Program-made: the position numbers and the translations under genes
Part shown: one piece after another, positions 1 through 61,389 of the stretch
How positions within the stretch are numbered: position 1 is the stretch's first letter
Layout of the letters: each line of letters opens with the position of its first letter
Notes under the pieces: model-generated
What the model was told of the DNA's origin: nothing
Databases searched by the model: none
What the model saw: the letters and a program-made list of their open reading frames with translations, nothing else
Assembly (NCBI GenBank): GCA_900128395.1
Contig: LT649249.1
Span: 1-61,389, forward strand
DNA length: 61,389 bases
DNA from: Stramenopiles sp. TOSAG23-2
Taxonomy: Eukaryota; Sar
Direction: 5' to 3'

Positions 1-310
1 TCAAAAATACTACTTTTAGTAAAATTTTTGTCAAAATATGCGCGATGTAATGGTATTGCAGTGTTCTGGTGTTCTTCAGCTTAATATCTGTTACTCAGCA
101 GCTTTTTTTTATTTTTTCGCAAAAAGACAAAACAACAGTTGTTGTTATTCTGTTGTAATTAGTTACTACATATACGTAACTAAATTACTATCGTAACTAT
201 TATTGAAGTCTATATTATGTATCGAAGAATATACGAATCAATCGAAAAGAAATAAAGTATATATCATACATATATAGATACCACAGGAGTGAGACAATAA
301 AAATATTACA
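1..310. other. Upstream non-coding region
   Basis: This is AT-rich sequence with no supportable gene. It contains the 5' flank of the coiled-coil gene that starts at 311. The stretch just before that ATG is A-rich, as before most genes here. Confidence 0.5.
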
Positions 311-1630
311 ATGGATGAAAAGATACAAAACGCATTGTTAACATCTGATGAAAAATCATATGTAAAACGTATTAAAGAACTGGAGCAAATTGTTGATGCA
401 CAAAAAGTTACTGAACAAATATTAGTAGCTGAACTAAAAAAATTGAAGACTCAAATAAATGCTGTTGGAGGTGCCACAAATAAGGAATTAGAAAAAGAAG
501 TACGACGATTGAATAAAGAGCTTATGGTAGTAGGAAACGGTGCTGTAAATATTCCAAAAAGTACGAACGATGTACAATTTAATGAAGAAGGGTTAATAAT
601 TATGGGTTTAAAAGATGATATTGCAGAATTGCAGCGAAAGTTAAATAAATCAGAACTATTAGTGTCCAAGTTAGTAAAAGATAAAAATTCCAAAATAGAG
701 TTGGAGGTATTTATGAATGAAAAAAATAAATTTGATGAAGAAAAACGACGGTTAAGACGAGATGCATCACTTATGCAATCATCTTTGATTGAATCACGTA
801 GGAGTAAAAATGAACTGCAAATAGAAATGAATCGTCAACGTGACTTTTTTAAAGCACGGGAAGATGCTATTATAAATGGGACAAAAAGCTTAAATAAAAA
901 AGTTAGTGGACAAGAGAAACAAATAGAACAATTGCATAAAGCATTAAAGTCAAGGAAAAAGAAATTTATCGTACGTAAAAGTGACGATGCAGGAACAATT
1001 TTTGTTGATGAAGTGGACAAAGTAATGACAAATACTACAACAGCCAATCCAAGTTCTGTTCATTCAATCCATTCATCTCGTAAAGCAGCATTATCTGATA
1101 TAGAGTTAGTTCTTACAAAATCAAAATTGGAAGAAGCACAAAAGAAATTAAAAGTCTTAGAAGACATGCAAGGACCAATGCAACAAGAAGTACTAAAATT
1201 ACGTGGACATAACCAATCATTATTAGAAAAATTGAACAAAATACGCTCATCGTTTGAAGTGAAGCTCGCACTACAAAAATCTCAAATGCTAAAACAAACG
1301 TTATCTACAAATTTATATAATGCGTCGCATCGTAAAAGAAATACGTTAACACCAGAATCAATAATGACTGTCAGCGTATATGAAAAAAAAGCATTAATAT
1401 CTCGTAAAAATAAATTACGTGCCCATGCAGTAAATAATCAATATAATCACAACCATTCATTGAATATGGAAGAAAAGCAACAACAAGGGAAAGATTTGGA
1501 AGAGAATTTAAGGATTAAAACAGCATTGAATGTGGTACCACCGCGAGTAAGTTACCATGGTGTAAATGGTATGAAAATAGATAAAAATTCGAAATCTTTG
1601 CCATTTTTAAATGTGAGCGGTTATGATTAA
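311..1630 (+). CDS. Orphan coiled-coil protein (439 aa)
   Basis: An uninterrupted ATG-initiated frame encodes a charged protein rich in Lys, Glu, Gln and Leu. Heptad-like coiled coil runs over roughly residues 15-220 and 255-330. The C-terminal 100 residues are basic and low in structure. No signal peptide, membrane segment or catalytic motif is visible. In a ciliated cell such proteins are often cytoskeletal or axonemal, but that is inference only. It is convergent with the small gene ending at 1853. I do not recognise the family. Confidence 0.75.
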   Translation: MDEKIQNALLTSDEKSYVKRIKELEQIVDAQKVTEQILVAELKKLKTQINAVGGATNKELEKEVRRLNKELMVVGNGAVNIPKSTNDVQFNEEGLIIMGLKDDIAELQRKLNKSELLVSKLVKDKNSKIELEVFMNEKNKFDEEKRRLRRDASLMQSSLIESRRSKNELQIEMNRQRDFFKAREDAIINGTKSLNKKVSGQEKQIEQLHKALKSRKKKFIVRKSDDAGTIFVDEVDKVMTNTTTANPSSVHSIHSSRKAALSDIELVLTKSKLEEAQKKLKVLEDMQGPMQQEVLKLRGHNQSLLEKLNKIRSSFEVKLALQKSQMLKQTLSTNLYNASHRKRNTLTPESIMTVSVYEKKALISRKNKLRAHAVNNQYNHNHSLNMEEKQQQGKDLEENLRIKTALNVVPPRVSYHGVNGMKIDKNSKSLPFLNVSGYD

Positions 1631-1852
1631 AAATAGACGCACTTTTTAAAAAATGAGTGAGAGAGAAGAGTGAGAAAAAGTGATGCGTGTGAAAATAAAT
1701 CACTCTCGCATATTGTATATTCTATTTTATTGTGTGTATAAAAATAGTACGAAGTGTTGGCGAAAATTATATATTTTTTTTAAGAAAAACAAGAGAAGAT
1801 TTTTATTATTTATGTGTACTTGTGTGCGCGGTTACTTTTAACACTGCGGTGT

Positions 1853-2386
1853 TTACAAATATCTTATATGCGGTATCTCAAACTTTCTTTTTGTTATTGC
1901 AGCATTCAACAAACTTTCATTTGCAACACCTGGGACCATAGTAAAAAATCCATCAATTCTCTCTTCCATATTTGGAAAAATATTTTTAAATTTACCTTTT
2001 TGTAATGCAACTTCTGCACATACATACAATATTTTACCAAACATCCATGCATCGAATGTTTTCCTAGAATCTGCTTCATAATTTCTTGCAACAGCTTGAG
2101 AGAAAGTCTCATTATGCATATTTTCACTACGTCGTAAAACCTGCTGTATTTGATCTTCATATTCAGTATGATTGTTTATGGTATCATTTGCAATATAAAT
2201 ATTACCAGTGCTTTGGTGGGTAGAAGTGTTATTATTACTCCTACGATCGACGTTAATACCTGGTTCACGATCACCAACAACTCTCCCATATTCATCAGTC
2301 AGTATTGTACTTCTAGTACGATGTTTTTTTCTCAAGACATTTTTTTGATTTGAAGAATATGTCCCGTAATACGTTCCTCTTCGCAT
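1853..2386 (-). CDS. Small orphan protein (177 aa)
   Basis: An ATG-started frame encodes a hydrophilic protein. The N-terminal half (residues 1-75) is basic and Asn/Thr-rich and looks disordered. The C-terminal half is helical, with conserved-looking aromatics (FDAWMFGKILYVCAEVALQK). No family is recognised. It lies 86 bp downstream of the KAP3 stop on the same strand, so the KAP3 3' UTR and this gene's promoter must be very short or overlap. The codon pattern resembles neighbouring genes, which supports real coding. Confidence 0.6.
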   Translation of the reverse strand: MRRGTYYGTYSSNQKNVLRKKHRTRSTILTDEYGRVVGDREPGINVDRRSNNNTSTHQSTGNIYIANDTINNHTEYEDQIQQVLRRSENMHNETFSQAVARNYEADSRKTFDAWMFGKILYVCAEVALQKGKFKNIFPNMEERIDGFFTMVPGVANESLLNAAITKRKFEIPHIRYL

Positions 2387-2472
2387 ACATGAAAATCCTA
2401 ATCTATCATTATATTTTTTTTTAATTTTATTTAAAATATATCACGCTACGCGCCTACAGACAGCAGTGATTT

Positions 2473-5454
2473 TTATTCCCTAGATCCAAATTTTTGACCA
2501 CCACCATATCCACCAAAATCATCATCATCATCTGATTCAAAGCCTGCCATTTGAACCGTCTCGTGCCTACCAAGACTACCAACAAACTGTCCACTATGGT
2601 CCAAATCACTGCCCATGCCATCGCCATGTGAATCATCTGATCTAGAATGTTGGAAATTATGTCTTCCTATACCATCATAACTATCATCTTCCTCTTCCAT
2701 TTGTTGCATATCTCTTTCATTGGCCCATCTGAGCCATTCTTGATTGTGCATGGCGTAACGTGTTGCACGTATTTTCCTTCCTAATTCTCCTAAACGTCTT
2801 ACAAAAACTCGTTTTTTCTCTTTCTTCTTCTTCCTCTTTCGTCTTCTTCTACCGCCACCACGTTTTCCTTCATCATCACTACGATCACTGTCTGATTCTT
2901 CCTCACTATCTGATTCACTATCGCTATCACTATCGCTATCCGAGTCAGAATCAGTTGCTTCTTGTTCAATTTCTACCTCCACCCTATCACGATCCATGAC
3001 GATTGTAAGTATCTCATCTGCTACACGGCGTACTTCGGCATTGCGTCTATTGCCAAGACAAGAACATATTGTATCAATGCAATTTGTTTCATATACTAAC
3101 GATTCATATGTATCATCGTAACAAACAATTTGCAAAAATGCCCATAACGTTTGCAATGCAATCTCATCATCGTCAATCTTCGAACGCATGACTTCATGTA
3201 TACTTTTGATGATTGGTGAGCCTACTAATACACGTGCCGCTTCATGCTCCGTCGTGAAAGCACCAATCACTTCAATAATACATAAAACTGTATCATCTTG
3301 TGACATTCCAGGAACTAATTGCCTTTGTAAAAATTCAATCATTTGAAACTTCACTATCAAATCTGCAAATGTTACACCATCTGGTAGATCCGCAACTGTT
3401 AAATTGCCAATGGTTCCCAACACTTCCAATAATAAATCAGCATTTTCAGTTGCTGATTGCTTGCATAATTTAAATAAATCCATTACGTATGGGGCCCATA
3501 ACGATGAGCTACGTTTGGAACGTCGTTTTCCTTTACTTCTTCTCCTACTATTACGATCATCGCGATCTGATCTTTTTCCTTCCCCTCCATTGCCACCGTT
3601 GTCGTTGTTGCTGCTTTCCCCACTATCGCATGCTTTGTCATATGTATGGCGACTGATGTTTCTTAACACTTTCATCAAAAGCACATCGCGATATTTCAAA
3701 ACACGTTGAAATAATTTTTTCAACCCACCTTCCTTTGCCATCATTTCCGCATTTCGTGCATTGTGACTTAAATTAATTGCAAGTGCAATTAATTCAATTG
3801 GTATTTTATTGTTTGGAAAGTTGATCAACAATTGCATGATAATTGGTATTGCCTCCGTGTACGTAAACATGGATTTGCATTTGTCATCCATTGATAGATG
3901 GTATAAAACTTTCAAAGATATTTGACGAAATGGTGCATGTTTTAACAAATCTACCAACTTTGGAACCAATGATTGTTTTACCATTTGATCTCTTAACGCT
4001 GGATCAAATGATAAATTTAACAACAATCGTGATACCGCTTTCATTAAATTTTTGTTACTGCATGGGATGAATTTCACTAGCTTTGGCACGATATCATCTT
4101 CCACCATTCGATTTTTGTTTTCTTCGAAAATACTTAATTTTTTCAAAAAGTTTACACACAAAATTAGCAATTCTGCATTCGTACGTTGTAGCACAGCTGA
4201 TAGATATTGAACACATTTACGTTTCACGATTTTTCGTTCAATTTGAACATCTTCCGCAATATTCATCAATACATGCAAGCAGACAAATAATAATTTATCT
4301 TGTTTTCGAATAAATTGTTTCATTTTGTTCCGTTCGCGTTCGATATCGATACGTTTATGTGGTGCAATATTGCTTTTGTTTTTCGTTCTGTTCCCATCAC
4401 CTTCGTTTTCACCATTATTAGTATCGTCGTCATCTTCCCGCTTACTTTTTCCTTCTCGTCGCCCATCCTCGTTTTCACCACCACGTTGTTTTTTTGAACG
4501 ATCCTTTGATTTCCTTTTCCCTTTCTTCTTTTTGTCCCGGCGATTGCATTCTTGCAACAATTCCCATAAATCTTGCGGAACTTCTTCACCACGATCCTGC
4601 AATGCTGCAATTCGTCCCATCGTTTGTATCTCCTTCATACGCAATGCATGTCTTCTGACTTCTAAATCCAATACACGCATTGTCTCCGCACCTACACGAT
4701 AATTAGTCAACGCACCATGCATTTGCGTGAAATTTGAAAAGCTAAAGAAGATATACATCAAATTGGTGGTTAAGTCCATACTTTTTTTGTAATCTTCTTT
4801 TAACACGCGTGATAAAGCACCCATCAAAGATTCGTTTTGTATTAACGCTTCTAAATTTCCAGCATCCTTGGCAAGGTCCAAAATCATTGCCGTTCCTTTC
4901 ACTTTTACTTTCATATCGTCATCATATAACAATTCCATATAGTCATCAACATTCTCAATATTTGCTTTCGGCCCTTGGTTTTGTTCGTTGTTACTATTAT
5001 TATTATTATTATTATGTTGTCCTACATTATTGTCATTGCTGTTATTATCGTAATCATCGTCACTGCGACGGCGTGATGAACGACTGGAACGAGATTTTCT
5101 AGACCTTCGTCCACCACCACTATTAGCCTCTTCAATTGAACGTTGTTGTAACTTGAATACTAACTCTTGCACTAAAGGCAATTTTGAATGATGTATCAAT
5201 TTACATTGCTCCACAATTTCCTCTGCTAATAAAGGCACATTGGTATTCTCGTTCAACTGTTTCAAACGTATACGTTTCGTATGTGATTTCTTTTCCACTT
5301 GCATAGCTTCCCCACGATCACCTAAAACAGTTGCTTCGACTTCATAATGAACTATTAAAGCACGTAATTCAAAATCTGCTTCAATAATTCCAGCTTTTAC
5401 ACGCCGTTTCATATAACGTGGCTCTACATTATCATCCCCTGCAAATGTTGCCAT
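2473..5454 (-). CDS. KAP3: Kinesin-associated protein 3 (KAP3), kinesin-2 subunit
   Basis: KAP is the non-motor subunit of heterotrimeric kinesin-2, the anterograde motor of intraflagellar transport. The N-terminus (KRRVKAGIIEADFELRALIVHYE) and the following KQLNENTNVPLLAEEIVEQC block match the KAP family. Armadillo-type helical repeats follow through the middle of the protein. Two low-complexity basic/acidic linkers interrupt them, around residues 130-175 and 310-360. A Ser-Asp-Glu tract near residue 850 and a Gly/Asp-rich tail end the protein. At 993 aa it is longer than animal KAP3 because of these inserts. I chose the ATG at 5454; the frame is open upstream to 5493 but has no ATG there. 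It implies motile or sensory cilia. Confidence 0.9.
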   Translation of the reverse strand: MATFAGDDNVEPRYMKRRVKAGIIEADFELRALIVHYEVEATVLGDRGEAMQVEKKSHTKRIRLKQLNENTNVPLLAEEIVEQCKLIHHSKLPLVQELVFKLQQRSIEEANSGGGRRSRKSRSSRSSRRRSDDDYDNNSNDNNVGQHNNNNNNSNNEQNQGPKANIENVDDYMELLYDDDMKVKVKGTAMILDLAKDAGNLEALIQNESLMGALSRVLKEDYKKSMDLTTNLMYIFFSFSNFTQMHGALTNYRVGAETMRVLDLEVRRHALRMKEIQTMGRIAALQDRGEEVPQDLWELLQECNRRDKKKKGKRKSKDRSKKQRGGENEDGRREGKSKREDDDDTNNGENEGDGNRTKNKSNIAPHKRIDIERERNKMKQFIRKQDKLLFVCLHVLMNIAEDVQIERKIVKRKCVQYLSAVLQRTNAELLILCVNFLKKLSIFEENKNRMVEDDIVPKLVKFIPCSNKNLMKAVSRLLLNLSFDPALRDQMVKQSLVPKLVDLLKHAPFRQISLKVLYHLSMDDKCKSMFTYTEAIPIIMQLLINFPNNKIPIELIALAINLSHNARNAEMMAKEGGLKKLFQRVLKYRDVLLMKVLRNISRHTYDKACDSGESSNNDNGGNGGEGKRSDRDDRNSRRRSKGKRRSKRSSSLWAPYVMDLFKLCKQSATENADLLLEVLGTIGNLTVADLPDGVTFADLIVKFQMIEFLQRQLVPGMSQDDTVLCIIEVIGAFTTEHEAARVLVGSPIIKSIHEVMRSKIDDDEIALQTLWAFLQIVCYDDTYESLVYETNCIDTICSCLGNRRNAEVRRVADEILTIVMDRDRVEVEIEQEATDSDSDSDSDSDSESDSEEESDSDRSDDEGKRGGGRRRRKRKKKKEKKRVFVRRLGELGRKIRATRYAMHNQEWLRWANERDMQQMEEEDDSYDGIGRHNFQHSRSDDSHGDGMGSDLDHSGQFVGSLGRHETVQMAGFESDDDDDFGGYGGGQKFGSRE

Positions 5455-6467
5455 CTTTCTTTTAAACAAACTAAAAAAAACGCTGGTTTGCACAAAAGTA
5501 TGAATATATTGTTGATATATTTATATGTGTGTGTGTTTACTTTTGATTGTTTTTCTAAGTAAAAATTGTTTTCATCCAAAAAATCAATTTTTTTTAAAAA
5601 ATAATAACTGAATTTTGATTTATTATTATTTGTTGATGAGGAGGAGGTGCTTTTCATTATTTGTAGTACAATAATAAATAGCAGAGCTAGCTAACCAAGT
5701 ATACTAGCGGGCTAGTAGCTTCTATAGCTCTTCAAGCTAGAGCTAGGACTAGGAGCTAGCTATCTGTGGATCTGTGTGGTATCTGGTGTTATTCTAGTTA
5801 TAGAGGTGATGTGAGGATGAGAGGAAGAGATTTTTAACGACGTCGGCTAGCCCTAATGCTATCTTCATTGTGGTGAAAAAGAAACTTGTTAAGTATATTT
5901 CAAAGGGGTGGATCAGTACAAGTTACAAGGGAGATACGATAGACGACATTATTATTACAACTCCTATGCACTTTACGGTGTTCGTTTTATTGGATCACAT
6001 CAACCGCACACCATAACCACTCAGCCTTTTTTTAGCAGAGAGAGATAGTATTATCGTAGTATGATATATGGTGTGTCTAATAAACAACTCCAACTTTTGC
6101 TTTTATCACAAAGATCAAGGAGAGGAGGCCAAACAAAACCATTTATGCTGTTTTGTATACTCATAAAAGGATATATCCGTATTGTGGCAATATTAGATGT
6201 AAATTAGAATATAATAATTCACTTACAAATATAAATTGCAAATATAAATAATTTAAACTAAAAATCCTAAAATACAAATTAAAATATTACTGTAAATAAA
6301 TGTGCACTTTGCAAATTTTCGACATCAATAACAGCTTTAGCGATAAAATCCAAAAATAATAATAAGTAGTATATACATAATAGTAATATGGTTTTATAAC
6401 AGTAGTAGTAAGTAGTAGTAAGTCAGATTACCAGATTACCATTATTATTACTAGATACCACCACTCA

Positions 6468-6505
<38 letters not shown>

Positions 6506-6682
6506 TAATAAGAATGATAAAAATATATATTTAGTGTAGGAATATGTATGTATATACAAAGTATTCCAATATATGTTCTACTACATAGATATTTCTTCAT
6601 TCGATTAGATTGACAGTAAAGCGATTAATTTGTATTTTCTTACTGATAAATATAATCATATCAAAAGGAACGTGTTATAGAT
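5455..6682. other. Divergent intergenic region between KAP3 and PKG
   Basis: This 1.2 kb stretch separates two divergently transcribed genes and must carry both promoters. I see no gene. It holds a CTAGCT-rich patch of overlapping short palindromes at about 5675-5765, a TAG-rich run at 6404-6424 and an AAT microsatellite near 6468-6512. Confidence 0.5.
6468..6512. repeat. AAT trinucleotide microsatellite
   Basis: About 14 AAT units, slightly interrupted near the end by an AAC. It lies about 170 bp upstream of the PKG-like start codon. Confidence 0.85.
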
Positions 6683-9061
6683 ATGGGTTTATGTGCGTCA
6701 ACTCCAGACGATGTATCGTCACCAACAACAAGGAATGTAGAGGTAAAAATTAAAGAAAATGGTGAAAAAATCGCAAAAGTTGCTTTGAAGCAGAAGAAAA
6801 AGATGAAAGGATTGCAAATTCTTGGTGCAAATTTGGATCCTGACTATGAAGTCAAAACCTATCCAAAGAAAGACGCTGAATTCAAGAAAATTGAAAATGC
6901 ATTGATGAGTTGTGCAAATTCATTTATATATAAAGAGTTAGATAAGGCTGAGTTAGCAAAAATTATATTGGCTTTTGAACCTTACGCAGCACAAGCTGGC
7001 GACAAAATTATTGAACAAGGAACTGAGGGTGATTATGCCTATGTAATTGATTCTGGGACAGCGAATGTAATTGTGAACGGTAGAGACGTTGGTTATTGCT
7101 ACCCAGACAATCCAGGTGGCGATAGAGTATTCGGGGATATAGCTTTAATGTTTAATAAGAAAAGAAATGCTTCAATTGAAGCAATGACGAAATGTAAGTT
7201 GTACCGTTTAGCAAGAAACGATTTCCAGTTCACGATAACTCAAAATATGCAAAAAGGCAATCAAAAAATAGAAAATGCTCTCAGAAAAAGTGAATTGTTA
7301 ACTGATTTGTCACCGACGCAAATGGATAAATTAATAGATGTAACAGAAACCATGCCATTTGACAAAGGCCAAGTTATTATTAAAAAAGGTGCAAAGGGAG
7401 ATATGTTTTTCATATTAAGCTCTGGTACAGTTGAATTTAGTGAGTACAATGATAAAGGTGAAACAAATAGTATTACTCCAGACAGTAAACAAAATTATTT
7501 TGGCGAGAAAGCATTGCTAAGTGATGCCCCCCGCGCGGCTACGTGCACTGCAATGACAAATGTGGAATGCCTCGTATTAAATCGTAAAGACTTTCAAGAA
7601 ACATTGGGCGATTTAAAAACTATTATGGAATATAATTTAAAATCACGTATATTGAACTCAAATGAATTGTTTAAAAATTTAGGACGCAAGCAGAGAAAAA
7701 AAATTAAAGACGTATTTAAATCCAAACTGTTCGAAAAGGGGCAAAACATTTGCACGAAAGGTGATAGTGCGAATGAAATTTTTATCATTGGTGATGGTAA
7801 GGTTGATATCAATGTTGACGGTAAAGCAGTCAATACATTATCCCAAGGTGAATTTGTCGGAGAAAGTGCTATCAAATCAAAAGATGAGCAAGGAATACGA
7901 AATGCTACTGTGACTGCAACTTCAGAAACGGTATTGACTTACTACGTATCTAGCAAAGATTGGTTCAATGTTATTGGTAGTTCATTGGATTCGATTATTA
8001 AAAAAGAACAAGAAATACGAGCTGCGGCAAATTCAAAAGCAAGCAAATTCAAAAATTTAAAATTATCCGATTTGCAAGAAATTGCTATGTTGGGATCAGG
8101 TACATTTGGACGTGTAACCCTGGTTTGTATTCGTGGCTCAAAAGAGGAAACCTTTGCGTTGAAAGCAATGCAAAAGGCGCAAATTGTTGAATTTAGACAA
8201 CAGAAGAACGTGCAAAATGAAAGAGATTTGATGGTAGAAGCTGATCATCCATTTATTTTATGTTTGGTGACAACCTTTCAAAGTGATAGGCAAGTCTTTA
8301 TGTTATTAGAGGTATGCCTTGGTGGAGAACTGTTTACATTATTGCATTGCCAAGGACGTGGAAATGTTGGCTTACCAGTATCCGATACCCAATTTTATGG
8401 TTCATGCGTCTTAGATGGTTTATCCTTCTTGCATGAAAAATCGATTTGTTATCGTGATTTGAAACCAGAAAATTTATTGATTGATTCCGATGGCTACATT
8501 AAAATTGTGGATTTTGGTTTTGCAAAGAAAATACATGGTAAATCATTCACGTTATGCGGTACTCCAGAATATTTAGCACCAGAACTTGTATCGAATAAAG
8601 GCCATAACAAAGGTGTAGATTATTGGGCATTAGGGGTACTTATCTTTGAAATGCTGTTTTTATTTTCGCCATTTTGTGTGGACAATGATCCAAACGATCA
8701 TGTTAAAATTCTTAGAAACATTGTTGCTGGGAGATTCCGCATTCCAGGACGTGGTGATAAGGGTGAAAATAGCAAAATTGGAAAAGTAATTCGTTCATTG
8801 TTAACAAAAAAAGTTGGAGAAAGAGCTGGTTGCATGAAGGATGGTGCAACGCAATTGAAACTTGATATGGAAAATTTAATACCAAAGAAAGACTTTAAGT
8901 TCAATGATTTGGTACAACTTAAATATCAAGCACCATGGAAACCAAAGTTGAAAAGTAAGAGTGATCATAGCAATTTCGATCCATATGATGAAGGTGACAC
9001 CGCGCGACCATATGTCGGTACACAATATGAAGACAAAAGTGGATGGGATAAAGATTTTTAA
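6683..9061 (+). CDS. cGMP-dependent protein kinase-like (PKG), three cNMP-binding domains
   Basis: Ser/Thr kinase of the AGC/PKG group (792 aa). The N-terminus MGLCAS fits N-myristoylation plus palmitoylation, so membrane attachment is likely. Three cyclic-nucleotide-binding domains follow at about 70-186, 195-310 and 320-445. Only the second keeps the full phosphate-binding cassette (FGEKALLSDAPRAAT); its Thr after PRAA is the residue associated with cGMP preference in the family. The first reads FGDIALMFNKKRNAS and the third FVGESAIKSKDEQG, so both may be weak or non-binding. The kinase spans about 463-730, with GSGTFG, the LKAMQK lysine, YRDLKPENLL, DFG and APE all present. The C-terminal tail is Asp/Lys-rich. 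In alveolates and green algae such kinases regulate secretion and flagella; the role here is inferred. Confidence 0.88.
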   Translation: MGLCASTPDDVSSPTTRNVEVKIKENGEKIAKVALKQKKKMKGLQILGANLDPDYEVKTYPKKDAEFKKIENALMSCANSFIYKELDKAELAKIILAFEPYAAQAGDKIIEQGTEGDYAYVIDSGTANVIVNGRDVGYCYPDNPGGDRVFGDIALMFNKKRNASIEAMTKCKLYRLARNDFQFTITQNMQKGNQKIENALRKSELLTDLSPTQMDKLIDVTETMPFDKGQVIIKKGAKGDMFFILSSGTVEFSEYNDKGETNSITPDSKQNYFGEKALLSDAPRAATCTAMTNVECLVLNRKDFQETLGDLKTIMEYNLKSRILNSNELFKNLGRKQRKKIKDVFKSKLFEKGQNICTKGDSANEIFIIGDGKVDINVDGKAVNTLSQGEFVGESAIKSKDEQGIRNATVTATSETVLTYYVSSKDWFNVIGSSLDSIIKKEQEIRAAANSKASKFKNLKLSDLQEIAMLGSGTFGRVTLVCIRGSKEETFALKAMQKAQIVEFRQQKNVQNERDLMVEADHPFILCLVTTFQSDRQVFMLLEVCLGGELFTLLHCQGRGNVGLPVSDTQFYGSCVLDGLSFLHEKSICYRDLKPENLLIDSDGYIKIVDFGFAKKIHGKSFTLCGTPEYLAPELVSNKGHNKGVDYWALGVLIFEMLFLFSPFCVDNDPNDHVKILRNIVAGRFRIPGRGDKGENSKIGKVIRSLLTKKVGERAGCMKDGATQLKLDMENLIPKKDFKFNDLVQLKYQAPWKPKLKSKSDHSNFDPYDEGDTARPYVGTQYEDKSGWDKDF

Positions 9062-9904
9062 ATATTACATTTGCGTAAAAATGAATAACATATGCAATTT
9101 CAAAAAAATATTTTTGGGATTGAAAGATATATATATATGATATTCGTATTTTACGATATGGTTAATATATAATTATTGGAAAAAAAAATTAAAAATATGT
9201 ACACGCACACAAAGAAAAAATAAGCTCCGTACGATCTCGATATGTATAAAAATATCAAAAAAATAAAAAACGATTATCATATTATAATATTAAATTTTGA
9301 TACATGTGAAATATTAATATAACATTTACGTATCATATGTGATATGTATATATATATATAACTAACAACCCTGGCCCCCGAACATTGCGACATTTCGACT
9401 TGAAAATTGAGAATAAACCTGAAGATGTACATGTGTAACCACGCCGCAGGGAGATTTAATAAATATTTAATAAATTAAAATGTGTGAATTGTTTTTTCTC
9501 TTCTGATGATGATTCGAAAGAAGAATACACGTATGTATTTACTACTGACTACTACACTACCAGGTAATAATAATTGAAACATTAAAATAACGCAACACAC
9601 CTATGAAAACATAAATTACAGCATAGGAATAGCATGAACTGCAAGCTTCAATTATCCTCCTTTGCTAGTTTCATTAAGTACTTACAAATTAAAAAAAAAA
9701 AAAAGCTGATGAAGAGAAAGAAGGAGGAAGAGGTGGTTGTTGTTGTTGTTATTATTTTATATTTTTTTTAGGTAAGGTTAAAGAAAGGGGGGAAATAAAC
9801 TAATGATGTGTGATTTTCTCAACGGGGTGCAAACTAAAAGTAAGACATTTGGCACCACAGCAGATACCTCTTGTGCTGATTGTGGCGTCGTGAATTATTG
9901 CGCG
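9062..9904. other. Intergenic region before the polybasic secreted gene
   Basis: No gene is supportable. The sequence is AT-rich with TA runs near 9130 and 9346-9362, a poly-A run at 9691-9704 and a GTTGTT run at 9735-9750. An open frame continues upstream of 9905 to an ATG at 9803, but the signal peptide begins at the later ATG. Confidence 0.5.
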
Positions 9905-11575
9905 ATGAAGTTCCAGCTCAATTTTGCACAAGCCGTAGTGGTCTTGGCCCTTTGCTGTACAGCAAACTGTACGCTCGAAAGGCAGATGGAAGAGCGCTCA
10001 GCAGCTTCGGCTACAGCTATGGGGAGGATGAGGGCAACATTTGTCGCCAAAAACAAAGGTGTCACTGGACTTTTGCAGCGGAAGAAAGAGGCTACCCGCG
10101 GAAATGAGGAAAAGGATTATGAGGATGACCACCAGTCGGGGCATGAAATACCTCAGGAAAAACAAACACAAAGTATCGTCTTTCGCAGAAGTGGAAAAAG
10201 AAGAAACAAAGTGAAAGTCCCAAGATCTGTCCATACGGCTCCGAAGATGCGCCGACGTAATTATAATGCATATTTGAATCGCAGGAGAAGACAACGGGTT
10301 GGAAGGAAACGACTTCGTAGGTTTGTGCCACAGAGAAATAGCCGATTGATTAGAAAGAAAAAATTTCGTCAATATCAATCGCTAAGAAGGAAACGACGTA
10401 GGAAACCTGGATCAAGGAAAAGACGTAGGAAATCTAAATCAAGAAAAAGTATTCGGTTGTTGAAGAGAAAGAAAAAATTTCGTCAATATCAATCGCTAAG
10501 AAGGAAACGACGTGGGAAACGTAAATCAAGGAAAAGTAGAGTTAAGGGTAGCAGCCAGAAGACTGTTGTGTCAAAAGGTTCGCGATCCTATAAGAATTTT
10601 ATGTCAAAAACTCGGGGAAGAATCACCAAGATGGATCCCAAGACCGAATCCGTTGCCGAAAAGGTAGTACCTCATACTTTGACTATTGCATCGCACGCAA
10701 GCCACCAGGCGGCCAAAGTTTTAACCAACTCTGGAAGTTCTGGAAAAGTTACAGAGGTGCTGTCAGTAGGTGGCAAATTTAAAGACCATCAAGTGGCGAC
10801 GAAGACGGTTGGTGGAGTTGGTGAAGTGTTGTGGGAAGGTGGTAAAGCGTGGAAGAACACGGATGGTAACAAAAAGGAAAAAGCGAAAGCTGCTGTTTCT
10901 GCTTCTGCCAAGCATGTAGACAACGCAGCTTTCAAAGTAGGTGCTAATATTTTAGGAACAGCAGCAGGAGTAAAGGTTGCTGGCATGGTAGGCCAAACTG
11001 TGATTCCAGTGCCAGTTGTAGGGTTTGTGGCTGGCGCGGCGGCTGGCTATGTAGGTGGAAAAGTATATGATAAGTTTCTTGATGATAAGGTAAATAGAGT
11101 AGCCAAACGGCATATCGAGCTACAAATTAGAAGCGCGAAGGCAGCAGCCCGCGTGTCAAAGAGAGGCGCGAAGGCAGCAGCCCGATTAGCAAAGAGAGGC
11201 GCACAAGCAGCAAAGAGAAGCGCGCGTAGAGTAGGCCGCGTAGCAAAGAGAGGCGCACAAGCAGCAAAGAGAGGCGCGCGTAGAGTAGGCCGCGTAGCAA
11301 AGAGAGGCGCACAAGCAGCAAAGAGAGGCGCGCGTAGAGTAGGCCGCGTAGCAAAGAGAGGCGCACAAGCAGCAAAGAGAGGCGCGCGTAGAGTAGGCCG
11401 CGTAGCAAAGAGAGGCGCACAAGCAGCAAAGAGAGGCGCGCGTAGAGTAGGCCGCGTAGCAAAGAGAGGCGCACAAGCAGCAAAGAGAGGCGCGCGGAGA
11501 GTAGGCCGGGGGGCGAAGAGGGGCGTGCGTAAAGTAGGCCGGGGGATCATGAAGGTGGTACGTTTTAGAATTTAA
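9905..11575 (+). CDS. Secreted, extremely basic repeat protein (556 aa)
   Basis: The ATG at 9905 gives a clear signal peptide (MKFQLNFAQAVVVLALCC), which is why I prefer it to the in-frame ATG at 9803. After a short charged spacer comes an Arg/Lys-dense block (about residues 90-220) with two copies of KKKFRQYQSLRRKRR. A Gly/Ala-rich hydrophobic stretch of glycine-zipper type sits at about 353-390 (GFVAGAAAGYVGGKVYDKF). The tail is six 18-residue repeats of GAQAAKRGARRVGRVAKR type, resembling histone H1 or protamine tails. No enzyme motif is visible. GC content is visibly higher than in neighbouring genes. It could bind DNA or polyanions outside the cell, or be extrusome cargo or a membrane-active effector; all are inference. 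Confidence 0.7.
   Translation: MKFQLNFAQAVVVLALCCTANCTLERQMEERSAASATAMGRMRATFVAKNKGVTGLLQRKKEATRGNEEKDYEDDHQSGHEIPQEKQTQSIVFRRSGKRRNKVKVPRSVHTAPKMRRRNYNAYLNRRRRQRVGRKRLRRFVPQRNSRLIRKKKFRQYQSLRRKRRRKPGSRKRRRKSKSRKSIRLLKRKKKFRQYQSLRRKRRGKRKSRKSRVKGSSQKTVVSKGSRSYKNFMSKTRGRITKMDPKTESVAEKVVPHTLTIASHASHQAAKVLTNSGSSGKVTEVLSVGGKFKDHQVATKTVGGVGEVLWEGGKAWKNTDGNKKEKAKAAVSASAKHVDNAAFKVGANILGTAAGVKVAGMVGQTVIPVPVVGFVAGAAAGYVGGKVYDKFLDDKVNRVAKRHIELQIRSAKAAARVSKRGAKAAARLAKRGAQAAKRSARRVGRVAKRGAQAAKRGARRVGRVAKRGAQAAKRGARRVGRVAKRGAQAAKRGARRVGRVAKRGAQAAKRGARRVGRVAKRGAQAAKRGARRVGRGAKRGVRKVGRGIMKVVRFRI
11198..11521 (+). repeat. Six 54-bp in-frame tandem repeats
   Basis: Units begin at 11198, 11252, 11306, 11360, 11414 and 11468. 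Units 2-5 are nearly identical; the first carries an AGC (Ser) for GGC (Gly) change and the last diverges at its end. Each encodes 18 residues with seven Arg/Lys. The near-identity points to recent expansion or homogenisation. Confidence 0.95.
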
Positions 11576-12313
11576 ATTCCATCAATAATAATAGACGACT
11601 AATAATTACTTCGTATATATGATATTATAATCTTCTGTATTATTATCATAGACTATCTATTTATTATTATTGAAATTAAAATTATCTATTCATCATACAT
11701 CATGTTTTTTTATTTATATATGCATATATGATATTTTTTATTTAATAAATACTACGAGTATTTATTTAATTTAAGCTTTTAAATTATTATTTTTATGAAT
11801 GTATAGATACTGTATATGTAGATTAAGATCCAACTTCAGCACCAACAAACGCTTAGCTCTAGCTAATAATGTATAACTGTATTCGCTACAGTACGCAGGT
11901 TGCCTGTATATGTTCATCATCATTATCATTTAAGTCTTATAAGCTTATAAGCTTATAAAGTCACACTCCAGGCGGGCAGCAGGATTCTACAAAATTCCAG
12001 GAGAGGAATTATTTTTTAAGTTGATCAACCTTTGGTATAATATTGTACCAGTACCTTAACCTGGCCTATCTCATCCTTTTTATTTAAATAAAAAAAAAAA
12101 AAATCTCCTCCTCGTCGTTATATTGTTGCTATTATCATCCCAAAAAAAAATATAAATGAATTAAAGAAGAGCAGTCCAAGAAGCAAAAGTGAAAATCTGG
12201 CTAAAACCAGAACAAAAAAAAAAAAGATAACGAGACAATCAAAACACAGAAAAGAAGTAAAAAATCAAATATATTAATCAATATTAATCATAATTATAAT
12301 AATATAATCCATC
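11576..12313. other. Intergenic region before the apyrase gene
   Basis: AT-rich with no gene. A perfect 22-bp palindrome made of overlapping TTATAAGC units lies at 11937-11958. Poly-A runs lie near 12090 and 12220. Confidence 0.45.
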
Positions 12314-13921
12314 ATGAATAAGAATAGTACCAAATGTGCCATAATGGACATTTGTAAAACAGCATTTATCGTCATATTCTCAATAACTATTATTATTTCT
12401 GTACATGCAGTACCTCCAGCCACAGCAAATGTAAAAGCCGGAGTTGAACATGTAGTGGTTTTTGACGCTGGTAGCAGTGGCACTCGTGTGCATGTGTTTA
12501 ATTTATACAAACGTGAGGATGGCGGCCCATTACCAGTGGTAGATATTACTGTACGTTCAAAGCAAACATTAAAAGTTAAACCTGGATTATCCGCGTTTGC
12601 TGAAAAATTAGATATGGAAGGTACAAAATCAGCAATGCTTGAATTATTAGACTTTGCCAATAGATTTGTTCCGATAGCTAAACGTCCCAGGACACCTTTG
12701 TTATTAAAAGCCACTGCTGGTCTAAGAGCTGTCAAAGCTACATCTGCAGAAGCAGTGTTGGAGGCTGTAAGAAATGTATTTCGAAAAAGTGAGTATCAAT
12801 TCGTAGGTCCATGGGTACAAATAATACCTGGATATGAAGAAGGTGGTTTATCTTGGGTTACTGCTAATTATTTAAAAGGTACATTTGATCCAAAAGCAAA
12901 TGGTAAAGAAAATCCTGCTACGCATGATTCTGAATCAGATTCTGGAAGTATCGGTGTCTTAGAATTAGGTGGTGGCTCGTTGCAAGTAACTATGCAAGTG
13001 GATGCCGCAAGGAAGATACCGGAGAAAGATAGGTTTGACTTCAAGATTCCAAATGGACGATCATATCATGTATTTGCACATAGCTATTTAGGTTTTGGTC
13101 AAGATTATGCGCAAACTGTTGCGATGGAAAAACACGCAGATAAGAACACGGTTCACACTGTGGTACCAATTAAACCAGCTGGTGATCCCTGCTATCCAAA
13201 AGGGTATGAACGCTATTGGTCGGTCGAGGGTTGCGAAGCAAGTGGAACTGGGACGAAAGAACTCTGTGCCGATGCAAAATCAAAAATTGTCAAAGGTCTT
13301 GGTAATGGAGGACAATGTTACGACCAAGCTATTGCATTTTTACAGAATTCTGGAGCAGATGCACCTGGTAAATATAGTATTCCACCACTGCGTGGACATT
13401 TCATCGCGATTGAAAATTTTTGGTATGTGAGAAATGATTTGAATTTACCTATGAAATGGGGTAAAGATGAACGCAATAAGGCTATACAGAAAGCATGTGA
13501 AACAACTACTGTAGCGGAATCGAATTTAAATAAACCAAAAGATCCAAAAGAATGTTTTGCATTGAGTTATCAAAATGCTTTAATCGATACGCTGAAAACA
13601 CGAAAAGAGAATGGTGCAGAGGTTGAGATTATACATGAGATAAATGGAGCAGATGTAGATTGGGCACTTGGTGCTGCAATCGTTCATTCCATTAAGAAAA
13701 AATCTGTTATTGTCGTGTCTGATGGAATAGAATCTTATGATACCTTTAAACCAACTTTTATGACGGTAACGTTTGAAATGATTGGTTTGATTGTTGCCAT
13801 TGCATTCCTCTACATGTGTTTTTGTAGGCGCCTTATATTTGGATTTGGTAAACAAGGCCTCTCATCATCAACAGATGGTATTGGTAATGGCATTTTAGGT
13901 AGTGCAAACAAGTTAGTATGA
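12314..13921 (+). CDS. Ecto-nucleoside triphosphate diphosphohydrolase (apyrase, GDA1/CD39 family)
   Basis: Hydrolyses nucleoside tri- and/or diphosphates on the extracellular or lumenal side of membranes. A hydrophobic signal or anchor lies at residues 13-30. The apyrase conserved regions follow in order: DAGSSGTRVHVF near 52, KATAGLRAV near 133, the IIPGYEEGGLSWVTANYL region near 170 and LELGGGSLQVTM near 216. A single membrane span lies at about 484-506, followed by a Cys/Arg-containing tail. The length of 535 aa is normal for the family. The C-terminal anchor suggests the cell surface or the endomembrane system. Roles could be extracellular nucleotide scavenging or Golgi UDP/GDP removal; the sequence does not decide. 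Confidence 0.9.
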   Translation: MNKNSTKCAIMDICKTAFIVIFSITIIISVHAVPPATANVKAGVEHVVVFDAGSSGTRVHVFNLYKREDGGPLPVVDITVRSKQTLKVKPGLSAFAEKLDMEGTKSAMLELLDFANRFVPIAKRPRTPLLLKATAGLRAVKATSAEAVLEAVRNVFRKSEYQFVGPWVQIIPGYEEGGLSWVTANYLKGTFDPKANGKENPATHDSESDSGSIGVLELGGGSLQVTMQVDAARKIPEKDRFDFKIPNGRSYHVFAHSYLGFGQDYAQTVAMEKHADKNTVHTVVPIKPAGDPCYPKGYERYWSVEGCEASGTGTKELCADAKSKIVKGLGNGGQCYDQAIAFLQNSGADAPGKYSIPPLRGHFIAIENFWYVRNDLNLPMKWGKDERNKAIQKACETTTVAESNLNKPKDPKECFALSYQNALIDTLKTRKENGAEVEIIHEINGADVDWALGAAIVHSIKKKSVIVVSDGIESYDTFKPTFMTVTFEMIGLIVAIAFLYMCFCRRLIFGFGKQGLSSSTDGIGNGILGSANKLV

Positions 13922-14286
13922 ATATATATATATATATATATATATGATATGTAAAGGTAGAGAAGTAGGTATGCATATATGATAATTACCATTGAGTAAA
14001 TTATTATTAAAAAATAAAATGTAAAATTAATCCCCCGCATATTTACTGCGCATGAGAGCTTTACTTCGTATATATGATACGTATATTAATTATTAATAGT
14101 ATCATAGGAGAAAATTCTTTTCTTAGGATATTGAGGATTTAACAGACTAAGAACTCGTATTTTATAAAAAAAATAACTTATAGATTTTAACCATCATATT
14201 TTAAAATATATTTTTATATATATATCTCACATCATTTATATTTTGTGTTTACGTGTTATAACTTACGTAGATTTTAACCATCATTT
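13922..14286. other. Convergent intergenic region with TA microsatellite
   Basis: This is the 3' flank of two convergent genes. A (TA)n run follows the apyrase stop at 13922-13947. The rest is AT-rich with a short repeated ATTTTAACCATCAT motif (14188 and 14272). No gene is seen. Confidence 0.5.
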
Positions 14287-16228
14287 TTACGATATGAGTT
14301 GAGAATTCACTTCAGCATCTAAATCAGCCCATGAATCAGACGATATTGATCTTCGTCGATAAAGTACTTTCGTTGCTGGGTCTGATTTCGCTTTTTCATC
14401 CCATCCATATTTATCAACTATATGCCTTACGCTATGCTTCAATTCATATCTTAACTCTTTTAATCTAGATTGTCGTTTGCTCCCATAGCTACTAGCTACT
14501 AAAATCCATGTATTGTTCATTACTCTTTTCCAAGTTTCGTTTGCTTTAATTCCAAAAATATATATAAATGGGCCACAACATAGAAATAAGACTGCCCACG
14601 ATTCACCATAAACGTACCATAGATAGGCCAGAATGCAATTAAAATGTAAAGGTAAAATAACAAAGCAAACCAAAACTTTCCACGTGCCTAACACATCTTT
14701 ACCTTCCAATTTAACAGTAGATTTTTTGACTGCGTCTCTTGCTTTTTTAGCAGCATAAAGGCGCACTGGAACTAATACTGGTAAAAAAAATAAATAGCAT
14801 ATAAATGCTGCAATAGTTAATGGAAGCAATACAATCATATTTAATCCAATCTCAATGATGGATATAACGGTATCGGCAACACTTTCATCTGGTACAGAAT
14901 TTTCAACTTTATGATCTGGCATAGAATATGCTTTTAATGTTTGGCGGTATGACAATACTTTAGAAAATAGTTCTTTCACATCATCTTCATCTTTTACTTT
15001 TTCATAACCAGATGTAAAAACACGTTGCATCCCTAATTTATCAATCTCTGAAATTGTTTCAACTGTTTCAGAACCATCAACTATATTTACAGGTAGGTAT
15101 AATTTATTCATCATGCGAAAAAATTGAAAATGTTTATAATCAACAGCACCAACTGTGCATCGTTTTAAACCTACATGAATTTGATGCAAAAAGGAAGATA
15201 CTGCTATCCTTTTATCACTTCCACCTTTTGAAAATGTTTCAAATATTTTCTCATCGGGGAAAATTGGTTTTCCTATTTCAACAAAAACACGCGATCGAAA
15301 ACGATGACCAGACAGATAATTGATACCAACTGGTACGACTGGAACTGCTTTTCCATAACGTTTCATCGCCTCTAATGCAATCAATGCTATTCCAGCTTTT
15401 AACGGTAGTAAATCTGATCTATCATGCGAACCACCCTCAGGAAAGATCCCAATAGATTTTCCTTGATTTATTCTTTGAAATACAGAGTCATAAAACTTTG
15501 AATGATCAATATTTGGAATTATCTTAAATTTTTTCGAAGATTTCATTACCATTGGACTTGGCATATTTTCCACTTCTTGTTTTTTTGGTGGTTTTACAAT
15601 TAACTTGATATCAGAAACAACTTCTTCTACTTTCAATTTATAAGTAGTCTCTTTGACATAAATTATATCTCCTACATTTACTTCCGTTTTAAAACGTGTT
15701 TTATTGCCTTGGATATATTTCATATCTTTAAATATGACGAGACCTGATCCTTCCACGGCAATATCCTGAGGCCTTTCTACTGGAATAGCATCCAATGAAC
15801 GAATCAATGCACCTTCATAAGGCTTTCTGCATGATTTTGCAGCAGCTATAAAACCAACATCTGGCCTTGCATTTAATGCACGTAAAACAACAACACCATC
15901 AATAAATTGGTTATTATGTGGTCCACACGCAAAAATGACAGGGCCTTCTAGCGGAATATTGTGTGCCCCGCCAACGTCGAAATTTTTGAAAAATAATTCT
16001 GTAATCCATAAAAGCAACGTTCGTACAACTTTCTTCAACTCAATAGCATCTACAAGCCAAAATCCAAATGGAATGATAGCTACCGCCTTAGAGAAAAACC
16101 AATGAAACCCTAGAGATAAAATGAATACATCGATCCATATGGAAAGCCATAACAACCAAAGTCCACTTGTTTGTGTCATCAAAAAGAAAGAGCTAGTTGA
16201 CTTGCTATGTACAGCATCGGAGTTTTTA

Positions 16229-16259
<31 letters not shown>

Positions 16260-16278
16260 TATTATTATTATTGCTCAT
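14287..16278 (-). CDS. Glycerol-3-phosphate acyltransferase, fungal Gat1/Sct1 type
   Basis: A membrane acyltransferase that makes lysophosphatidate in the ER, the first step of glycerolipid synthesis. The PlsC-type motif I appears as PHNNQFID near residue 116 (H-x4-D form). Motif III appears as FPEGGSHDRSDLLPLKAG near 279, a form characteristic of the yeast Gat1/Sct1 branch. Hydrophobic spans lie near residues 33-80 and a cluster at about 470-590. The N-terminus carries an Asn run encoded by an AAT/ATT-type repeat. The 663 aa length fits the family. A dihydroxyacetone-phosphate acyltransferase activity is also possible, since yeast enzymes of this group use both substrates. Confidence 0.87.
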
Positions 16279-16628
16279 GTTATTTAATTATTATTTATTT
16301 TATATTAAATAAAATAATACTATTATTTAAATTAAATAAAAAAAGACTTTAGTATTATTTATATATATGTCTGTGTGTGTGTATTTAAGTTTTAGCTATC
16401 AGATATTGACTTTATTAATAAGTTATAGGTACAATAAATATATTGCTTATGGTTGATGAAGTTTATTCATCAACTTTATTAATTTACTGGAATAGCTCCT
16501 CTATTTTTTATAATAATAATAATATTCACATAAAAAACAAAACAACACATGCACGCACTTTATTGTATATTTATAAATATAATATCTAGAATATAAAAAT
16601 ATTTTTTTAAAAACACTAATTTTTTTTT
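16279..16628. other. Short intergenic region, no gene
   Basis: AT-rich sequence containing the GPAT 5' flank and the RRP7 3' flank. No further structure is recognised. Confidence 0.45.
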
Positions 16629-17561
16629 TTACAACCCTTTGAATTTATTAGTTAGTTTCATTTTTTGTACTTTCTTTTTATCTGCTTCAAATTGTTCACG
16701 TAATTCAGCTAATTTATCCCGTTTACCTTCTTTTAATTGGAAACGATAGAAATCTTTCAATTCTTTTTCTTTTTTTTTCTTTTTACGTGGTGCGATGTTA
16801 GATGCATTTTGACCACCACGACGTGCTTGTTTACTACGTTTAACAACAGTAAAACCATCATCATCTGCTTCTTGCATTCGTTTTTCCATTGCTTTACGTT
16901 CATCTTCCAATCGTTGTTGGAATTGTTCCATGTATTCATCTGCATCCGCTCGCAATGATGATAATGTTGGCACGCTATCGATAGCTTCTTGCAACCATTG
17001 TTCATACCCTTCATTTACTGCTGATAAAATTAATGGTGTTTTTATCAAGCTATTAGATGTTAATTCCATAATATTATCAACATCTCCTTCAGTGTCAAAA
17101 GTTACATGTGCATATTTTACAGGTGTCGTCGATGAATTTTTCAATTCACCTATGCCAACATCAACAACTTGAATAGATCCTATAGAAAACAATGTTTTCA
17201 CACTTGCTTCATCCATACGACTACATAAATTTGCTACAAATATAGTATTTCGTTTATTATTTTCCACTTCCACGGTTTCTCCCATCATATTATTATTATT
17301 ATTATCAATTTTATCAGAACGTTTTAATCGTTTACCAAAATGTCTACGAAAATATATACATGAACGTACTTTAACAATATTATCGTCATTATTACTGCTA
17401 TCTTTAAAAGTAGCATCTGAATCAGACGACGTTATAATATGTTTTAATATTGGCAAACATTTATAACCATTAATCATAGTTAAATCTATTTCTTCATTAT
17501 TTTTCTCCTGATTGTTATTATTATTACCTTTATTTCGCTTGCGTTTTTTGGAACTACCCAT
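16629..17561 (-). CDS. RRP7: Ribosomal RNA-processing protein 7 (RRP7)
   Basis: RRP7 is a nucleolar factor of the small-subunit processome (UTP-C/CURI complexes in yeast) needed for 18S rRNA maturation. The N-terminus is basic and Asn-rich. An RRM-like domain lies at about 100-185 (NTIFVANLCSRMDEASVKTL). The conserved C-terminal RRP7 domain follows, with DGFTVVKR near 240 and the signature FYRFQLKEGKRDKLAELREQF at about 270-290, ending in NKFKGL. The length of 310 aa is close to other RRP7 proteins. The start ATG lies directly before a Lys/Arg-rich nuclear-targeting stretch. Confidence 0.9.
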   Translation of the reverse strand: MGSSKKRKRNKGNNNNNQEKNNEEIDLTMINGYKCLPILKHIITSSDSDATFKDSSNNDDNIVKVRSCIYFRRHFGKRLKRSDKIDNNNNNMMGETVEVENNKRNTIFVANLCSRMDEASVKTLFSIGSIQVVDVGIGELKNSSTTPVKYAHVTFDTEGDVDNIMELTSNSLIKTPLILSAVNEGYEQWLQEAIDSVPTLSSLRADADEYMEQFQQRLEDERKAMEKRMQEADDDGFTVVKRSKQARRGGQNASNIAPRKKKKKEKELKDFYRFQLKEGKRDKLAELREQFEADKKKVQKMKLTNKFKGL

Positions 17562-18751
17562 TATTAGCCAATATATATATATCTACGCCTCTTTATATAT
17601 AGATAAATAAATAAATAAATCAATAGATGGATAGATGTATGGAACTAAATATTTCTTCAACTGCTCGTATTGTTATATTGGCCAGTATACACATTGTGAA
17701 GATATCCAATGTAAGTAATTTATAAAAAAATTTTTTTTTTTTTTGTTTTTTATATGTATGTTGTTGTTGTGCAACTTGTTGTTGTGATGACGACAACAAT
17801 CCTAATAATAATTGTGGATGGATGGAGGAGCTACTGTATTCTTACGTTACAAGTATATATAAAAATATACTTAATTTGTTACGTGATGGAAAAAAGAAAC
17901 TATCCTTAAATAGGTTTTTGAGAAAAAAAAACTGTGTAATGTTTCTGTGCTGTGTCCCCTACCACCATTTCGGGCTCTCACGCGTTTACGATAGTATTAC
18001 GCTTACGGACAAAACTCCTAAAACGTGTAGCATAAGTACGAAACATGCCGTAGCATTCACCACACCCGTTTGCCTATCATGTAGTACCGATTAAAAATAT
18101 CCGCAACTGGTTCAGTAGCAATCACACAGTATGGAGAGTTTTTCTATTCGGACCGATACATCTAAAAAAAGACCATGTATATACAATAGGAAAATAGTAT
18201 TACAAACAACTACCCGAATCGGTAAAAAAGAATCCGCCTTCGATAAGATTATTCTGCCGCCCAAGTAATCCTTTCCCTAGAGTCAAGACACCTGCGGCCT
18301 ATGTGCGCGTGCTACACGCCTGCTAGGGTTTCTAATTTTGTGAAGGATTTTTTAGGATGGTGATATCATTGTACGCGCAAAGAGTCTAAGCACGTTTATG
18401 TTTGGTTTTTTGATGCCAGCCTTTTTTTTGCCTGGCCAGCTGGAGGAGGAGGGCATCATCCAGGATTTAATAATAATAATAAAAAATACTTTAAAAAAAT
18501 TCCATACTAAATGCATATATATTATATTATAGAATAAAAATAAGAAAAACAAAAGCTGAGCCACATAAGACATCAATCACTAAAAAGCTTGCTCCATCGT
18601 CTTGTACTTCTGTTTTTTTATTTTGTTGTGTATATAGATGATATTTTTGATATAAAACGTTGAAAAGTTTTTTTAATGAAAGAATATAGCAGGGGGGTAC
18701 ATTTTTTTTATTTTGGATTATTCTTCTCTTGAAGTAAATATTCTGATTATA
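17562..18751. other. Intergenic region with a higher-GC stretch
   Basis: The region holds a less AT-rich stretch at about 17930-18340. It contains no convincing coding frame and no tRNA-like box B. The longest frame there (17822-18094) has no family resemblance. It may be an untranslated leader, an RNA gene or decayed sequence. Confidence 0.35.
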
Positions 18752-21133
18752 ATGTTACGTTTACAACTTTTTCTATTTTCCTGTTTGTTTGTTCTTGTTT
18801 TTTCTGAGAATATACACAGGAACAATAAAGATGTTAATAGTCAGGTTATACCTGTTCGTACGAGGAGACATCTTAGAAAACATATAGGAATAGGACCATC
18901 GAAACAACAAGTGTCTTTTCTTCAAGTACAAAATAAAGCAGATCCGGCAGATGCCGAAGGAGCCGTCTCAGAAGATGATGCAGGTTGTGGAGGTGCTGCA
19001 GGTGATAAGCAAGGAACTAGTAAAGAAGAATCGACTCCAGAAGACCAAGAAGAAGAAGAAAAGGAAGAAGGGGAAGAAGAAGGAGATGGACAAGGAGCAG
19101 AATCGGAAGGTGATGGTCAACTTGCTGAAACACCATGTTCGCATGATAAAGCAGCTGATGATGCTGCGAAAGCCGCTGATGCTGCTGACGCTGAGGCTGA
19201 TGCTGAAGAGGCTGCTGCTGGTGATGCTGCTGGAGGTGGTTCTGGGGACGATCCTGGTGCTGGCGATGACGACGATGATGGTGCTTCAGATGGTGCTGAT
19301 AAAGATGGGACAGCGGATGGCTCAAAGCCAGGCGATGATTCAAAACCGAGTGATGGCACAACACCAAGCGATGCATCAACACCGAGTGATGGCACAACAC
19401 CAAGCGATGCATCAAAAGCCCCGCCGAAACCACCAGGTGAGGTGGGAGAATATGATGGTGAAACTTATAAAAAAGATGGTCGAGAATGGAAAGGAGAAGA
19501 AGCTAAAAAAATGCATGAATATGACCAAAAAAGATATAGTGACGATCCAGCAGAACGACAAGCTGCAGGTGATTTAGGTAAACAAATACATGAAGACAAG
19601 CATGGCCAAACGTTGAGGGATAATAATGAAGCAGCAAGAACACGAATACCAGACAAAATTGGTACAATGGAGAATGGAGTCTATACCACTCCAGACGGAC
19701 GAAAAATGACTGGAACCGATGCTCAAAATGCGCTGAAATATGACCAATTACGGACTTCAAATGACCCAGAGGAACGTGCACAAGCAAAAGAATTTGGTGA
19801 AAAGGTTCACGAGGAAAAATGGAAAGAGACATTAGACAAGAACAATGAAGATGCCAGAAATCGGCCTTCTACACGAGAAGTTGGAACCACGAATGAAAAT
19901 GGTGATTATACAAGTGCGGATGGGTCAAGAACGTTCAAGAGCGGTCCTCATGCGGATATAAATAGAGAGTATGATAAAAAGTTGTCTGAAGGACAGGTAG
20001 AAGAAGCGGAAAAGTTTGGGAAAGAGATGCATGATAAAATCGGGCAATGTAAAAATACAGGATATACTTCTTTCATTGACATAGGAAGAAATTTAGTGAA
20101 ACAGCATATGGATAAATATGGAGGCTGCCCATGTAATAAATGTTTTTACAACGGTCAAGGCCCATGCTGTTGCCCGGAGGGCCCACCAAATCCACAAGCA
20201 GAAGGCATTTTGAAAAATTATGCCAGGGAGACTGAGGATCGACGCGAGGCTAGAGAAACGCTAAGTGGTGAAGTTACGTATCAAGACGAATTGAAGGGTC
20301 AACTGTCCAAATTATCATACGCCGGAGAAATAAATGCAGGGTATTTGGGAGCAAATGGATATGATCCTGATAGGATCAAACCACCGCCAGGTTTTGTGGT
20401 TGACAAAGATTTATCTACTCGAGAGGGAACTGTGTTTGTCAACACTAAAACGAATGAGGTAACTGTGGCTTATAAGGGGACGCAGGCTGAGTCCTCTGCC
20501 AGTGATCTTTTTAATGATATATACATTGCTGTTGGAAGTGAAGGTAGTCCGCATAATCGAAGAGCGTTATCACAGATGAGAGCAGTACAAGATAAGTATA
20601 AAGGCTCAAACATTGATGCAACCGGGCACTCATTAGGTGGATCGACAGCAATTGCAGTTGGTCGACAGACTGGTGTACCTGTCACTGCCTTCAATCCAGG
20701 GGGGAGTCTGCCAGGAATCAGGAACGTTAATAAATGTCCTACCTGTAGAATCATAGTGACAGAGGGAGATCCCATCAGTGGAGCTCACAGGGATCACGCA
20801 GACGTCGTTATCAAAAACCCACAAAAAGGGAAAATTGGTAATCATATGCTTTATCCCACTCTAAAGTTCATGGAAGCATTCACCTTTATTCGACATTCTC
20901 CATATCTAAAGCAATCGTCTATAGATCATATGAGATTTCGAGGCAGTAAAAGCTGGAGTGAGTCTCTACTACCTGTAAGAATTCCAATCTCGAATATCCC
21001 AAGTCATCATATCTGGCTTTATCTTCATAGAGCAGATGGTCAAGAGTCAAAAAAATCGACGTTTCGTATGGAAGCACCAAACAGTTCAAGATCACAGCTA
21101 TACAAGAAAAAAAATGGTACTGTAAATATATAA
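18752..21133 (+). CDS. Secreted acidic repeat protein with class 3 lipase-like domain (793 aa)
   Basis: The ATG at 18752 begins a strong signal peptide (MLRLQLFLFSCLFVLVFS); the frame is open upstream but without an ATG. A basic RTRRHLRKH patch follows near residue 45. Next is an Asp/Glu/Ala-rich low-complexity region (about 90-223) ending in Ser/Thr-Pro-Ser-Asp repeats. Three diverged repeats of about 65-70 residues follow (about 230-431), each with a Y-[DT]-x-x-DG core and a conserved xxYDxxxxxxx linker. A Cys-rich patch lies near 470-485. The alpha/beta-hydrolase domain has AYKGT near 575, the nucleophile motif GHSLGG near 624, and EGDPIS plus a later His as plausible acid and base. It is likely an extracellular or vesicular lipid hydrolase; the substrate is unknown. 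Confidence 0.75.
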   Translation: MLRLQLFLFSCLFVLVFSENIHRNNKDVNSQVIPVRTRRHLRKHIGIGPSKQQVSFLQVQNKADPADAEGAVSEDDAGCGGAAGDKQGTSKEESTPEDQEEEEKEEGEEEGDGQGAESEGDGQLAETPCSHDKAADDAAKAADAADAEADAEEAAAGDAAGGGSGDDPGAGDDDDDGASDGADKDGTADGSKPGDDSKPSDGTTPSDASTPSDGTTPSDASKAPPKPPGEVGEYDGETYKKDGREWKGEEAKKMHEYDQKRYSDDPAERQAAGDLGKQIHEDKHGQTLRDNNEAARTRIPDKIGTMENGVYTTPDGRKMTGTDAQNALKYDQLRTSNDPEERAQAKEFGEKVHEEKWKETLDKNNEDARNRPSTREVGTTNENGDYTSADGSRTFKSGPHADINREYDKKLSEGQVEEAEKFGKEMHDKIGQCKNTGYTSFIDIGRNLVKQHMDKYGGCPCNKCFYNGQGPCCCPEGPPNPQAEGILKNYARETEDRREARETLSGEVTYQDELKGQLSKLSYAGEINAGYLGANGYDPDRIKPPPGFVVDKDLSTREGTVFVNTKTNEVTVAYKGTQAESSASDLFNDIYIAVGSEGSPHNRRALSQMRAVQDKYKGSNIDATGHSLGGSTAIAVGRQTGVPVTAFNPGGSLPGIRNVNKCPTCRIIVTEGDPISGAHRDHADVVIKNPQKGKIGNHMLYPTLKFMEAFTFIRHSPYLKQSSIDHMRFRGSKSWSESLLPVRIPISNIPSHHIWLYLHRADGQESKKSTFRMEAPNSSRSQLYKKKNGTVNI
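19350..19413 (+). repeat. Short in-frame direct repeat in the Ser-Pro-Asp linker
   Basis: A 28-base block encoding DGTTPSDAS occurs twice, about 36 bp apart, inside the acidic linker of the lipase-like gene. Confidence 0.85.
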
Positions 21134-22657
21134 AATAATTCATTTCATTTATATTGTATATAAATAATATTTTTATTAAATTTAAATTTTTATTATTTTA
21201 TTATTTAAAATATAAAAAAAAGATATCTTGTTTTTATTTTGATGTGTTAGAGTATTTGCGCGGCTAATGGTGGATGACTGCTAAAAATCCTAAATTAAAT
21301 TTAGAAAAAATAGCAGGTTCATAATACCACAAGACGCGCAACATCTCTAGTACACCTGGCAAAAAAATAATAAAATAAACAAAATATCTTTTTAATAAAT
21401 TGAAATGAATAAAAATATTATTTATATATAAATGAATGAATTGTATCCACCTCATATACACTCTTTTCACACCATTATATCTATCCATAATTAAATTTTG
21501 ATAACCAGCATGTAGTCCATCCAATCATGCCGTATGTTTTATACAGTGTGATGGATTTTGTTGCCCTGTGAAGAAATGCTACACGGAAAAAGATTAGCTA
21601 CCCGGTGTTGAAATACATATACGTCTGATCGGCCACCACGTTTTGGTGATACCAATCACAGCATATCTATCACAACAAAACGTTCGCTTGTATCTTTTAG
21701 GAAATCAACCATGTAAGTGAAGCGTTGACCCCTGCCCAGAAAGACTCCCATACGTGTTGGCATCTCGCACCAACCAAGATATCCTCCACGTCGTGTGGGT
21801 TACCCACAACGCGTTAATACTCTTGGTGTTGATAAAAGAAGCTTCACGCGTGTTTATAAATACACACGATACTAGGATATCGTGAGTGTGTTCCATGTCC
21901 AGTTGCATTTTTGGAATTAGGGAAAAAAGAAACACATTAAGTACAAAAAACATTATTCTTGCAGAATATTCGTAGCGAATACTGTACCTTATTTTCTAGA
22001 ATAAAATTCCAAATCTCATTTTTCTCAAAAGTATACTAATTGATTCTATTTTAGTACGATTTTCAATCATTTGATAGGCTCCCCACAGGTTTTTAGGAGT
22101 TAGGTGAAAATAAAATGTGTCATAGCATACAAATAGGCTTATGATGTTGACTTTATTTTTGCTATTTATTATTACACTCTCTACTAAGGAAATACCATTG
22201 GGAGTGGGGCTATTATTAGGGTTGGGGACACAGCACAGTACGTAGATTTGGACCAGGAAATGCCTCTGGTGTCCAGAGAAGGGGGGGGTGCTAGGAAAAA
22301 CCTGGAAAATCTGGAAAACAACTGAAGTTGCTGCTGCTGTGATGATGTTACCATAGTCTAGGTCCTAGACTTTTTAATGTTATTATACCAGCAGGTAAAA
22401 ATTGTTGTGTCTACCTCGTAATAATACATAACAAGTAGTTACAAGTTTACAGTAGTTGTATGTTAACAAGTTTATTAATAATAAAGTGCTAAACCATTTA
22501 ATAAGTTTAAAGTAATTACCAGGATTACATTATATTATTAATAGTTATTGTTGTTGGCGCTGCGTGTAATAGTAGGGTGCAATAGAGTTAATATATTATA
22601 CTAGATACTATAATAATAACATATCAATAATACAATAACAGATAGTACATACATACA
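21134..22657. other. 1.5 kb intergenic region with a non-AT-rich island
   Basis: The flanks are AT-rich. The island at about 21530-21930 is of near-balanced composition with short hairpins, for example GTGGG-TTA-CCCAC around 21795. A minus-strand frame at 21705-21953 has no family match. No tRNA or snRNA motif was recognised. Confidence 0.35.
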
Positions 22658-22863
22658 TACATTCATACACATATATACGTAGACATATAATTAATTACGA
22701 ACCTGAAATATAAAAGTTGATTATAACATGGGAAACAAACAAAGTGAATTTAATACAGAATACATTCATACACATATATACGTAGACATATAATTAATTA
22801 CGAACCTGAAATATAAAAGTTGATTATAACATGGGAAACAAACAAAGTGAATTTAATACAGAT
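22658..22863. repeat. Exact 103-bp tandem duplication at a gene start
   Basis: Two identical copies (22658-22760 and 22761-22863) each include the ATG of the MGNKQSEF protein. The ATG of the first copy (22728) runs into TAA after 21 codons. The second copy (22831) leads into the long frame. This is the only such exact duplication seen before 35 kb. Confidence 0.95.
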
Positions 22864-24360
22864 CCATTATGTTGTGCAATTGAACAGGGTGATTTATCCC
22901 AGGTTAAAAACATACTTAATACTTTAAACACTGATGAAGAAAGGTTGCAGCAATGGACAACACCAATAAAAGGGTTTACTCCTATATTTTGGCTCGGCGT
23001 AAGAAAAATTGATCAATTGCCTGCGTTTTATACAATTTCTACCTGTGGTCTTCTTGCGGATGGTTCTAATTTTATAATGGATGATATAGACAACATTAAT
23101 CTGGATAAATTTGTAGAATATGAAGACCCACCAATGGTAAAATTTGCGAAGAAAACCCTAAGTGAATTGCCAGGGTATTTAAAGGTTCTTAAAGCTGAAA
23201 GTGATGAAAACGGTATAATAACATTATCGGAAAAAAACATTACTAGAGTGGTGAAAGCTGAGATTCGAATTGTAAATTTAATACCAAAAAGCAATGAGCC
23301 AGATGCAAAATTCCCAGGTAGTCTAAAGGTAAAAGATGCATTTTTATTAAATACTGATAAAGAGGGAAAACTTCGTATTACATATAAACCAAACATTTTG
23401 GGTGTTCTTAGTAATGTTAGTTATGGTGCAGGGGTAATTGAATTTGTGGTATGTGCAGATTTAAATTTTAAGTTACATTATGATATGACTGATGATGAAC
23501 TTATTGAAAGAGATATTATATTACACAATAAAGTAATGTCGATGAATCTGTTTCAAGTGGAAACCGATGTAAGATTGAAAACAAAGACTCAAGATGATCC
23601 TGCAAAAACTCTATTTTATCAGAATATAGTTGATGAAATGCCAATAGCATCAAAGCGAAAAATAAGAAAAAATAGTATAGTCAACGTTTACGTTGATGAT
23701 TTAAACATCAATGAAACAAAAGAGATGCGTACCGATGAAGAGAAAGATCTGGAAAAAGACAAGAAGATGGGAAAAACAAAGGCAGAAGATAAAAAAGAAG
23801 ATGTTTCTCCATCAACTGAAGAAGAAGATAAAAAAGAAGATGGTGCCCCACCAACTGTAGCAGAAGATAAGAATAAAAAAGAAGACAGTGTTCTCCCAAC
23901 AGAAAATATAGAGAAGTCGAAAGATATAAAAAAAGTAGCACGAAAGAAGAGAGTCAAACGAAAATCAATAATCGTTGAAAAAGTCGGAGAATGTGTTGTT
24001 AATATAGAGAAAAAGCATATATATCTTACAAAAGTGGGATCCAAAAAATTTGATGAATATCAAGAAATTTATTATAGAAGGGTTTCAATAGATTTGACTA
24101 AAACGAAACGAATAGATATGAAAATTGGTGATTTAGTATCATATGATTTACAAGCGGGGGATAATAAAGAAAAATACCAATTTAAAATCAAATCCTTATC
24201 TTACGATAATATTAACAATTCAGTATACGAAATAGTTTTAGAAGACATTAAAGGTAAACAAGCAGAATTAAAAAAAGATATGAAAAAGCTACTTTTATTT
24301 GACGAACAACCAGGCTTATACACAAACCAAGGTAGGATATTGTACTTTGGTGATATATAA
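22831..24360 (+). CDS. Orphan protein with putative N-myristoylation site (509 aa)
   Basis: MGNKQSEF fits an N-myristoylation signal. Residues 8-60 loosely resemble an ankyrin-type helix pair (CCAIEQGDLSQVKNIL), but no array is evident. A hydrophilic Lys/Glu/Asp-rich linker with repeated EDKKED units lies at about 295-375. A further beta-rich segment follows to the end. No family is recognised. Its last 113 bp overlap, on the opposite strand, the long gene 24248-27373. Confidence 0.72.
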   Translation: MGNKQSEFNTDPLCCAIEQGDLSQVKNILNTLNTDEERLQQWTTPIKGFTPIFWLGVRKIDQLPAFYTISTCGLLADGSNFIMDDIDNINLDKFVEYEDPPMVKFAKKTLSELPGYLKVLKAESDENGIITLSEKNITRVVKAEIRIVNLIPKSNEPDAKFPGSLKVKDAFLLNTDKEGKLRITYKPNILGVLSNVSYGAGVIEFVVCADLNFKLHYDMTDDELIERDIILHNKVMSMNLFQVETDVRLKTKTQDDPAKTLFYQNIVDEMPIASKRKIRKNSIVNVYVDDLNINETKEMRTDEEKDLEKDKKMGKTKAEDKKEDVSPSTEEEDKKEDGAPPTVAEDKNKKEDSVLPTENIEKSKDIKKVARKKRVKRKSIIVEKVGECVVNIEKKHIYLTKVGSKKFDEYQEIYYRRVSIDLTKTKRIDMKIGDLVSYDLQAGDNKEKYQFKIKSLSYDNINNSVYEIVLEDIKGKQAELKKDMKKLLLFDEQPGLYTNQGRILYFGDI

Positions 24361-27300
24361 AAGTTCCTGTTTTGTATTGATGTGTTTCTTCCCATATTTT
24401 ATCTAACTCATCCATCGTTATCCCCTCTGCGCACATCTGCATCAATTCATCAAAATTTTCTCTATGCAAATGATCATGGTCATCTTTTTTGTAGTGTACA
24501 AACATATCTTTTAGTATTTCGACATTTATTGAAAATTGCCTAATGCTTGCTTCTAGGCAACAATCAATCATAACATCAAAATCAACTTTTGGTGTTGCTA
24601 TTCGTTTAATAGTTTGTTTTAAGTCATCAAATATGTCTTCTCTTAACTTTAATCGACCAACAGAAAATTTTACTTTTTTTTTCTTCGGGAAAACTCGATG
24701 TAATGCTTTTTTTGCAGTAGCATGTGTAATTTTACATTCACCTTCGACCTGCTTAACCAGTGTTACCTTGTTGAATTTTGGAAATACCGTCTTAACAATA
24801 TTCAAGTATATGTCACAAGTTTTTGCGCTATATTCTTGATCCAATGCCAGACCACACAACTCACTAAATTGTTCAATACGCCGACTTCTAGATTTAAATT
24901 TATTTATACTTTTTATTAAACCAGCAAGCATGAGTGATACGCGTTTATCAAGTCCAAATTCGTTTTTGAATGACCGTGTAATAAAATTACCAATACTTTC
25001 CCGTCCCAATTTATTTCTATCAGCAGTTTTGTCTGCCATGATTTTATTTGCATACGTTGTATAGATCATTGCCAGCGTTTTATGATAATTTAATGGCTTC
25101 CCTTCTTTCTTTTCAAATTGTAGCACAGCAGCAAAAGGTCGCATATCTTTCACTATTCTACTTTCTACATTTTTTTCTATTACCACATTATTCGACCTAC
25201 CTTCTCCTGTTGCATTTAATGACGAGATTATATCTGGTAATGGATCTGTTTGTGTTTCAATTGTACGTGTTTCGACTTTTTTAGGAGCTAAAAAATCAGC
25301 AAAATCTTCATCATCATCGGAATCAGATTGAGCTACAACTACCTTCTTCGCCTCCTCAGCAACAATCAACTCTTCCACCTTTTCAATACGAGTTTCAAGA
25401 TGCTCCATTTTCTTCTCTTCTTCCTCTACTTTGCTTGTTTCTTCCTTCAAGGATTTGATATCATCACATTCCTTACTATCTTCCCCTACCTTCGTTTCTC
25501 TTTTTGCAGCAACTTTTTTCACAGTTTTGTTTGCATCAGATTTAACTTTTTTCGCCTCTGCTTCTTTTTCTCTTTGTTTTTCCTCCTCCTTCTTTTTCTT
25601 CAGTTTCTCACTTTTGCGCTTTTGTAATTGCTGGCGTTTTCCATTTGACAAGTTTCGAAATAACTTTGTTCCACAACGTTTTATTAATTCTTCAAGAATA
25701 GCTGTTTGAACATTATTAATCTCGTTACTAGTTCCACGATTGCTACTAATTTCTTCAACAATATCATAAGCAAAGTGCTTCAAATTTGCTTCATCAGGTG
25801 CTATCCCGATACAATACTTTAATAATTTACCACATACCTTGACCTTCTCCTCTTGCATACCAAATAAATTATCCATAACAAATGTTATAAAACCAAATGT
25901 ATTGTCTTTTTCTACTAATTTGAAAAAATTTGAAAAAATTGCTGTCCTATCACTTGTATCCGCCAATAAAATATCAACTATAATTGCTTGTCTTACAGAA
26001 GCAGACAATTGCTTTGTAATAATATCAAACAATACGCTTGATTTACTCCTACCTCCTAGTCCATTTATTTGCTTTTTAACAACTTCTAACAACGTGTCTT
26101 CCATGAAAGCACTCATTAGTTTTGTAATGAATTCACCACGTTCAACTTCATCAAAATCTTTATGGTTTTTTAAAAAATTGAATAAAAATGCTTTTGTATC
26201 ATCCAAATTAAATTGTTTGAATATGGTTTCGATTAAATTCAATTGTTCTGCTGGTTCCAATTTAATAAGCAAGTTCACGATCATTTCATATGTTTTCGTA
26301 TGTAATTTATGCATATGATCGTCATGCACTTGTAATTTAGCCTCTAGTTCTGAAGTTTTCTTGCTATGTTTGCTTTTATCTGCTGCATGCATGAACATTC
26401 TAGCAAAACTGGTTCTTTTATGTTTTGCTGCATTGTCTTTTGTATTTGCATGTTGTTCAGTAATTTGCTGTAGTTGGAATTTAGTAACTTCTAACTCTAC
26501 TGCTAAATCAGCTGATGAGGCGAAATATGTTGGTGTTTTTGCGTATGCCTCGATGGTAACGTCGCCAATATTAGGTATCGATTTATGATCAATATAAATT
26601 GCTTTCAATAAATGTGTTCGAATTTCGTTCAATTGTCGACGATATCGACCACATATTTGTATTAATTTATCAAAATTTGACAATGCTACAGAAATTATTG
26701 TAATATTTGCGGGTGGCATTCCTTCTGTGAATACGTTTGCATTTGCAAAACTAGTATCAATTTCAACAGATGCGGACCTATATTCAGTTTTTTCATCGTT
26801 GTAACCATTAATCCATTGTCTAAATATAGAATCTTGTAGTTCTTCTTTTGATAGTCCAGCAGGAGTAAATTGCCTACCTAGTCCCCACACTACGGGACCT
26901 AATTGATTCTTTGGTTGGGTTTCTTTTTTCTTACTTTTTCTATTATTTGAAGACTTTGGTCTTCTTTTTGCTGGTGAAATTGGCAATTTTCGTGGTATAG
27001 ACATAGTGCCTACTGGATGTGTTCTATGACCAGCGTCGAAACTTGATCTTGGTGAGTTGATAATTCGCAAATTTTTTAAATATGTACGACCAAACTCTAT
27101 ATCTTCCTCTGTCTCCTGTTGATATGATTGACTCCTTTGTCGATTTATTGAGCCTCGTTTATGTATATTCATAGAAGTTAACCCAACAGCAGTTGATGGG
27201 CGCTTATTATTTATATTACTTCGTCGCCCACCAGCAGCAGTGGAATAACCATCATTCCGCCTTAAAGAAGCTGTATGTGGTCTAGGTTTCATTCTATTTG

Positions 27301-27373
27301 AACGTTTATGATGTATTGAATTATTTGAACTTCTCCATCCTTCACTTTGTGAATAGTTTACATTATGATCCAT
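24248..27373 (-). CDS. Large orphan protein, possibly TSNAXIP1-related (1041 aa)
   Basis: The N-terminal 160 residues are basic and disordered (MDHNVNYSQ, RPHTASLRR). A helical region around 215-270 contains SNFDKLIQICGRYRRQLNEI, which resembles the N-terminal domain of translin-associated factor X-interacting protein 1, a ciliary/sperm protein; this is tentative. Lys/Glu coiled coil lies at about 590-680, and the C-terminal half is helical. The last ~38 residues read antisense to the neighbouring gene and become hydrophobic. The true end may therefore be earlier, through a frameshift or splice. An axonemal role is plausible only. Confidence 0.65.
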   Translation of the reverse strand: MDHNVNYSQSEGWRSSNNSIHHKRSNRMKPRPHTASLRRNDGYSTAAGGRRSNINNKRPSTAVGLTSMNIHKRGSINRQRSQSYQQETEEDIEFGRTYLKNLRIINSPRSSFDAGHRTHPVGTMSIPRKLPISPAKRRPKSSNNRKSKKKETQPKNQLGPVVWGLGRQFTPAGLSKEELQDSIFRQWINGYNDEKTEYRSASVEIDTSFANANVFTEGMPPANITIISVALSNFDKLIQICGRYRRQLNEIRTHLLKAIYIDHKSIPNIGDVTIEAYAKTPTYFASSADLAVELEVTKFQLQQITEQHANTKDNAAKHKRTSFARMFMHAADKSKHSKKTSELEAKLQVHDDHMHKLHTKTYEMIVNLLIKLEPAEQLNLIETIFKQFNLDDTKAFLFNFLKNHKDFDEVERGEFITKLMSAFMEDTLLEVVKKQINGLGGRSKSSVLFDIITKQLSASVRQAIIVDILLADTSDRTAIFSNFFKLVEKDNTFGFITFVMDNLFGMQEEKVKVCGKLLKYCIGIAPDEANLKHFAYDIVEEISSNRGTSNEINNVQTAILEELIKRCGTKLFRNLSNGKRQQLQKRKSEKLKKKKEEEKQREKEAEAKKVKSDANKTVKKVAAKRETKVGEDSKECDDIKSLKEETSKVEEEEKKMEHLETRIEKVEELIVAEEAKKVVVAQSDSDDDEDFADFLAPKKVETRTIETQTDPLPDIISSLNATGEGRSNNVVIEKNVESRIVKDMRPFAAVLQFEKKEGKPLNYHKTLAMIYTTYANKIMADKTADRNKLGRESIGNFITRSFKNEFGLDKRVSLMLAGLIKSINKFKSRSRRIEQFSELCGLALDQEYSAKTCDIYLNIVKTVFPKFNKVTLVKQVEGECKITHATAKKALHRVFPKKKKVKFSVGRLKLREDIFDDLKQTIKRIATPKVDFDVMIDCCLEASIRQFSINVEILKDMFVHYKKDDHDHLHRENFDELMQMCAEGITMDELDKIWEETHQYKTGTFIYHQSTISYLGLCISLVVRQIKVAFSYLFLILLVYL

Positions 27374-28042
27374 AATTTTCCTCTTTAAATACTCTGTTGT
27401 ATTCTGTTACAGATTTCTTTCTTACAACTGGGCGAAATTTTTAGTTGACATGTGATTATATCTCTATGTATCTCTATATTGAACTCTGTGCGTAAACAAC
27501 AATTTCACTCTGCTGTATAAGTAATATGTGCTAATATTATACTGGTATACTATTATTTAAACCAACGGGAAGATTTTTTATTCATTATGTACCACACCAG
27601 GTATTATTATAGCTGGCTAGAGCTACCGTTACCTATATAATAATACTGTAATACTATAGATTACATTGTACTTCCTTGCTAAGCATCGTGATAATATTGA
27701 CTGACTTTTAACTAACTTTCTTTGACACAACAACAGGCAAAAAGCAAGAAAAAAGGCTGATGTGCCGTGTGCGGTGTGCTGGTGTGCTGGTTTGCGTGCG
27801 TGCCACGACGGTGGTGTGCTGGTGTGCACCTGTAAAAAATAAAAAAAAGATTTAAGATATTATAGCAGGTACCCACCACACACACAGGAGAGGTAATATT
27901 AATAATGAATAATTGCATTCAAATTATAATAAGAGATCCAAATAATAATAATAATATTTTAATATTTTTACTTCAAATCTTTGTTTAAACAAATGCCCAG
28001 AGGACAAAATAAAAGATATTTATACCAAGTCATCATTGTTGC
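27374..28042. other. Divergent intergenic region
   Basis: This region separates a minus-strand and a plus-strand gene and should hold both promoters. A GTGTGCTGGT-type low-complexity stretch lies at about 27760-27830. No gene is seen. Confidence 0.45.
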
Positions 28043-30562
28043 ATGTCATTCTCTGAAATACCATATACGGCGATGAAAAAAAATAGGAATTCCTGGAAAA
28101 CATCTCCAGGAGATGGGGATAAAAAGAAAAAGCATAGTTCGGATAGTGATGAAGTTGTAGTTCAACTGAATGAAGGTCAAATAAACTCTTCTGATACTAC
28201 GAGTTATAATAATAATGCCTTGCCAAGTTTACGTCAAAGAAATGTTAGTGGAGCAAATAAGAAAAACAAAGCGTTAAAGCTAGTAAATTTTTATGGCGGG
28301 GATGATGATTCATTGGATGAAGCTTGGCATGATTTACATAATAAGCAAATTGAGGAACAAAGCGAATCCGCTCGCAGACTTGATGTAGCTTCGAAAAAAG
28401 GTAAACACATCCCGCATCATCATAGCTTTACTGATGCAGAGAAAGCATTGATGAATACATATGAATCATTAGACTACGATCCGTTGCATAGCCCGCTGTA
28501 TAAGAAATACATCCATGAATTAAATGTGGAAGCTGGAAAAAAATGCAATAAGATTTGCTTATCAAAATGGACAACATATGCCCTTGTCGGTATCATTGTT
28601 GGTAGTTTAGCGTATCTTTGTGCTATTGCAGTTGAAGGATTGTTAGATTTTAAATACGAAGTGACAAATGAATATATCAAGAAGAATGAGCTTGTCGGTG
28701 GATACATTGTGTATGCATTGATAAATGTAATATTTGTCGGTATTGCAACATGCTTAGTATCCTTTGTTGAGCCTGTTGCTGCTGGCTCTGGTATACCGGA
28801 ATTAAAGAGTTATTTAAATGGAACAAATTATTTGAAATTATTAAGATTGAAAACATTAGTTTGTAAATTAGTAGGGGTGACATTTAGTGTAAGTGGTGGG
28901 CTTATAATTGGAAAAGAAGGACCAATGGTACATAGTGGTGCTGTACTTGCCGCAAATTTATCTCATTTGACTGGTATGAGGAAACATGAATGGACACATT
29001 CGTTTTTATATCGCTTTCGTAATGACAGGGACAAAAGGGATTTTGTTTCTGGTGGAGCAGCTGCTGGTGTTGCTGCTGCTTTTGGTGCACCAATTGGCGG
29101 TGTATTGTTCTCGTTGGAAGAAGCTGCATCATATTGGAGCGTATCGCTTACATGGATGTGTATGTTCGCTGCTATGTTGGGTACATTTAGTTTGAATTTA
29201 TGGAAATTTATTGGTAATCCGAAAGCATTATTTGGTGGTTTAATTAGTTTTGGTCCAGCAACTGCAAACCATTATAATGTTTGGGAAACGCCATTTTTTC
29301 TTTTCCTTGCCATTTTCGGTGGTTGTTTTGGTGCGTTATTTAATTCAATCAACGAAAAAATATGCCATTGGCGTAGAGACAATTTATCGGGAAAAGCAAA
29401 GGCAAAAGCTGTTGAAGCCCTTCTTGTTGCATTGCTTACCGCTACATGTGCGTATTGGCTACCAGCACTGTTTAGCAAATGCGTTGACATACCTACCCAC
29501 GTTGTAACGGCACATAAAGTTAATGTTGATGCGGTAGGCGTTGAAAAATTTTATATTCATTATACCTGTAACGCAACGCAATTTAATCCAATGGCAACAA
29601 GTATTTTTGGTGGATCTGAAATTATCATCAAAGGTTTTTTTCACAATGAAGGACAGTACGACATATTAGGTTTGTTCGTATACACTATTGTCATATTTAT
29701 ATTGGCGGTAGTTACGTATGGTATTGCAGTACCTAGTGGATTATTTGTGCCTTGCATATTGATTGGTTGTGGCTTTGGTCGTTTATTTGGTGAAGTTATG
29801 AAACACCATATTTTTCCAGAAGCTAATATAGCCGCTGGCCCATATGCATTGATGGGTGCAGTTGCGATGTTAGGCGGTGTTTCTAGAATGACGATTTCAT
29901 TGACAGTCATTTTAATGGAGACGACTCAGAACGTGCAATTTTTATTACCAATCATGTTAGTACTGACAGTTAGTAAATGGGTCGGTGATTTCTTCAACAT
30001 ATCATTATACGATTTACATGTTGAATTGAAATGCATGCCATTTGTTGAAAGCACGCCACCTTCAGGTATGGAAAGTTTAAATGCGGTTGACATCTCATCA
30101 ACTCCAGTAAAAAGTTTGAAAATGAAACCTCAAGTGAAAGATATTATAGCCACTATCAATGGAAACACGCATGGTGGGTACCCAATATTGGATAAAAATG
30201 GTATATTTCAAGGTTTTATCTTACGGAATCATCTCGCTATTATCATGAATTTTTGTATACACCAACAAAATCTAAATGAATTAAAATATGAACATTTTTC
30301 AACAACATTGCAATCAAAACGTATTGTAGTTCCATGCATTGAAGATCTGACCGAAAATGTTAAAAAACGAATTGTCGATTTGACACCATACGTAGATAAA
30401 CATCCTTTAACTGTTCATAATGAATATCCGCTAGTAAAAGTATATACATTGTTTCGTTCTTTAGGCTTAAGGCATTTATGTGTAGTGGATGATGATAATA
30501 AAGTGCAAGGTATATTGACACGGAAAGAGTTGATGACGGCGTTTGACAGAGATTTGTTTTAA
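28043..30562 (+). CDS. CLC-family chloride/proton antiporter with CBS domains
   Basis: Membrane chloride transporter of the ClC family (839 aa). The N-terminal cytoplasmic region (1-170) contains an acidic segment. The conserved pore motifs are present: GSGIPELKSYLNG near 246, GKEGPMVHSG near 290 with the gating glutamate, and GAPIGGVLFSLEEAASYW near 351. A glutamate in NVWETPFFLF near 414 aligns with the proton glutamate of CLC-6/7-type exchangers, so antiport rather than channel activity is likely. Two CBS domains occupy about 690-835. By analogy with CLC-6/7 it may act in acidic organelles. An in-frame ATG 10 codons downstream is an alternative start. Confidence 0.92.
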   Translation: MSFSEIPYTAMKKNRNSWKTSPGDGDKKKKHSSDSDEVVVQLNEGQINSSDTTSYNNNALPSLRQRNVSGANKKNKALKLVNFYGGDDDSLDEAWHDLHNKQIEEQSESARRLDVASKKGKHIPHHHSFTDAEKALMNTYESLDYDPLHSPLYKKYIHELNVEAGKKCNKICLSKWTTYALVGIIVGSLAYLCAIAVEGLLDFKYEVTNEYIKKNELVGGYIVYALINVIFVGIATCLVSFVEPVAAGSGIPELKSYLNGTNYLKLLRLKTLVCKLVGVTFSVSGGLIIGKEGPMVHSGAVLAANLSHLTGMRKHEWTHSFLYRFRNDRDKRDFVSGGAAAGVAAAFGAPIGGVLFSLEEAASYWSVSLTWMCMFAAMLGTFSLNLWKFIGNPKALFGGLISFGPATANHYNVWETPFFLFLAIFGGCFGALFNSINEKICHWRRDNLSGKAKAKAVEALLVALLTATCAYWLPALFSKCVDIPTHVVTAHKVNVDAVGVEKFYIHYTCNATQFNPMATSIFGGSEIIIKGFFHNEGQYDILGLFVYTIVIFILAVVTYGIAVPSGLFVPCILIGCGFGRLFGEVMKHHIFPEANIAAGPYALMGAVAMLGGVSRMTISLTVILMETTQNVQFLLPIMLVLTVSKWVGDFFNISLYDLHVELKCMPFVESTPPSGMESLNAVDISSTPVKSLKMKPQVKDIIATINGNTHGGYPILDKNGIFQGFILRNHLAIIMNFCIHQQNLNELKYEHFSTTLQSKRIVVPCIEDLTENVKKRIVDLTPYVDKHPLTVHNEYPLVKVYTLFRSLGLRHLCVVDDDNKVQGILTRKELMTAFDRDLF

Positions 30563-30579
30563 ATATATTTTGTAACGAG

Positions 30580-30920
30580 TGCGCACTGAAGGATAAAAAC
30601 CTACTCGTACTTGTGCTTGTGGAGTATGATATTAGAGTTTAGAGTTTGTAGACTGTGCATTAGAGCTTCATTAATATATATATATATATTTTATAGTATC
30701 ATATATCATAGGGATAGAATGATTGGTTAAAATCTTAAGTTTATAATTAATTTTACACTTCCCGTGTTAAGTAATAAATGCTCAATACTCAATCGCACAA
30801 GAATAAAATTCTATCATTACTTCGTACGATTCGTACTACAGTGTAAAGCTCTAATGCACCTCTGCAAACTACTTCGTAATACTCTACAAGCACGAGTAGG
30901 TTTCTATCCTTCCGTGCGTA
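30580..30920. repeat. Imperfect long inverted repeat between convergent genes
   Basis: The left arm (about 30580-30672) and right arm (about 30844-30920) are reverse complements with several small gaps. They share long matched blocks such as AAACCTACTCG and TGCATTAGAGCTT. About 170 bp of AT-rich sequence separates them. It resembles a decayed MITE-like element, or a shared hairpin terminator of the two convergent genes. No clear target-site duplication was seen. Confidence 0.75.
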
Positions 30921-30985
30921 TGATAGAGGCCTGAACAAACATTAACACGATTCATATATATTTATATGCATATTACATTAAATAC

Positions 30986-31375
30986 TCATGGTGAAAAAGC
31001 TCGTAAGCTACCCATATATAACTTTCTTTTACTTGCACCACTACTTATTGGGGATTTATCAACATTATGATCATTACCATAAACAATACTACTGCCACCA
31101 CTATTTAATAAATTTTTCTTTTCGATAAATTTAAATGCTGAATTGGTGTTACCATTTTGTGCTTCTGGGGCTGTTTGTGCTCTTAAATTGGATTGTTTTG
31201 CAAAAATATGTTTTGAATCTACACCCATTGTTGACATAAACATTCGATGTTTCTCTAATGATCTATTACTTTGCTCTTTCTCTTTCTTACTAGTTGTTCC
31301 ATATAATTTTTTAAATGCTAAAGCCTTTTCCTTCTCTAACTTTGCTTTCTTTCGTTCTGAAAACATATTATACAT
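30986..31375 (-). CDS. Small orphan basic protein (129 aa)
   Basis: An ATG-started, Lys/Ser-rich hydrophilic protein with a helical N-terminal segment (ERKKAKLEKEKALAFKKLYG) and a disordered Asn/Ser-rich C-terminus. No domain is recognised. It is convergent with the CLC gene across the inverted repeat. Codon use resembles neighbouring genes. Confidence 0.5.
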   Translation of the reverse strand: MYNMFSERKKAKLEKEKALAFKKLYGTTSKKEKEQSNRSLEKHRMFMSTMGVDSKHIFAKQSNLRAQTAPEAQNGNTNSAFKFIEKKNLLNSGGSSIVYGNDHNVDKSPISSGASKRKLYMGSLRAFSP

Positions 31376-32230
31376 ATTTATAATATACCTTTGTTTTTAT
31401 TTATGTATATAAATATCTATAGTATATATCTTTATATATATTAATTATAATTTAATAGTTAAATAAATAATATAATGTTTTTCCAACAATAAAAAAACAA
31501 GTTAAAATCAATAAAATGTTTAGAATATATATCTCTGTGTGTGTGTGTGTATGTGTGTAGGTGTAATGGAAAGAAATAATTATTACATCGATTTCCATCC
31601 ATTTAAAAAGATCGTAAGTACATGTGTCCCATCCATTTATGATATATATAATGTGTCGCCGCAACCCATAAAAGGATTTAATATTTTATTATATGAGTGG
31701 TGTCTCGTGGCAAGTTGCCTATGTGGTATCTTTTTGGATCTTTTGTTGTGCCGAAAAAATCCATCCATCCTCATTTATCATGTATGCTGGGTGTGATGAA
31801 AGCCAGGTGTAAAATGGATATTATTACAAAAAATCGGATATTCTTGAATTATTCATCAAAATAACTATTGGCTATTTTTGGATTTTTTTGTAATATCCAA
31901 TATCTCTCTCTATCAAACATACATACATTAGTATACTATATTAGTACTTAAGGCTTTCTTGAAGTGCGAAAAAAAAATATGAGAGACAAGAGACGAGAAG
32001 AAGGTTTTTTTATTAAATTGCACAACCGACAATACATTTTAATTGTTATAATAACGTGTGTGTATGTGTATGCGTGTGTGTGTACATGGTGGGTGTGGGT
32101 GTTAACGATCAAGGGAAACAAGATCTTTGGGATTATTACACCAGATATGTGTGTGTGTGTGTGCATGTTTACATAGATATCAATATTTGATAATATACAT
32201 ATATATGAAGAGGAGGCAAATAAAATAATA
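31376..32230. other. Divergent intergenic region with GT microsatellites
   Basis: GT-rich runs occur at about 31535-31562, 32057-32100 and 32148-32165. No gene is supportable. It should contain the promoters of the small minus-strand gene and the PC-esterase gene. Confidence 0.45.
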
Positions 32231-33649
32231 ATGTCATTGAGTAATAATAATAATAGAAGAGTTAGTGTTAGAATTATTTTTTTTGTATTGGGATTGTCTT
32301 TTATTATATTCATATTATTAGTAGTGCTTCCACATCAATTTCAAAATACCATTTTTTCAAACCATCCAACTGGAAATAGTTATAGAACATTATATGGAAA
32401 TAGAAAATGTTACCATGGACATTGGTCGAAAAATGAATGGATTACATCAAAGGATTGTTCAATTATAAATTATTCCCCTAGTAGAGCAGCAAAATGTTTG
32501 AATAAACGTGCTCAGCGTATTGTTATGATTGGTGATAGCGTCCATCGTGAATTGTTTTGGAGTTTACATCAATTTTTCAAGTCTCTTAGTAACAACAACA
32601 ACAATAATGCTAATTCCAATGACAAAAATTTTTTCCAACGTTCAAATGATCATGCAAGATGGAATATTTCTGTATATAAACGTTTTAAAAGTCAAAAGTT
32701 CACCAACTTTGAAGATCAAGATATGATAGTAAAAAAAAATGGTAAAGTACAATTTTCTATTCGATTTGTATATGCATCAAATGCTATTGATTTTAATGGT
32801 CGTTGCAAATCTATTAAAACGTGGTTTTTTCAATGCTTAAAAACATTAGAAGACATTTTAATATCGACATTGCAAGAAGAGACTAAACGAAAAGCTATGT
32901 TACATCCAGTTCCAATAAATAGAAAATCGTCAGACAATTTACGTGGCCATCATATTGATAATTTAGGGGATGATGATCATAACAATAAGAATAATAATAA
33001 TAATGATAACAATAATAATAATATGATATTTGGTACAAGTAAATCTTCATATTCAAGTATTAATAATCAAGAAAAAAACATTTTATATTTTAATACTGGC
33101 TTATGGGATTGGAGGACTGGTTTATTGCCAAAAGATTATTCAAACAATCTAAGAAAAACATTACAAAAAGTAGAAGGTATTTTAACTAAAGTATATGATA
33201 ATATTATATGGCGGGAAACAACTGCATCATGGCCATCTAAATTTATGAAAGAAAAAGAATGTAAAAGTAAAGGTAAAAAAGATAATCGGCCATGCAGTGT
33301 ACATACAGGTGAAATATATCAAATGAATCAATTAAGTACTCCATTAATTCGTACATTTGGTTTTAAAGTTGTACCTAGTTGGGAAGTAACTAGTACACGT
33401 CCAGATTTGTCATATGATGGTTTGCACTTTCGTGAAAATCGATGTAAAAAAAAAAATAAGAAAAATGCAAATATTCCAAGTAAGGAAAATAAAAATAATG
33501 TGAATAATATGAAAAAAAATATTGTGTTGAATCACAGTAATGAAGATGAAAATGATTCCTCTTGTTTCAAATATAAAAATAAAGGAAAGTTTTATACCAT
33601 CAATCAAGTTTTGAATAATTTTTTCTTCAATGAATTATGCTTAGATTAA
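32231..33649 (+). CDS. PC-esterase / GDSL-type O-acyltransferase, type II membrane protein
   Basis: Belongs to the TBL/CASD1/NXPE-like SGNH group, which adds or removes O-acetyl groups on glycans in the Golgi. A single membrane anchor lies at about residues 14-36. A PMR5N-like segment (CYHGHWSKNEWI, ending CLNKRAQ) precedes the nucleophile block IVMIGDSVHRELFWSL near 99. The middle holds NTGLWDWRTG. The C-terminal acid/base motif is YDGLHFREN near 396. Asn-rich runs around 115-125 and 245-265, encoded by AAT/AAC repeats, inflate the length to 472 aa. The substrate is unknown; plant relatives acetylate cell-wall polysaccharides and CASD1 acetylates sialic acid. Confidence 0.82.
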   Translation: MSLSNNNNRRVSVRIIFFVLGLSFIIFILLVVLPHQFQNTIFSNHPTGNSYRTLYGNRKCYHGHWSKNEWITSKDCSIINYSPSRAAKCLNKRAQRIVMIGDSVHRELFWSLHQFFKSLSNNNNNNANSNDKNFFQRSNDHARWNISVYKRFKSQKFTNFEDQDMIVKKNGKVQFSIRFVYASNAIDFNGRCKSIKTWFFQCLKTLEDILISTLQEETKRKAMLHPVPINRKSSDNLRGHHIDNLGDDDHNNKNNNNNDNNNNNMIFGTSKSSYSSINNQEKNILYFNTGLWDWRTGLLPKDYSNNLRKTLQKVEGILTKVYDNIIWRETTASWPSKFMKEKECKSKGKKDNRPCSVHTGEIYQMNQLSTPLIRTFGFKVVPSWEVTSTRPDLSYDGLHFRENRCKKKNKKNANIPSKENKNNVNNMKKNIVLNHSNEDENDSSCFKYKNKGKFYTINQVLNNFFFNELCLD

Positions 33650-33743
33650 GAGAGGTGTATATTGCCTGGTATTATAAAGTATCATATCATATGCATAATA
33701 TATAATAAATTATAAAATACATATATATTTGACTTTGAAAAAA

Positions 33744-34067
33744 ATGGCCATCAAGAAATTCAAAAATTATTACGCTACGAAAAGAAAAGCAGACTGGCTT
33801 AAAGCACAATGGGTCAACGAAACTTGTATCAATAGGGATCTGCAAGCTACGGTGATCAAAACTGCGGCTTTTTGCCACAGCCGTGCACTTCGAGATCTTT
33901 ATCCGGATAGTACAACAGGATCTTTCACATTGACAAAAAGCTATTTATCAAATTATAAAATTGTGTCATCGAATGTTCGTAGGGAACAAATAACTGGCAA
34001 AGCTTGGTGGTATCTTTTTTACCTGGTGCATTTACAATACGTGGTCCACACAACGAAATACTATTGA
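33744..34067 (+). CDS. Uncertain open frame, possibly an exon or pseudogene piece
   Basis: An open frame of 107 codons from the ATG at 33744 (MAIKKFKNYY) lies in locally less AT-rich sequence. No family is recognised. Its 3' part overlaps the minus-strand frame 33925-34374, so at most one is coding there. Codon composition is plausible to about 33985 and weak after. Confidence 0.3.
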   Translation: MAIKKFKNYYATKRKADWLKAQWVNETCINRDLQATVIKTAAFCHSRALRDLYPDSTTGSFTLTKSYLSNYKIVSSNVRREQITGKAWWYLFYLVHLQYVVHTTKYY

Positions 34068-34374
34068 AAAACGTATCGATTAGATGTTTTCCATTCATTT
34101 TTTTACCATAATCAATATATGGTAGAGAATTGATTAAATGAAGCATACCTCGATGCAAATATCCATGTTTCTTTATCGTTTCCGTCACTTCAACATACAA
34201 ATTATGCCTGCTATAATTACCACCTTGTGATAATGCGAATGGCACTATATCTGTGCGATCAATTTGACCGGTTGGATCTTTACAAACTTCTAAAGTGGTA
34301 TCACGGCGTTCTTTACAACATATATTTGGCCAAAACGTTTTAGAGTTTACTGAAAGTTGGATACAGTTTAACAA
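33925..34374 (-). pseudogene. Partial gene or gene remnant on the minus strand
   Basis: The frame encodes a protein-like sequence with several ordinary structured segments (VPFALSQGGNYSRHNLYVEV, GYLHRGMLHLINSLPYIDYG). It lacks an ATG at its 5' end. Immediately upstream another frame looks coding (NWQCTRVKLKY), suggesting a frameshift or a splice junction near 34370. No family is recognised. It could be one exon of an intron-containing gene or a decayed copy. Confidence 0.4.
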
Positions 34375-35237
34375 TGTACTTCAACTTTACTCGTGTACAT
34401 TGCCAATTGGATGGAATATATAATATATATCGGTATAATTTCCAAGATACTACAATTTACGCATACTGGCATAATTTATTTTTTCAATTAATTAGCAACC
34501 ATTATTTCGAAATTATACATTATACATCAATTTATTTCATTTATAGCCTATCAACTTGGCAAAAAAAAATATATATTAGAGCGCTTTACTATTTATATTA
34601 GTCGTCTAGGATAGAATATTTATTTTGTGAGATTGACTATTGAGCATATATGATATTACTTTAGCACGTAAAATAAAACTATTACGAGTGTATTAACTCT
34701 TAGATTTTTAACACATCTCATTTAATTTTAAATATGAATCTCATCCAAATAAATACTTTTTGTCTTTTTTTTGTTTTTGTTTTGTTTTGTTATTGTCAGC
34801 CGCCTAGCTGGTCGGTATTGTCAGCCAGGTTACATCAGTAAGGTCAGCTGGTCAGCCTGGTTTTTGTGTTTTGGTTTTATTTTAGATTTATAGTTTTAGT
34901 TTGCTCGTTTTTAGTTTTGTGTTTTGTGATAGGTCCGCTAACCTCTGATTTAGTATAGATAATATTATACTACGGATGTTTAGTTCATTTTTTTTTGCCA
35001 GTATTCCAGTATAAGTAATTCAGTATGCCAGTATATTAATAGTCAAGATATGCACCTATTTATTATTATTATTTTTAGTATTTATTACTGGTAGAATAAT
35101 ATTATTATACTTTTTTTTTATTTAGTTAGTAATTATAATATTATTATAATCAATATAATATTTACATGTAACTGCATATGAAAACGCAGACAGTGTACAT
35201 AAAATGCACATACATAGTATTGTATATATATTGACAC
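34375..35237. other. Intergenic region, no gene
   Basis: AT-rich. A stretch at about 34795-34870 repeats CAGC(C/T)GGT-like words (cagccgcctagctggtcgg and similar). Otherwise nothing is recognised. Confidence 0.4.
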
Positions 35238-35487
35238 AATAACATACAATGTTAGCGCGAATCAAGGCACTGAAAGAGGAGGAAGAAGCAAAAGCCAAGG
35301 CAGCCGGAAAAGTCGTTGCCCCTCCAGTAGTTGTGCCTAAAAAAGCTGCCAATAAAACAAAAAATAACATACAATGTTAGCGCGAATCAAGGCACTGAAA
35401 GAGGAGGAAGAAGCAAAAGCCAAGGCAGCCGGAAAAGTCGTTGCCCCTCCAGTAGTTGTGCCTAAAAAAGCTGCCAATAAAACAAAA
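35238..35487. repeat. Exact 125-bp tandem duplication at a gene start
   Basis: Copies lie at 35238-35362 and 35363-35487. Each contains the ATG and first ~38 codons of the next gene. The first copy (ATG 35249) hits TAG soon after the copy boundary. Only the second ATG (35374) opens the full frame. Confidence 0.95.
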
Positions 35488-36541
35488 GTAACCCCAATTA
35501 AACAACCGTCACTTGGAGCAGTAACACCTAAGAATGCTGCACTGTTAAAATTGAAAAAAGGAGGGAAAACGGCAAAAGTGTCTTCGAAATCTACACCACC
35601 TAAACGTAAACGTCGACGTAGAGAGGGAGCTCTCGGGAAATGCATTAGGGGATGGAAAAGATATTGTAAAAAACATGGTAAAGGTTATGCAATTACAACA
35701 GTTCAATTACTAGTATTTCTATCAACACTTGTTGCTGTATATTTTGCGTTTGCTAGTCAATCTGGGTGCACCGTGACAAATACAAGAATTTCATCGACAT
35801 CCGATGGACTTGGTGATGGATTTTTACGTTGTATGGGGCGTTACGGTGGTTATTTTCAATGTAAAGATGGTGATACCAATTGGAAATGTGTACGAAGATT
35901 TAACTTGTGTATACCTCATTCTTGGTCTATTGGTTTTTTTAAAGATAAAGACTGTATAGATTTTGATGATGCTGTCAGTCCATCACGAGTTCGAGCTCCA
36001 CGTATACCACATGTATATAATAGTAATTTTTCCCGTAGTGATGGCACTTTTGTAGATATAAAAAGCAATATGTATTTTCCACAGTTGGGTCAAGTCGGTC
36101 CTCTTGCCTTGCCAGATACTTTGAGTAAAGGACTTTCGACTAATGCGGCAGGTACAGCAAACCCTATCCCACAATCATATCTAGAACATGATTATTTTTT
36201 TGGTATTTATACATTTGCATTAGTAGTTGGTAATAATCCTGAATATCAATTTTCTACAGTTCCCATCATGAAATGTCAACAAATATCGTATAAACTAGAT
36301 GATGAAACAACCTATACAAATTATATATATGTTGATGGTTGGTGTGAAGAAGGTGAAGTACAGGAAGAAACGCATCAACGTGCAGATCCCCGAATAGAAT
36401 TATACATTGAAATACCAAGAAATACTGGTGCGTGTTGATGGTTGGTGTGAAGAAGGTGAAGTACAGGAAGAAACGCATCAACGTGCAGATCCCCGAATAG
36501 AATTATACATTGAAATACCAAGAAATACTGGTGCGTTGTAA
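35374..36541 (+). CDS. Orphan type II membrane protein with Cys-rich ectodomain (354 aa)
   Basis: Residues 1-90 are Lys/Ala-rich and basic (cytoplasmic). One membrane span lies at about 109-128 (TTVQLLVFLSTLVAVYFAFA). An ectodomain of about 225 residues follows, with at least nine Cys. No family is recognised. As read, the frame stops at 36438 inside a 103-bp tandem duplication. Removing one copy gives the same length, ending Gly-Ala-Leu at TAA 36539-36541, so the listed span includes one extra 103-bp copy. A paired-Cys ectodomain suggests a surface or secretory-pathway role. Confidence 0.65.
36331..36536. repeat. Exact 103-bp tandem duplication at a gene end
   Basis: Copies lie at 36331-36433 and 36434-36536. 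They cover the last codons of the orphan membrane protein. The unit contains AGGT at 36351-36354, so splicing from 36353 to 36455 would remove exactly one copy. Confidence 0.95.
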
Positions 36542-36892
36542 TTATTAAATGTCCTAAAAATACATTAAAAAAATATATATAATTATGTCCTTCTTATATA
36601 AAAAATTCTCTTATTTATAATTTAAAGATTTTATTTACTCATATTGTATATCCTTCTTATATATATACGAGAAGTAATATAATTATACGCACACATACGA
36701 AGTTCGTATTATATATATATACGTATTTTACAGTGTCTGCTTTTTACACATTTTTGTACACATTAACTCGACCCCTTGTTTTTTTTTTGTTAAATTGAGA
36801 TATATTTTTTCGTGATATGATATTCTAGATCTAGAGAGATATAAAAGTAACACTCTGATGTCGGATATGCATATGATACACAGCTATAATTA
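36542..36892. other. Convergent intergenic region, no gene
   Basis: AT-rich 3' flanks of two convergent genes, with TA runs near 36710 and nothing else recognised. Confidence 0.4.
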
Positions 36893-37953
36893 TTAGTACG
36901 ATTTATTTTTTTTATTACGTCTAGAATCTCTACGACTTTTACGTTCGTTTTTTGTGGAACGTTTCTTTTCTTCCTTCTTTGGCTTTTTCTTCTTTTTCTT
37001 CGATCTTTCTTTTTCCCTGGCGGCTTTGGCTTGTGCTAAACGACGATTTTTTTCATCTTCTTTTGCTTTTAATTTCGCTAGACGTTTTGCTTCCTTCTCT
37101 GCGATACGTGCTGCGACTCTACCTCGTCTCCAAAAACATAAGCTTTGGCTTGTGCTAAACGACGATTTTTTTCATCTTCTTTTGCTTTTAATTTCGCTAG
37201 ACGTTTTGCTTCCTTCTCTGCGATACGTGCTGCGACTCTACCTCGTCTCCAAAAACATAAATAATATTGTATGCCACCCATACGCCTTTTAACTTCTTTA
37301 TCGCGTAATTTTTTCTTACGCAATTCCTCTTTCTTAGCTGCATCTGCAATTTTTTTTCTCTCCATTATACGTTCATCGTCTAGCTCTCTTTGTTTGTCCA
37401 TCCACCATTTTCTTCCAAGGGTAGCTGCCATCATTTTATTTTGCAAATTAAATGCTGGATATAAAAGCATCGGGAATTCTGCATCCATGATGGTAAACTC
37501 GCCAAAGTCTATTTTTCCATCTCCATTTTTATCAAATTTTTCCATAGCGGTTTTTGCATTCCCATTTAACATATTATCATGCAGTAAATCTATCAATGCG
37601 GCCAATTCATCTGCTTCTATATATCCATTTTTATCTTTATCGAATATATAAAAGCAGAATTTCCTAACATCTTCACGTCCAAACATACAATATGTTGACA
37701 CTACAGTCATAAACTCACTAAAATCTAGCTGTTGATTATTATCTATATCTATCAGTTCAAATATACTATCTCCAAACAACGATCGCTTCTCTCCTAGCAT
37801 TTTATAGAATTCGTCTACATCAATTGCTCCACTTTTATCTTTATCATAGCTCTTGAAAGAAGCCCACAATCTTCCTAAATCTTTTTTTTCCATTTTTAAC
37901 ATATCTATCTGTTTTTGCATTTTGTCATCTGGTATTGGTACTTTCTGTCCCAT
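36893..37953 (-). CDS. Four-EF-hand calcium-binding protein with basic tail
   Basis: Four canonical EF-hand loops are visible: DKDKSGAIDVDE (near 35), DIDNNQQLDFSE (near 70), DKDKNGYIEADE (near 105) and DKNGDGKIDFGE (near 142). All carry Ca-coordinating residues at positions 1, 3, 5 and 12, as in calmodulin or calcineurin-B-like proteins. A Lys/Arg/Glu helical tail follows. A 119-bp tandem duplication at 37023-37260 shifts the frame, so the frame as read ends at 37078. Dropping one copy continues the Lys-rich tail to the TAA at 36893 and gives 313 aa, an exact codon count. The listed span therefore includes one extra copy. The role is probably calcium signalling; the partner is unknown. Confidence 0.8.
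37023..37260. repeat. Exact 119-bp tandem duplication inside the EF-hand gene
   Basis: Copies lie at 37023-37141 and 37142-37260. The period is not a multiple of three, so it breaks the frame. On the coding (minus) strand the unit has AGGT followed by AGAG, a fair splice donor. Intron 37241 down to 37123 (119 nt) would restore the frame. Confidence 0.95.
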
Positions 37954-38128
37954 TTTTCACTATTTTTCTAGTTTTTCCCAATAAATATGCTTCGTCTCTG
38001 GAATAAAAATTTACTTATTTTATATATAATTTATGGTGTCCCATTTTTCACTATTTTTCTAGTTTTTCCCAATAAATATGCTTCGTCTCTGGAATAAAAA
38101 TTTACTTATTTTATATATAATTTATGGT
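37947..38128. repeat. Exact 91-bp tandem duplication at the EF-hand gene start
   Basis: Copies lie at 37947-38037 and 38038-38128. Each includes the start codon region of the EF-hand gene plus 5' flank. The functional ATG is the one at 37953. Confidence 0.95.
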
Positions 38129-38833
38129 GTACCTTTGTTATTAAAATTGTAACAAACAACGGGCGTGTTCTTATTACTGTGTATAGTGTTTATTGTTGTG
38201 AAGATTATTTGTATTATACTAATATTTTAATTTAGGAGTTGGAATACATTATACATCATCATGTATTAGTATATATATTATCGCTATAATAATATACTAC
38301 TTAGGTACTATTATTATTAAAATATTGTTTGGTGAACCGATAAAAAAACAATGCTGTGTTGATGGTACAATATTTTGGGATAAAAAATAATAATGCTGTT
38401 GTTGTTGGTTACTGTAATATTGTGTTTATTGTAATACTGCTGATGCAGGGTTTAGGTTTCTTTTTTATTTTGTTTTCCAGCTTATTCTAATTCCATCCAG
38501 GCCGGCCCATTATTATACTTAGTATGAATTGCTATAGAGTCTAATTTCCTATTAATGTACTTAAAGGGTGCTGTGTCCTGGCTGTGTCATGTTGAAAAAA
38601 AAATCAGAGAAGAGAAGAGAAAAGTGATAAAGAAGTGCAAAAAATGAATGAATGATTATGATGGGCAAATTGCATGGATTGCTGGATTAGATTGCCAGGG
38701 ATTGATGGATTGATATGAACAAAAACACCAAAAAAAACATCTAATACATGTAGGTATATATAAAAATCAAAACAGTGTCAATGGAAATAGGAGAAAGGTC
38801 AAACCGAAATAATCATAAAAGCACAAAAAGAAG
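38129..38833. other. Divergent intergenic region, no gene
   Basis: AT-rich promoter-containing region between the EF-hand gene and UPF1. Poly-A-rich sequence precedes the UPF1 ATG. Confidence 0.45.
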
Positions 38834-41677
38834 ATGGCGTCGTTAGTTAACAACAACAATGATGGTAATAGTGCCAGCAGCGATGACGATGGCGAGGAGA
38901 TAAAGCCGTATGGCGAAGGAATGGGATACGAAGATGATTTTTTAGCTGCTGATTTAGGTGGCTTGAATTTTAATCAAGAATATTCAGAGGAAGAAGAGGA
39001 AGAGGACGACGACGAGGAGGACAAGGACGACGACGGTGATGATGATGATCTTACCTCATCGTCCGAGGACGATGATGAAGATATTGATGATGCGGATCCA
39101 GAAGGGTTAGGTGATGATGGGGATGGTGTTATTGAAGATGAAGTCCCGGCATACTCATGTTTATATTGTGGTATTCATTCGCCAGACTCTGTAGCACAGT
39201 GTATTGATACTGGTAAATGGTTTTGTAATGCTCGACTAAATAATAATGCTGCATGTATTATTCAACATTTGGTACGGTCCAAGAAGCAACGGGTAAGACT
39301 GCATGAAGATGGTCCATTGGGAGACTCAACTATTGAATGTTATAATTGTGGAAATGCAAATGTATTTAATATAGGTTCATTGCCTACAAAAGGTCAAGAT
39401 GTTGTTGTCTTACTTTGCCGTGTATGCCTTGGTGAAACAGGTGCTTTAAAAGAGCAAGGTTGGGAAGTCGATAGATGGAGTGCACTGGTACAAGATAAAG
39501 AGTTTGTTGGGTGGTTATTGAAAGTTCCATCTGAAAAAGAACAGACTAGAGCTAGGCAAGTGACCGCATCACAAATTCGTGCATTGGAAGATTTATGGCG
39601 AAGTAACCCTAATGCGACGATGGAAGATATTAAACGAGAAGGTCAAACTGATGATGGTCCAAGTTCAATACAAGCACATTATGAAGATGCATATGAATAT
39701 CAAAATATATTTGGGCCGCTTGTAAAGCTAGAAGCTGATGAAGATAAGAAAATGAAAGAGGCTCAAACTCAAAGTAACGTTTCTATCAAATGGGAAAAAA
39801 GCATATCGAAAAAATACATTGCTCGATTTCATTTTAAAGATATATATGGGCATATAAGCACGGATTTTAGACTTGGTAAAGGTGATGAGTTGACAATTAA
39901 ATTAAGTGCCGTTTGCTCTGGAACTGGGAAACCATGGGAAGGGTCTGGATATGTTCTTGGTATACGAGATGATGGAGAGGTATCGTTGGAGTTGGCTAAG
40001 GGGTCTCCGTTGACTATGGTAAAAGATGGCTATACAATAGAATTTGTATGGAAGAGTGTCTCGTTCGATAGAATGCAAAATGCATTAAAAAGTTTTGCCC
40101 TTGAATCCCACTCTGTTAGCGGTTATTTATATCATCAATTGCTAGGACATGAAAATATTAAAGAACAAATTATTCCTACAAAATTGCCAAAACGATTGAA
40201 GGCACCTGGTTTACCAACGTTAAATCCATCTCAAGAGATGGCGATTAGAAATGTAATGCAAGAGCCTTTGAGTTTGATTCAAGGGCCACCAGGGACTGGG
40301 AAAACGGTCACGTCTGCGACATTGGTATATTTCATGGTTAGACGAAATCAAAAATTAGAAAAAAAAGATGGTGTCAAACGACAAATACTTGTATCAGCGC
40401 CTAGTAACGTAGCTGTTGATCAACTGGTTGAAAAATTGCATAAAGCTGGATTAAATGTTGTACGCTTGGCAGCTAAATCTAGAGAGGAAGTTGCTAGCAG
40501 TGTTGATTTTTTATGTTTACATACGATGGTACCAGCAGCAAACCCAGCTGTTGCTAAATTATTGCAATTAAAAAAAGAAATAGGTGATTTAACGAAACAA
40601 GATTACTCCAGATTATATCGTGAAAGACGGAGAACGGAATTAGATATATTGAATTTAGCGGATGTAATATGTTGTACATGCGTCGGTGCTGGGGACCCAC
40701 GGGTATTGGAACGTAGTATGAAACGAGGGAAAAAACGAAGGAGGTTTGAGCAAGTGTTGATTGATGAAGCGACGCAAGGTATTGAGCCTGAAACCATGAT
40801 ACCCATTGTAACAGGGGCGAAACAATTAGTCATGGTTGGTGATCACCAACAATTGCCACCAGTTGTTTTGAATAAAATTGCTGCAAAAGCTGGATTAGGG
40901 CAATCATTATTCGAACGCTTAGTATTGCGTGGCCAAAAAGCAAATAGATTAACGATACAATATCGTATGCATCCTTGTTTATCAGTATTTCCATCTAATT
41001 CGTTTTATGAAGGTGAATTGCAAAATGGCGTTAGTGCAAGTGAACGTCAATTAAAAAAAGTAAAATTACCGTTTCCACGTCCAGATCGACCTATGTTTTT
41101 TTATTGCGTTGAAGGTGTCGAGGAAGTTGGTTCCACTGGTACAAGTTATTTAAATCGTGAGGAAGCATATGCCGTGGAAAAAATAGTCACTGGTATGTTA
41201 AGAGGTGGTATACGCCCAAAACAAATAGGTATAATTACACCATACCATGCGCAACGAAGTTATGTATCCTCGTATATGGCTAGAAATGGTGTTATGCAAA
41301 CGGATTTGTACGATGATATTGAAGTTGCATCAGTTGATGCATTTCAAGGCCGGGAGAAAGATTTGATAATATTATCATGTGTACGTTCTAATGAAAAACA
41401 AGGGATTGGCTTTTTAAAAGATCAACGGCGGTTAAATGTTGCTTTGACGCGTGCTAAATATGGATTGATTATATTAGGTAATCCAAAAGTATTATCAACT
41501 GAATCATTATTATGGTACAATCTTCTCCAGCATTTTCGTTTACAAGAATTATTGATGGAAGGTCCATTAGTTAAGCTACGCCCAAGCCTTATTAATTTAA
41601 AACGACCGGATACTGGTAAGAAACATTGGCAAAATAAAAATTACTCGTATAAAAATTATGACAATAAAAAAGTGTAG
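38834..41677 (+). CDS. UPF1: UPF1 RNA helicase, nonsense-mediated decay
   Basis: ATP-dependent SF1 RNA helicase that drives nonsense-mediated mRNA decay (947 aa, intact). The N-terminus is very acidic. The Cys/His zinc domain that binds UPF2 lies at about 105-205 (YSCLYCGIHSPDSVAQC, ECYNCGNANVFNIG, CRVCLGE). The helicase core has Walker A GPPGTGKTVTSA near 485, DEATQ near 644, QYRMHPCLSVFPS near 709, VDAFQGREKD near 834 and VALTRAKYGL near 877. The C-terminus ends in a Lys/Asn-rich tail lacking extended SQ clusters. The match to the family is unambiguous. The gene is free of the tandem duplications common nearby. Confidence 0.96.
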   Translation: MASLVNNNNDGNSASSDDDGEEIKPYGEGMGYEDDFLAADLGGLNFNQEYSEEEEEEDDDEEDKDDDGDDDDLTSSSEDDDEDIDDADPEGLGDDGDGVIEDEVPAYSCLYCGIHSPDSVAQCIDTGKWFCNARLNNNAACIIQHLVRSKKQRVRLHEDGPLGDSTIECYNCGNANVFNIGSLPTKGQDVVVLLCRVCLGETGALKEQGWEVDRWSALVQDKEFVGWLLKVPSEKEQTRARQVTASQIRALEDLWRSNPNATMEDIKREGQTDDGPSSIQAHYEDAYEYQNIFGPLVKLEADEDKKMKEAQTQSNVSIKWEKSISKKYIARFHFKDIYGHISTDFRLGKGDELTIKLSAVCSGTGKPWEGSGYVLGIRDDGEVSLELAKGSPLTMVKDGYTIEFVWKSVSFDRMQNALKSFALESHSVSGYLYHQLLGHENIKEQIIPTKLPKRLKAPGLPTLNPSQEMAIRNVMQEPLSLIQGPPGTGKTVTSATLVYFMVRRNQKLEKKDGVKRQILVSAPSNVAVDQLVEKLHKAGLNVVRLAAKSREEVASSVDFLCLHTMVPAANPAVAKLLQLKKEIGDLTKQDYSRLYRERRRTELDILNLADVICCTCVGAGDPRVLERSMKRGKKRRRFEQVLIDEATQGIEPETMIPIVTGAKQLVMVGDHQQLPPVVLNKIAAKAGLGQSLFERLVLRGQKANRLTIQYRMHPCLSVFPSNSFYEGELQNGVSASERQLKKVKLPFPRPDRPMFFYCVEGVEEVGSTGTSYLNREEAYAVEKIVTGMLRGGIRPKQIGIITPYHAQRSYVSSYMARNGVMQTDLYDDIEVASVDAFQGREKDLIILSCVRSNEKQGIGFLKDQRRLNVALTRAKYGLIILGNPKVLSTESLLWYNLLQHFRLQELLMEGPLVKLRPSLINLKRPDTGKKHWQNKNYSYKNYDNKKV

Positions 41678-42031
41678 TGTATCGTATAGTGATGGGACAC
41701 CAACAGTGATACGATATGACATATCATACGAAGTATATTAATGTGTTGTGTGCATGCGTAAATATGCTGGAGCTTTTGTATGATAAACAAGTGATGGGGA
41801 TGGGGCGTCGTATTATATGATAGTTCGTATAAAATATTTTTATAATACAGAAAGTAATATCATAAATGTACGTTTTTTTAAAGTTTTAAAAAGAAAACAA
41901 GATACGACGTATTTTTACAAGCATACACTATACGTAACAATCTATACGGTTCGTACCAGTAATCTATATATTGAATTATATATGCGTTCGTAAATATGAT
42001 AACAAATATATAAATATTTTTTAACATTGCC
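41678..42031. other. Convergent intergenic region, no gene
   Basis: AT-rich sequence with several ATATGAT/TACGAA-like words. No gene or RNA is recognised. Confidence 0.4.
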
Positions 42032-42349
42032 CTACGTAGTGGTAGTTTCAGTATCTTTTTTTTTATCATCTTCCACTGGTGGGCTTTTTTTTTTATCACT
42101 ACTGTCGTTCTCATCTACATTCAACATTGCAGTTAATTTCTTCAACTCTTCTGATTGATTTTCTTGGACAGTCCATTCAGGTGGATTTGCTCTCATTTGG
42201 GTAAATAATAGCGATACTAAATCTTCCAAAGATTCTTCTTCTTTTTGTTTATCATTCTCCGAAGATATCTTAGTATTTTTCATTTCATTTTCAATTACAG
42301 TTGTAGAAGAAGAAGTTGTCTTCTTATTATCTGCTGCTATGTCCGTCAT
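42032..42349 (-). CDS. Small acidic orphan protein (105 aa)
   Basis: A hydrophilic Lys/Glu/Asp/Thr-rich protein with one helical, possibly structured core (EESLEDLVSLLFTQMRANPP to LKKLTAMLN, about 38-75). Both ends look disordered. A good ATG context and ordinary codon use support coding. The family is not recognised. Confidence 0.5.
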   Translation of the reverse strand: MTDIAADNKKTTSSSTTVIENEMKNTKISSENDKQKEEESLEDLVSLLFTQMRANPPEWTVQENQSEELKKLTAMLNVDENDSSDKKKSPPVEDDKKKDTETTTT

Positions 42350-43117
42350 TATATTTTTGATACAATTTCGATTTTATGGAAGTTTGATTGGTAATATTTG
42401 ATAGAATACGTTACTTGCCTCCATAAAAATTGTTCATACTTTGTCCAATTACAATCATCCATAGTCCACAGGTTGTCTGGATATTAAAATTTAATATAAT
42501 AATTAATTTCAACAAATATTCATAAACAATAATGGCCATTTATAATTATGTGCATATTTAATATGCTTAAATGAATTAAAATCTATCAAATAGATTTTAA
42601 GTAAAGGTGTTTAAATGATTGCACTACCATTCAGACTTCGAGAACTTTAAGGGATCTTTGAAAACGAAACTTCGCCTGTACTGTTGCGGCCTGTATGCCG
42701 CCTAGAAATGAAATAAATTTATTATTCTTGAAAAAAAAAAAAGGAAAATCATCCAAGAAAATCCAAGAATATATTCATTAAAATCGAAATCGAAATCCCT
42801 CCTCGATTTTTCGTCACTCACCACTAAAAAAAATCTATAATAAAAAAAATCATCTTCTCTTAATCCATCCACCACCAAATAATTTTATACTTGGTAGTAT
42901 AGAGAAGATGATTAATCCAATTTAGAATACAGCCAATATTATTATAGATATATATATATAATATTTGTAATGCAGAAAATTTGTAGACGATATATATACA
43001 TATATATATATACCATAATATAATACTACTACGTTTGTGTGTGTGTGTATATATATATACATATGTTTGTGCGTGCGTAATAGAAATAAATATAAGGAAA
43101 ATATTTGAACAGAAAAT
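42350..43117. other. Divergent intergenic region upstream of RPC1
   Basis: It carries a stem-loop at 42848-42913 (separate entry) and TA/GT-rich runs at 42945-43070. No gene is seen. Confidence 0.45.
42848..42913. other. Stem-loop with 13-bp perfect terminal stem
   Basis: AATCATCTTCTCT (42848-42860) is perfectly complementary to 42901-42913. An inner 8-bp stem with one mismatch pairs 42871-42878 with 42891-42898 around a 12-nt loop. The total is 66 nt, pre-miRNA-like in size. It lies about 205 bp upstream of the RPC1 start. Confidence 0.6.
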
Positions 43118-46100
43118 ATGCCACGCAAATTGCTATTGGTAAATGAAAATAAAGGCCCTAAAAAAATATCAAAATTATCATTTTCCATATTAGGTGGACA
43201 TGATATAGTAAGTGCTGGTGAATTGCAAATTATTAATCGTATTGGTAAATGAAAATAAAGGCCCTAAAAAAATATCAAAATTATCATTTTCCATATTAGG
43301 TGGACATGATATAGTAAGTGCTGGTGAATTGCAAATTATTAATCGTGAATTGTATGAAATTGGTAGTAGGAATCCAAAAGCAAATGGTGTTTTAGATAAG
43401 CGTATGGGGGTATCAAGACCAGATTCAGATAATGTGTGTTCCACATGTATGAAGCGTTTATCGGAATGCCCAGGACATTTTGGTTATATTCAATTAAATT
43501 TACCATGCTTTCATATAGGATATTTTAAACATTGCATTAATATTTTGCATTGTATTTGTAAAACATGCAGTAGAGTCTTGTTAAATCCGGTTGATAAAAT
43601 TACTCATTTGAACCGGGTTAGAACTACTGATAGTCACTGGAGTGTCGATTCGAGGGCGAAAAAAGATGCTTGGCACTGGGTAGTTGAAAAATGTAAAAGA
43701 ATCCATTCATGCCCATATTGTGGTGCAATGAATGGGGTAGTGAAAAAAATGTCAGGGCAAAAAACGTTAAGGGTTGTTCATGAGGTATATAAGAAAGGTA
43801 AAACGAAGTTGCAAAAGACTCGTTCGGAATTTTTGAAAACATTTGAAACGGCAATGAGCCGTAATAAAGATTTGGAGCATCATGTGGATAAATTAGAACA
43901 TGAAGATTTAACGCCTTTAAAGGTTCATAGCTTATTTAAATCAATTCAAGATTGTGATTTGGAGCTTTTATATTTAAGCGATAAATCAAGACCAGAATGG
44001 ATGCTATTCACAAATGTTCCCGTACCACCTGCATGTATACGGCCTAGTGTAGTGGATAGGTCGACCGGGGCTAGTAACGAAGATGATTTGTCTACCATGC
44101 TTGCCGAAGTTGTTCATATCAATGAATCATTAGCAATTAGCATGCGTAAAGGTGGAGCTTTGAAAATGTTAGCAGAACAATGGGATCATATGCAGTTAGA
44201 ATTAGCACAATATATTAATAGTGATTTGCCTGGATTGCCACCGGGTATGAAAACAAATTATAAGCCGATATATGGTCTTTGCCAGCGCTTGAAAGGGAAG
44301 CAAGGTCGTTTTAGGGGGAATTTAAGTGGCAAAAGGGTAGATTTTTCAGCACGTACCGTGATATCACCTGATCCTAATTTAAAAATAACGGAAGTGGGAG
44401 TCCCACAATTGATTGCACAAGGTATGACATATCCAGAAAAAGTAAATAGATACAATATACACAGGTTGCGTGAGGCTGTTTTGAACGGTATCAAATGGCC
44501 AGGAGCAAATTTCATACGTAAAAAAACTGGTGAAAATTTGATGTTAAAATATGGAAATCCAAAATACCACGCTAAAGCACTTCAAATTGGCGATGTTGTG
44601 GAAAGGCATTTGATTAATGGGGACATTGTATTATTTAATCGACAACCAAGTTTACATAAAGTATCTATTATGGCACACGAAGTACATGTGGTCCAAGGGC
44701 GTACGTTCCGTTTCAATGAATGTTGTTGCACGCCTTATAATGCCGATTTTGATGGGGATGAAATGAATTTACACGTGCCACAAACAGAGGAGGCGCGAAC
44801 AGAAGCAAAATTATTAATGGGGGTTGTACATAACATATGTACACCAAAAGATGGATCGACAATGATTTCTGCTACGCAAGATTTCATTACCAGTGTATTT
44901 TTAATGACTCAAAAAAATATATTTATGACAAGAGATCAATTATGTAAAACAGTTGTCGCTGCTGGTGATGGACGGGATGACATTGTTGTACCACCTCCGG
45001 CAATTTGTTACCCGGTCCATCTATGGACTGGAAAACAAGCATTTTCTATGATGTTAAAACCAAATAAAGACATTAAATCGATCGTAAATTTACAGATGAA
45101 AGAAAGAAATTATCAAGCAAGGCGTTCTTGTCCAGAAACTGAACATCCATGCATGTGCCCCAGAGAAGGCTATGTGTGGTTTTTGAATAGTGAATTAGTT
45201 TGTGGAAATTTAGGCAAATCATGCTTAGCGGGGCGTGGGTTGTTTTATTCCTTGTTGCGTGAACATGGGGAAACAAGCGCTGCGTGGGCGATGAATCGAT
45301 TAACAAAAATGTGCACTCGTTGGCTATCCGCACATGGGTTTACTATTGGGATAGATGATGTTATTCCACCTGCAAGATTAATGAAGGATAAAAAAGAGCT
45401 GATTGAGAACGCATACAAAAGTTGTGACGAAAAAATTAATTTATATAAAATGGGAAAGCTTGATCTTCAACCAGGTTGCAGCATGGAAGAATCTTTGGAA
45501 AGTGAAATGAATGGTATTCTTGCACGCGTCCGAGATAAAGTAGGTCAAATTTGCATGGAGGAATTGCCATGGTCCAATGCCCCTCGCATTATGTCATCTT
45601 GTGGTGCGAAAGGTAGTACATCAAATATCTGTCAGATGGTTGCTGCCGTTGGCCAACAACAAGTCAATGGAGCACGTGCACCAGATGGATTTATTGACAG
45701 ATCTTTGCCACATTTTGGTGTAAAAGAAAAAGGTCCAAAAGCAAAAGGATTTGTTGCCAATAGCTTTTACAGTGGACTTACTGCACAAGAATTTTTTTTT
45801 CATACTATGGCAGGTAGAGAAGGCCTTGTCGATACCGCAGTAAAGACTGCGGAAACTGGTTATATGTCTAGACGTTTAATGAAAGCACTAGAAGATTTAT
45901 CAATACAATATGATAGAACTGTTCGGAATTCACAAGGAAGTGTTATTGCATTTGACTATGGCGATGATGGTTTGAATCCTGTGTTTATGGAGGCATCTAG
46001 TAAACCAGTTCATTTCGAACGAATTTTGTCTGCAGTGTTGGACACTACCTTTATCGATGGTAATACTGCTACTAGTAAGAATAATAGCAATGGTACAAAG

Positions 46101-47879
46101 AGAAGAAGAAAGGGAAGGGAAAATATAGTTCCTGCAATTAAAAAAATCATTACGGGAGATGAATTGTTATATATATGTAAGACTAAATTATTACCTTTAA
46201 TTGAAGCAAATCAACTTCATGAATTAGAGACTGTTTCGGAATTAAAGGAAGAGGAAGAGCAAAAAGGATCTGATAGTAGTAAAAGTAGTAATAGCAGTAG
46301 TGGTAGTACGAAAACTATAAATTATTCAACTGCAAAAGGATCTAAAATTAAAATTTGCGACATGGTATCGCAAACATTTATTTATGATTTATGGACATTT
46401 TGTAAAACAATTGCAAAAAAGTTGAAAAATATAGTAGATCTTGACAAAGACTCGCGAATATTAAATATTACTGAATTACAAATAAGAGAATTTCTAGATG
46501 TTTGTTTTACTAGATATCAAGAAGCTAAGATCGAACCAGGTGAAGCGGTTGGTGCAATAGGCGCTCAAAGTCTTGGTGAACCAGGGACACAGATGACATT
46601 GAAAACTTTTCATTTTGCGGGTGTCGCTAGTATGAATGTTACCTTAGGTGTTCCTCGCATCAAAGAATTAATAAATGCATCTAAGAATATATCAACACCA
46701 TTGATTATGGCTAAATTGAGAAACGATAAAGATGAACGTGTTGCTAGGATTGTAAAAGGACGTGTAGAGAAAAGTAGACTAGGTGACGTTGCTGAATATA
46801 TCCAAGAAGAATGGTGGGCTGATGATCATAGGATTTGTGTGAAATTAGATTTAAAAGCAATTAACGAATTGAGTTTAGATTTAGATATTTACTCCATAAT
46901 AGAAGCATTGGAAGCAGATTCAAAATTAAAATTAACAAAGCGTTTCGAGATTGACTATCCAAAACCTTCAAATCGTGATACGATTGTTATTAGGCCGAAA
47001 ATTGAAAAATTCAAGGCTAATAAATATGCTGTTGCTACGAGTTATAATCAATGGAACAATGAATCAAACGGTACGACAACATCTCGTCGTGGGAAAGATT
47101 CGTTAGGCCCACCGGTAACATTTGCAATGTCGAATTTAAAAGAAAGCTTGAAAAATGTTATTATTAGTGGTATCGTTACAGTATCTCGGGCTGTTGTGAA
47201 TATTGTTGATGCAGGGGAATCAATTCCTAGCCATCATCGTGGCTACGTGCGTAATCCTGATGATGTATACCAAGAGATTATTGAATTTGAAAACATGCAG
47301 GATGAAGTTGAAGAAGAAAAGTCAAGTGAAGGACAAAAATCGTATAATTTAATTGTTGAAGGTTCCAACTTACTTGCTGTTATGGGTATTCCTGGTGTTG
47401 ATGGGAATAAAACGCGATCAAATGATGTTATGGAAGTAGCAAAAGTATTAGGAATTGAAGCTGCACGTGTCTTATTGCAAATTGAAATTGCATATGTATA
47501 TGATAGGTATGGGCTTAATATTGATTCTCGGCATTTAGGATTGCTATCGGATACAATGACATACCGTGGTGAAGTATTGGGGATAACAAGGGAAGGTATA
47601 TCAAAAATGAAAGATAGTGTATTGATGCTTGCATCATTTGAAAAAACACCAGATCATTTATTCGATGCTGCTGTTCATGGGAAAGTAGATGCTATTGATG
47701 GTGTTAGTGAACGTATTATTATGGGTACACCAATTGGTCTTGGGACTGGTTCGTTCAAGCTTTTGAAAAATATCGATAAGCAAAAGAAGAATGGGAAGAA
47801 CGAGACAGAGAAGAAGAAGAAACGCGAGCCATTGTTAAAACGTTTGCTACGAGAGGATCATCGTAGATATTTGAGTTAA
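43118..47879 (+). CDS. RPC1: RNA polymerase III largest subunit (RPC1)
   Basis: Catalytic subunit of Pol III, which transcribes tRNA and 5S genes. Visible features are the zinc motif CSTCMKRLSECPGHFGY, a second Cys set (CKTCSRVLL, CPYCGAM), the bridge/lid region, the RQPSLHKVSIMAHEVHV block and the metal-binding NADFDGDEMNLHVPQ. The LGEPGTQMTLKTFHFAGVAS trigger-loop region is also present. There is no CTD heptad tail, and the FVANSFYSGLTAQEFFFH block is as in Pol III subunits. The ATG at 43118 (MPRKLLLVNENKGPKK) is the natural start. A 106-bp tandem duplication at 43135-43346 breaks the frame; without one copy the length is exactly 1551 codons plus stop. The listed span includes the extra copy. 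Confidence 0.93.
43135..43346. repeat. Exact 106-bp tandem duplication inside RPC1
   Basis: Copies lie at 43135-43240 and 43241-43346. The period shifts the frame and gives a stop (AAATGA) just past the first copy. AGGT at 43192-43195 recurs one period later. A GT-AG intron 43194-43299 would remove one copy, ending in the pyrimidine-containing TTTTCCATATTAG. Confidence 0.95.
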
Positions 47880-48073
47880 AAAAAAAAGTGAGGGAGAAGA
47901 GAGAGAGAGAGAGGAGAGAGAGAAAATAAATTTTTATATATACATACGCACATGTTAAAACGTTTGCTACGAGAGGATCATCGTAGATATTTGAGTTAAA
48001 AAAAAAAGTGAGGGAGAAGAGAGAGAGAGAGAGGAGAGAGAGAAAATAAATTTTTATATATACATACGCACAA
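47834..48073. repeat. Exact 120-bp tandem duplication at the RPC1 3' end
   Basis: Copies lie at 47834-47953 and 47954-48073. The first includes the RPC1 stop codon and the start of the 3' UTR, including a GAGA-rich run. The coding sequence is unaffected. Confidence 0.95.
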
Positions 48074-48231
48074 CGCACGTTATACACATTTTACGATTTT
48101 TGTACGCGCGCAAAACAATAATATATATTTTTTTCTCTCTCTGAGGAGATATGAAACCCGTATTTGATTTGCATCCTCTCCACTAAAATTAATCTTTGGG
48201 TGTGTTTTTTACATTTTTCTTCTTTTTCATG

Positions 48232-48461
48232 TGAATATTTCCTAAATCCACTGATTTACTCCGCCACCGATGTTACCACCAAGTCGGTCCATACTTGATC
48301 CTGGCAAATTATTATATGACAAAGCGGAATTGCTAGTACCTGATGTTGAATATTTCCTAAATCCACTGATTTACTCCGCCACCGATGTTACCACCAAGTC
48401 GGTCCATACTTGATCCTGGCAAATTATTATATGACAAAGCGGAATTGCTAGTACCTGATGT
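48232..48461. repeat. Exact 115-bp tandem duplication at the secreted coiled-coil gene end
   Basis: Copies lie at 48232-48346 and 48347-48461. The right copy holds the last codons and stop (48357) of the minus-strand gene. The left copy is an extra 3' piece. Confidence 0.95.
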
Positions 48462-49433
48462 TGATTGCAAACCAAATAATGATGCTGGGTCTTGTTGTGC
48501 AGATGATGCTTGCTGTGGTGCGAGAGATCCTTGCCCTCTTAAAAATCCAGCTGGTGCTTCACTTTCTAATAATTTTAAACTCTGCTGAAATTCTTTTTCT
48601 TTATGATTAGAAAATACTTTTTCACGTGATGAACGTTTCATTTTAGCATCTTTATATATACTTTTTAATGATTTAAGAAAATCTTCAGGTTTTGTAAATC
48701 CAGTTTTAATAAATTCCATATACGAATTAGAAAACTTCAATTTTTCTTGTTTCAATATGCTCGATAACTGACCAAGTTCATCAGCATGTTTTTTTAACCA
48801 TTCGTGTCTATTTTCATGTTCCTCTTTCGCCCACTTTGCAACTAAACTTGTTGCTGCCTGCCAACCTGTTACTTTTTTTTTTAACGCTTCAACTTGGTCC
48901 TCTAAATCAGCTTTTTGAGTAGTAATTTCCTTACGCTTCACTTCACTTTTTTTTACATGATTTTTTAAAACGTTTTCCGCCCTTGTTGCTCGTGTTTTCC
49001 ATTTATCTAATTGGTCCCGTAAAGTTTCGGATGAACTTTTTAATTCTGCTACTTCTTTCTTCATAGCACTTATTTTTTTGCTCTTTTCTCCCCTTATTTT
49101 ATTTACTTTATCTACACATCGAAGTTCTAATTTGGCTTCTTTATCTGCATGCTCAATTTCAGCTTGTTTAAATCTTGCAATTTCATCCTTTGCTGTTCTT
49201 TCCCAATCACCACATCCTGGCTTAGGTGTTTCACTGGAAGTTCCACCCGTTGATTGCGCAAAAACAACTATATTATTATTATTATTATTATCACTTGACG
49301 AAAATAAAGTAATATAACAAACTAAAATTGCCATGAAATAATAACATTGAAAAAAATTATTTCTTTGTCTTTTTTTTCTCAAACAAAGCATAGAAGAAAA
49401 CGATGATGGTGGTGGTGATGATAAAGACGACAT
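48357..49433 (-). CDS. Secreted or membrane-anchored coiled-coil protein (358 aa)
   Basis: I prefer the ATG at 49433 (MSSLSSPPPSS) because it falls before a basic stretch and a hydrophobic segment at about 34-45 (MAILVCYITLF), a signal or anchor. An Asn run and a Cys-containing spacer follow. Lys/Glu-rich coiled coil covers about residues 85-200, then a helical region and a Gly/Ser/Gln-rich tail ending GGNIGGGVNQWI. No family is recognised. Duplicated blocks lie at both ends of the gene but outside or at the edge of the coding region. Confidence 0.65.
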   Translation of the reverse strand: MSSLSSPPPSSFSSMLCLRKKRQRNNFFQCYYFMAILVCYITLFSSSDNNNNNNIVVFAQSTGGTSSETPKPGCGDWERTAKDEIARFKQAEIEHADKEAKLELRCVDKVNKIRGEKSKKISAMKKEVAELKSSSETLRDQLDKWKTRATRAENVLKNHVKKSEVKRKEITTQKADLEDQVEALKKKVTGWQAATSLVAKWAKEEHENRHEWLKKHADELGQLSSILKQEKLKFSNSYMEFIKTGFTKPEDFLKSLKSIYKDAKMKRSSREKVFSNHKEKEFQQSLKLLESEAPAGFLRGQGSLAPQQASSAQQDPASLFGLQSTSGTSNSALSYNNLPGSSMDRLGGNIGGGVNQWI

Positions 49434-49539
49434 GGCATGAAATAATAACATTGAAAAAAATTATTTCTTTGTCTTTTTTTTCTCAAACAAAGCATAGAAG
49501 AAAACGATGATGGTGGTGGTGATGATAAAGACGACATGG
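49332..49539. repeat. Exact 104-bp tandem duplication at the secreted coiled-coil gene start
   Basis: Copies lie at 49332-49435 and 49436-49539. Both contain the same N-terminal codons. Translation from the upstream copy's ATG (49537) would be out of frame with the body of the gene. Confidence 0.95.
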
Positions 49540-49918
49540 CATATATATACATAAATATTTAGACATTCAAATTATATATACAATATATTGTTTGTATTTG
49601 ACATTTTTACATAATCATGTAAATAATTTTCCCCTCACAATTCTATGTCAATGTTTTTTTGGGACTTGTTGCACTTTCTAGTTTTTTTGTTGGTTGAGAA
49701 TGGAAAAGCAGCAGAAGAAAACAACGGATGGAAATTTAAATTGTATTATATTCGATAGTATATAGTAGTGGTTTACGTAAGGTATTTTAATTTTTATAGC
49801 GAGAGTTTAACCTTAATTTAAAACGAGTTTTTGTTTCGGAAAACCCACAAAAGAACACGAAAATTGGTTATTGCTGTATTAACTGAATTAACATTGTTCA
49901 AATCTATTAATTTTTTTT
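49540..49918. other. Intergenic region, no gene
   Basis: AT-rich upstream flank of the coiled-coil gene. Nothing is recognised. Confidence 0.4.
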
Positions 49919-50137
49919 TTAATTTAAAGTATTGTAATACATGGCATTTAATCTCTTTTTTTTATATGGAATAAGATGCCAGATGATACTAGATAATACA
50001 CCACAATCCATGTATAGATAATAATAATTTTTATCTCCTTCACATCTTTTTCGTTTCTTCTTACCCTTTGCAAATAACTCTTGCCATTGCTTCCATTGCA
50101 TATCATGATTGGAACTTATATCCATTATATCTTGCAT
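49919..50137 (-). CDS. Doubtful small ORF (72 codons)
   Basis: Begins MQDIMDISSNHDMQWKQWQE, which looks protein-like, then drifts into low-complexity hydrophobic sequence. It may be one exon of an unresolved intron-containing gene. No family is recognised. Confidence 0.2.
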   Translation of the reverse strand: MQDIMDISSNHDMQWKQWQELFAKGKKKRKRCEGDKNYYYLYMDCGVLSSIIWHLIPYKKKRLNAMYYNTLN

Positions 50138-50179
50138 ATCAGATATGATTTTCAGATGCAACAGTAGGACAGACTGTTT

Positions 50180-50344
50180 ATGTTAGAATTTACGTTGGAT
50201 GAAGGTTGGGAGCAGAGTTCAAGTGATGCAACAGAGTTTAGTTACACTGAAGAGCATCTTACGTTAAAAGATGAACAAACTGGATCTACCACTGAAAAAA
50301 ATAAAGCATATACTTTATGTCCAACACCCTGGATACTATACTAA
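50180..50344 (+). CDS. Small ORF, 54 aa, unknown
   Basis: An ATG-started hydrophilic, Glu/Thr-rich frame (MLEFTLDEGWEQ, EEHLTLKDEQTGSTTEKNK) sits in a locally less AT-rich stretch. It may be a small protein or an exon. No homology is recognised. Confidence 0.25.
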   Translation: MLEFTLDEGWEQSSSDATEFSYTEEHLTLKDEQTGSTTEKNKAYTLCPTPWILY

Positions 50345-50981
50345 CCTAATTACCTAAAATAATAAGACTAATCACTATATGTTATGAGGCAAGCAGAAGG
50401 TACAGAAACCGGGAAGGAAAAAATTCAAGAGGGGTCTTTAGCAGGAAGAAAAGCAAAAATGATTGTTGAAATTTGTCTATTTACGGTAACACATTGTCAT
50501 TGTCAGCATACTTGAAGAGTGTGTTCATATATTCTTGGGAGTCTGTGTTTTGTGTGTCAGAAATATAAATCATCGATTCCACCTATCACATGACACATAA
50601 TATATACTTGAAAGGAAATTAGAATACTCAAAAAAAACTTTGAAATGAACCTCCTCGTATACTTCTAGTATAAAAACACTACTTTTACTATTAAAAAAAA
50701 AAGAGGTGACGTATCTCGTGAAATTGCAAAAACAAAAAAAGTGGGGAGAATTGCCGTTTTTATCATTATATATATTACTATCATTGTTGAATGATGATAG
50801 AAGAATGTATTCAATATACATACATATATATATATATTATATATGAAAATAGATCTTCATTATATATGGAAGTCATATCGATCGAAAAGATAGGAGAGAA
50901 ATCATATATATATACAATCAGAAAAGATAATATTCATTTCAAACAACGTCAATAAAATGCAGAAAATATCACTAATTAAAC
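50345..50981. other. Intergenic region, no gene
   Basis: AT-rich with a TA run at 50823-50843. No supportable feature. Confidence 0.4.
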
Positions 50982-51179
50982 TTATGAGGCCCGTGCACTC
51001 AAAAGTCGAAATACGTCCTCCCGCTCTTCCTCTTTCTCCTGCAGTGGAGTTTTCTTCGCAACTGTTGTTAGATGGATTTCCTTTGTGTTTGTTTCATCTG
51101 CCACCTCTTTCTCCTGCAGTGGAGTTTTCTTCGCAACTGTTGTTAGATGGATTTCCTTTGTGTTTGTTTCATCTGCCAT
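50982..51179 (-). CDS. Small repeat-containing ORF (65 aa)
   Basis: Starts MADETNTKEIHLTTVAKK and contains a 25-residue block twice in tandem because of a 75-bp in-frame duplication. It ends EEREDVFRLLSARAS. With one copy it would be 40 aa. It is hydrophilic and protein-like, with no known family. It could be a short protein or a 5' exon. Confidence 0.35.
   Translation of the reverse strand: MADETNTKEIHLTTVAKKTPLQEKEVADETNTKEIHLTTVAKKTPLQEKEEEREDVFRLLSARAS
51029..51178. repeat. Exact 75-bp in-frame tandem duplication
   Basis: Copies lie at 51029-51103 and 51104-51178, inside the small minus-strand ORF. This is the shortest of the exact duplications in the window. Confidence 0.95.
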
Positions 51180-51590
51180 TGTTATAAAATGAAAATCTAT
51201 ATTGTTACATTTATCATGTCTGTACACATTTTATATTCCTTTCAATGTATGTTTACCACAAATAATTTCAATAATAATTTAAATTTCTTACGCATTTTAT
51301 TAGGAATTTAGGAGGAGAAAAAATCAACAAAAAAAGGCGGCGCGTCATCTCACACATTTTTAAAAATATCATAAGTATGAATTTTGGTATACTAACATTC
51401 CTACCAATGTGATTTTCCTTTCGCGTCTCACCCCCGATCATTTTTAATTTGTTCATCCAACAAAAATACATGTATACGTATAGACAGTCTCTGTGATATA
51501 TAATATAATCAATTATAAGAAGAAAATACAATAGACAAGGATTATCATAGATATACATGTAAATAAATATAAGAAAGAAAGTTGAGATAT
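51180..51590. other. Divergent intergenic region, no gene
   Basis: AT-rich region upstream of the PAP2-like gene. Nothing else is recognised. Confidence 0.4.
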
Positions 51591-52100
51591 ATGGTATTTT
51601 ACAAAGCCTTGTTAAGGCTTGCAACACCATTGTTATTTATAATATGTTTCATACAAGAAGAAAATGATAGGAAATTATGGATGTTTAGTAGAGGTGTTAT
51701 ACATATAATTATATTATATTTATGTAAATATTTTGCAATTACTGTATTTGGTCCAGGTTTGTGTGGAAGGCCTGAAAATGCGATACATTGTGGTATGTGG
51801 GATAGACCATCACATGAAGACAAACGAAGTGGAATGCCAAGTGGACATTCATGGACGGCTGGTTGTTTTTTTGCTGTATTTATATTATCCACAAAAACTG
51901 GCGTAGTTAATGTATATGCAAAATTGGTTGGAATTTTCTTGGCAATTGTGGTTGCATTATCTCGATTACCACCGAAACAAGTGACTGCGTACATTGCTGC
52001 AACACCAAATGGCGCACATACTATTTTACAAATTCTTGTTGGTTTTTTCGGTGGGATCATTTTAGAAAAGTTATTGGCACCAAATGAATATCTTTTCTAA
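51591..52100 (+). CDS. PAP2-like integral membrane protein (169 aa)
   Basis: Resembles type 2 phosphatidic acid phosphatases. Hydrophobic spans lie near residues 9-21, 33-50, 90-102, 108-124 and 145-158. The C2-like motif PSGHSWTAG sits near residue 83. The C1-like region (GRPENAIHC, MWDRPSHEDKRSG) lacks the standard Lys-x6-Arg-Pro form. The C3-like segment begins LSRLPPKQ, but a His follows at greater spacing (NGAHTILQ), with Gln where Asp is usual. It may therefore be a divergent or inactive phosphatase. The ATG at 51591 is the first in frame. The small size is near that of bacterial or viral PAP2 proteins. Confidence 0.65.
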   Translation: MVFYKALLRLATPLLFIICFIQEENDRKLWMFSRGVIHIIILYLCKYFAITVFGPGLCGRPENAIHCGMWDRPSHEDKRSGMPSGHSWTAGCFFAVFILSTKTGVVNVYAKLVGIFLAIVVALSRLPPKQVTAYIAATPNGAHTILQILVGFFGGIILEKLLAPNEYLF

Positions 52101-52576
52101 TATTTCATCCTAATCTAAATCATAAAATTATAAATATGTGCATATACATACATGGTAAAATGTTGTTGAAGTTGGTAGATATTTTATTGTACTAATATTA
52201 CCAAAAAAATGTATTAAAAAAATATCCGCTTTTCTATTCAAAATAAATCATATATAGATAATTACTAATAATTATTTAAAATGTCCTTCAATATAATTTT
52301 TATTCTATATCTTTTACCATATAATGTCCGACACTATCACCACAAATCATCCCTTTTCTTATAAGTACTTACAAAAGTTCGCGAAGAATGATCGATGAAG
52401 CTGTTGTTGATGTAGAAAAGAATACAAGTTAAAGTTGAAATAAATCATCAAAGAAAGATAAATCACTAGATATATAAGAGTAAAAATACAAGAAAAAACG
52501 AAGAAATATTAATATATAGAGATATAATAATATAGAATATTATATATATTATTATCATTATTATTAATTAAATATA
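52101..52576. other. Intergenic region, no gene
   Basis: AT-rich 3' flank of the PAP2-like gene and 5' flank of the glycoside hydrolase, ending in TAT/ATT-rich sequence. Confidence 0.4.
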
Positions 52577-52750
52577 ATGGGAGCTGCTATATCGACAAAA
52601 GGACGTACAACAGCTAGTGTGTTCACAGTTGGATTGGCATATTATTTATATCATATACATAATATAATGGGAGCTGCTATATCGACAAAAGGACGTACAA
52701 CAGCTAGTGTGTTCACAGTTGGATTGGCATATTATTTATATCATATACAT
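52571..52750. repeat. Exact 90-bp in-frame tandem duplication at the GH3 start
   Basis: Copies lie at 52571-52660 and 52661-52750. Each encodes MGAAISTKGRTTASVF and the start of a membrane anchor. Being in frame, it merely doubles the N-terminus; the ATG at 52667 gives the single-copy form. Confidence 0.95.
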
Positions 52751-55700
52751 TATGGTAAACGTAAGCCAGCTGGTGGTGATTTCCCTGATAAACCGCCAAA
52801 AATTGCAGAAATACCGAAAACGATTGGTCGTAGTATTGATAAATTAATTTATATGTATACATCTACTGGAATTTTAGCAATATTAACATTAGGTTTATCA
52901 CCATTATTACTTGCTGTTGGACTTTTGTACAAGGCATATACAATGACAACGAAAATATTAAATCCAGTAAAGAAGGAAAAATTAACAACAAATGAAATTT
53001 TAAAAAAGATGACATTGGAAGAAAAATGTTTAATGACAGGTGGAAAAACAACATTCGCTACGGGGGGCTGTCCAAGACTTGGTGTACCACCATTGAAATT
53101 TACAGATGGTCCAAGTGGGGCAAGAGGTATGGCCGTAATACCTTTGACTTTGATGCGACGTGGAATTTTCACGGATATTCCTTGGATATCCAAGAAAACT
53201 GAATTTCAAGATCCAAATAAAAATAGTAGAGCATGGTGGTTGAAGCTATTGGAAAAAAATGTACCAGATGCGTTGCTTTTAGGTCCTGGTACATTCGGTA
53301 CGTGTTGCCCATGTGGTACAAGTTTAGCTGCTACGTTTGATCCAAAATTAGCATATGATGTTGGCAATTTGATCGGAAGGGACACCATAACAAAAGGTGC
53401 AAGTGTTATTTTAGGGCCGACGTTGAATTTAACACGAACACCCACAGGTGGTAGAAATTTTGAAGCCTTTGGAGAAGATCCATACCTTGGTGGTATCATG
53501 GGTGTAGAATGGGTAAGAGGTGCACAAAGTGTCCAAGGTGTTGCTGCATGTGGTAAACATTTTGCATGTAATGAATTTGAACGTTTACGAATGGTAACAG
53601 ATAGCAGGGTAAACAAAAGACCGTTGCATGAATTATATTTGCGTCATTTTGAAATGCTTGTGAAGGACGGTGGTGTGAAATGTTTGATGACTGGGTATAA
53701 TAAAACAAACGGCACGTACATGTGTAGCAATAAACCATTGTTAGATAAAATTCTAAGGCAAACGTGGGGATTTGAAGGTGTAGTTATGTCTGATTGGGGT
53801 GGTACACATGATACTGTTGGAAGTGCATATGGTAATTTATTAGATTTAGAAATGCCAGGTCCTGTGTTTGAACGTGGCCAAAAATTGATTGATGCAGTAA
53901 ATAATGGTAAAATATCAATAGATCACATCGATAAGCATGTAGAACGTATGTTAAATTTAACAGAAGATTTAAAAGGAAAAATGGGACCTGGAACAAAAGT
54001 TGAATTTTCCAACGAATTGCCAGGGCCAAATGAACCGGAAGATATTGAATTGTTGCGAAAGATAAGTCGTGAAAGTTTAGTTTTATTGAAGAACAAAGAT
54101 GAGACATTACCATTGGAAAAAGATGGTAATATCGATATCACATTATATGGGCCAAATGCGGTCAATTACAGTATTACAGGAGGTGGAAGTGTGGAAACAT
54201 TACCACCAACGCCAGTATCAATAGAATCTGCATTTAAAGATGCATTTCCAAATGCAAACGTGACGGTACAAGATTTTTCTGATGTGGACTTGGAAATAGC
54301 AAATATGCGAAATTTCACTCCATTTTTAGTAGAAATTTTCGATTCGCCTACATACATGGAATCAAGTGCAAATTGCTTAGGAAGTTTAACATTGAAGGAA
54401 GGTATGTTATTGTGCCCAACGTTACGATTGATTACATGGTCCTTACTGGCACCAGGACTTTTTCCAACTGCTGTGTATGATAAGGCAGGAGCTAAAGTTT
54501 CAACAAAGTTAAAAAAATGTTCAACCACAAAACAGATAAAACGACATGCGTTTGAATTTGGTGCATCTGGTCCGGCACGATTATCAGTGGATGGAAAAAT
54601 TATTGCTACAACACCAAGTGATTATGCTCAAACAGACGTGATTGGGTGGGCAAATTGGGGGATGAATTGCAAAGGTATTGTTTGTACTATAGATTTAGAT
54701 GATTCCGTGGAGCATGATGTTGTTATTGAATGGAAAGCACATAATTGTTTAACTGAAAACAAACGATTAATGGAAGGATTTGGTCCACAAATGCGTGGCG
54801 GGGCTTGCCCATTTGGATTTGAATTGAAACATAAAAGCGAAAGTCTATCTGAAATTAGATTAAAAGCAGCAGCAGTGCAAGCTGCTAAATCTAAGTATAA
54901 TGTCCTATTAGTCGGGCGCCAATCTATGGAAGAAACGGAAATGTTTGATGTCGAGTCCATGAAATTAGGGCAAGGTCAAATTGATTTAATACGTACTGTC
55001 GGTGAGGCATCGAAGCGTAATGGAAATAAGATAAAAGCAGCAGCAGTGCAAGCTGCTAAATCTAAGTATAATGTCCTATTAGTCGGGCGCCAATCTATGG
55101 AAGAAACGGAAATGTTTGATGTCGAGTCCATGAAATTAGGGCAAGGTCAAATTGATTTAATACGTACTGTCGGTGAGGCATCGAAGCGTAATGGAAATAA
55201 GACTATTGTTTTGATTAATGCCGGTACACCAGTTGAAATGCCATCATGGGTTGATCATGCAGATAGTATTATGCAAATTTGGTTTGGGGGTCAAGAAGGT
55301 CCAAAGGCATTGGCATCCGTAATAAATGGTTCATATTCCCCAGTTGGTAAATTGATAGTATTATGCAAATTTGGTTTGGGGGTCAAGAAGGTCCAAAGGC
55401 ATTGGCATCCGTAATAAATGGTTCATATTCCCCAGTTGGTAAATTGCCATTTACGGTGCCGAAAAAGTTTGAAGATAATCCAACCTATACAGAAGATGGG
55501 CGTCGTTTCCCAGGTATTGATTATTGTTGTTACTTTGAGGAAGATCTGGATATTGGATATCGTTATTATGATCGTCCTAGTAACCAATCAAAAATTATGT
55601 ATCCATTTGGTTTTGGATTATCTTATAGTAAATTTCAAGTAAAAGGTAAATCATGCGAACCAAAGATATTAAATGTACAAAATGCAAAAGATACTTCAGT

Positions 55701-56010
55701 GAAAGTTTCCATAGATATTAAAAATGTTGGAACATATGAAGCCGCTGATGTTGTACAAATTTATATACATAATTTAAATTCTAAAAGTAATGATTTCAGC
55801 CATCCAGAAAAAGAATTGAAAGCATTTCAAAAAGTATGGTTAAAACCAAATGAATCGAAAGTAATTACTATCGAATTAAATGTACAAAAAGCGTTTGAGT
55901 TTTATAACGATAAAATTGATCAATGGGTAGTTGAAAGTGGTAAATATACTTTATCTATTGGCACATCAGCGAGTGATATAATTGATCAATACAATGTTAA
56001 AATTGAATGA
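52577..56010 (+). CDS. Glycoside hydrolase family 3 beta-glucosidase with PA14-like insert
   Basis: Hydrolyses beta-linked glucosides. The N-terminus carries a hydrophobic anchor (duplicated) and a second hydrophobic stretch at about 95-117. The GH3 TIM barrel includes KFTDGPSGARG and GGRNFEAFGEDPYLGG. The nucleophile region is VVMSDWGGTHD near 404. A PA14-like segment interrupts the second domain (about 630-760), as in some fungal and bacterial enzymes. The C-terminal fibronectin-III-like domain starts after MYPFGFGLSYSKF. A 171-bp in-frame duplication (54861-55202) repeats 57 residues. A 92-bp out-of-frame one (55262-55445) breaks the gene, so the first frame ends at 55414. Removing one 92-bp copy restores 1113 codons; single-copy everywhere gives 1026. 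An endomembrane or surface location is likely. Confidence 0.88.
54861..55202. repeat. Exact 171-bp in-frame tandem duplication in the GH3 gene
   Basis: Copies lie at 54861-55031 and 55032-55202. It repeats 57 residues of the second catalytic domain, including LLVGRQSMEETEMFD. A doubled block is unlikely to fold normally. AGGT at 54973-54976 would permit splicing of one copy. Confidence 0.95.
55262..55445. repeat. Exact 92-bp frame-breaking tandem duplication in the GH3 gene
   Basis: Copies lie at 55262-55353 and 55354-55445. AGGT at 55297-55300 recurs 92 bp later. Intron 55299-55390 would exactly restore the frame. Confidence 0.95.
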
Positions 56011-56011
56011 A

Positions 56012-56207
56012 AATGAGATGAAAATGAAAAGAAGGCGGGGTGTTTGTGTGTATGTAAAACAAGATATAAAATACATATATCATAGCACCACACACACAAA
56101 TAAAAATTTAATGAGATGAAAATGAAAAGAAGGCGGGGTGTTTGTGTGTATGTAAAACAAGATATAAAATACATATATCATAGCACCACACACACAAATA
56201 AAAATTT
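56012..56207. repeat. Exact 98-bp tandem duplication in the GH3 3' flank
   Basis: Copies lie at 56012-56109 and 56110-56207, directly after the stop codon. It includes a GTGTGTGT-type word and a CACACACA-type word. No coding effect. Confidence 0.95.
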
Positions 56208-56449
56208 ATACGAGTTCGTACATGAGTAAATTGGAAAGTTATTATAAACGATATGATGTAAAATACGCATGGCTCTCGCTCTATGTATATATGTATATTT
56301 TACTGTGGTGTAAAAGGCGTAAACGTATTTCTTACGCGTTTAGTATTTAAAATACACGGAATAATTTTTTACTAGAAGTACTCTCTCATTATATATCATT
56401 TACGTAGGTATCATATTTTTAAAATATTTTATTTTATTAATTAATTTTT
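56208..56449. other. Convergent intergenic stretch
   Basis: AT-rich sequence between the GH3 and COMMD6 3' ends. No gene is seen. Confidence 0.4.
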
Positions 56450-57110
56450 TTATAAAGTATCTAATAAATCTTGCATCGATCTAACACCAGATTGAAATTT
56501 TTGAAATTCTTCCATATCCATCTCAACGTGATGAGCAACTGTTTTATCATTTGTTGCTATGCGTATCTAATAAATCTTGCATCGATCTAACACCAGATTG
56601 AAATTTTTGAAATTCTTCCATATCCATCTCAACGTGATGAGCAACTGTTTTATCATTTGTTGCTATGCGAAATACTAAAGATACAAAAGGCTTTCCAAGA
56701 TTCTTGCAATTAGAAGATTCCATTGCAACACCTAATTTCCACTCTAGACCGACAAATCTACCAACGCCAACATTTTTTACATCTTCCTTATCCTTTGTTG
56801 TTTTCCCGTCTCGATTTCCAAGATATTCTTTCCAACTATTTGTTATACACTCTACTGATTGTTCATTTAACCCGGTTGTTTTTTTCAACACAGTTGACAA
56901 CCCAGCGCTATCTGTAACATTATTTAATTTAGCACCACGATATATATGACATAATCCTGACAATATTTGATTCCCTGTAACACTTTCTGGACTATTTAAG
57001 ATATTTAAAGCTTGAATAGTTAAATGTGCTAAATCTTCTTGTTTCTCTTGGTTAATCGTATTCACCGCACTATGAAATGCTGGGCGTGATGCGTTGATAT
57101 AATCTTCCAT
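56450..57110 (-). CDS. COMMD6: COMM domain protein, COMMD6-like
   Basis: COMMD proteins form the decameric Commander scaffold used in endosomal recycling with the CCC/Retriever complexes. The C-terminal COMM domain is clear: GLEWKLGVAMESSNCKNLGK with the family Trp, then FVSLVFRI, and EEFQKFQSGVRSMQDLLD. The WKLGVA...SS..C..L form is closest to COMMD6. Residues 1-110 form the helical N-terminal domain, which human COMMD6 largely lacks. A 106-bp duplication (56457-56668) changes the end: as read it stops at 56547 (LLDTHSNK), while the single-copy version ends LLDTL at TAA 56450-56452 with 184 aa. The listed span includes one extra copy. Confidence 0.85.
56457..56668. repeat. Exact 106-bp tandem duplication at the COMMD6 end
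   Basis: Copies lie at 56457-56562 and 56563-56668. They cover the last ~34 codons. The duplication changes only the final residues of the protein. No AGGT is present on the coding strand. Confidence 0.95.
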
Positions 57111-57158
57111 TGTGAATACACCGAATATAATAAGAGATTAAAAATAATAACAAATAGA

Positions 57159-57362
57159 AATGTATCAATAGCATTTGAATATATAGTTTCATCTCATGTA
57201 CATCTATATCTATATCTATGATATATAGATATTAATCGTGCAATTTGTTGTTGTTGCAATAATGTATCAATAGCATTTGAATATATAGTTTCATCTCATG
57301 TACATCTATATCTATATCTATGATATATAGATATTAATCGTGCAATTTGTTGTTGTTGCAAT
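57159..57362. repeat. Exact 102-bp tandem duplication upstream of COMMD6
   Basis: Copies lie at 57159-57260 and 57261-57362. The unit contains TATATC/GATATA hairpin-prone sequence and GTTGTTGTTGCAAT. Non-coding. Confidence 0.95.
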
Positions 57363-57377
57363 TATTATTCATTTCCA

Positions 57378-57692
57378 TTAGAGATTTGTAAAAATTATTG
57401 TGATTATAAGGAAATACCATTAGTGATGAGTATTACATAGGATAATCATGTACTTGTTTGTTTTTAACACTACAATTATTAGAGATTTGTAATTTGTAAA
57501 AAATATTTATAAGGAAATACCATTAGCGATGAGTATTACATCGGATAATCTTGTACTTGTTTGTTTTTAACACTACCATAGATTTGTAATTTGTAAAAAA
57601 TAATATTATTGTGATTTATAAGGAAATACCATTAGCGATGAGCGATGAGTATTACATCGGATAATCTTGTACTTGTTTGTTTTTAACACTAC
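57378..57692. repeat. Three diverged ~105-bp tandem repeats
   Basis: The core GGAAATACCATTAG..GATGAGTATTACAT..GGATAATC.TGTACTTGTTTGTTTTTAACACTAC occurs near 57410, 57513 and 57621. The units differ by substitutions, indels and a small internal duplication (GCGATGAGCGATGAG). Divergence shows these are genuine old repeats rather than assembly doubling. Confidence 0.9.
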
Positions 57693-57887
57693 GTGCATAT
57701 TAGCATGCATATACCAGGTATTAAAAAAATGTAGATGTATTTATTATTATTTATTTTTGACAAAAATATATATTTAAAACAAATTAGTTTTACATAGTTA
57801 TACATATCATCCATCCATATACAATTTTGATGTTATACGTACCCTTCATTTTTTTTAAAGCATTGAGTTCTATTTATTTAAATCAAC

Positions 57888-58109
57888 TTTTTTTTTCTAT
57901 ATGATGCAAGGGAAAATTAAAATTGTGAATGGGAATGTTGTAAGGGAAGGGGATGATATTGAAACGGGTTCTACAACTAATGCAAATAATAATAATAATT
58001 TTTTTTTCTATATGATGCAAGGGAAAATTAAAATTGTGAATGGGAATGTTGTAAGGGAAGGGGATGATATTGAAACGGGTTCTACAACTAATGCAAATAA
58101 TAATAATAA
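57888..58109. repeat. Exact 111-bp in-frame tandem duplication at the SelK-like gene start
   Basis: Copies lie at 57888-57998 and 57999-58109. Each carries the ATG and the first ~33 codons. The single-copy start is the ATG at 58012; reading from 57901 doubles the N-terminus. Confidence 0.95.
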
Positions 58110-58606
58110 TGCAAATAATAATAATAATTTTGTAAATAATTTATCGAACTATCATAAAGGTGCAATAGCTTTTTTAATATGTATGGCATTGTTTGGTATG
58201 CGGGTAGCATTTCCATTGTTAATGATGTTTGTTTTGTATAATGTATATCTATCATCATCGTCTTCATCATCATCAAATGGTATAAATGTTCCGTCTTCTT
58301 TTCGATCTTTTTTCAATAGTACATCAGGTAATAATAATAATAATCGAAGAACTACTACTACTTTTGTATAATGTATATCTATCATCATCGTCTTCATCAT
58401 CATCAAATGGTATAAATGTTCCGTCTTCTTTTCGATCTTTTTTCAATAGTACATCAGGTAATAATAATAATAATCGAAGAACTACTACTACTACCAGTGG
58501 TCGAAGAAATAATAATGGAAGAGGTGGTGGTGGTGCGAATATACGTACAGTTAGTGATTTACCTAAACCTCCACCATCCTCATGATCCAGAGGTAGTGGC
58601 TGTTAA
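58012..58606 (+). CDS. SELENOK: Selenoprotein K-like protein with in-frame UGA (Sec)
   Basis: SelK is a small ER-membrane selenoprotein linked to ER-associated degradation and palmitoylation. The N-terminus (KIKIVNGNVV) resembles the SelK start. One membrane span lies at about residues 45-72. A Ser/Asn/Arg-rich linker leads to a Gly/Arg-rich tail (GRRNNNGRGGGG) and IRTVSDLPKPPPSS directly before TGA at 58583-58585. That order, with Pro-Pro-Pro just before Sec near the C-terminus, is the SelK pattern. Reading the UGA as Sec adds U-S-R-G-S-G-C before TAA at 58604. A SECIS-type element lies 175 nt downstream. A 130-bp duplication (58232-58491) breaks the frame; with one copy there are exactly 154 codons. 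If UGA is a plain stop, the protein has 147 residues. Confidence 0.72.
58232..58491. repeat. Exact 130-bp frame-breaking tandem duplication in the SelK-like gene
   Basis: Copies lie at 58232-58361 and 58362-58491. AGGTAATAAT at 58326 is an excellent donor sequence and recurs 130 bp later after CATCAG. Intron 58328-58457 would remove exactly one copy. Confidence 0.95.
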
Positions 58607-58636
58607 AATTTCTTTATAAAGAAAACAGTCACTACC
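58592..58636 (+). promoter_or_regulatory. Hairpin 6 nt after the UGA (possible Sec-redefinition element)
   Basis: GGTAGTGGCTGT (58592-58603) pairs with ACAGTCACTACC (58625-58636): 11 Watson-Crick pairs and one G-U. The loop contains a further palindrome, TTTCTTTATAAAGAAA (58609-58624). Selenocysteine redefinition elements in other genes begin about 6 nt after UGA, as here. It could instead be a chance hairpin or an RNA 3'-end signal. Confidence 0.5.
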
Positions 58637-58757
58637 ATTGTCGATAATAACAGTATTATTATATATATCTCTCTAAAAAGAGATATAAAAAATATAAAAA
58701 CGATTTGATAAGATGCATTCATATCATATGATGTGTATAAATCAAATCACAGACACA

Positions 58758-58808
58758 ATGACGTCTTTTATTACGAAAGATAACAAAAAAACGTAATAAG
58801 AGACTGAG
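58758..58808 (+). promoter_or_regulatory. SECIS-type selenocysteine insertion element
   Basis: ATGA (58758-58761) is followed by a 13-bp helix: 58763-58775 with 58792-58804, 12 Watson-Crick pairs and one U-G. The 16-nt apical loop begins AAA. The 3' side continues TGAG (58805-58808), giving the tandem sheared G-A/A-G core of eukaryotic SECIS. The shape is form I. The spacing from ATGA to the apical AA (14 nt) is slightly long, and the lower helix is weak. Confidence 0.75.
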
Positions 58809-58888
58809 AAAGTTTTTATAAAAAATATTCTAAAAATTGCTATGTTGCCTATATATTATATATATATATATGTAAAAAAATATATGTT

Positions 58889-59524
58889 TTAATTTTTAGT
58901 ATTTAATGTAGACCCTTCGGTATATCCAAAATGTTCCATATTTTTCGTCGTAACATTCAATGTCACTTTTACAATCCCATGTGATTTCACTCTTGTTACT
59001 TCACGATCATTATTACGTGCTGCAAATTTTGTATCTCTAAATTCAGCTGGAGCACTTAATAACCAACCTAAAAATTCTTGAAGTGGTGATGAGGCAATCG
59101 GTGCAAACATATGGACATACCTAGTATATTTACCGGCACGCGTCGGCAATAAGACTGCTCCGTAACCTACACAATTTCCTTTTTTATTATCTTGAACTGT
59201 TAAAACTAAACGTGGCCAACCATATGCATTTGTTGTTGAAAATGTGGCGGCTATTGGAAAATTCCATACAACGGTTGCACCAGATTTCCTGGAATGATCA
59301 TTAATGGAATATTGACTATCATTTGTTGCTAATGCTGGACCTTCTTGTATCCTCCAATCAGGGCCATATGAGAAATCATATGTACATGCCAATGGCTCTT
59401 CGCCACGAAACGAACCACTTTGTACTTGCCCCGTTACATGCAAATATATATTTTTTGGTCCTTTTGGTTGTAATTTCTCAGCACTTAATCGTAATCGTTG
59501 CCTTGCTATAATATCTTGCGCCAT
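58889..59524 (-). CDS. B9D1: B9 domain-containing protein 1 (B9D1, MKS complex)
   Basis: B9D1 is a C2-like B9-domain protein of the MKS complex that, with MKS1 and B9D2, gates the ciliary transition zone. The 211-aa protein is essentially all B9 domain. Diagnostic stretches include HVTGQVQSGSF near 30, TYDFSYGPDWRI near 48, VVWNFPIAATFSTTNAYGWP near 85, GYGAVLLP near 119, the PLQEFLGWL region near 143, and REVTRVKSHGIVKVTLNV near 174. The length is close to animal B9D1. Its start ATG lies in a 108-bp tandem duplication that extends upstream and does not harm the frame. It is divergent from the TMEM107 gene. Confidence 0.93.
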   Translation of the reverse strand: MAQDIIARQRLRLSAEKLQPKGPKNIYLHVTGQVQSGSFRGEEPLACTYDFSYGPDWRIQEGPALATNDSQYSINDHSRKSGATVVWNFPIAATFSTTNAYGWPRLVLTVQDNKKGNCVGYGAVLLPTRAGKYTRYVHMFAPIASSPLQEFLGWLLSAPAEFRDTKFAARNNDREVTRVKSHGIVKVTLNVTTKNMEHFGYTEGSTLNTKN

Positions 59525-59707
59525 GGTATATATATATATATATCTACCTAAAAAAAATTATTATCTATATATCTATCTATATATATATATATATATAATT
59601 AATCGTTGCCTTGCTATAATATCTTGCGCCATGGTATATATATATATATATCTACCTAAAAAAAATTATTATCTATATATCTATCTATATATATATATAT
59701 ATATAAT
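59492..59707. repeat. Exact 108-bp tandem duplication at the B9D1 start
   Basis: Copies lie at 59492-59599 and 59600-59707. They contain the first ~11 codons of B9D1 and a TA-rich leader. The inner copy (ATG 59524) serves the gene. Confidence 0.95.
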
Positions 59708-60854
59708 GAAATAGAGAAGAAGAAGAATGCACTATTATTATTAAATCTACTATTATTACTTCACTCGTACTGGTTGTTTCCATCAATCACATCCTTTATT
59801 GTGTTTACTCTTAAATATATATATTTGCAATGTGATCGGTCCTTATCAAGTAGAAATATTACACATATGATATCCGTATGGATACTGACAATCACACTGA
59901 CAATAGTACTATTATTTAAATTATCCATACGAATATAATATTGTCAATACGGTGTAGTTAGTTATCTAGAATATAATAGAGTGATTCAAAATAATAACGG
60001 CGTGATTATATTTATCGCTAAGAAATCCAATTTCTGTTGGTAAAACTTTTTGATATAGGTGTTTTTGTAAGTATAAGTATTAATATTCTTAGGTTACAAT
60101 ATGTAATTTATTTTATACTTGCACCTTATACTTTTTTATGCCTACATATATGAAAAAATGAACTCCCAGAACTCACGATAACATATAAATATACTGCATC
60201 GTAAAAATATTAAATGACTGAAATATCAATAATAGTATAATACATAATTATAAATATCCGATTTAGTGTGAATAATGAGATTTTCAATTCTTCATTAAAA
60301 AAAACATAGAATTTTCATTTTTTTAACCATTTTCAAAAATAGAAAAGTGTGTGTAGGTACAACATACATTTATTGTTGTTACTAGTCAATTTGTACTCTC
60401 TTGTTTAATCAACAATTTGTACCTTTTTTTTTAGTTTCTTGATTGATTGATTGATTTGTTTGAAAGCAGATAAATTGAAAACATATTATAGTCTTAAAAG
60501 TTGGTAGTACAAATACAAACATTTGTTGTTGTTACTAGTCAATTTGTACTTTCTTGTATATTAATTGATTGATTTGTTTGAAAGAAAAGACAAATAGAAA
60601 ACATATAGTTTTACTTTTGTAAAAAGTAGCCTATATATATCGTATATTGATATATATATATATTATTTATTATTTTGTTAGTCAATTTGTACTTTCTTGT
60701 ATATTAATTGATTGATTTGTTTGAAAGAAAAGACAAATAGAAAACATATAGTTTTACTTTTGTAAAAAGTAGCCTATATATATCGTATATTGATATATAT
60801 ATATATTATTTATTATTTTGTATATTATACGGTTATTATCTTTTAAAATCAAAA
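59708..60854. other. Divergent promoter region between B9D1 and TMEM107
   Basis: AT-rich 1.1 kb with repeated blocks at 60375-60821 and nothing coding. Promoters of both transition-zone genes must lie here, although no RFX-type X-box was recognised by eye. Confidence 0.45.
60536..60821. repeat. Exact 143-bp tandem duplication, with an older diverged copy upstream
   Basis: Copies lie at 60536-60678 and 60679-60821. A diverged relative (ACTAGTCAATTTGTACTCTCTTG, then GATTGATTGATTTGTTTGAAAG) lies at about 60375-60490. Non-coding, 5' to TMEM107. Confidence 0.92.
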
Positions 60855-61379
60855 ATGGGTGCGGAACATATTGCACATTATTTTGTACCAGCAAGGTTTA
60901 TATGTTTACTTTTACATTTGTTTGGTTTATTTACGTTGATCACACCAAATGGTAAAAAGAATAGTATAGAAGCCACAATATATCCGCCGAAATTCGATCC
61001 GGATAATACAGAGTATTTGAAACAGTTCAATGCTGCATCCAATGCGTTTGATTCTGCATTAGCATGGGCAATAACATTTTGTCTATTCGAATTATTAAGT
61101 ATGACAGCAGGATTTGTTTCTATTTCGAGTCCGTTGTTATCTTGTTTCAGTGTCGTTGTACATGGCCTTGGAACAGTATTATTATTTTTTACAGTATTTG
61201 ATGGATGGGCTTACACAGCGTTTAATAATTTCATCTTCTGGGTTACGAGTTTCTTACCATTTATAGTAGAAGTTTTATTAGATTGTATTATCTTTCGTGA
61301 TAATGTTAGACGGTTATTCATTAAATGTTATGACTTATGTGCACCACTTGTGAAAAAAGCTTTTCCAAAAAGGGATTGA
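60855..61379 (+). CDS. TMEM107: TMEM107-like transition-zone membrane protein
   Basis: TMEM107 is a four-span membrane protein of the ciliary transition zone that recruits MKS-module proteins. The 174-aa product has hydrophobic spans at about 13-32, 71-92, 94-117 and 124-148. Family-like features are VPARFICLLLHLFGLFTLIT at the start, a polar loop of about 40 residues, FELLSMTAGF in span 2, VHGLGTVLLFFTVFDGWAY, and FIFWVTSFLPFIVEVLL at the end. It is about 30 residues longer than the human protein, mostly in the first loop and the tail. Its neighbour B9D1 belongs to the same module, which supports the call. Confidence 0.8.
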   Translation: MGAEHIAHYFVPARFICLLLHLFGLFTLITPNGKKNSIEATIYPPKFDPDNTEYLKQFNAASNAFDSALAWAITFCLFELLSMTAGFVSISSPLLSCFSVVVHGLGTVLLFFTVFDGWAYTAFNNFIFWVTSFLPFIVEVLLDCIIFRDNVRRLFIKCYDLCAPLVKKAFPKRD

Positions 61380-61389
61380 AATTATATAT

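Follow-up and report, generated by a model that had tools for sequence, protein, structure and literature searches.

The stretch of DNA analysed here, which we call the window, has a length of 61,389 nucleotides and is contig 16 of a draft genome that comprises 793 contigs and 17.45 Mb. Its ciliary genes (B9 domain, TMEM107 and KAP) point to a flagellated protist. Near the 3′ end of the window lies a gene for a low-complexity protein, and the features of this gene and its surroundings are listed in Table 1. When one copy of a 130-bp tandem duplication is omitted, the frame encodes 147 residues before a UGA at 58583, continues with S-R-G-S-G-C and ends at the TAA at 58604; if decoded, the UGA would be the seventh residue from the end of the protein. 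A single membrane span is predicted near the N-terminus, with a hydropathy maximum of 2.2 at residues 52-70, and the span region occupies approximately residues 50-80 when the UGA is read through. In this genome, the present locus is the only match to a DNA pattern for DLPKPPP.

Table 1. Coordinates of the features at the locus (positions in the window)
Feature	Position	Strand	Remarks
Perfect 111-bp tandem duplication	57888..58109 (57888-57998 / 57999-58109)	+	In frame; second copy of the gene start
Coding sequence, first part	58012..58231	+	GKIKIVNG N-terminal motif, Asn-rich linker, start and most of the membrane span region
Perfect 130-bp tandem duplication, frame-shifting	58232..58491 (58232-58361 / 58362-58491)	+	Probably an assembly artefact
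Coding sequence, second part (one 130-bp copy omitted)	58362..58582	+	Gly/Arg-rich tail, end NIRTVSDLPKPPPSS
TGA, candidate Sec codon	58583..58585	+	Relatives' proteins stop at the same place
Tail codons S R G S G C and TAA stop (58604-58606)	58586..58606	+	
UGA-adjacent hairpin, redefinition-element-like	58592..58636	+	13-bp outer stem, arms 58592-58604 / 58624-58636, one G-U
SECIS-type element	58758..58808	+	ATGA, helix arms 58763-58775 / 58792-58804, loop AAAGATAACAAAAAAA, TGAG

According to the original prediction, the frame runs to TGA 58583 and encodes seven more residues before a TAA. The ATG at 58012 and the TGA at 58583-58585, which follows ...DLPKPPPSS, are both present. However, the frame as assembled closes at a TAA at 58369-58371 because the perfect 130-bp duplication shifts it, and the UGA is in frame with downstream codons and a real stop only if one copy is left out. 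The prediction ignored this break in the frame, and it also overlooked the hairpin directly 3′ of the UGA. The TAA lies where it was placed, at 58604-58606, but it is preceded by six sense codons, and the number seven is reached only by counting selenocysteine (Sec).

The read-through protein, used as the query against 5.8 billion proteins, returned 8 relatives, and a further search with the alignment of those 8, in which 7999 candidates were scored, listed at least 23 environmental relatives (E-values 2e-61 to 3.3). Conservation is seen at the start (GKIKIVNG in the closer relatives), in the span and over the final 12-15 residues ahead of the UGA. Twenty-one of the 23 listed relatives, which are represented by proteins only, end 1-4 residues past PPP, where the present gene meets its UGA; the remaining two, P0009 and P0013, are without the motif. 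Judged from the protein sequences, these shared ends would fit proteins truncated at a Sec UGA, and they would equally fit an ordinary functional C-terminus. No Cys form at the UGA site occurs among the 23 listed relatives. Their DNA had no match in viral_contigs or genome_contigs. No solved structure matched the protein by sequence.

The frame depends on how the 130-bp duplication is treated. The repeat listing for the window has 22 entries; 19 of them are two-copy duplications, complete and perfect, with lengths of 75-171 bp, and these occur in genic and intergenic sequence alike. Furthermore, the environmental protein P0001, which is 96% identical over 95% of the query, has a single copy of both the 130-bp and the 111-bp unit. 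On these grounds we take the duplications to be artefacts: the 130-bp duplication probably arose in the assembly, with one copy as the probable true state, and the 111-bp duplication is probably an artefact of the same kind. Alternatively, the duplication could be real and one copy could be spliced out as an intron that extends from the GT at 58328 to the matching AG. This alternative concerns the frame only and is compatible with any of the readings of the UGA that are weighed below. The AG/GT junction is present in both copies, and splicing from GT 58328 would remove exactly one copy and restore the one-copy frame. However, a splice pair on either strand is available in only 9 of the 22 listed repeats, and 19 of these 22 are complete perfect two-copy repeats, some of them between genes, which counts against an intron. 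The one-copy state of P0001 also speaks against it, although a protein cannot reveal an intron. Considering the repeat survey and P0001, we judge a duplication-born intron to be less likely than an artefact and, taken by itself, improbable.

The 19 perfect duplications are spread over positions 22657-60821 of the window, and none lies in its first 22 kb. Some of them break genes, and one example at 55262 adjoins two overlapping glycosidase-like frames. Upstream of the present gene, at 57404-57695, there are three diverged copies of a 73-nt repeat that are 75-95% alike and not perfect.

Selenocysteine machinery and other genes with in-frame TGA

The original prediction supposed that this organism inserts Sec, and it named a genome without Sec machinery as grounds for rejection. 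The genome agrees with the prediction. The machinery genes are directly observed, with tRNA-Sec, EFsec, SelD, an SBP2-like protein and a PSTK-like protein all found, and three other genes contain an in-frame TGA. The tRNA-Sec, which carries the anticodon TCA, scores 64 bits against a cut-off of 47; it is present in two tandem copies, and this doubling is perhaps the same kind of artefact as the duplications of the window. SelD and SepSecS both score above their cut-offs. The eEFSec protein matches a solved protein with 459 bits and contains two eukaryotic SelB domains (Pfam); its score against the selB model TIGR00475 is under the cut-off. The SBP2-like protein matches solved SECISBP2 with 82 bits, and the PSTK-like protein reaches 98 bits, which is under the curated cut-off of 382. 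As far as a genome can show, the organism uses Sec.

Two of these components share a frame with further domains. SelD (L005 1535-4072, C587) follows a pyridine nucleotide-disulphide oxidoreductase domain in a fusion, and its CGGCGSK contains Cys rather than Sec; NADH-dehydrogenase-like SelD fusions are described for bacteria and protists, and are ascribed to transfer from bacteria, in passages of PMC4561486. In the SBP2-like protein (L058 19-3090, C113; 1023 aa), the same frame continues through a PAM2 motif into a METTL21-like domain of the lysine methyltransferase type. An environmental relative, P0024, ends after the matching LNPSAGEFVP stretch and is without the methyltransferase. This arrangement may be a fusion or a matter of annotation, and a literature search found no publication on an SBP2-like/METTL21-like fusion.

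Family searches that read through stops were run on the organism's own genome. The sole GPx match has one TGA inside the domain, as do 2 of the 29 matches to the thioredoxin family. The sites are NVARL-U-DVQ, APW-U-GHC and RQG-U-GYC, and the domains were confirmed for the first two. At these positions Sec or Cys is expected. By sequence, we identify three further, unrelated selenoprotein genes with an active-site TGA in a redox domain: a GPx gene (L021, minus strand, C22), a PDI-like gene (L051, C690) and a thioredoxin-like gene (L052, C147). A candidate SelT/SelW-type (Rdx) gene was set aside: the sole match, of 28.7 bits, lies in a large protein, has no stop within it and shows CCNC at the site, and on this evidence it is not a selenoprotein.

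Predicted hairpins downstream of the UGA

Both hairpins at the locus are structures predicted from the sequence. The distal element lies between the stop at 58606 and a convergent B9-domain gene that ends at 58889, a gap of 282 bases, and it is therefore presumed to be in the 3′ UTR. The stem-loop that had been described at 58758-58808 was recovered in full, with ATGA, a 13-bp helix containing one U-G, a 16-nt loop that begins with AAA, and TGAG. Its predicted fold has an energy of -14.2 kcal/mol and a z-score of -5.4, and none of 200 shuffles was as stable. In 7.37 Mb of local dinucleotide shuffles, 7 SECIS-like cores had helices of 13 bp or more, a rate of 0.95 per Mb strand or approximately 1 in 1000 per kb, which is optimistic because the pattern was written after the element had been seen. 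On both strands of the window, five cores have helices of 9 bp or more, and the one at 58758-58808 is the sole core above 10 bp.

Moreover, the element contains the NTGA...GA core, a stable upper helix and the unpaired AA of a SECIS. By hand count, the spacing from ATGA to AA is 14, and the other three TGA genes have 13, 15 and 15. According to passages of a published SECIS search, the distance from NTGA to AA is limited to 10-13 nt (PMC2375036); the present element exceeds this limit by one nucleotide. With regard to helix I and the internal loop below the core, the folds show no lower helix next to the core. The Rfam model SECIS_1 had no match at the locus or in the whole genome, including the three other TGA genes, and an Rfam search of the locus gave nothing useful. 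We consider the element a good but not a textbook SECIS. Two further hairpins (TATATCTCT/AGAGATATA and GATTTGAT/ATCAAATC) lie between the UGA-adjacent hairpin and this element, at 58655-58749 of the window.

A covariance model, R1, was built from the window element alone and run with filters off. Its search space was 75 kb, made up of the window plus the three TGA loci on both strands. After the element itself, its best match (20.9 bits, E 0.008) is at L052 3052-3104, on the right strand in the 3′ UTR of the thioredoxin-like gene. This match keeps AUGA, AAA and UGAG, and the same element had already been chosen by eye before the R1 run. The reverse strand of the window element followed with 18.5 bits, and then a match of 12.5 bits. 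With 10.7 bits and an E-value of 3.2, the GPx 3′-UTR element ranked 9th of 20; none of the matches fell in the PDI-like gene. An energy-based scan of the same sequences placed the window element 2nd and the GPx 3′-UTR element 4th of 20, and it missed two of the four genes, the PDI-like and the thioredoxin-like one. The top match of a second covariance model was an AT repeat on the wrong strand with an E-value of 0.004, and because of this result the E-values of the element models should not be leaned on. The element chosen by eye for the PDI-like gene is weak, with a z-score of -1.8 and equal stability in 11 of 200 shuffles. A second GPx 3′-UTR candidate, which starts with ATGACGAGCGCAGG (z -4.2), was set aside; the energy-based scan had found the other one.

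From 6 nt 3′ of the UGA, the second hairpin extends across the G-S-G-C codons and the UAA stop, which it includes because the UGA is the seventh codon from the end. The 63 nt from the UGA onward fold with -23.5 kcal/mol (z -6.25), and none of 200 shuffles was as stable. By the same measure, the 19 ordinary stops in the window have z-scores of -2.05 or higher, none with such a hairpin, and the three other in-frame UGA codons of the genome have z-scores of -0.5 or higher. Only 14 of 24,532 overlapping 63-nt windows of the contig are equally stable, and 2 of these 14 represent the UGA-adjacent hairpin itself. The 3′ UTR holds additional hairpins (349 nt, z -7.2). A stable hairpin a few nucleotides 3′ of a UGA is the arrangement of a redefinition element, and from this one sequence we consider that the hairpin probably acts as a recoding signal. 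The tail codons encode its 5′ arm, which may be a reason for the odd SRGSGC tail.

Readings of the UGA and comparison with known systems

We consider it highly likely that this is a selenoprotein gene and that the UGA at 58583 is read as Sec. This reading is based on the Sec machinery, the other TGA genes, the R1 match, the ranks in the energy scan, the ends of 21 of 23 relatives and the hairpin behind the UGA. Several observations count against it: the spacing of 14, the helix I that is not evident, the SECIS_1 model that finds no match and the frame that is broken as assembled. In addition, the 9th rank of the GPx element with R1, the missed PDI-like gene, the AT-repeat model, the genes missed by the scan, the lack of a Cys relative and the occasional use of TGA as a terminator all weigh on the same side.

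If the UGA is so read, the product would be a small single-span membrane selenoprotein with a build like that of SelK or SelS. SBP2 bound to the SECIS-type hairpin at 58758-58808 would bring eEFSec and Sec-tRNA to the UGA; Sec would be inserted, S-R-G-S-G-C would be added, and termination would occur at the TAA at 58604. The hairpin 6 nt 3′ of the UGA would probably delay termination and favour recoding in the manner of a selenocysteine redefinition element (SRE), and Sec could form a redox pair with the last Cys.

Alternatively, UGA 58583 may be an ordinary stop behind a functional C-terminus ...DLPKPPPSS, with the hairpins serving 3′-end formation or stability in the gap of 282 bases between the convergent genes. 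TGA does terminate 2 of the 18 frames of at least 250 codons in the window, conservation of the motif in 21 of 23 relatives reaches the stop, as it would in a functional C-terminus, and the gap contains several other hairpins. However, the distal element has a SECIS core on the coding strand that is matched by the 3′-UTR element of another TGA gene, and the genome retains the whole Sec apparatus. An ordinary stop also leaves unexplained a 13-bp hairpin that is phased 6 nt behind the codon and absent at the 19 other stops, and we regard this alternative as unlikely. In stimulated read-through, a strong hairpin stands a few bases past the stop codon, and such a hairpin is observed here; thus, the UGA might be read as a standard amino acid, with the distal element unrelated. 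Such read-through would gain no tail beyond six codons and, in a Sec-using genome, would reduce the SECIS-type element to coincidence, which makes it very improbable. Decoding as Sec is the reading that we adopt.

More tentatively, and with considerable doubt, we propose a family of small membrane selenoproteins, environmental and as yet unnamed, that is marked by the signature N-I-[RK]-[TG]-[VI]-S-D-L-P-K-P-P-P-[SA]-[SA]-U. At least in this species, the UGA-adjacent hairpin would dictate the six-residue tail and work together with the distal SECIS, and the terminal Cys would belong to a Sec-x5-Cys redox pair. If this is true, the 21 environmental relatives with the PPP ending are selenoproteins recorded without their Sec, and the whole family is misannotated. 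The UGA-adjacent hairpin would then offer a testable protist example in which a single Sec codon is served by two RNA signals. The elements found in this lineage, whose upper helices are longer, would then escape the usual SECIS pattern and Rfam.

The gene had been predicted to be SelK-like, and the build supports this description: a short N-terminal part, one span near the N-terminus by hydropathy, a Gly/Arg/Pro-rich basic tail and Sec within the last few residues are shared with SELENOK and SELENOS. Profile evidence does not follow. None of the 20 members of the family alignment matched the Pfam SelK profile (E up to 10, HMMER filters on), Pfam searches with the protein, with 9 family members and with 20 gave chance matches only and no SelK, and hhalign assigned a probability of 1.2% against one human SELENOK sequence. 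Membership of the SelK family by sequence is thus unproven, and we call the predicted product a SelK-like selenoprotein, by build, of an unnamed family. Among the papers listed in literature searches, neither titles nor abstract openings described this family, which is not proof of its absence in print. The N-terminal xIxNGxV motif and the PPP before Sec resemble those of human SELENOK. The weakest match, P0023 (E 3.3), ends in PPPRAGG, which is similar to the PPPMAGG before Sec in human SELENOK and is a lead only. SELENOK and SELENOS have one or two residues after Sec, whereas the present gene has six and ends in Cys; unlike these proteins, the present family is far more conserved in the last 12-15 residues before the UGA. 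In passages of PMC7539508, SELENOK and SELENOS of algae are almost exclusively in the Sec form, and SelK is said in passages of PMC2375036 to occur in nearly all Sec-using eukaryotes; therefore, a protein of this kind is expected here.

With respect to the RNA signals, the distal element resembles a eukaryotic SECIS in its NTGA/GA core, its stable upper helix, the unpaired AA that opens the apical loop and its 3′-UTR position, and it differs in the spacing, the helix I and the Rfam result given above. A hairpin directly 3′ of the UGA is also the form of the bacterial SECIS, as passages of PMC8704476 describe it, and in this respect the two are alike. However, the genome has a eukaryotic eEFSec, an SBP2-like protein and a separate 3′-UTR element, and therefore there is no reason to assume the bacterial mode. 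A parallel in layout exists with SELENON and SELENOT, for which passages of PMC8704476 and PMC3541580 describe an SRE hairpin just 3′ of the UGA-Sec in addition to a 3′-UTR SECIS; the present gene likewise has a UGA-adjacent hairpin besides a 3′-UTR SECIS-type element, whereas its hairpin also includes the real stop and part of the 3′ UTR. Taken together, the locus probably represents a known system whose tail is unusual and which probably has a second recoding signal.
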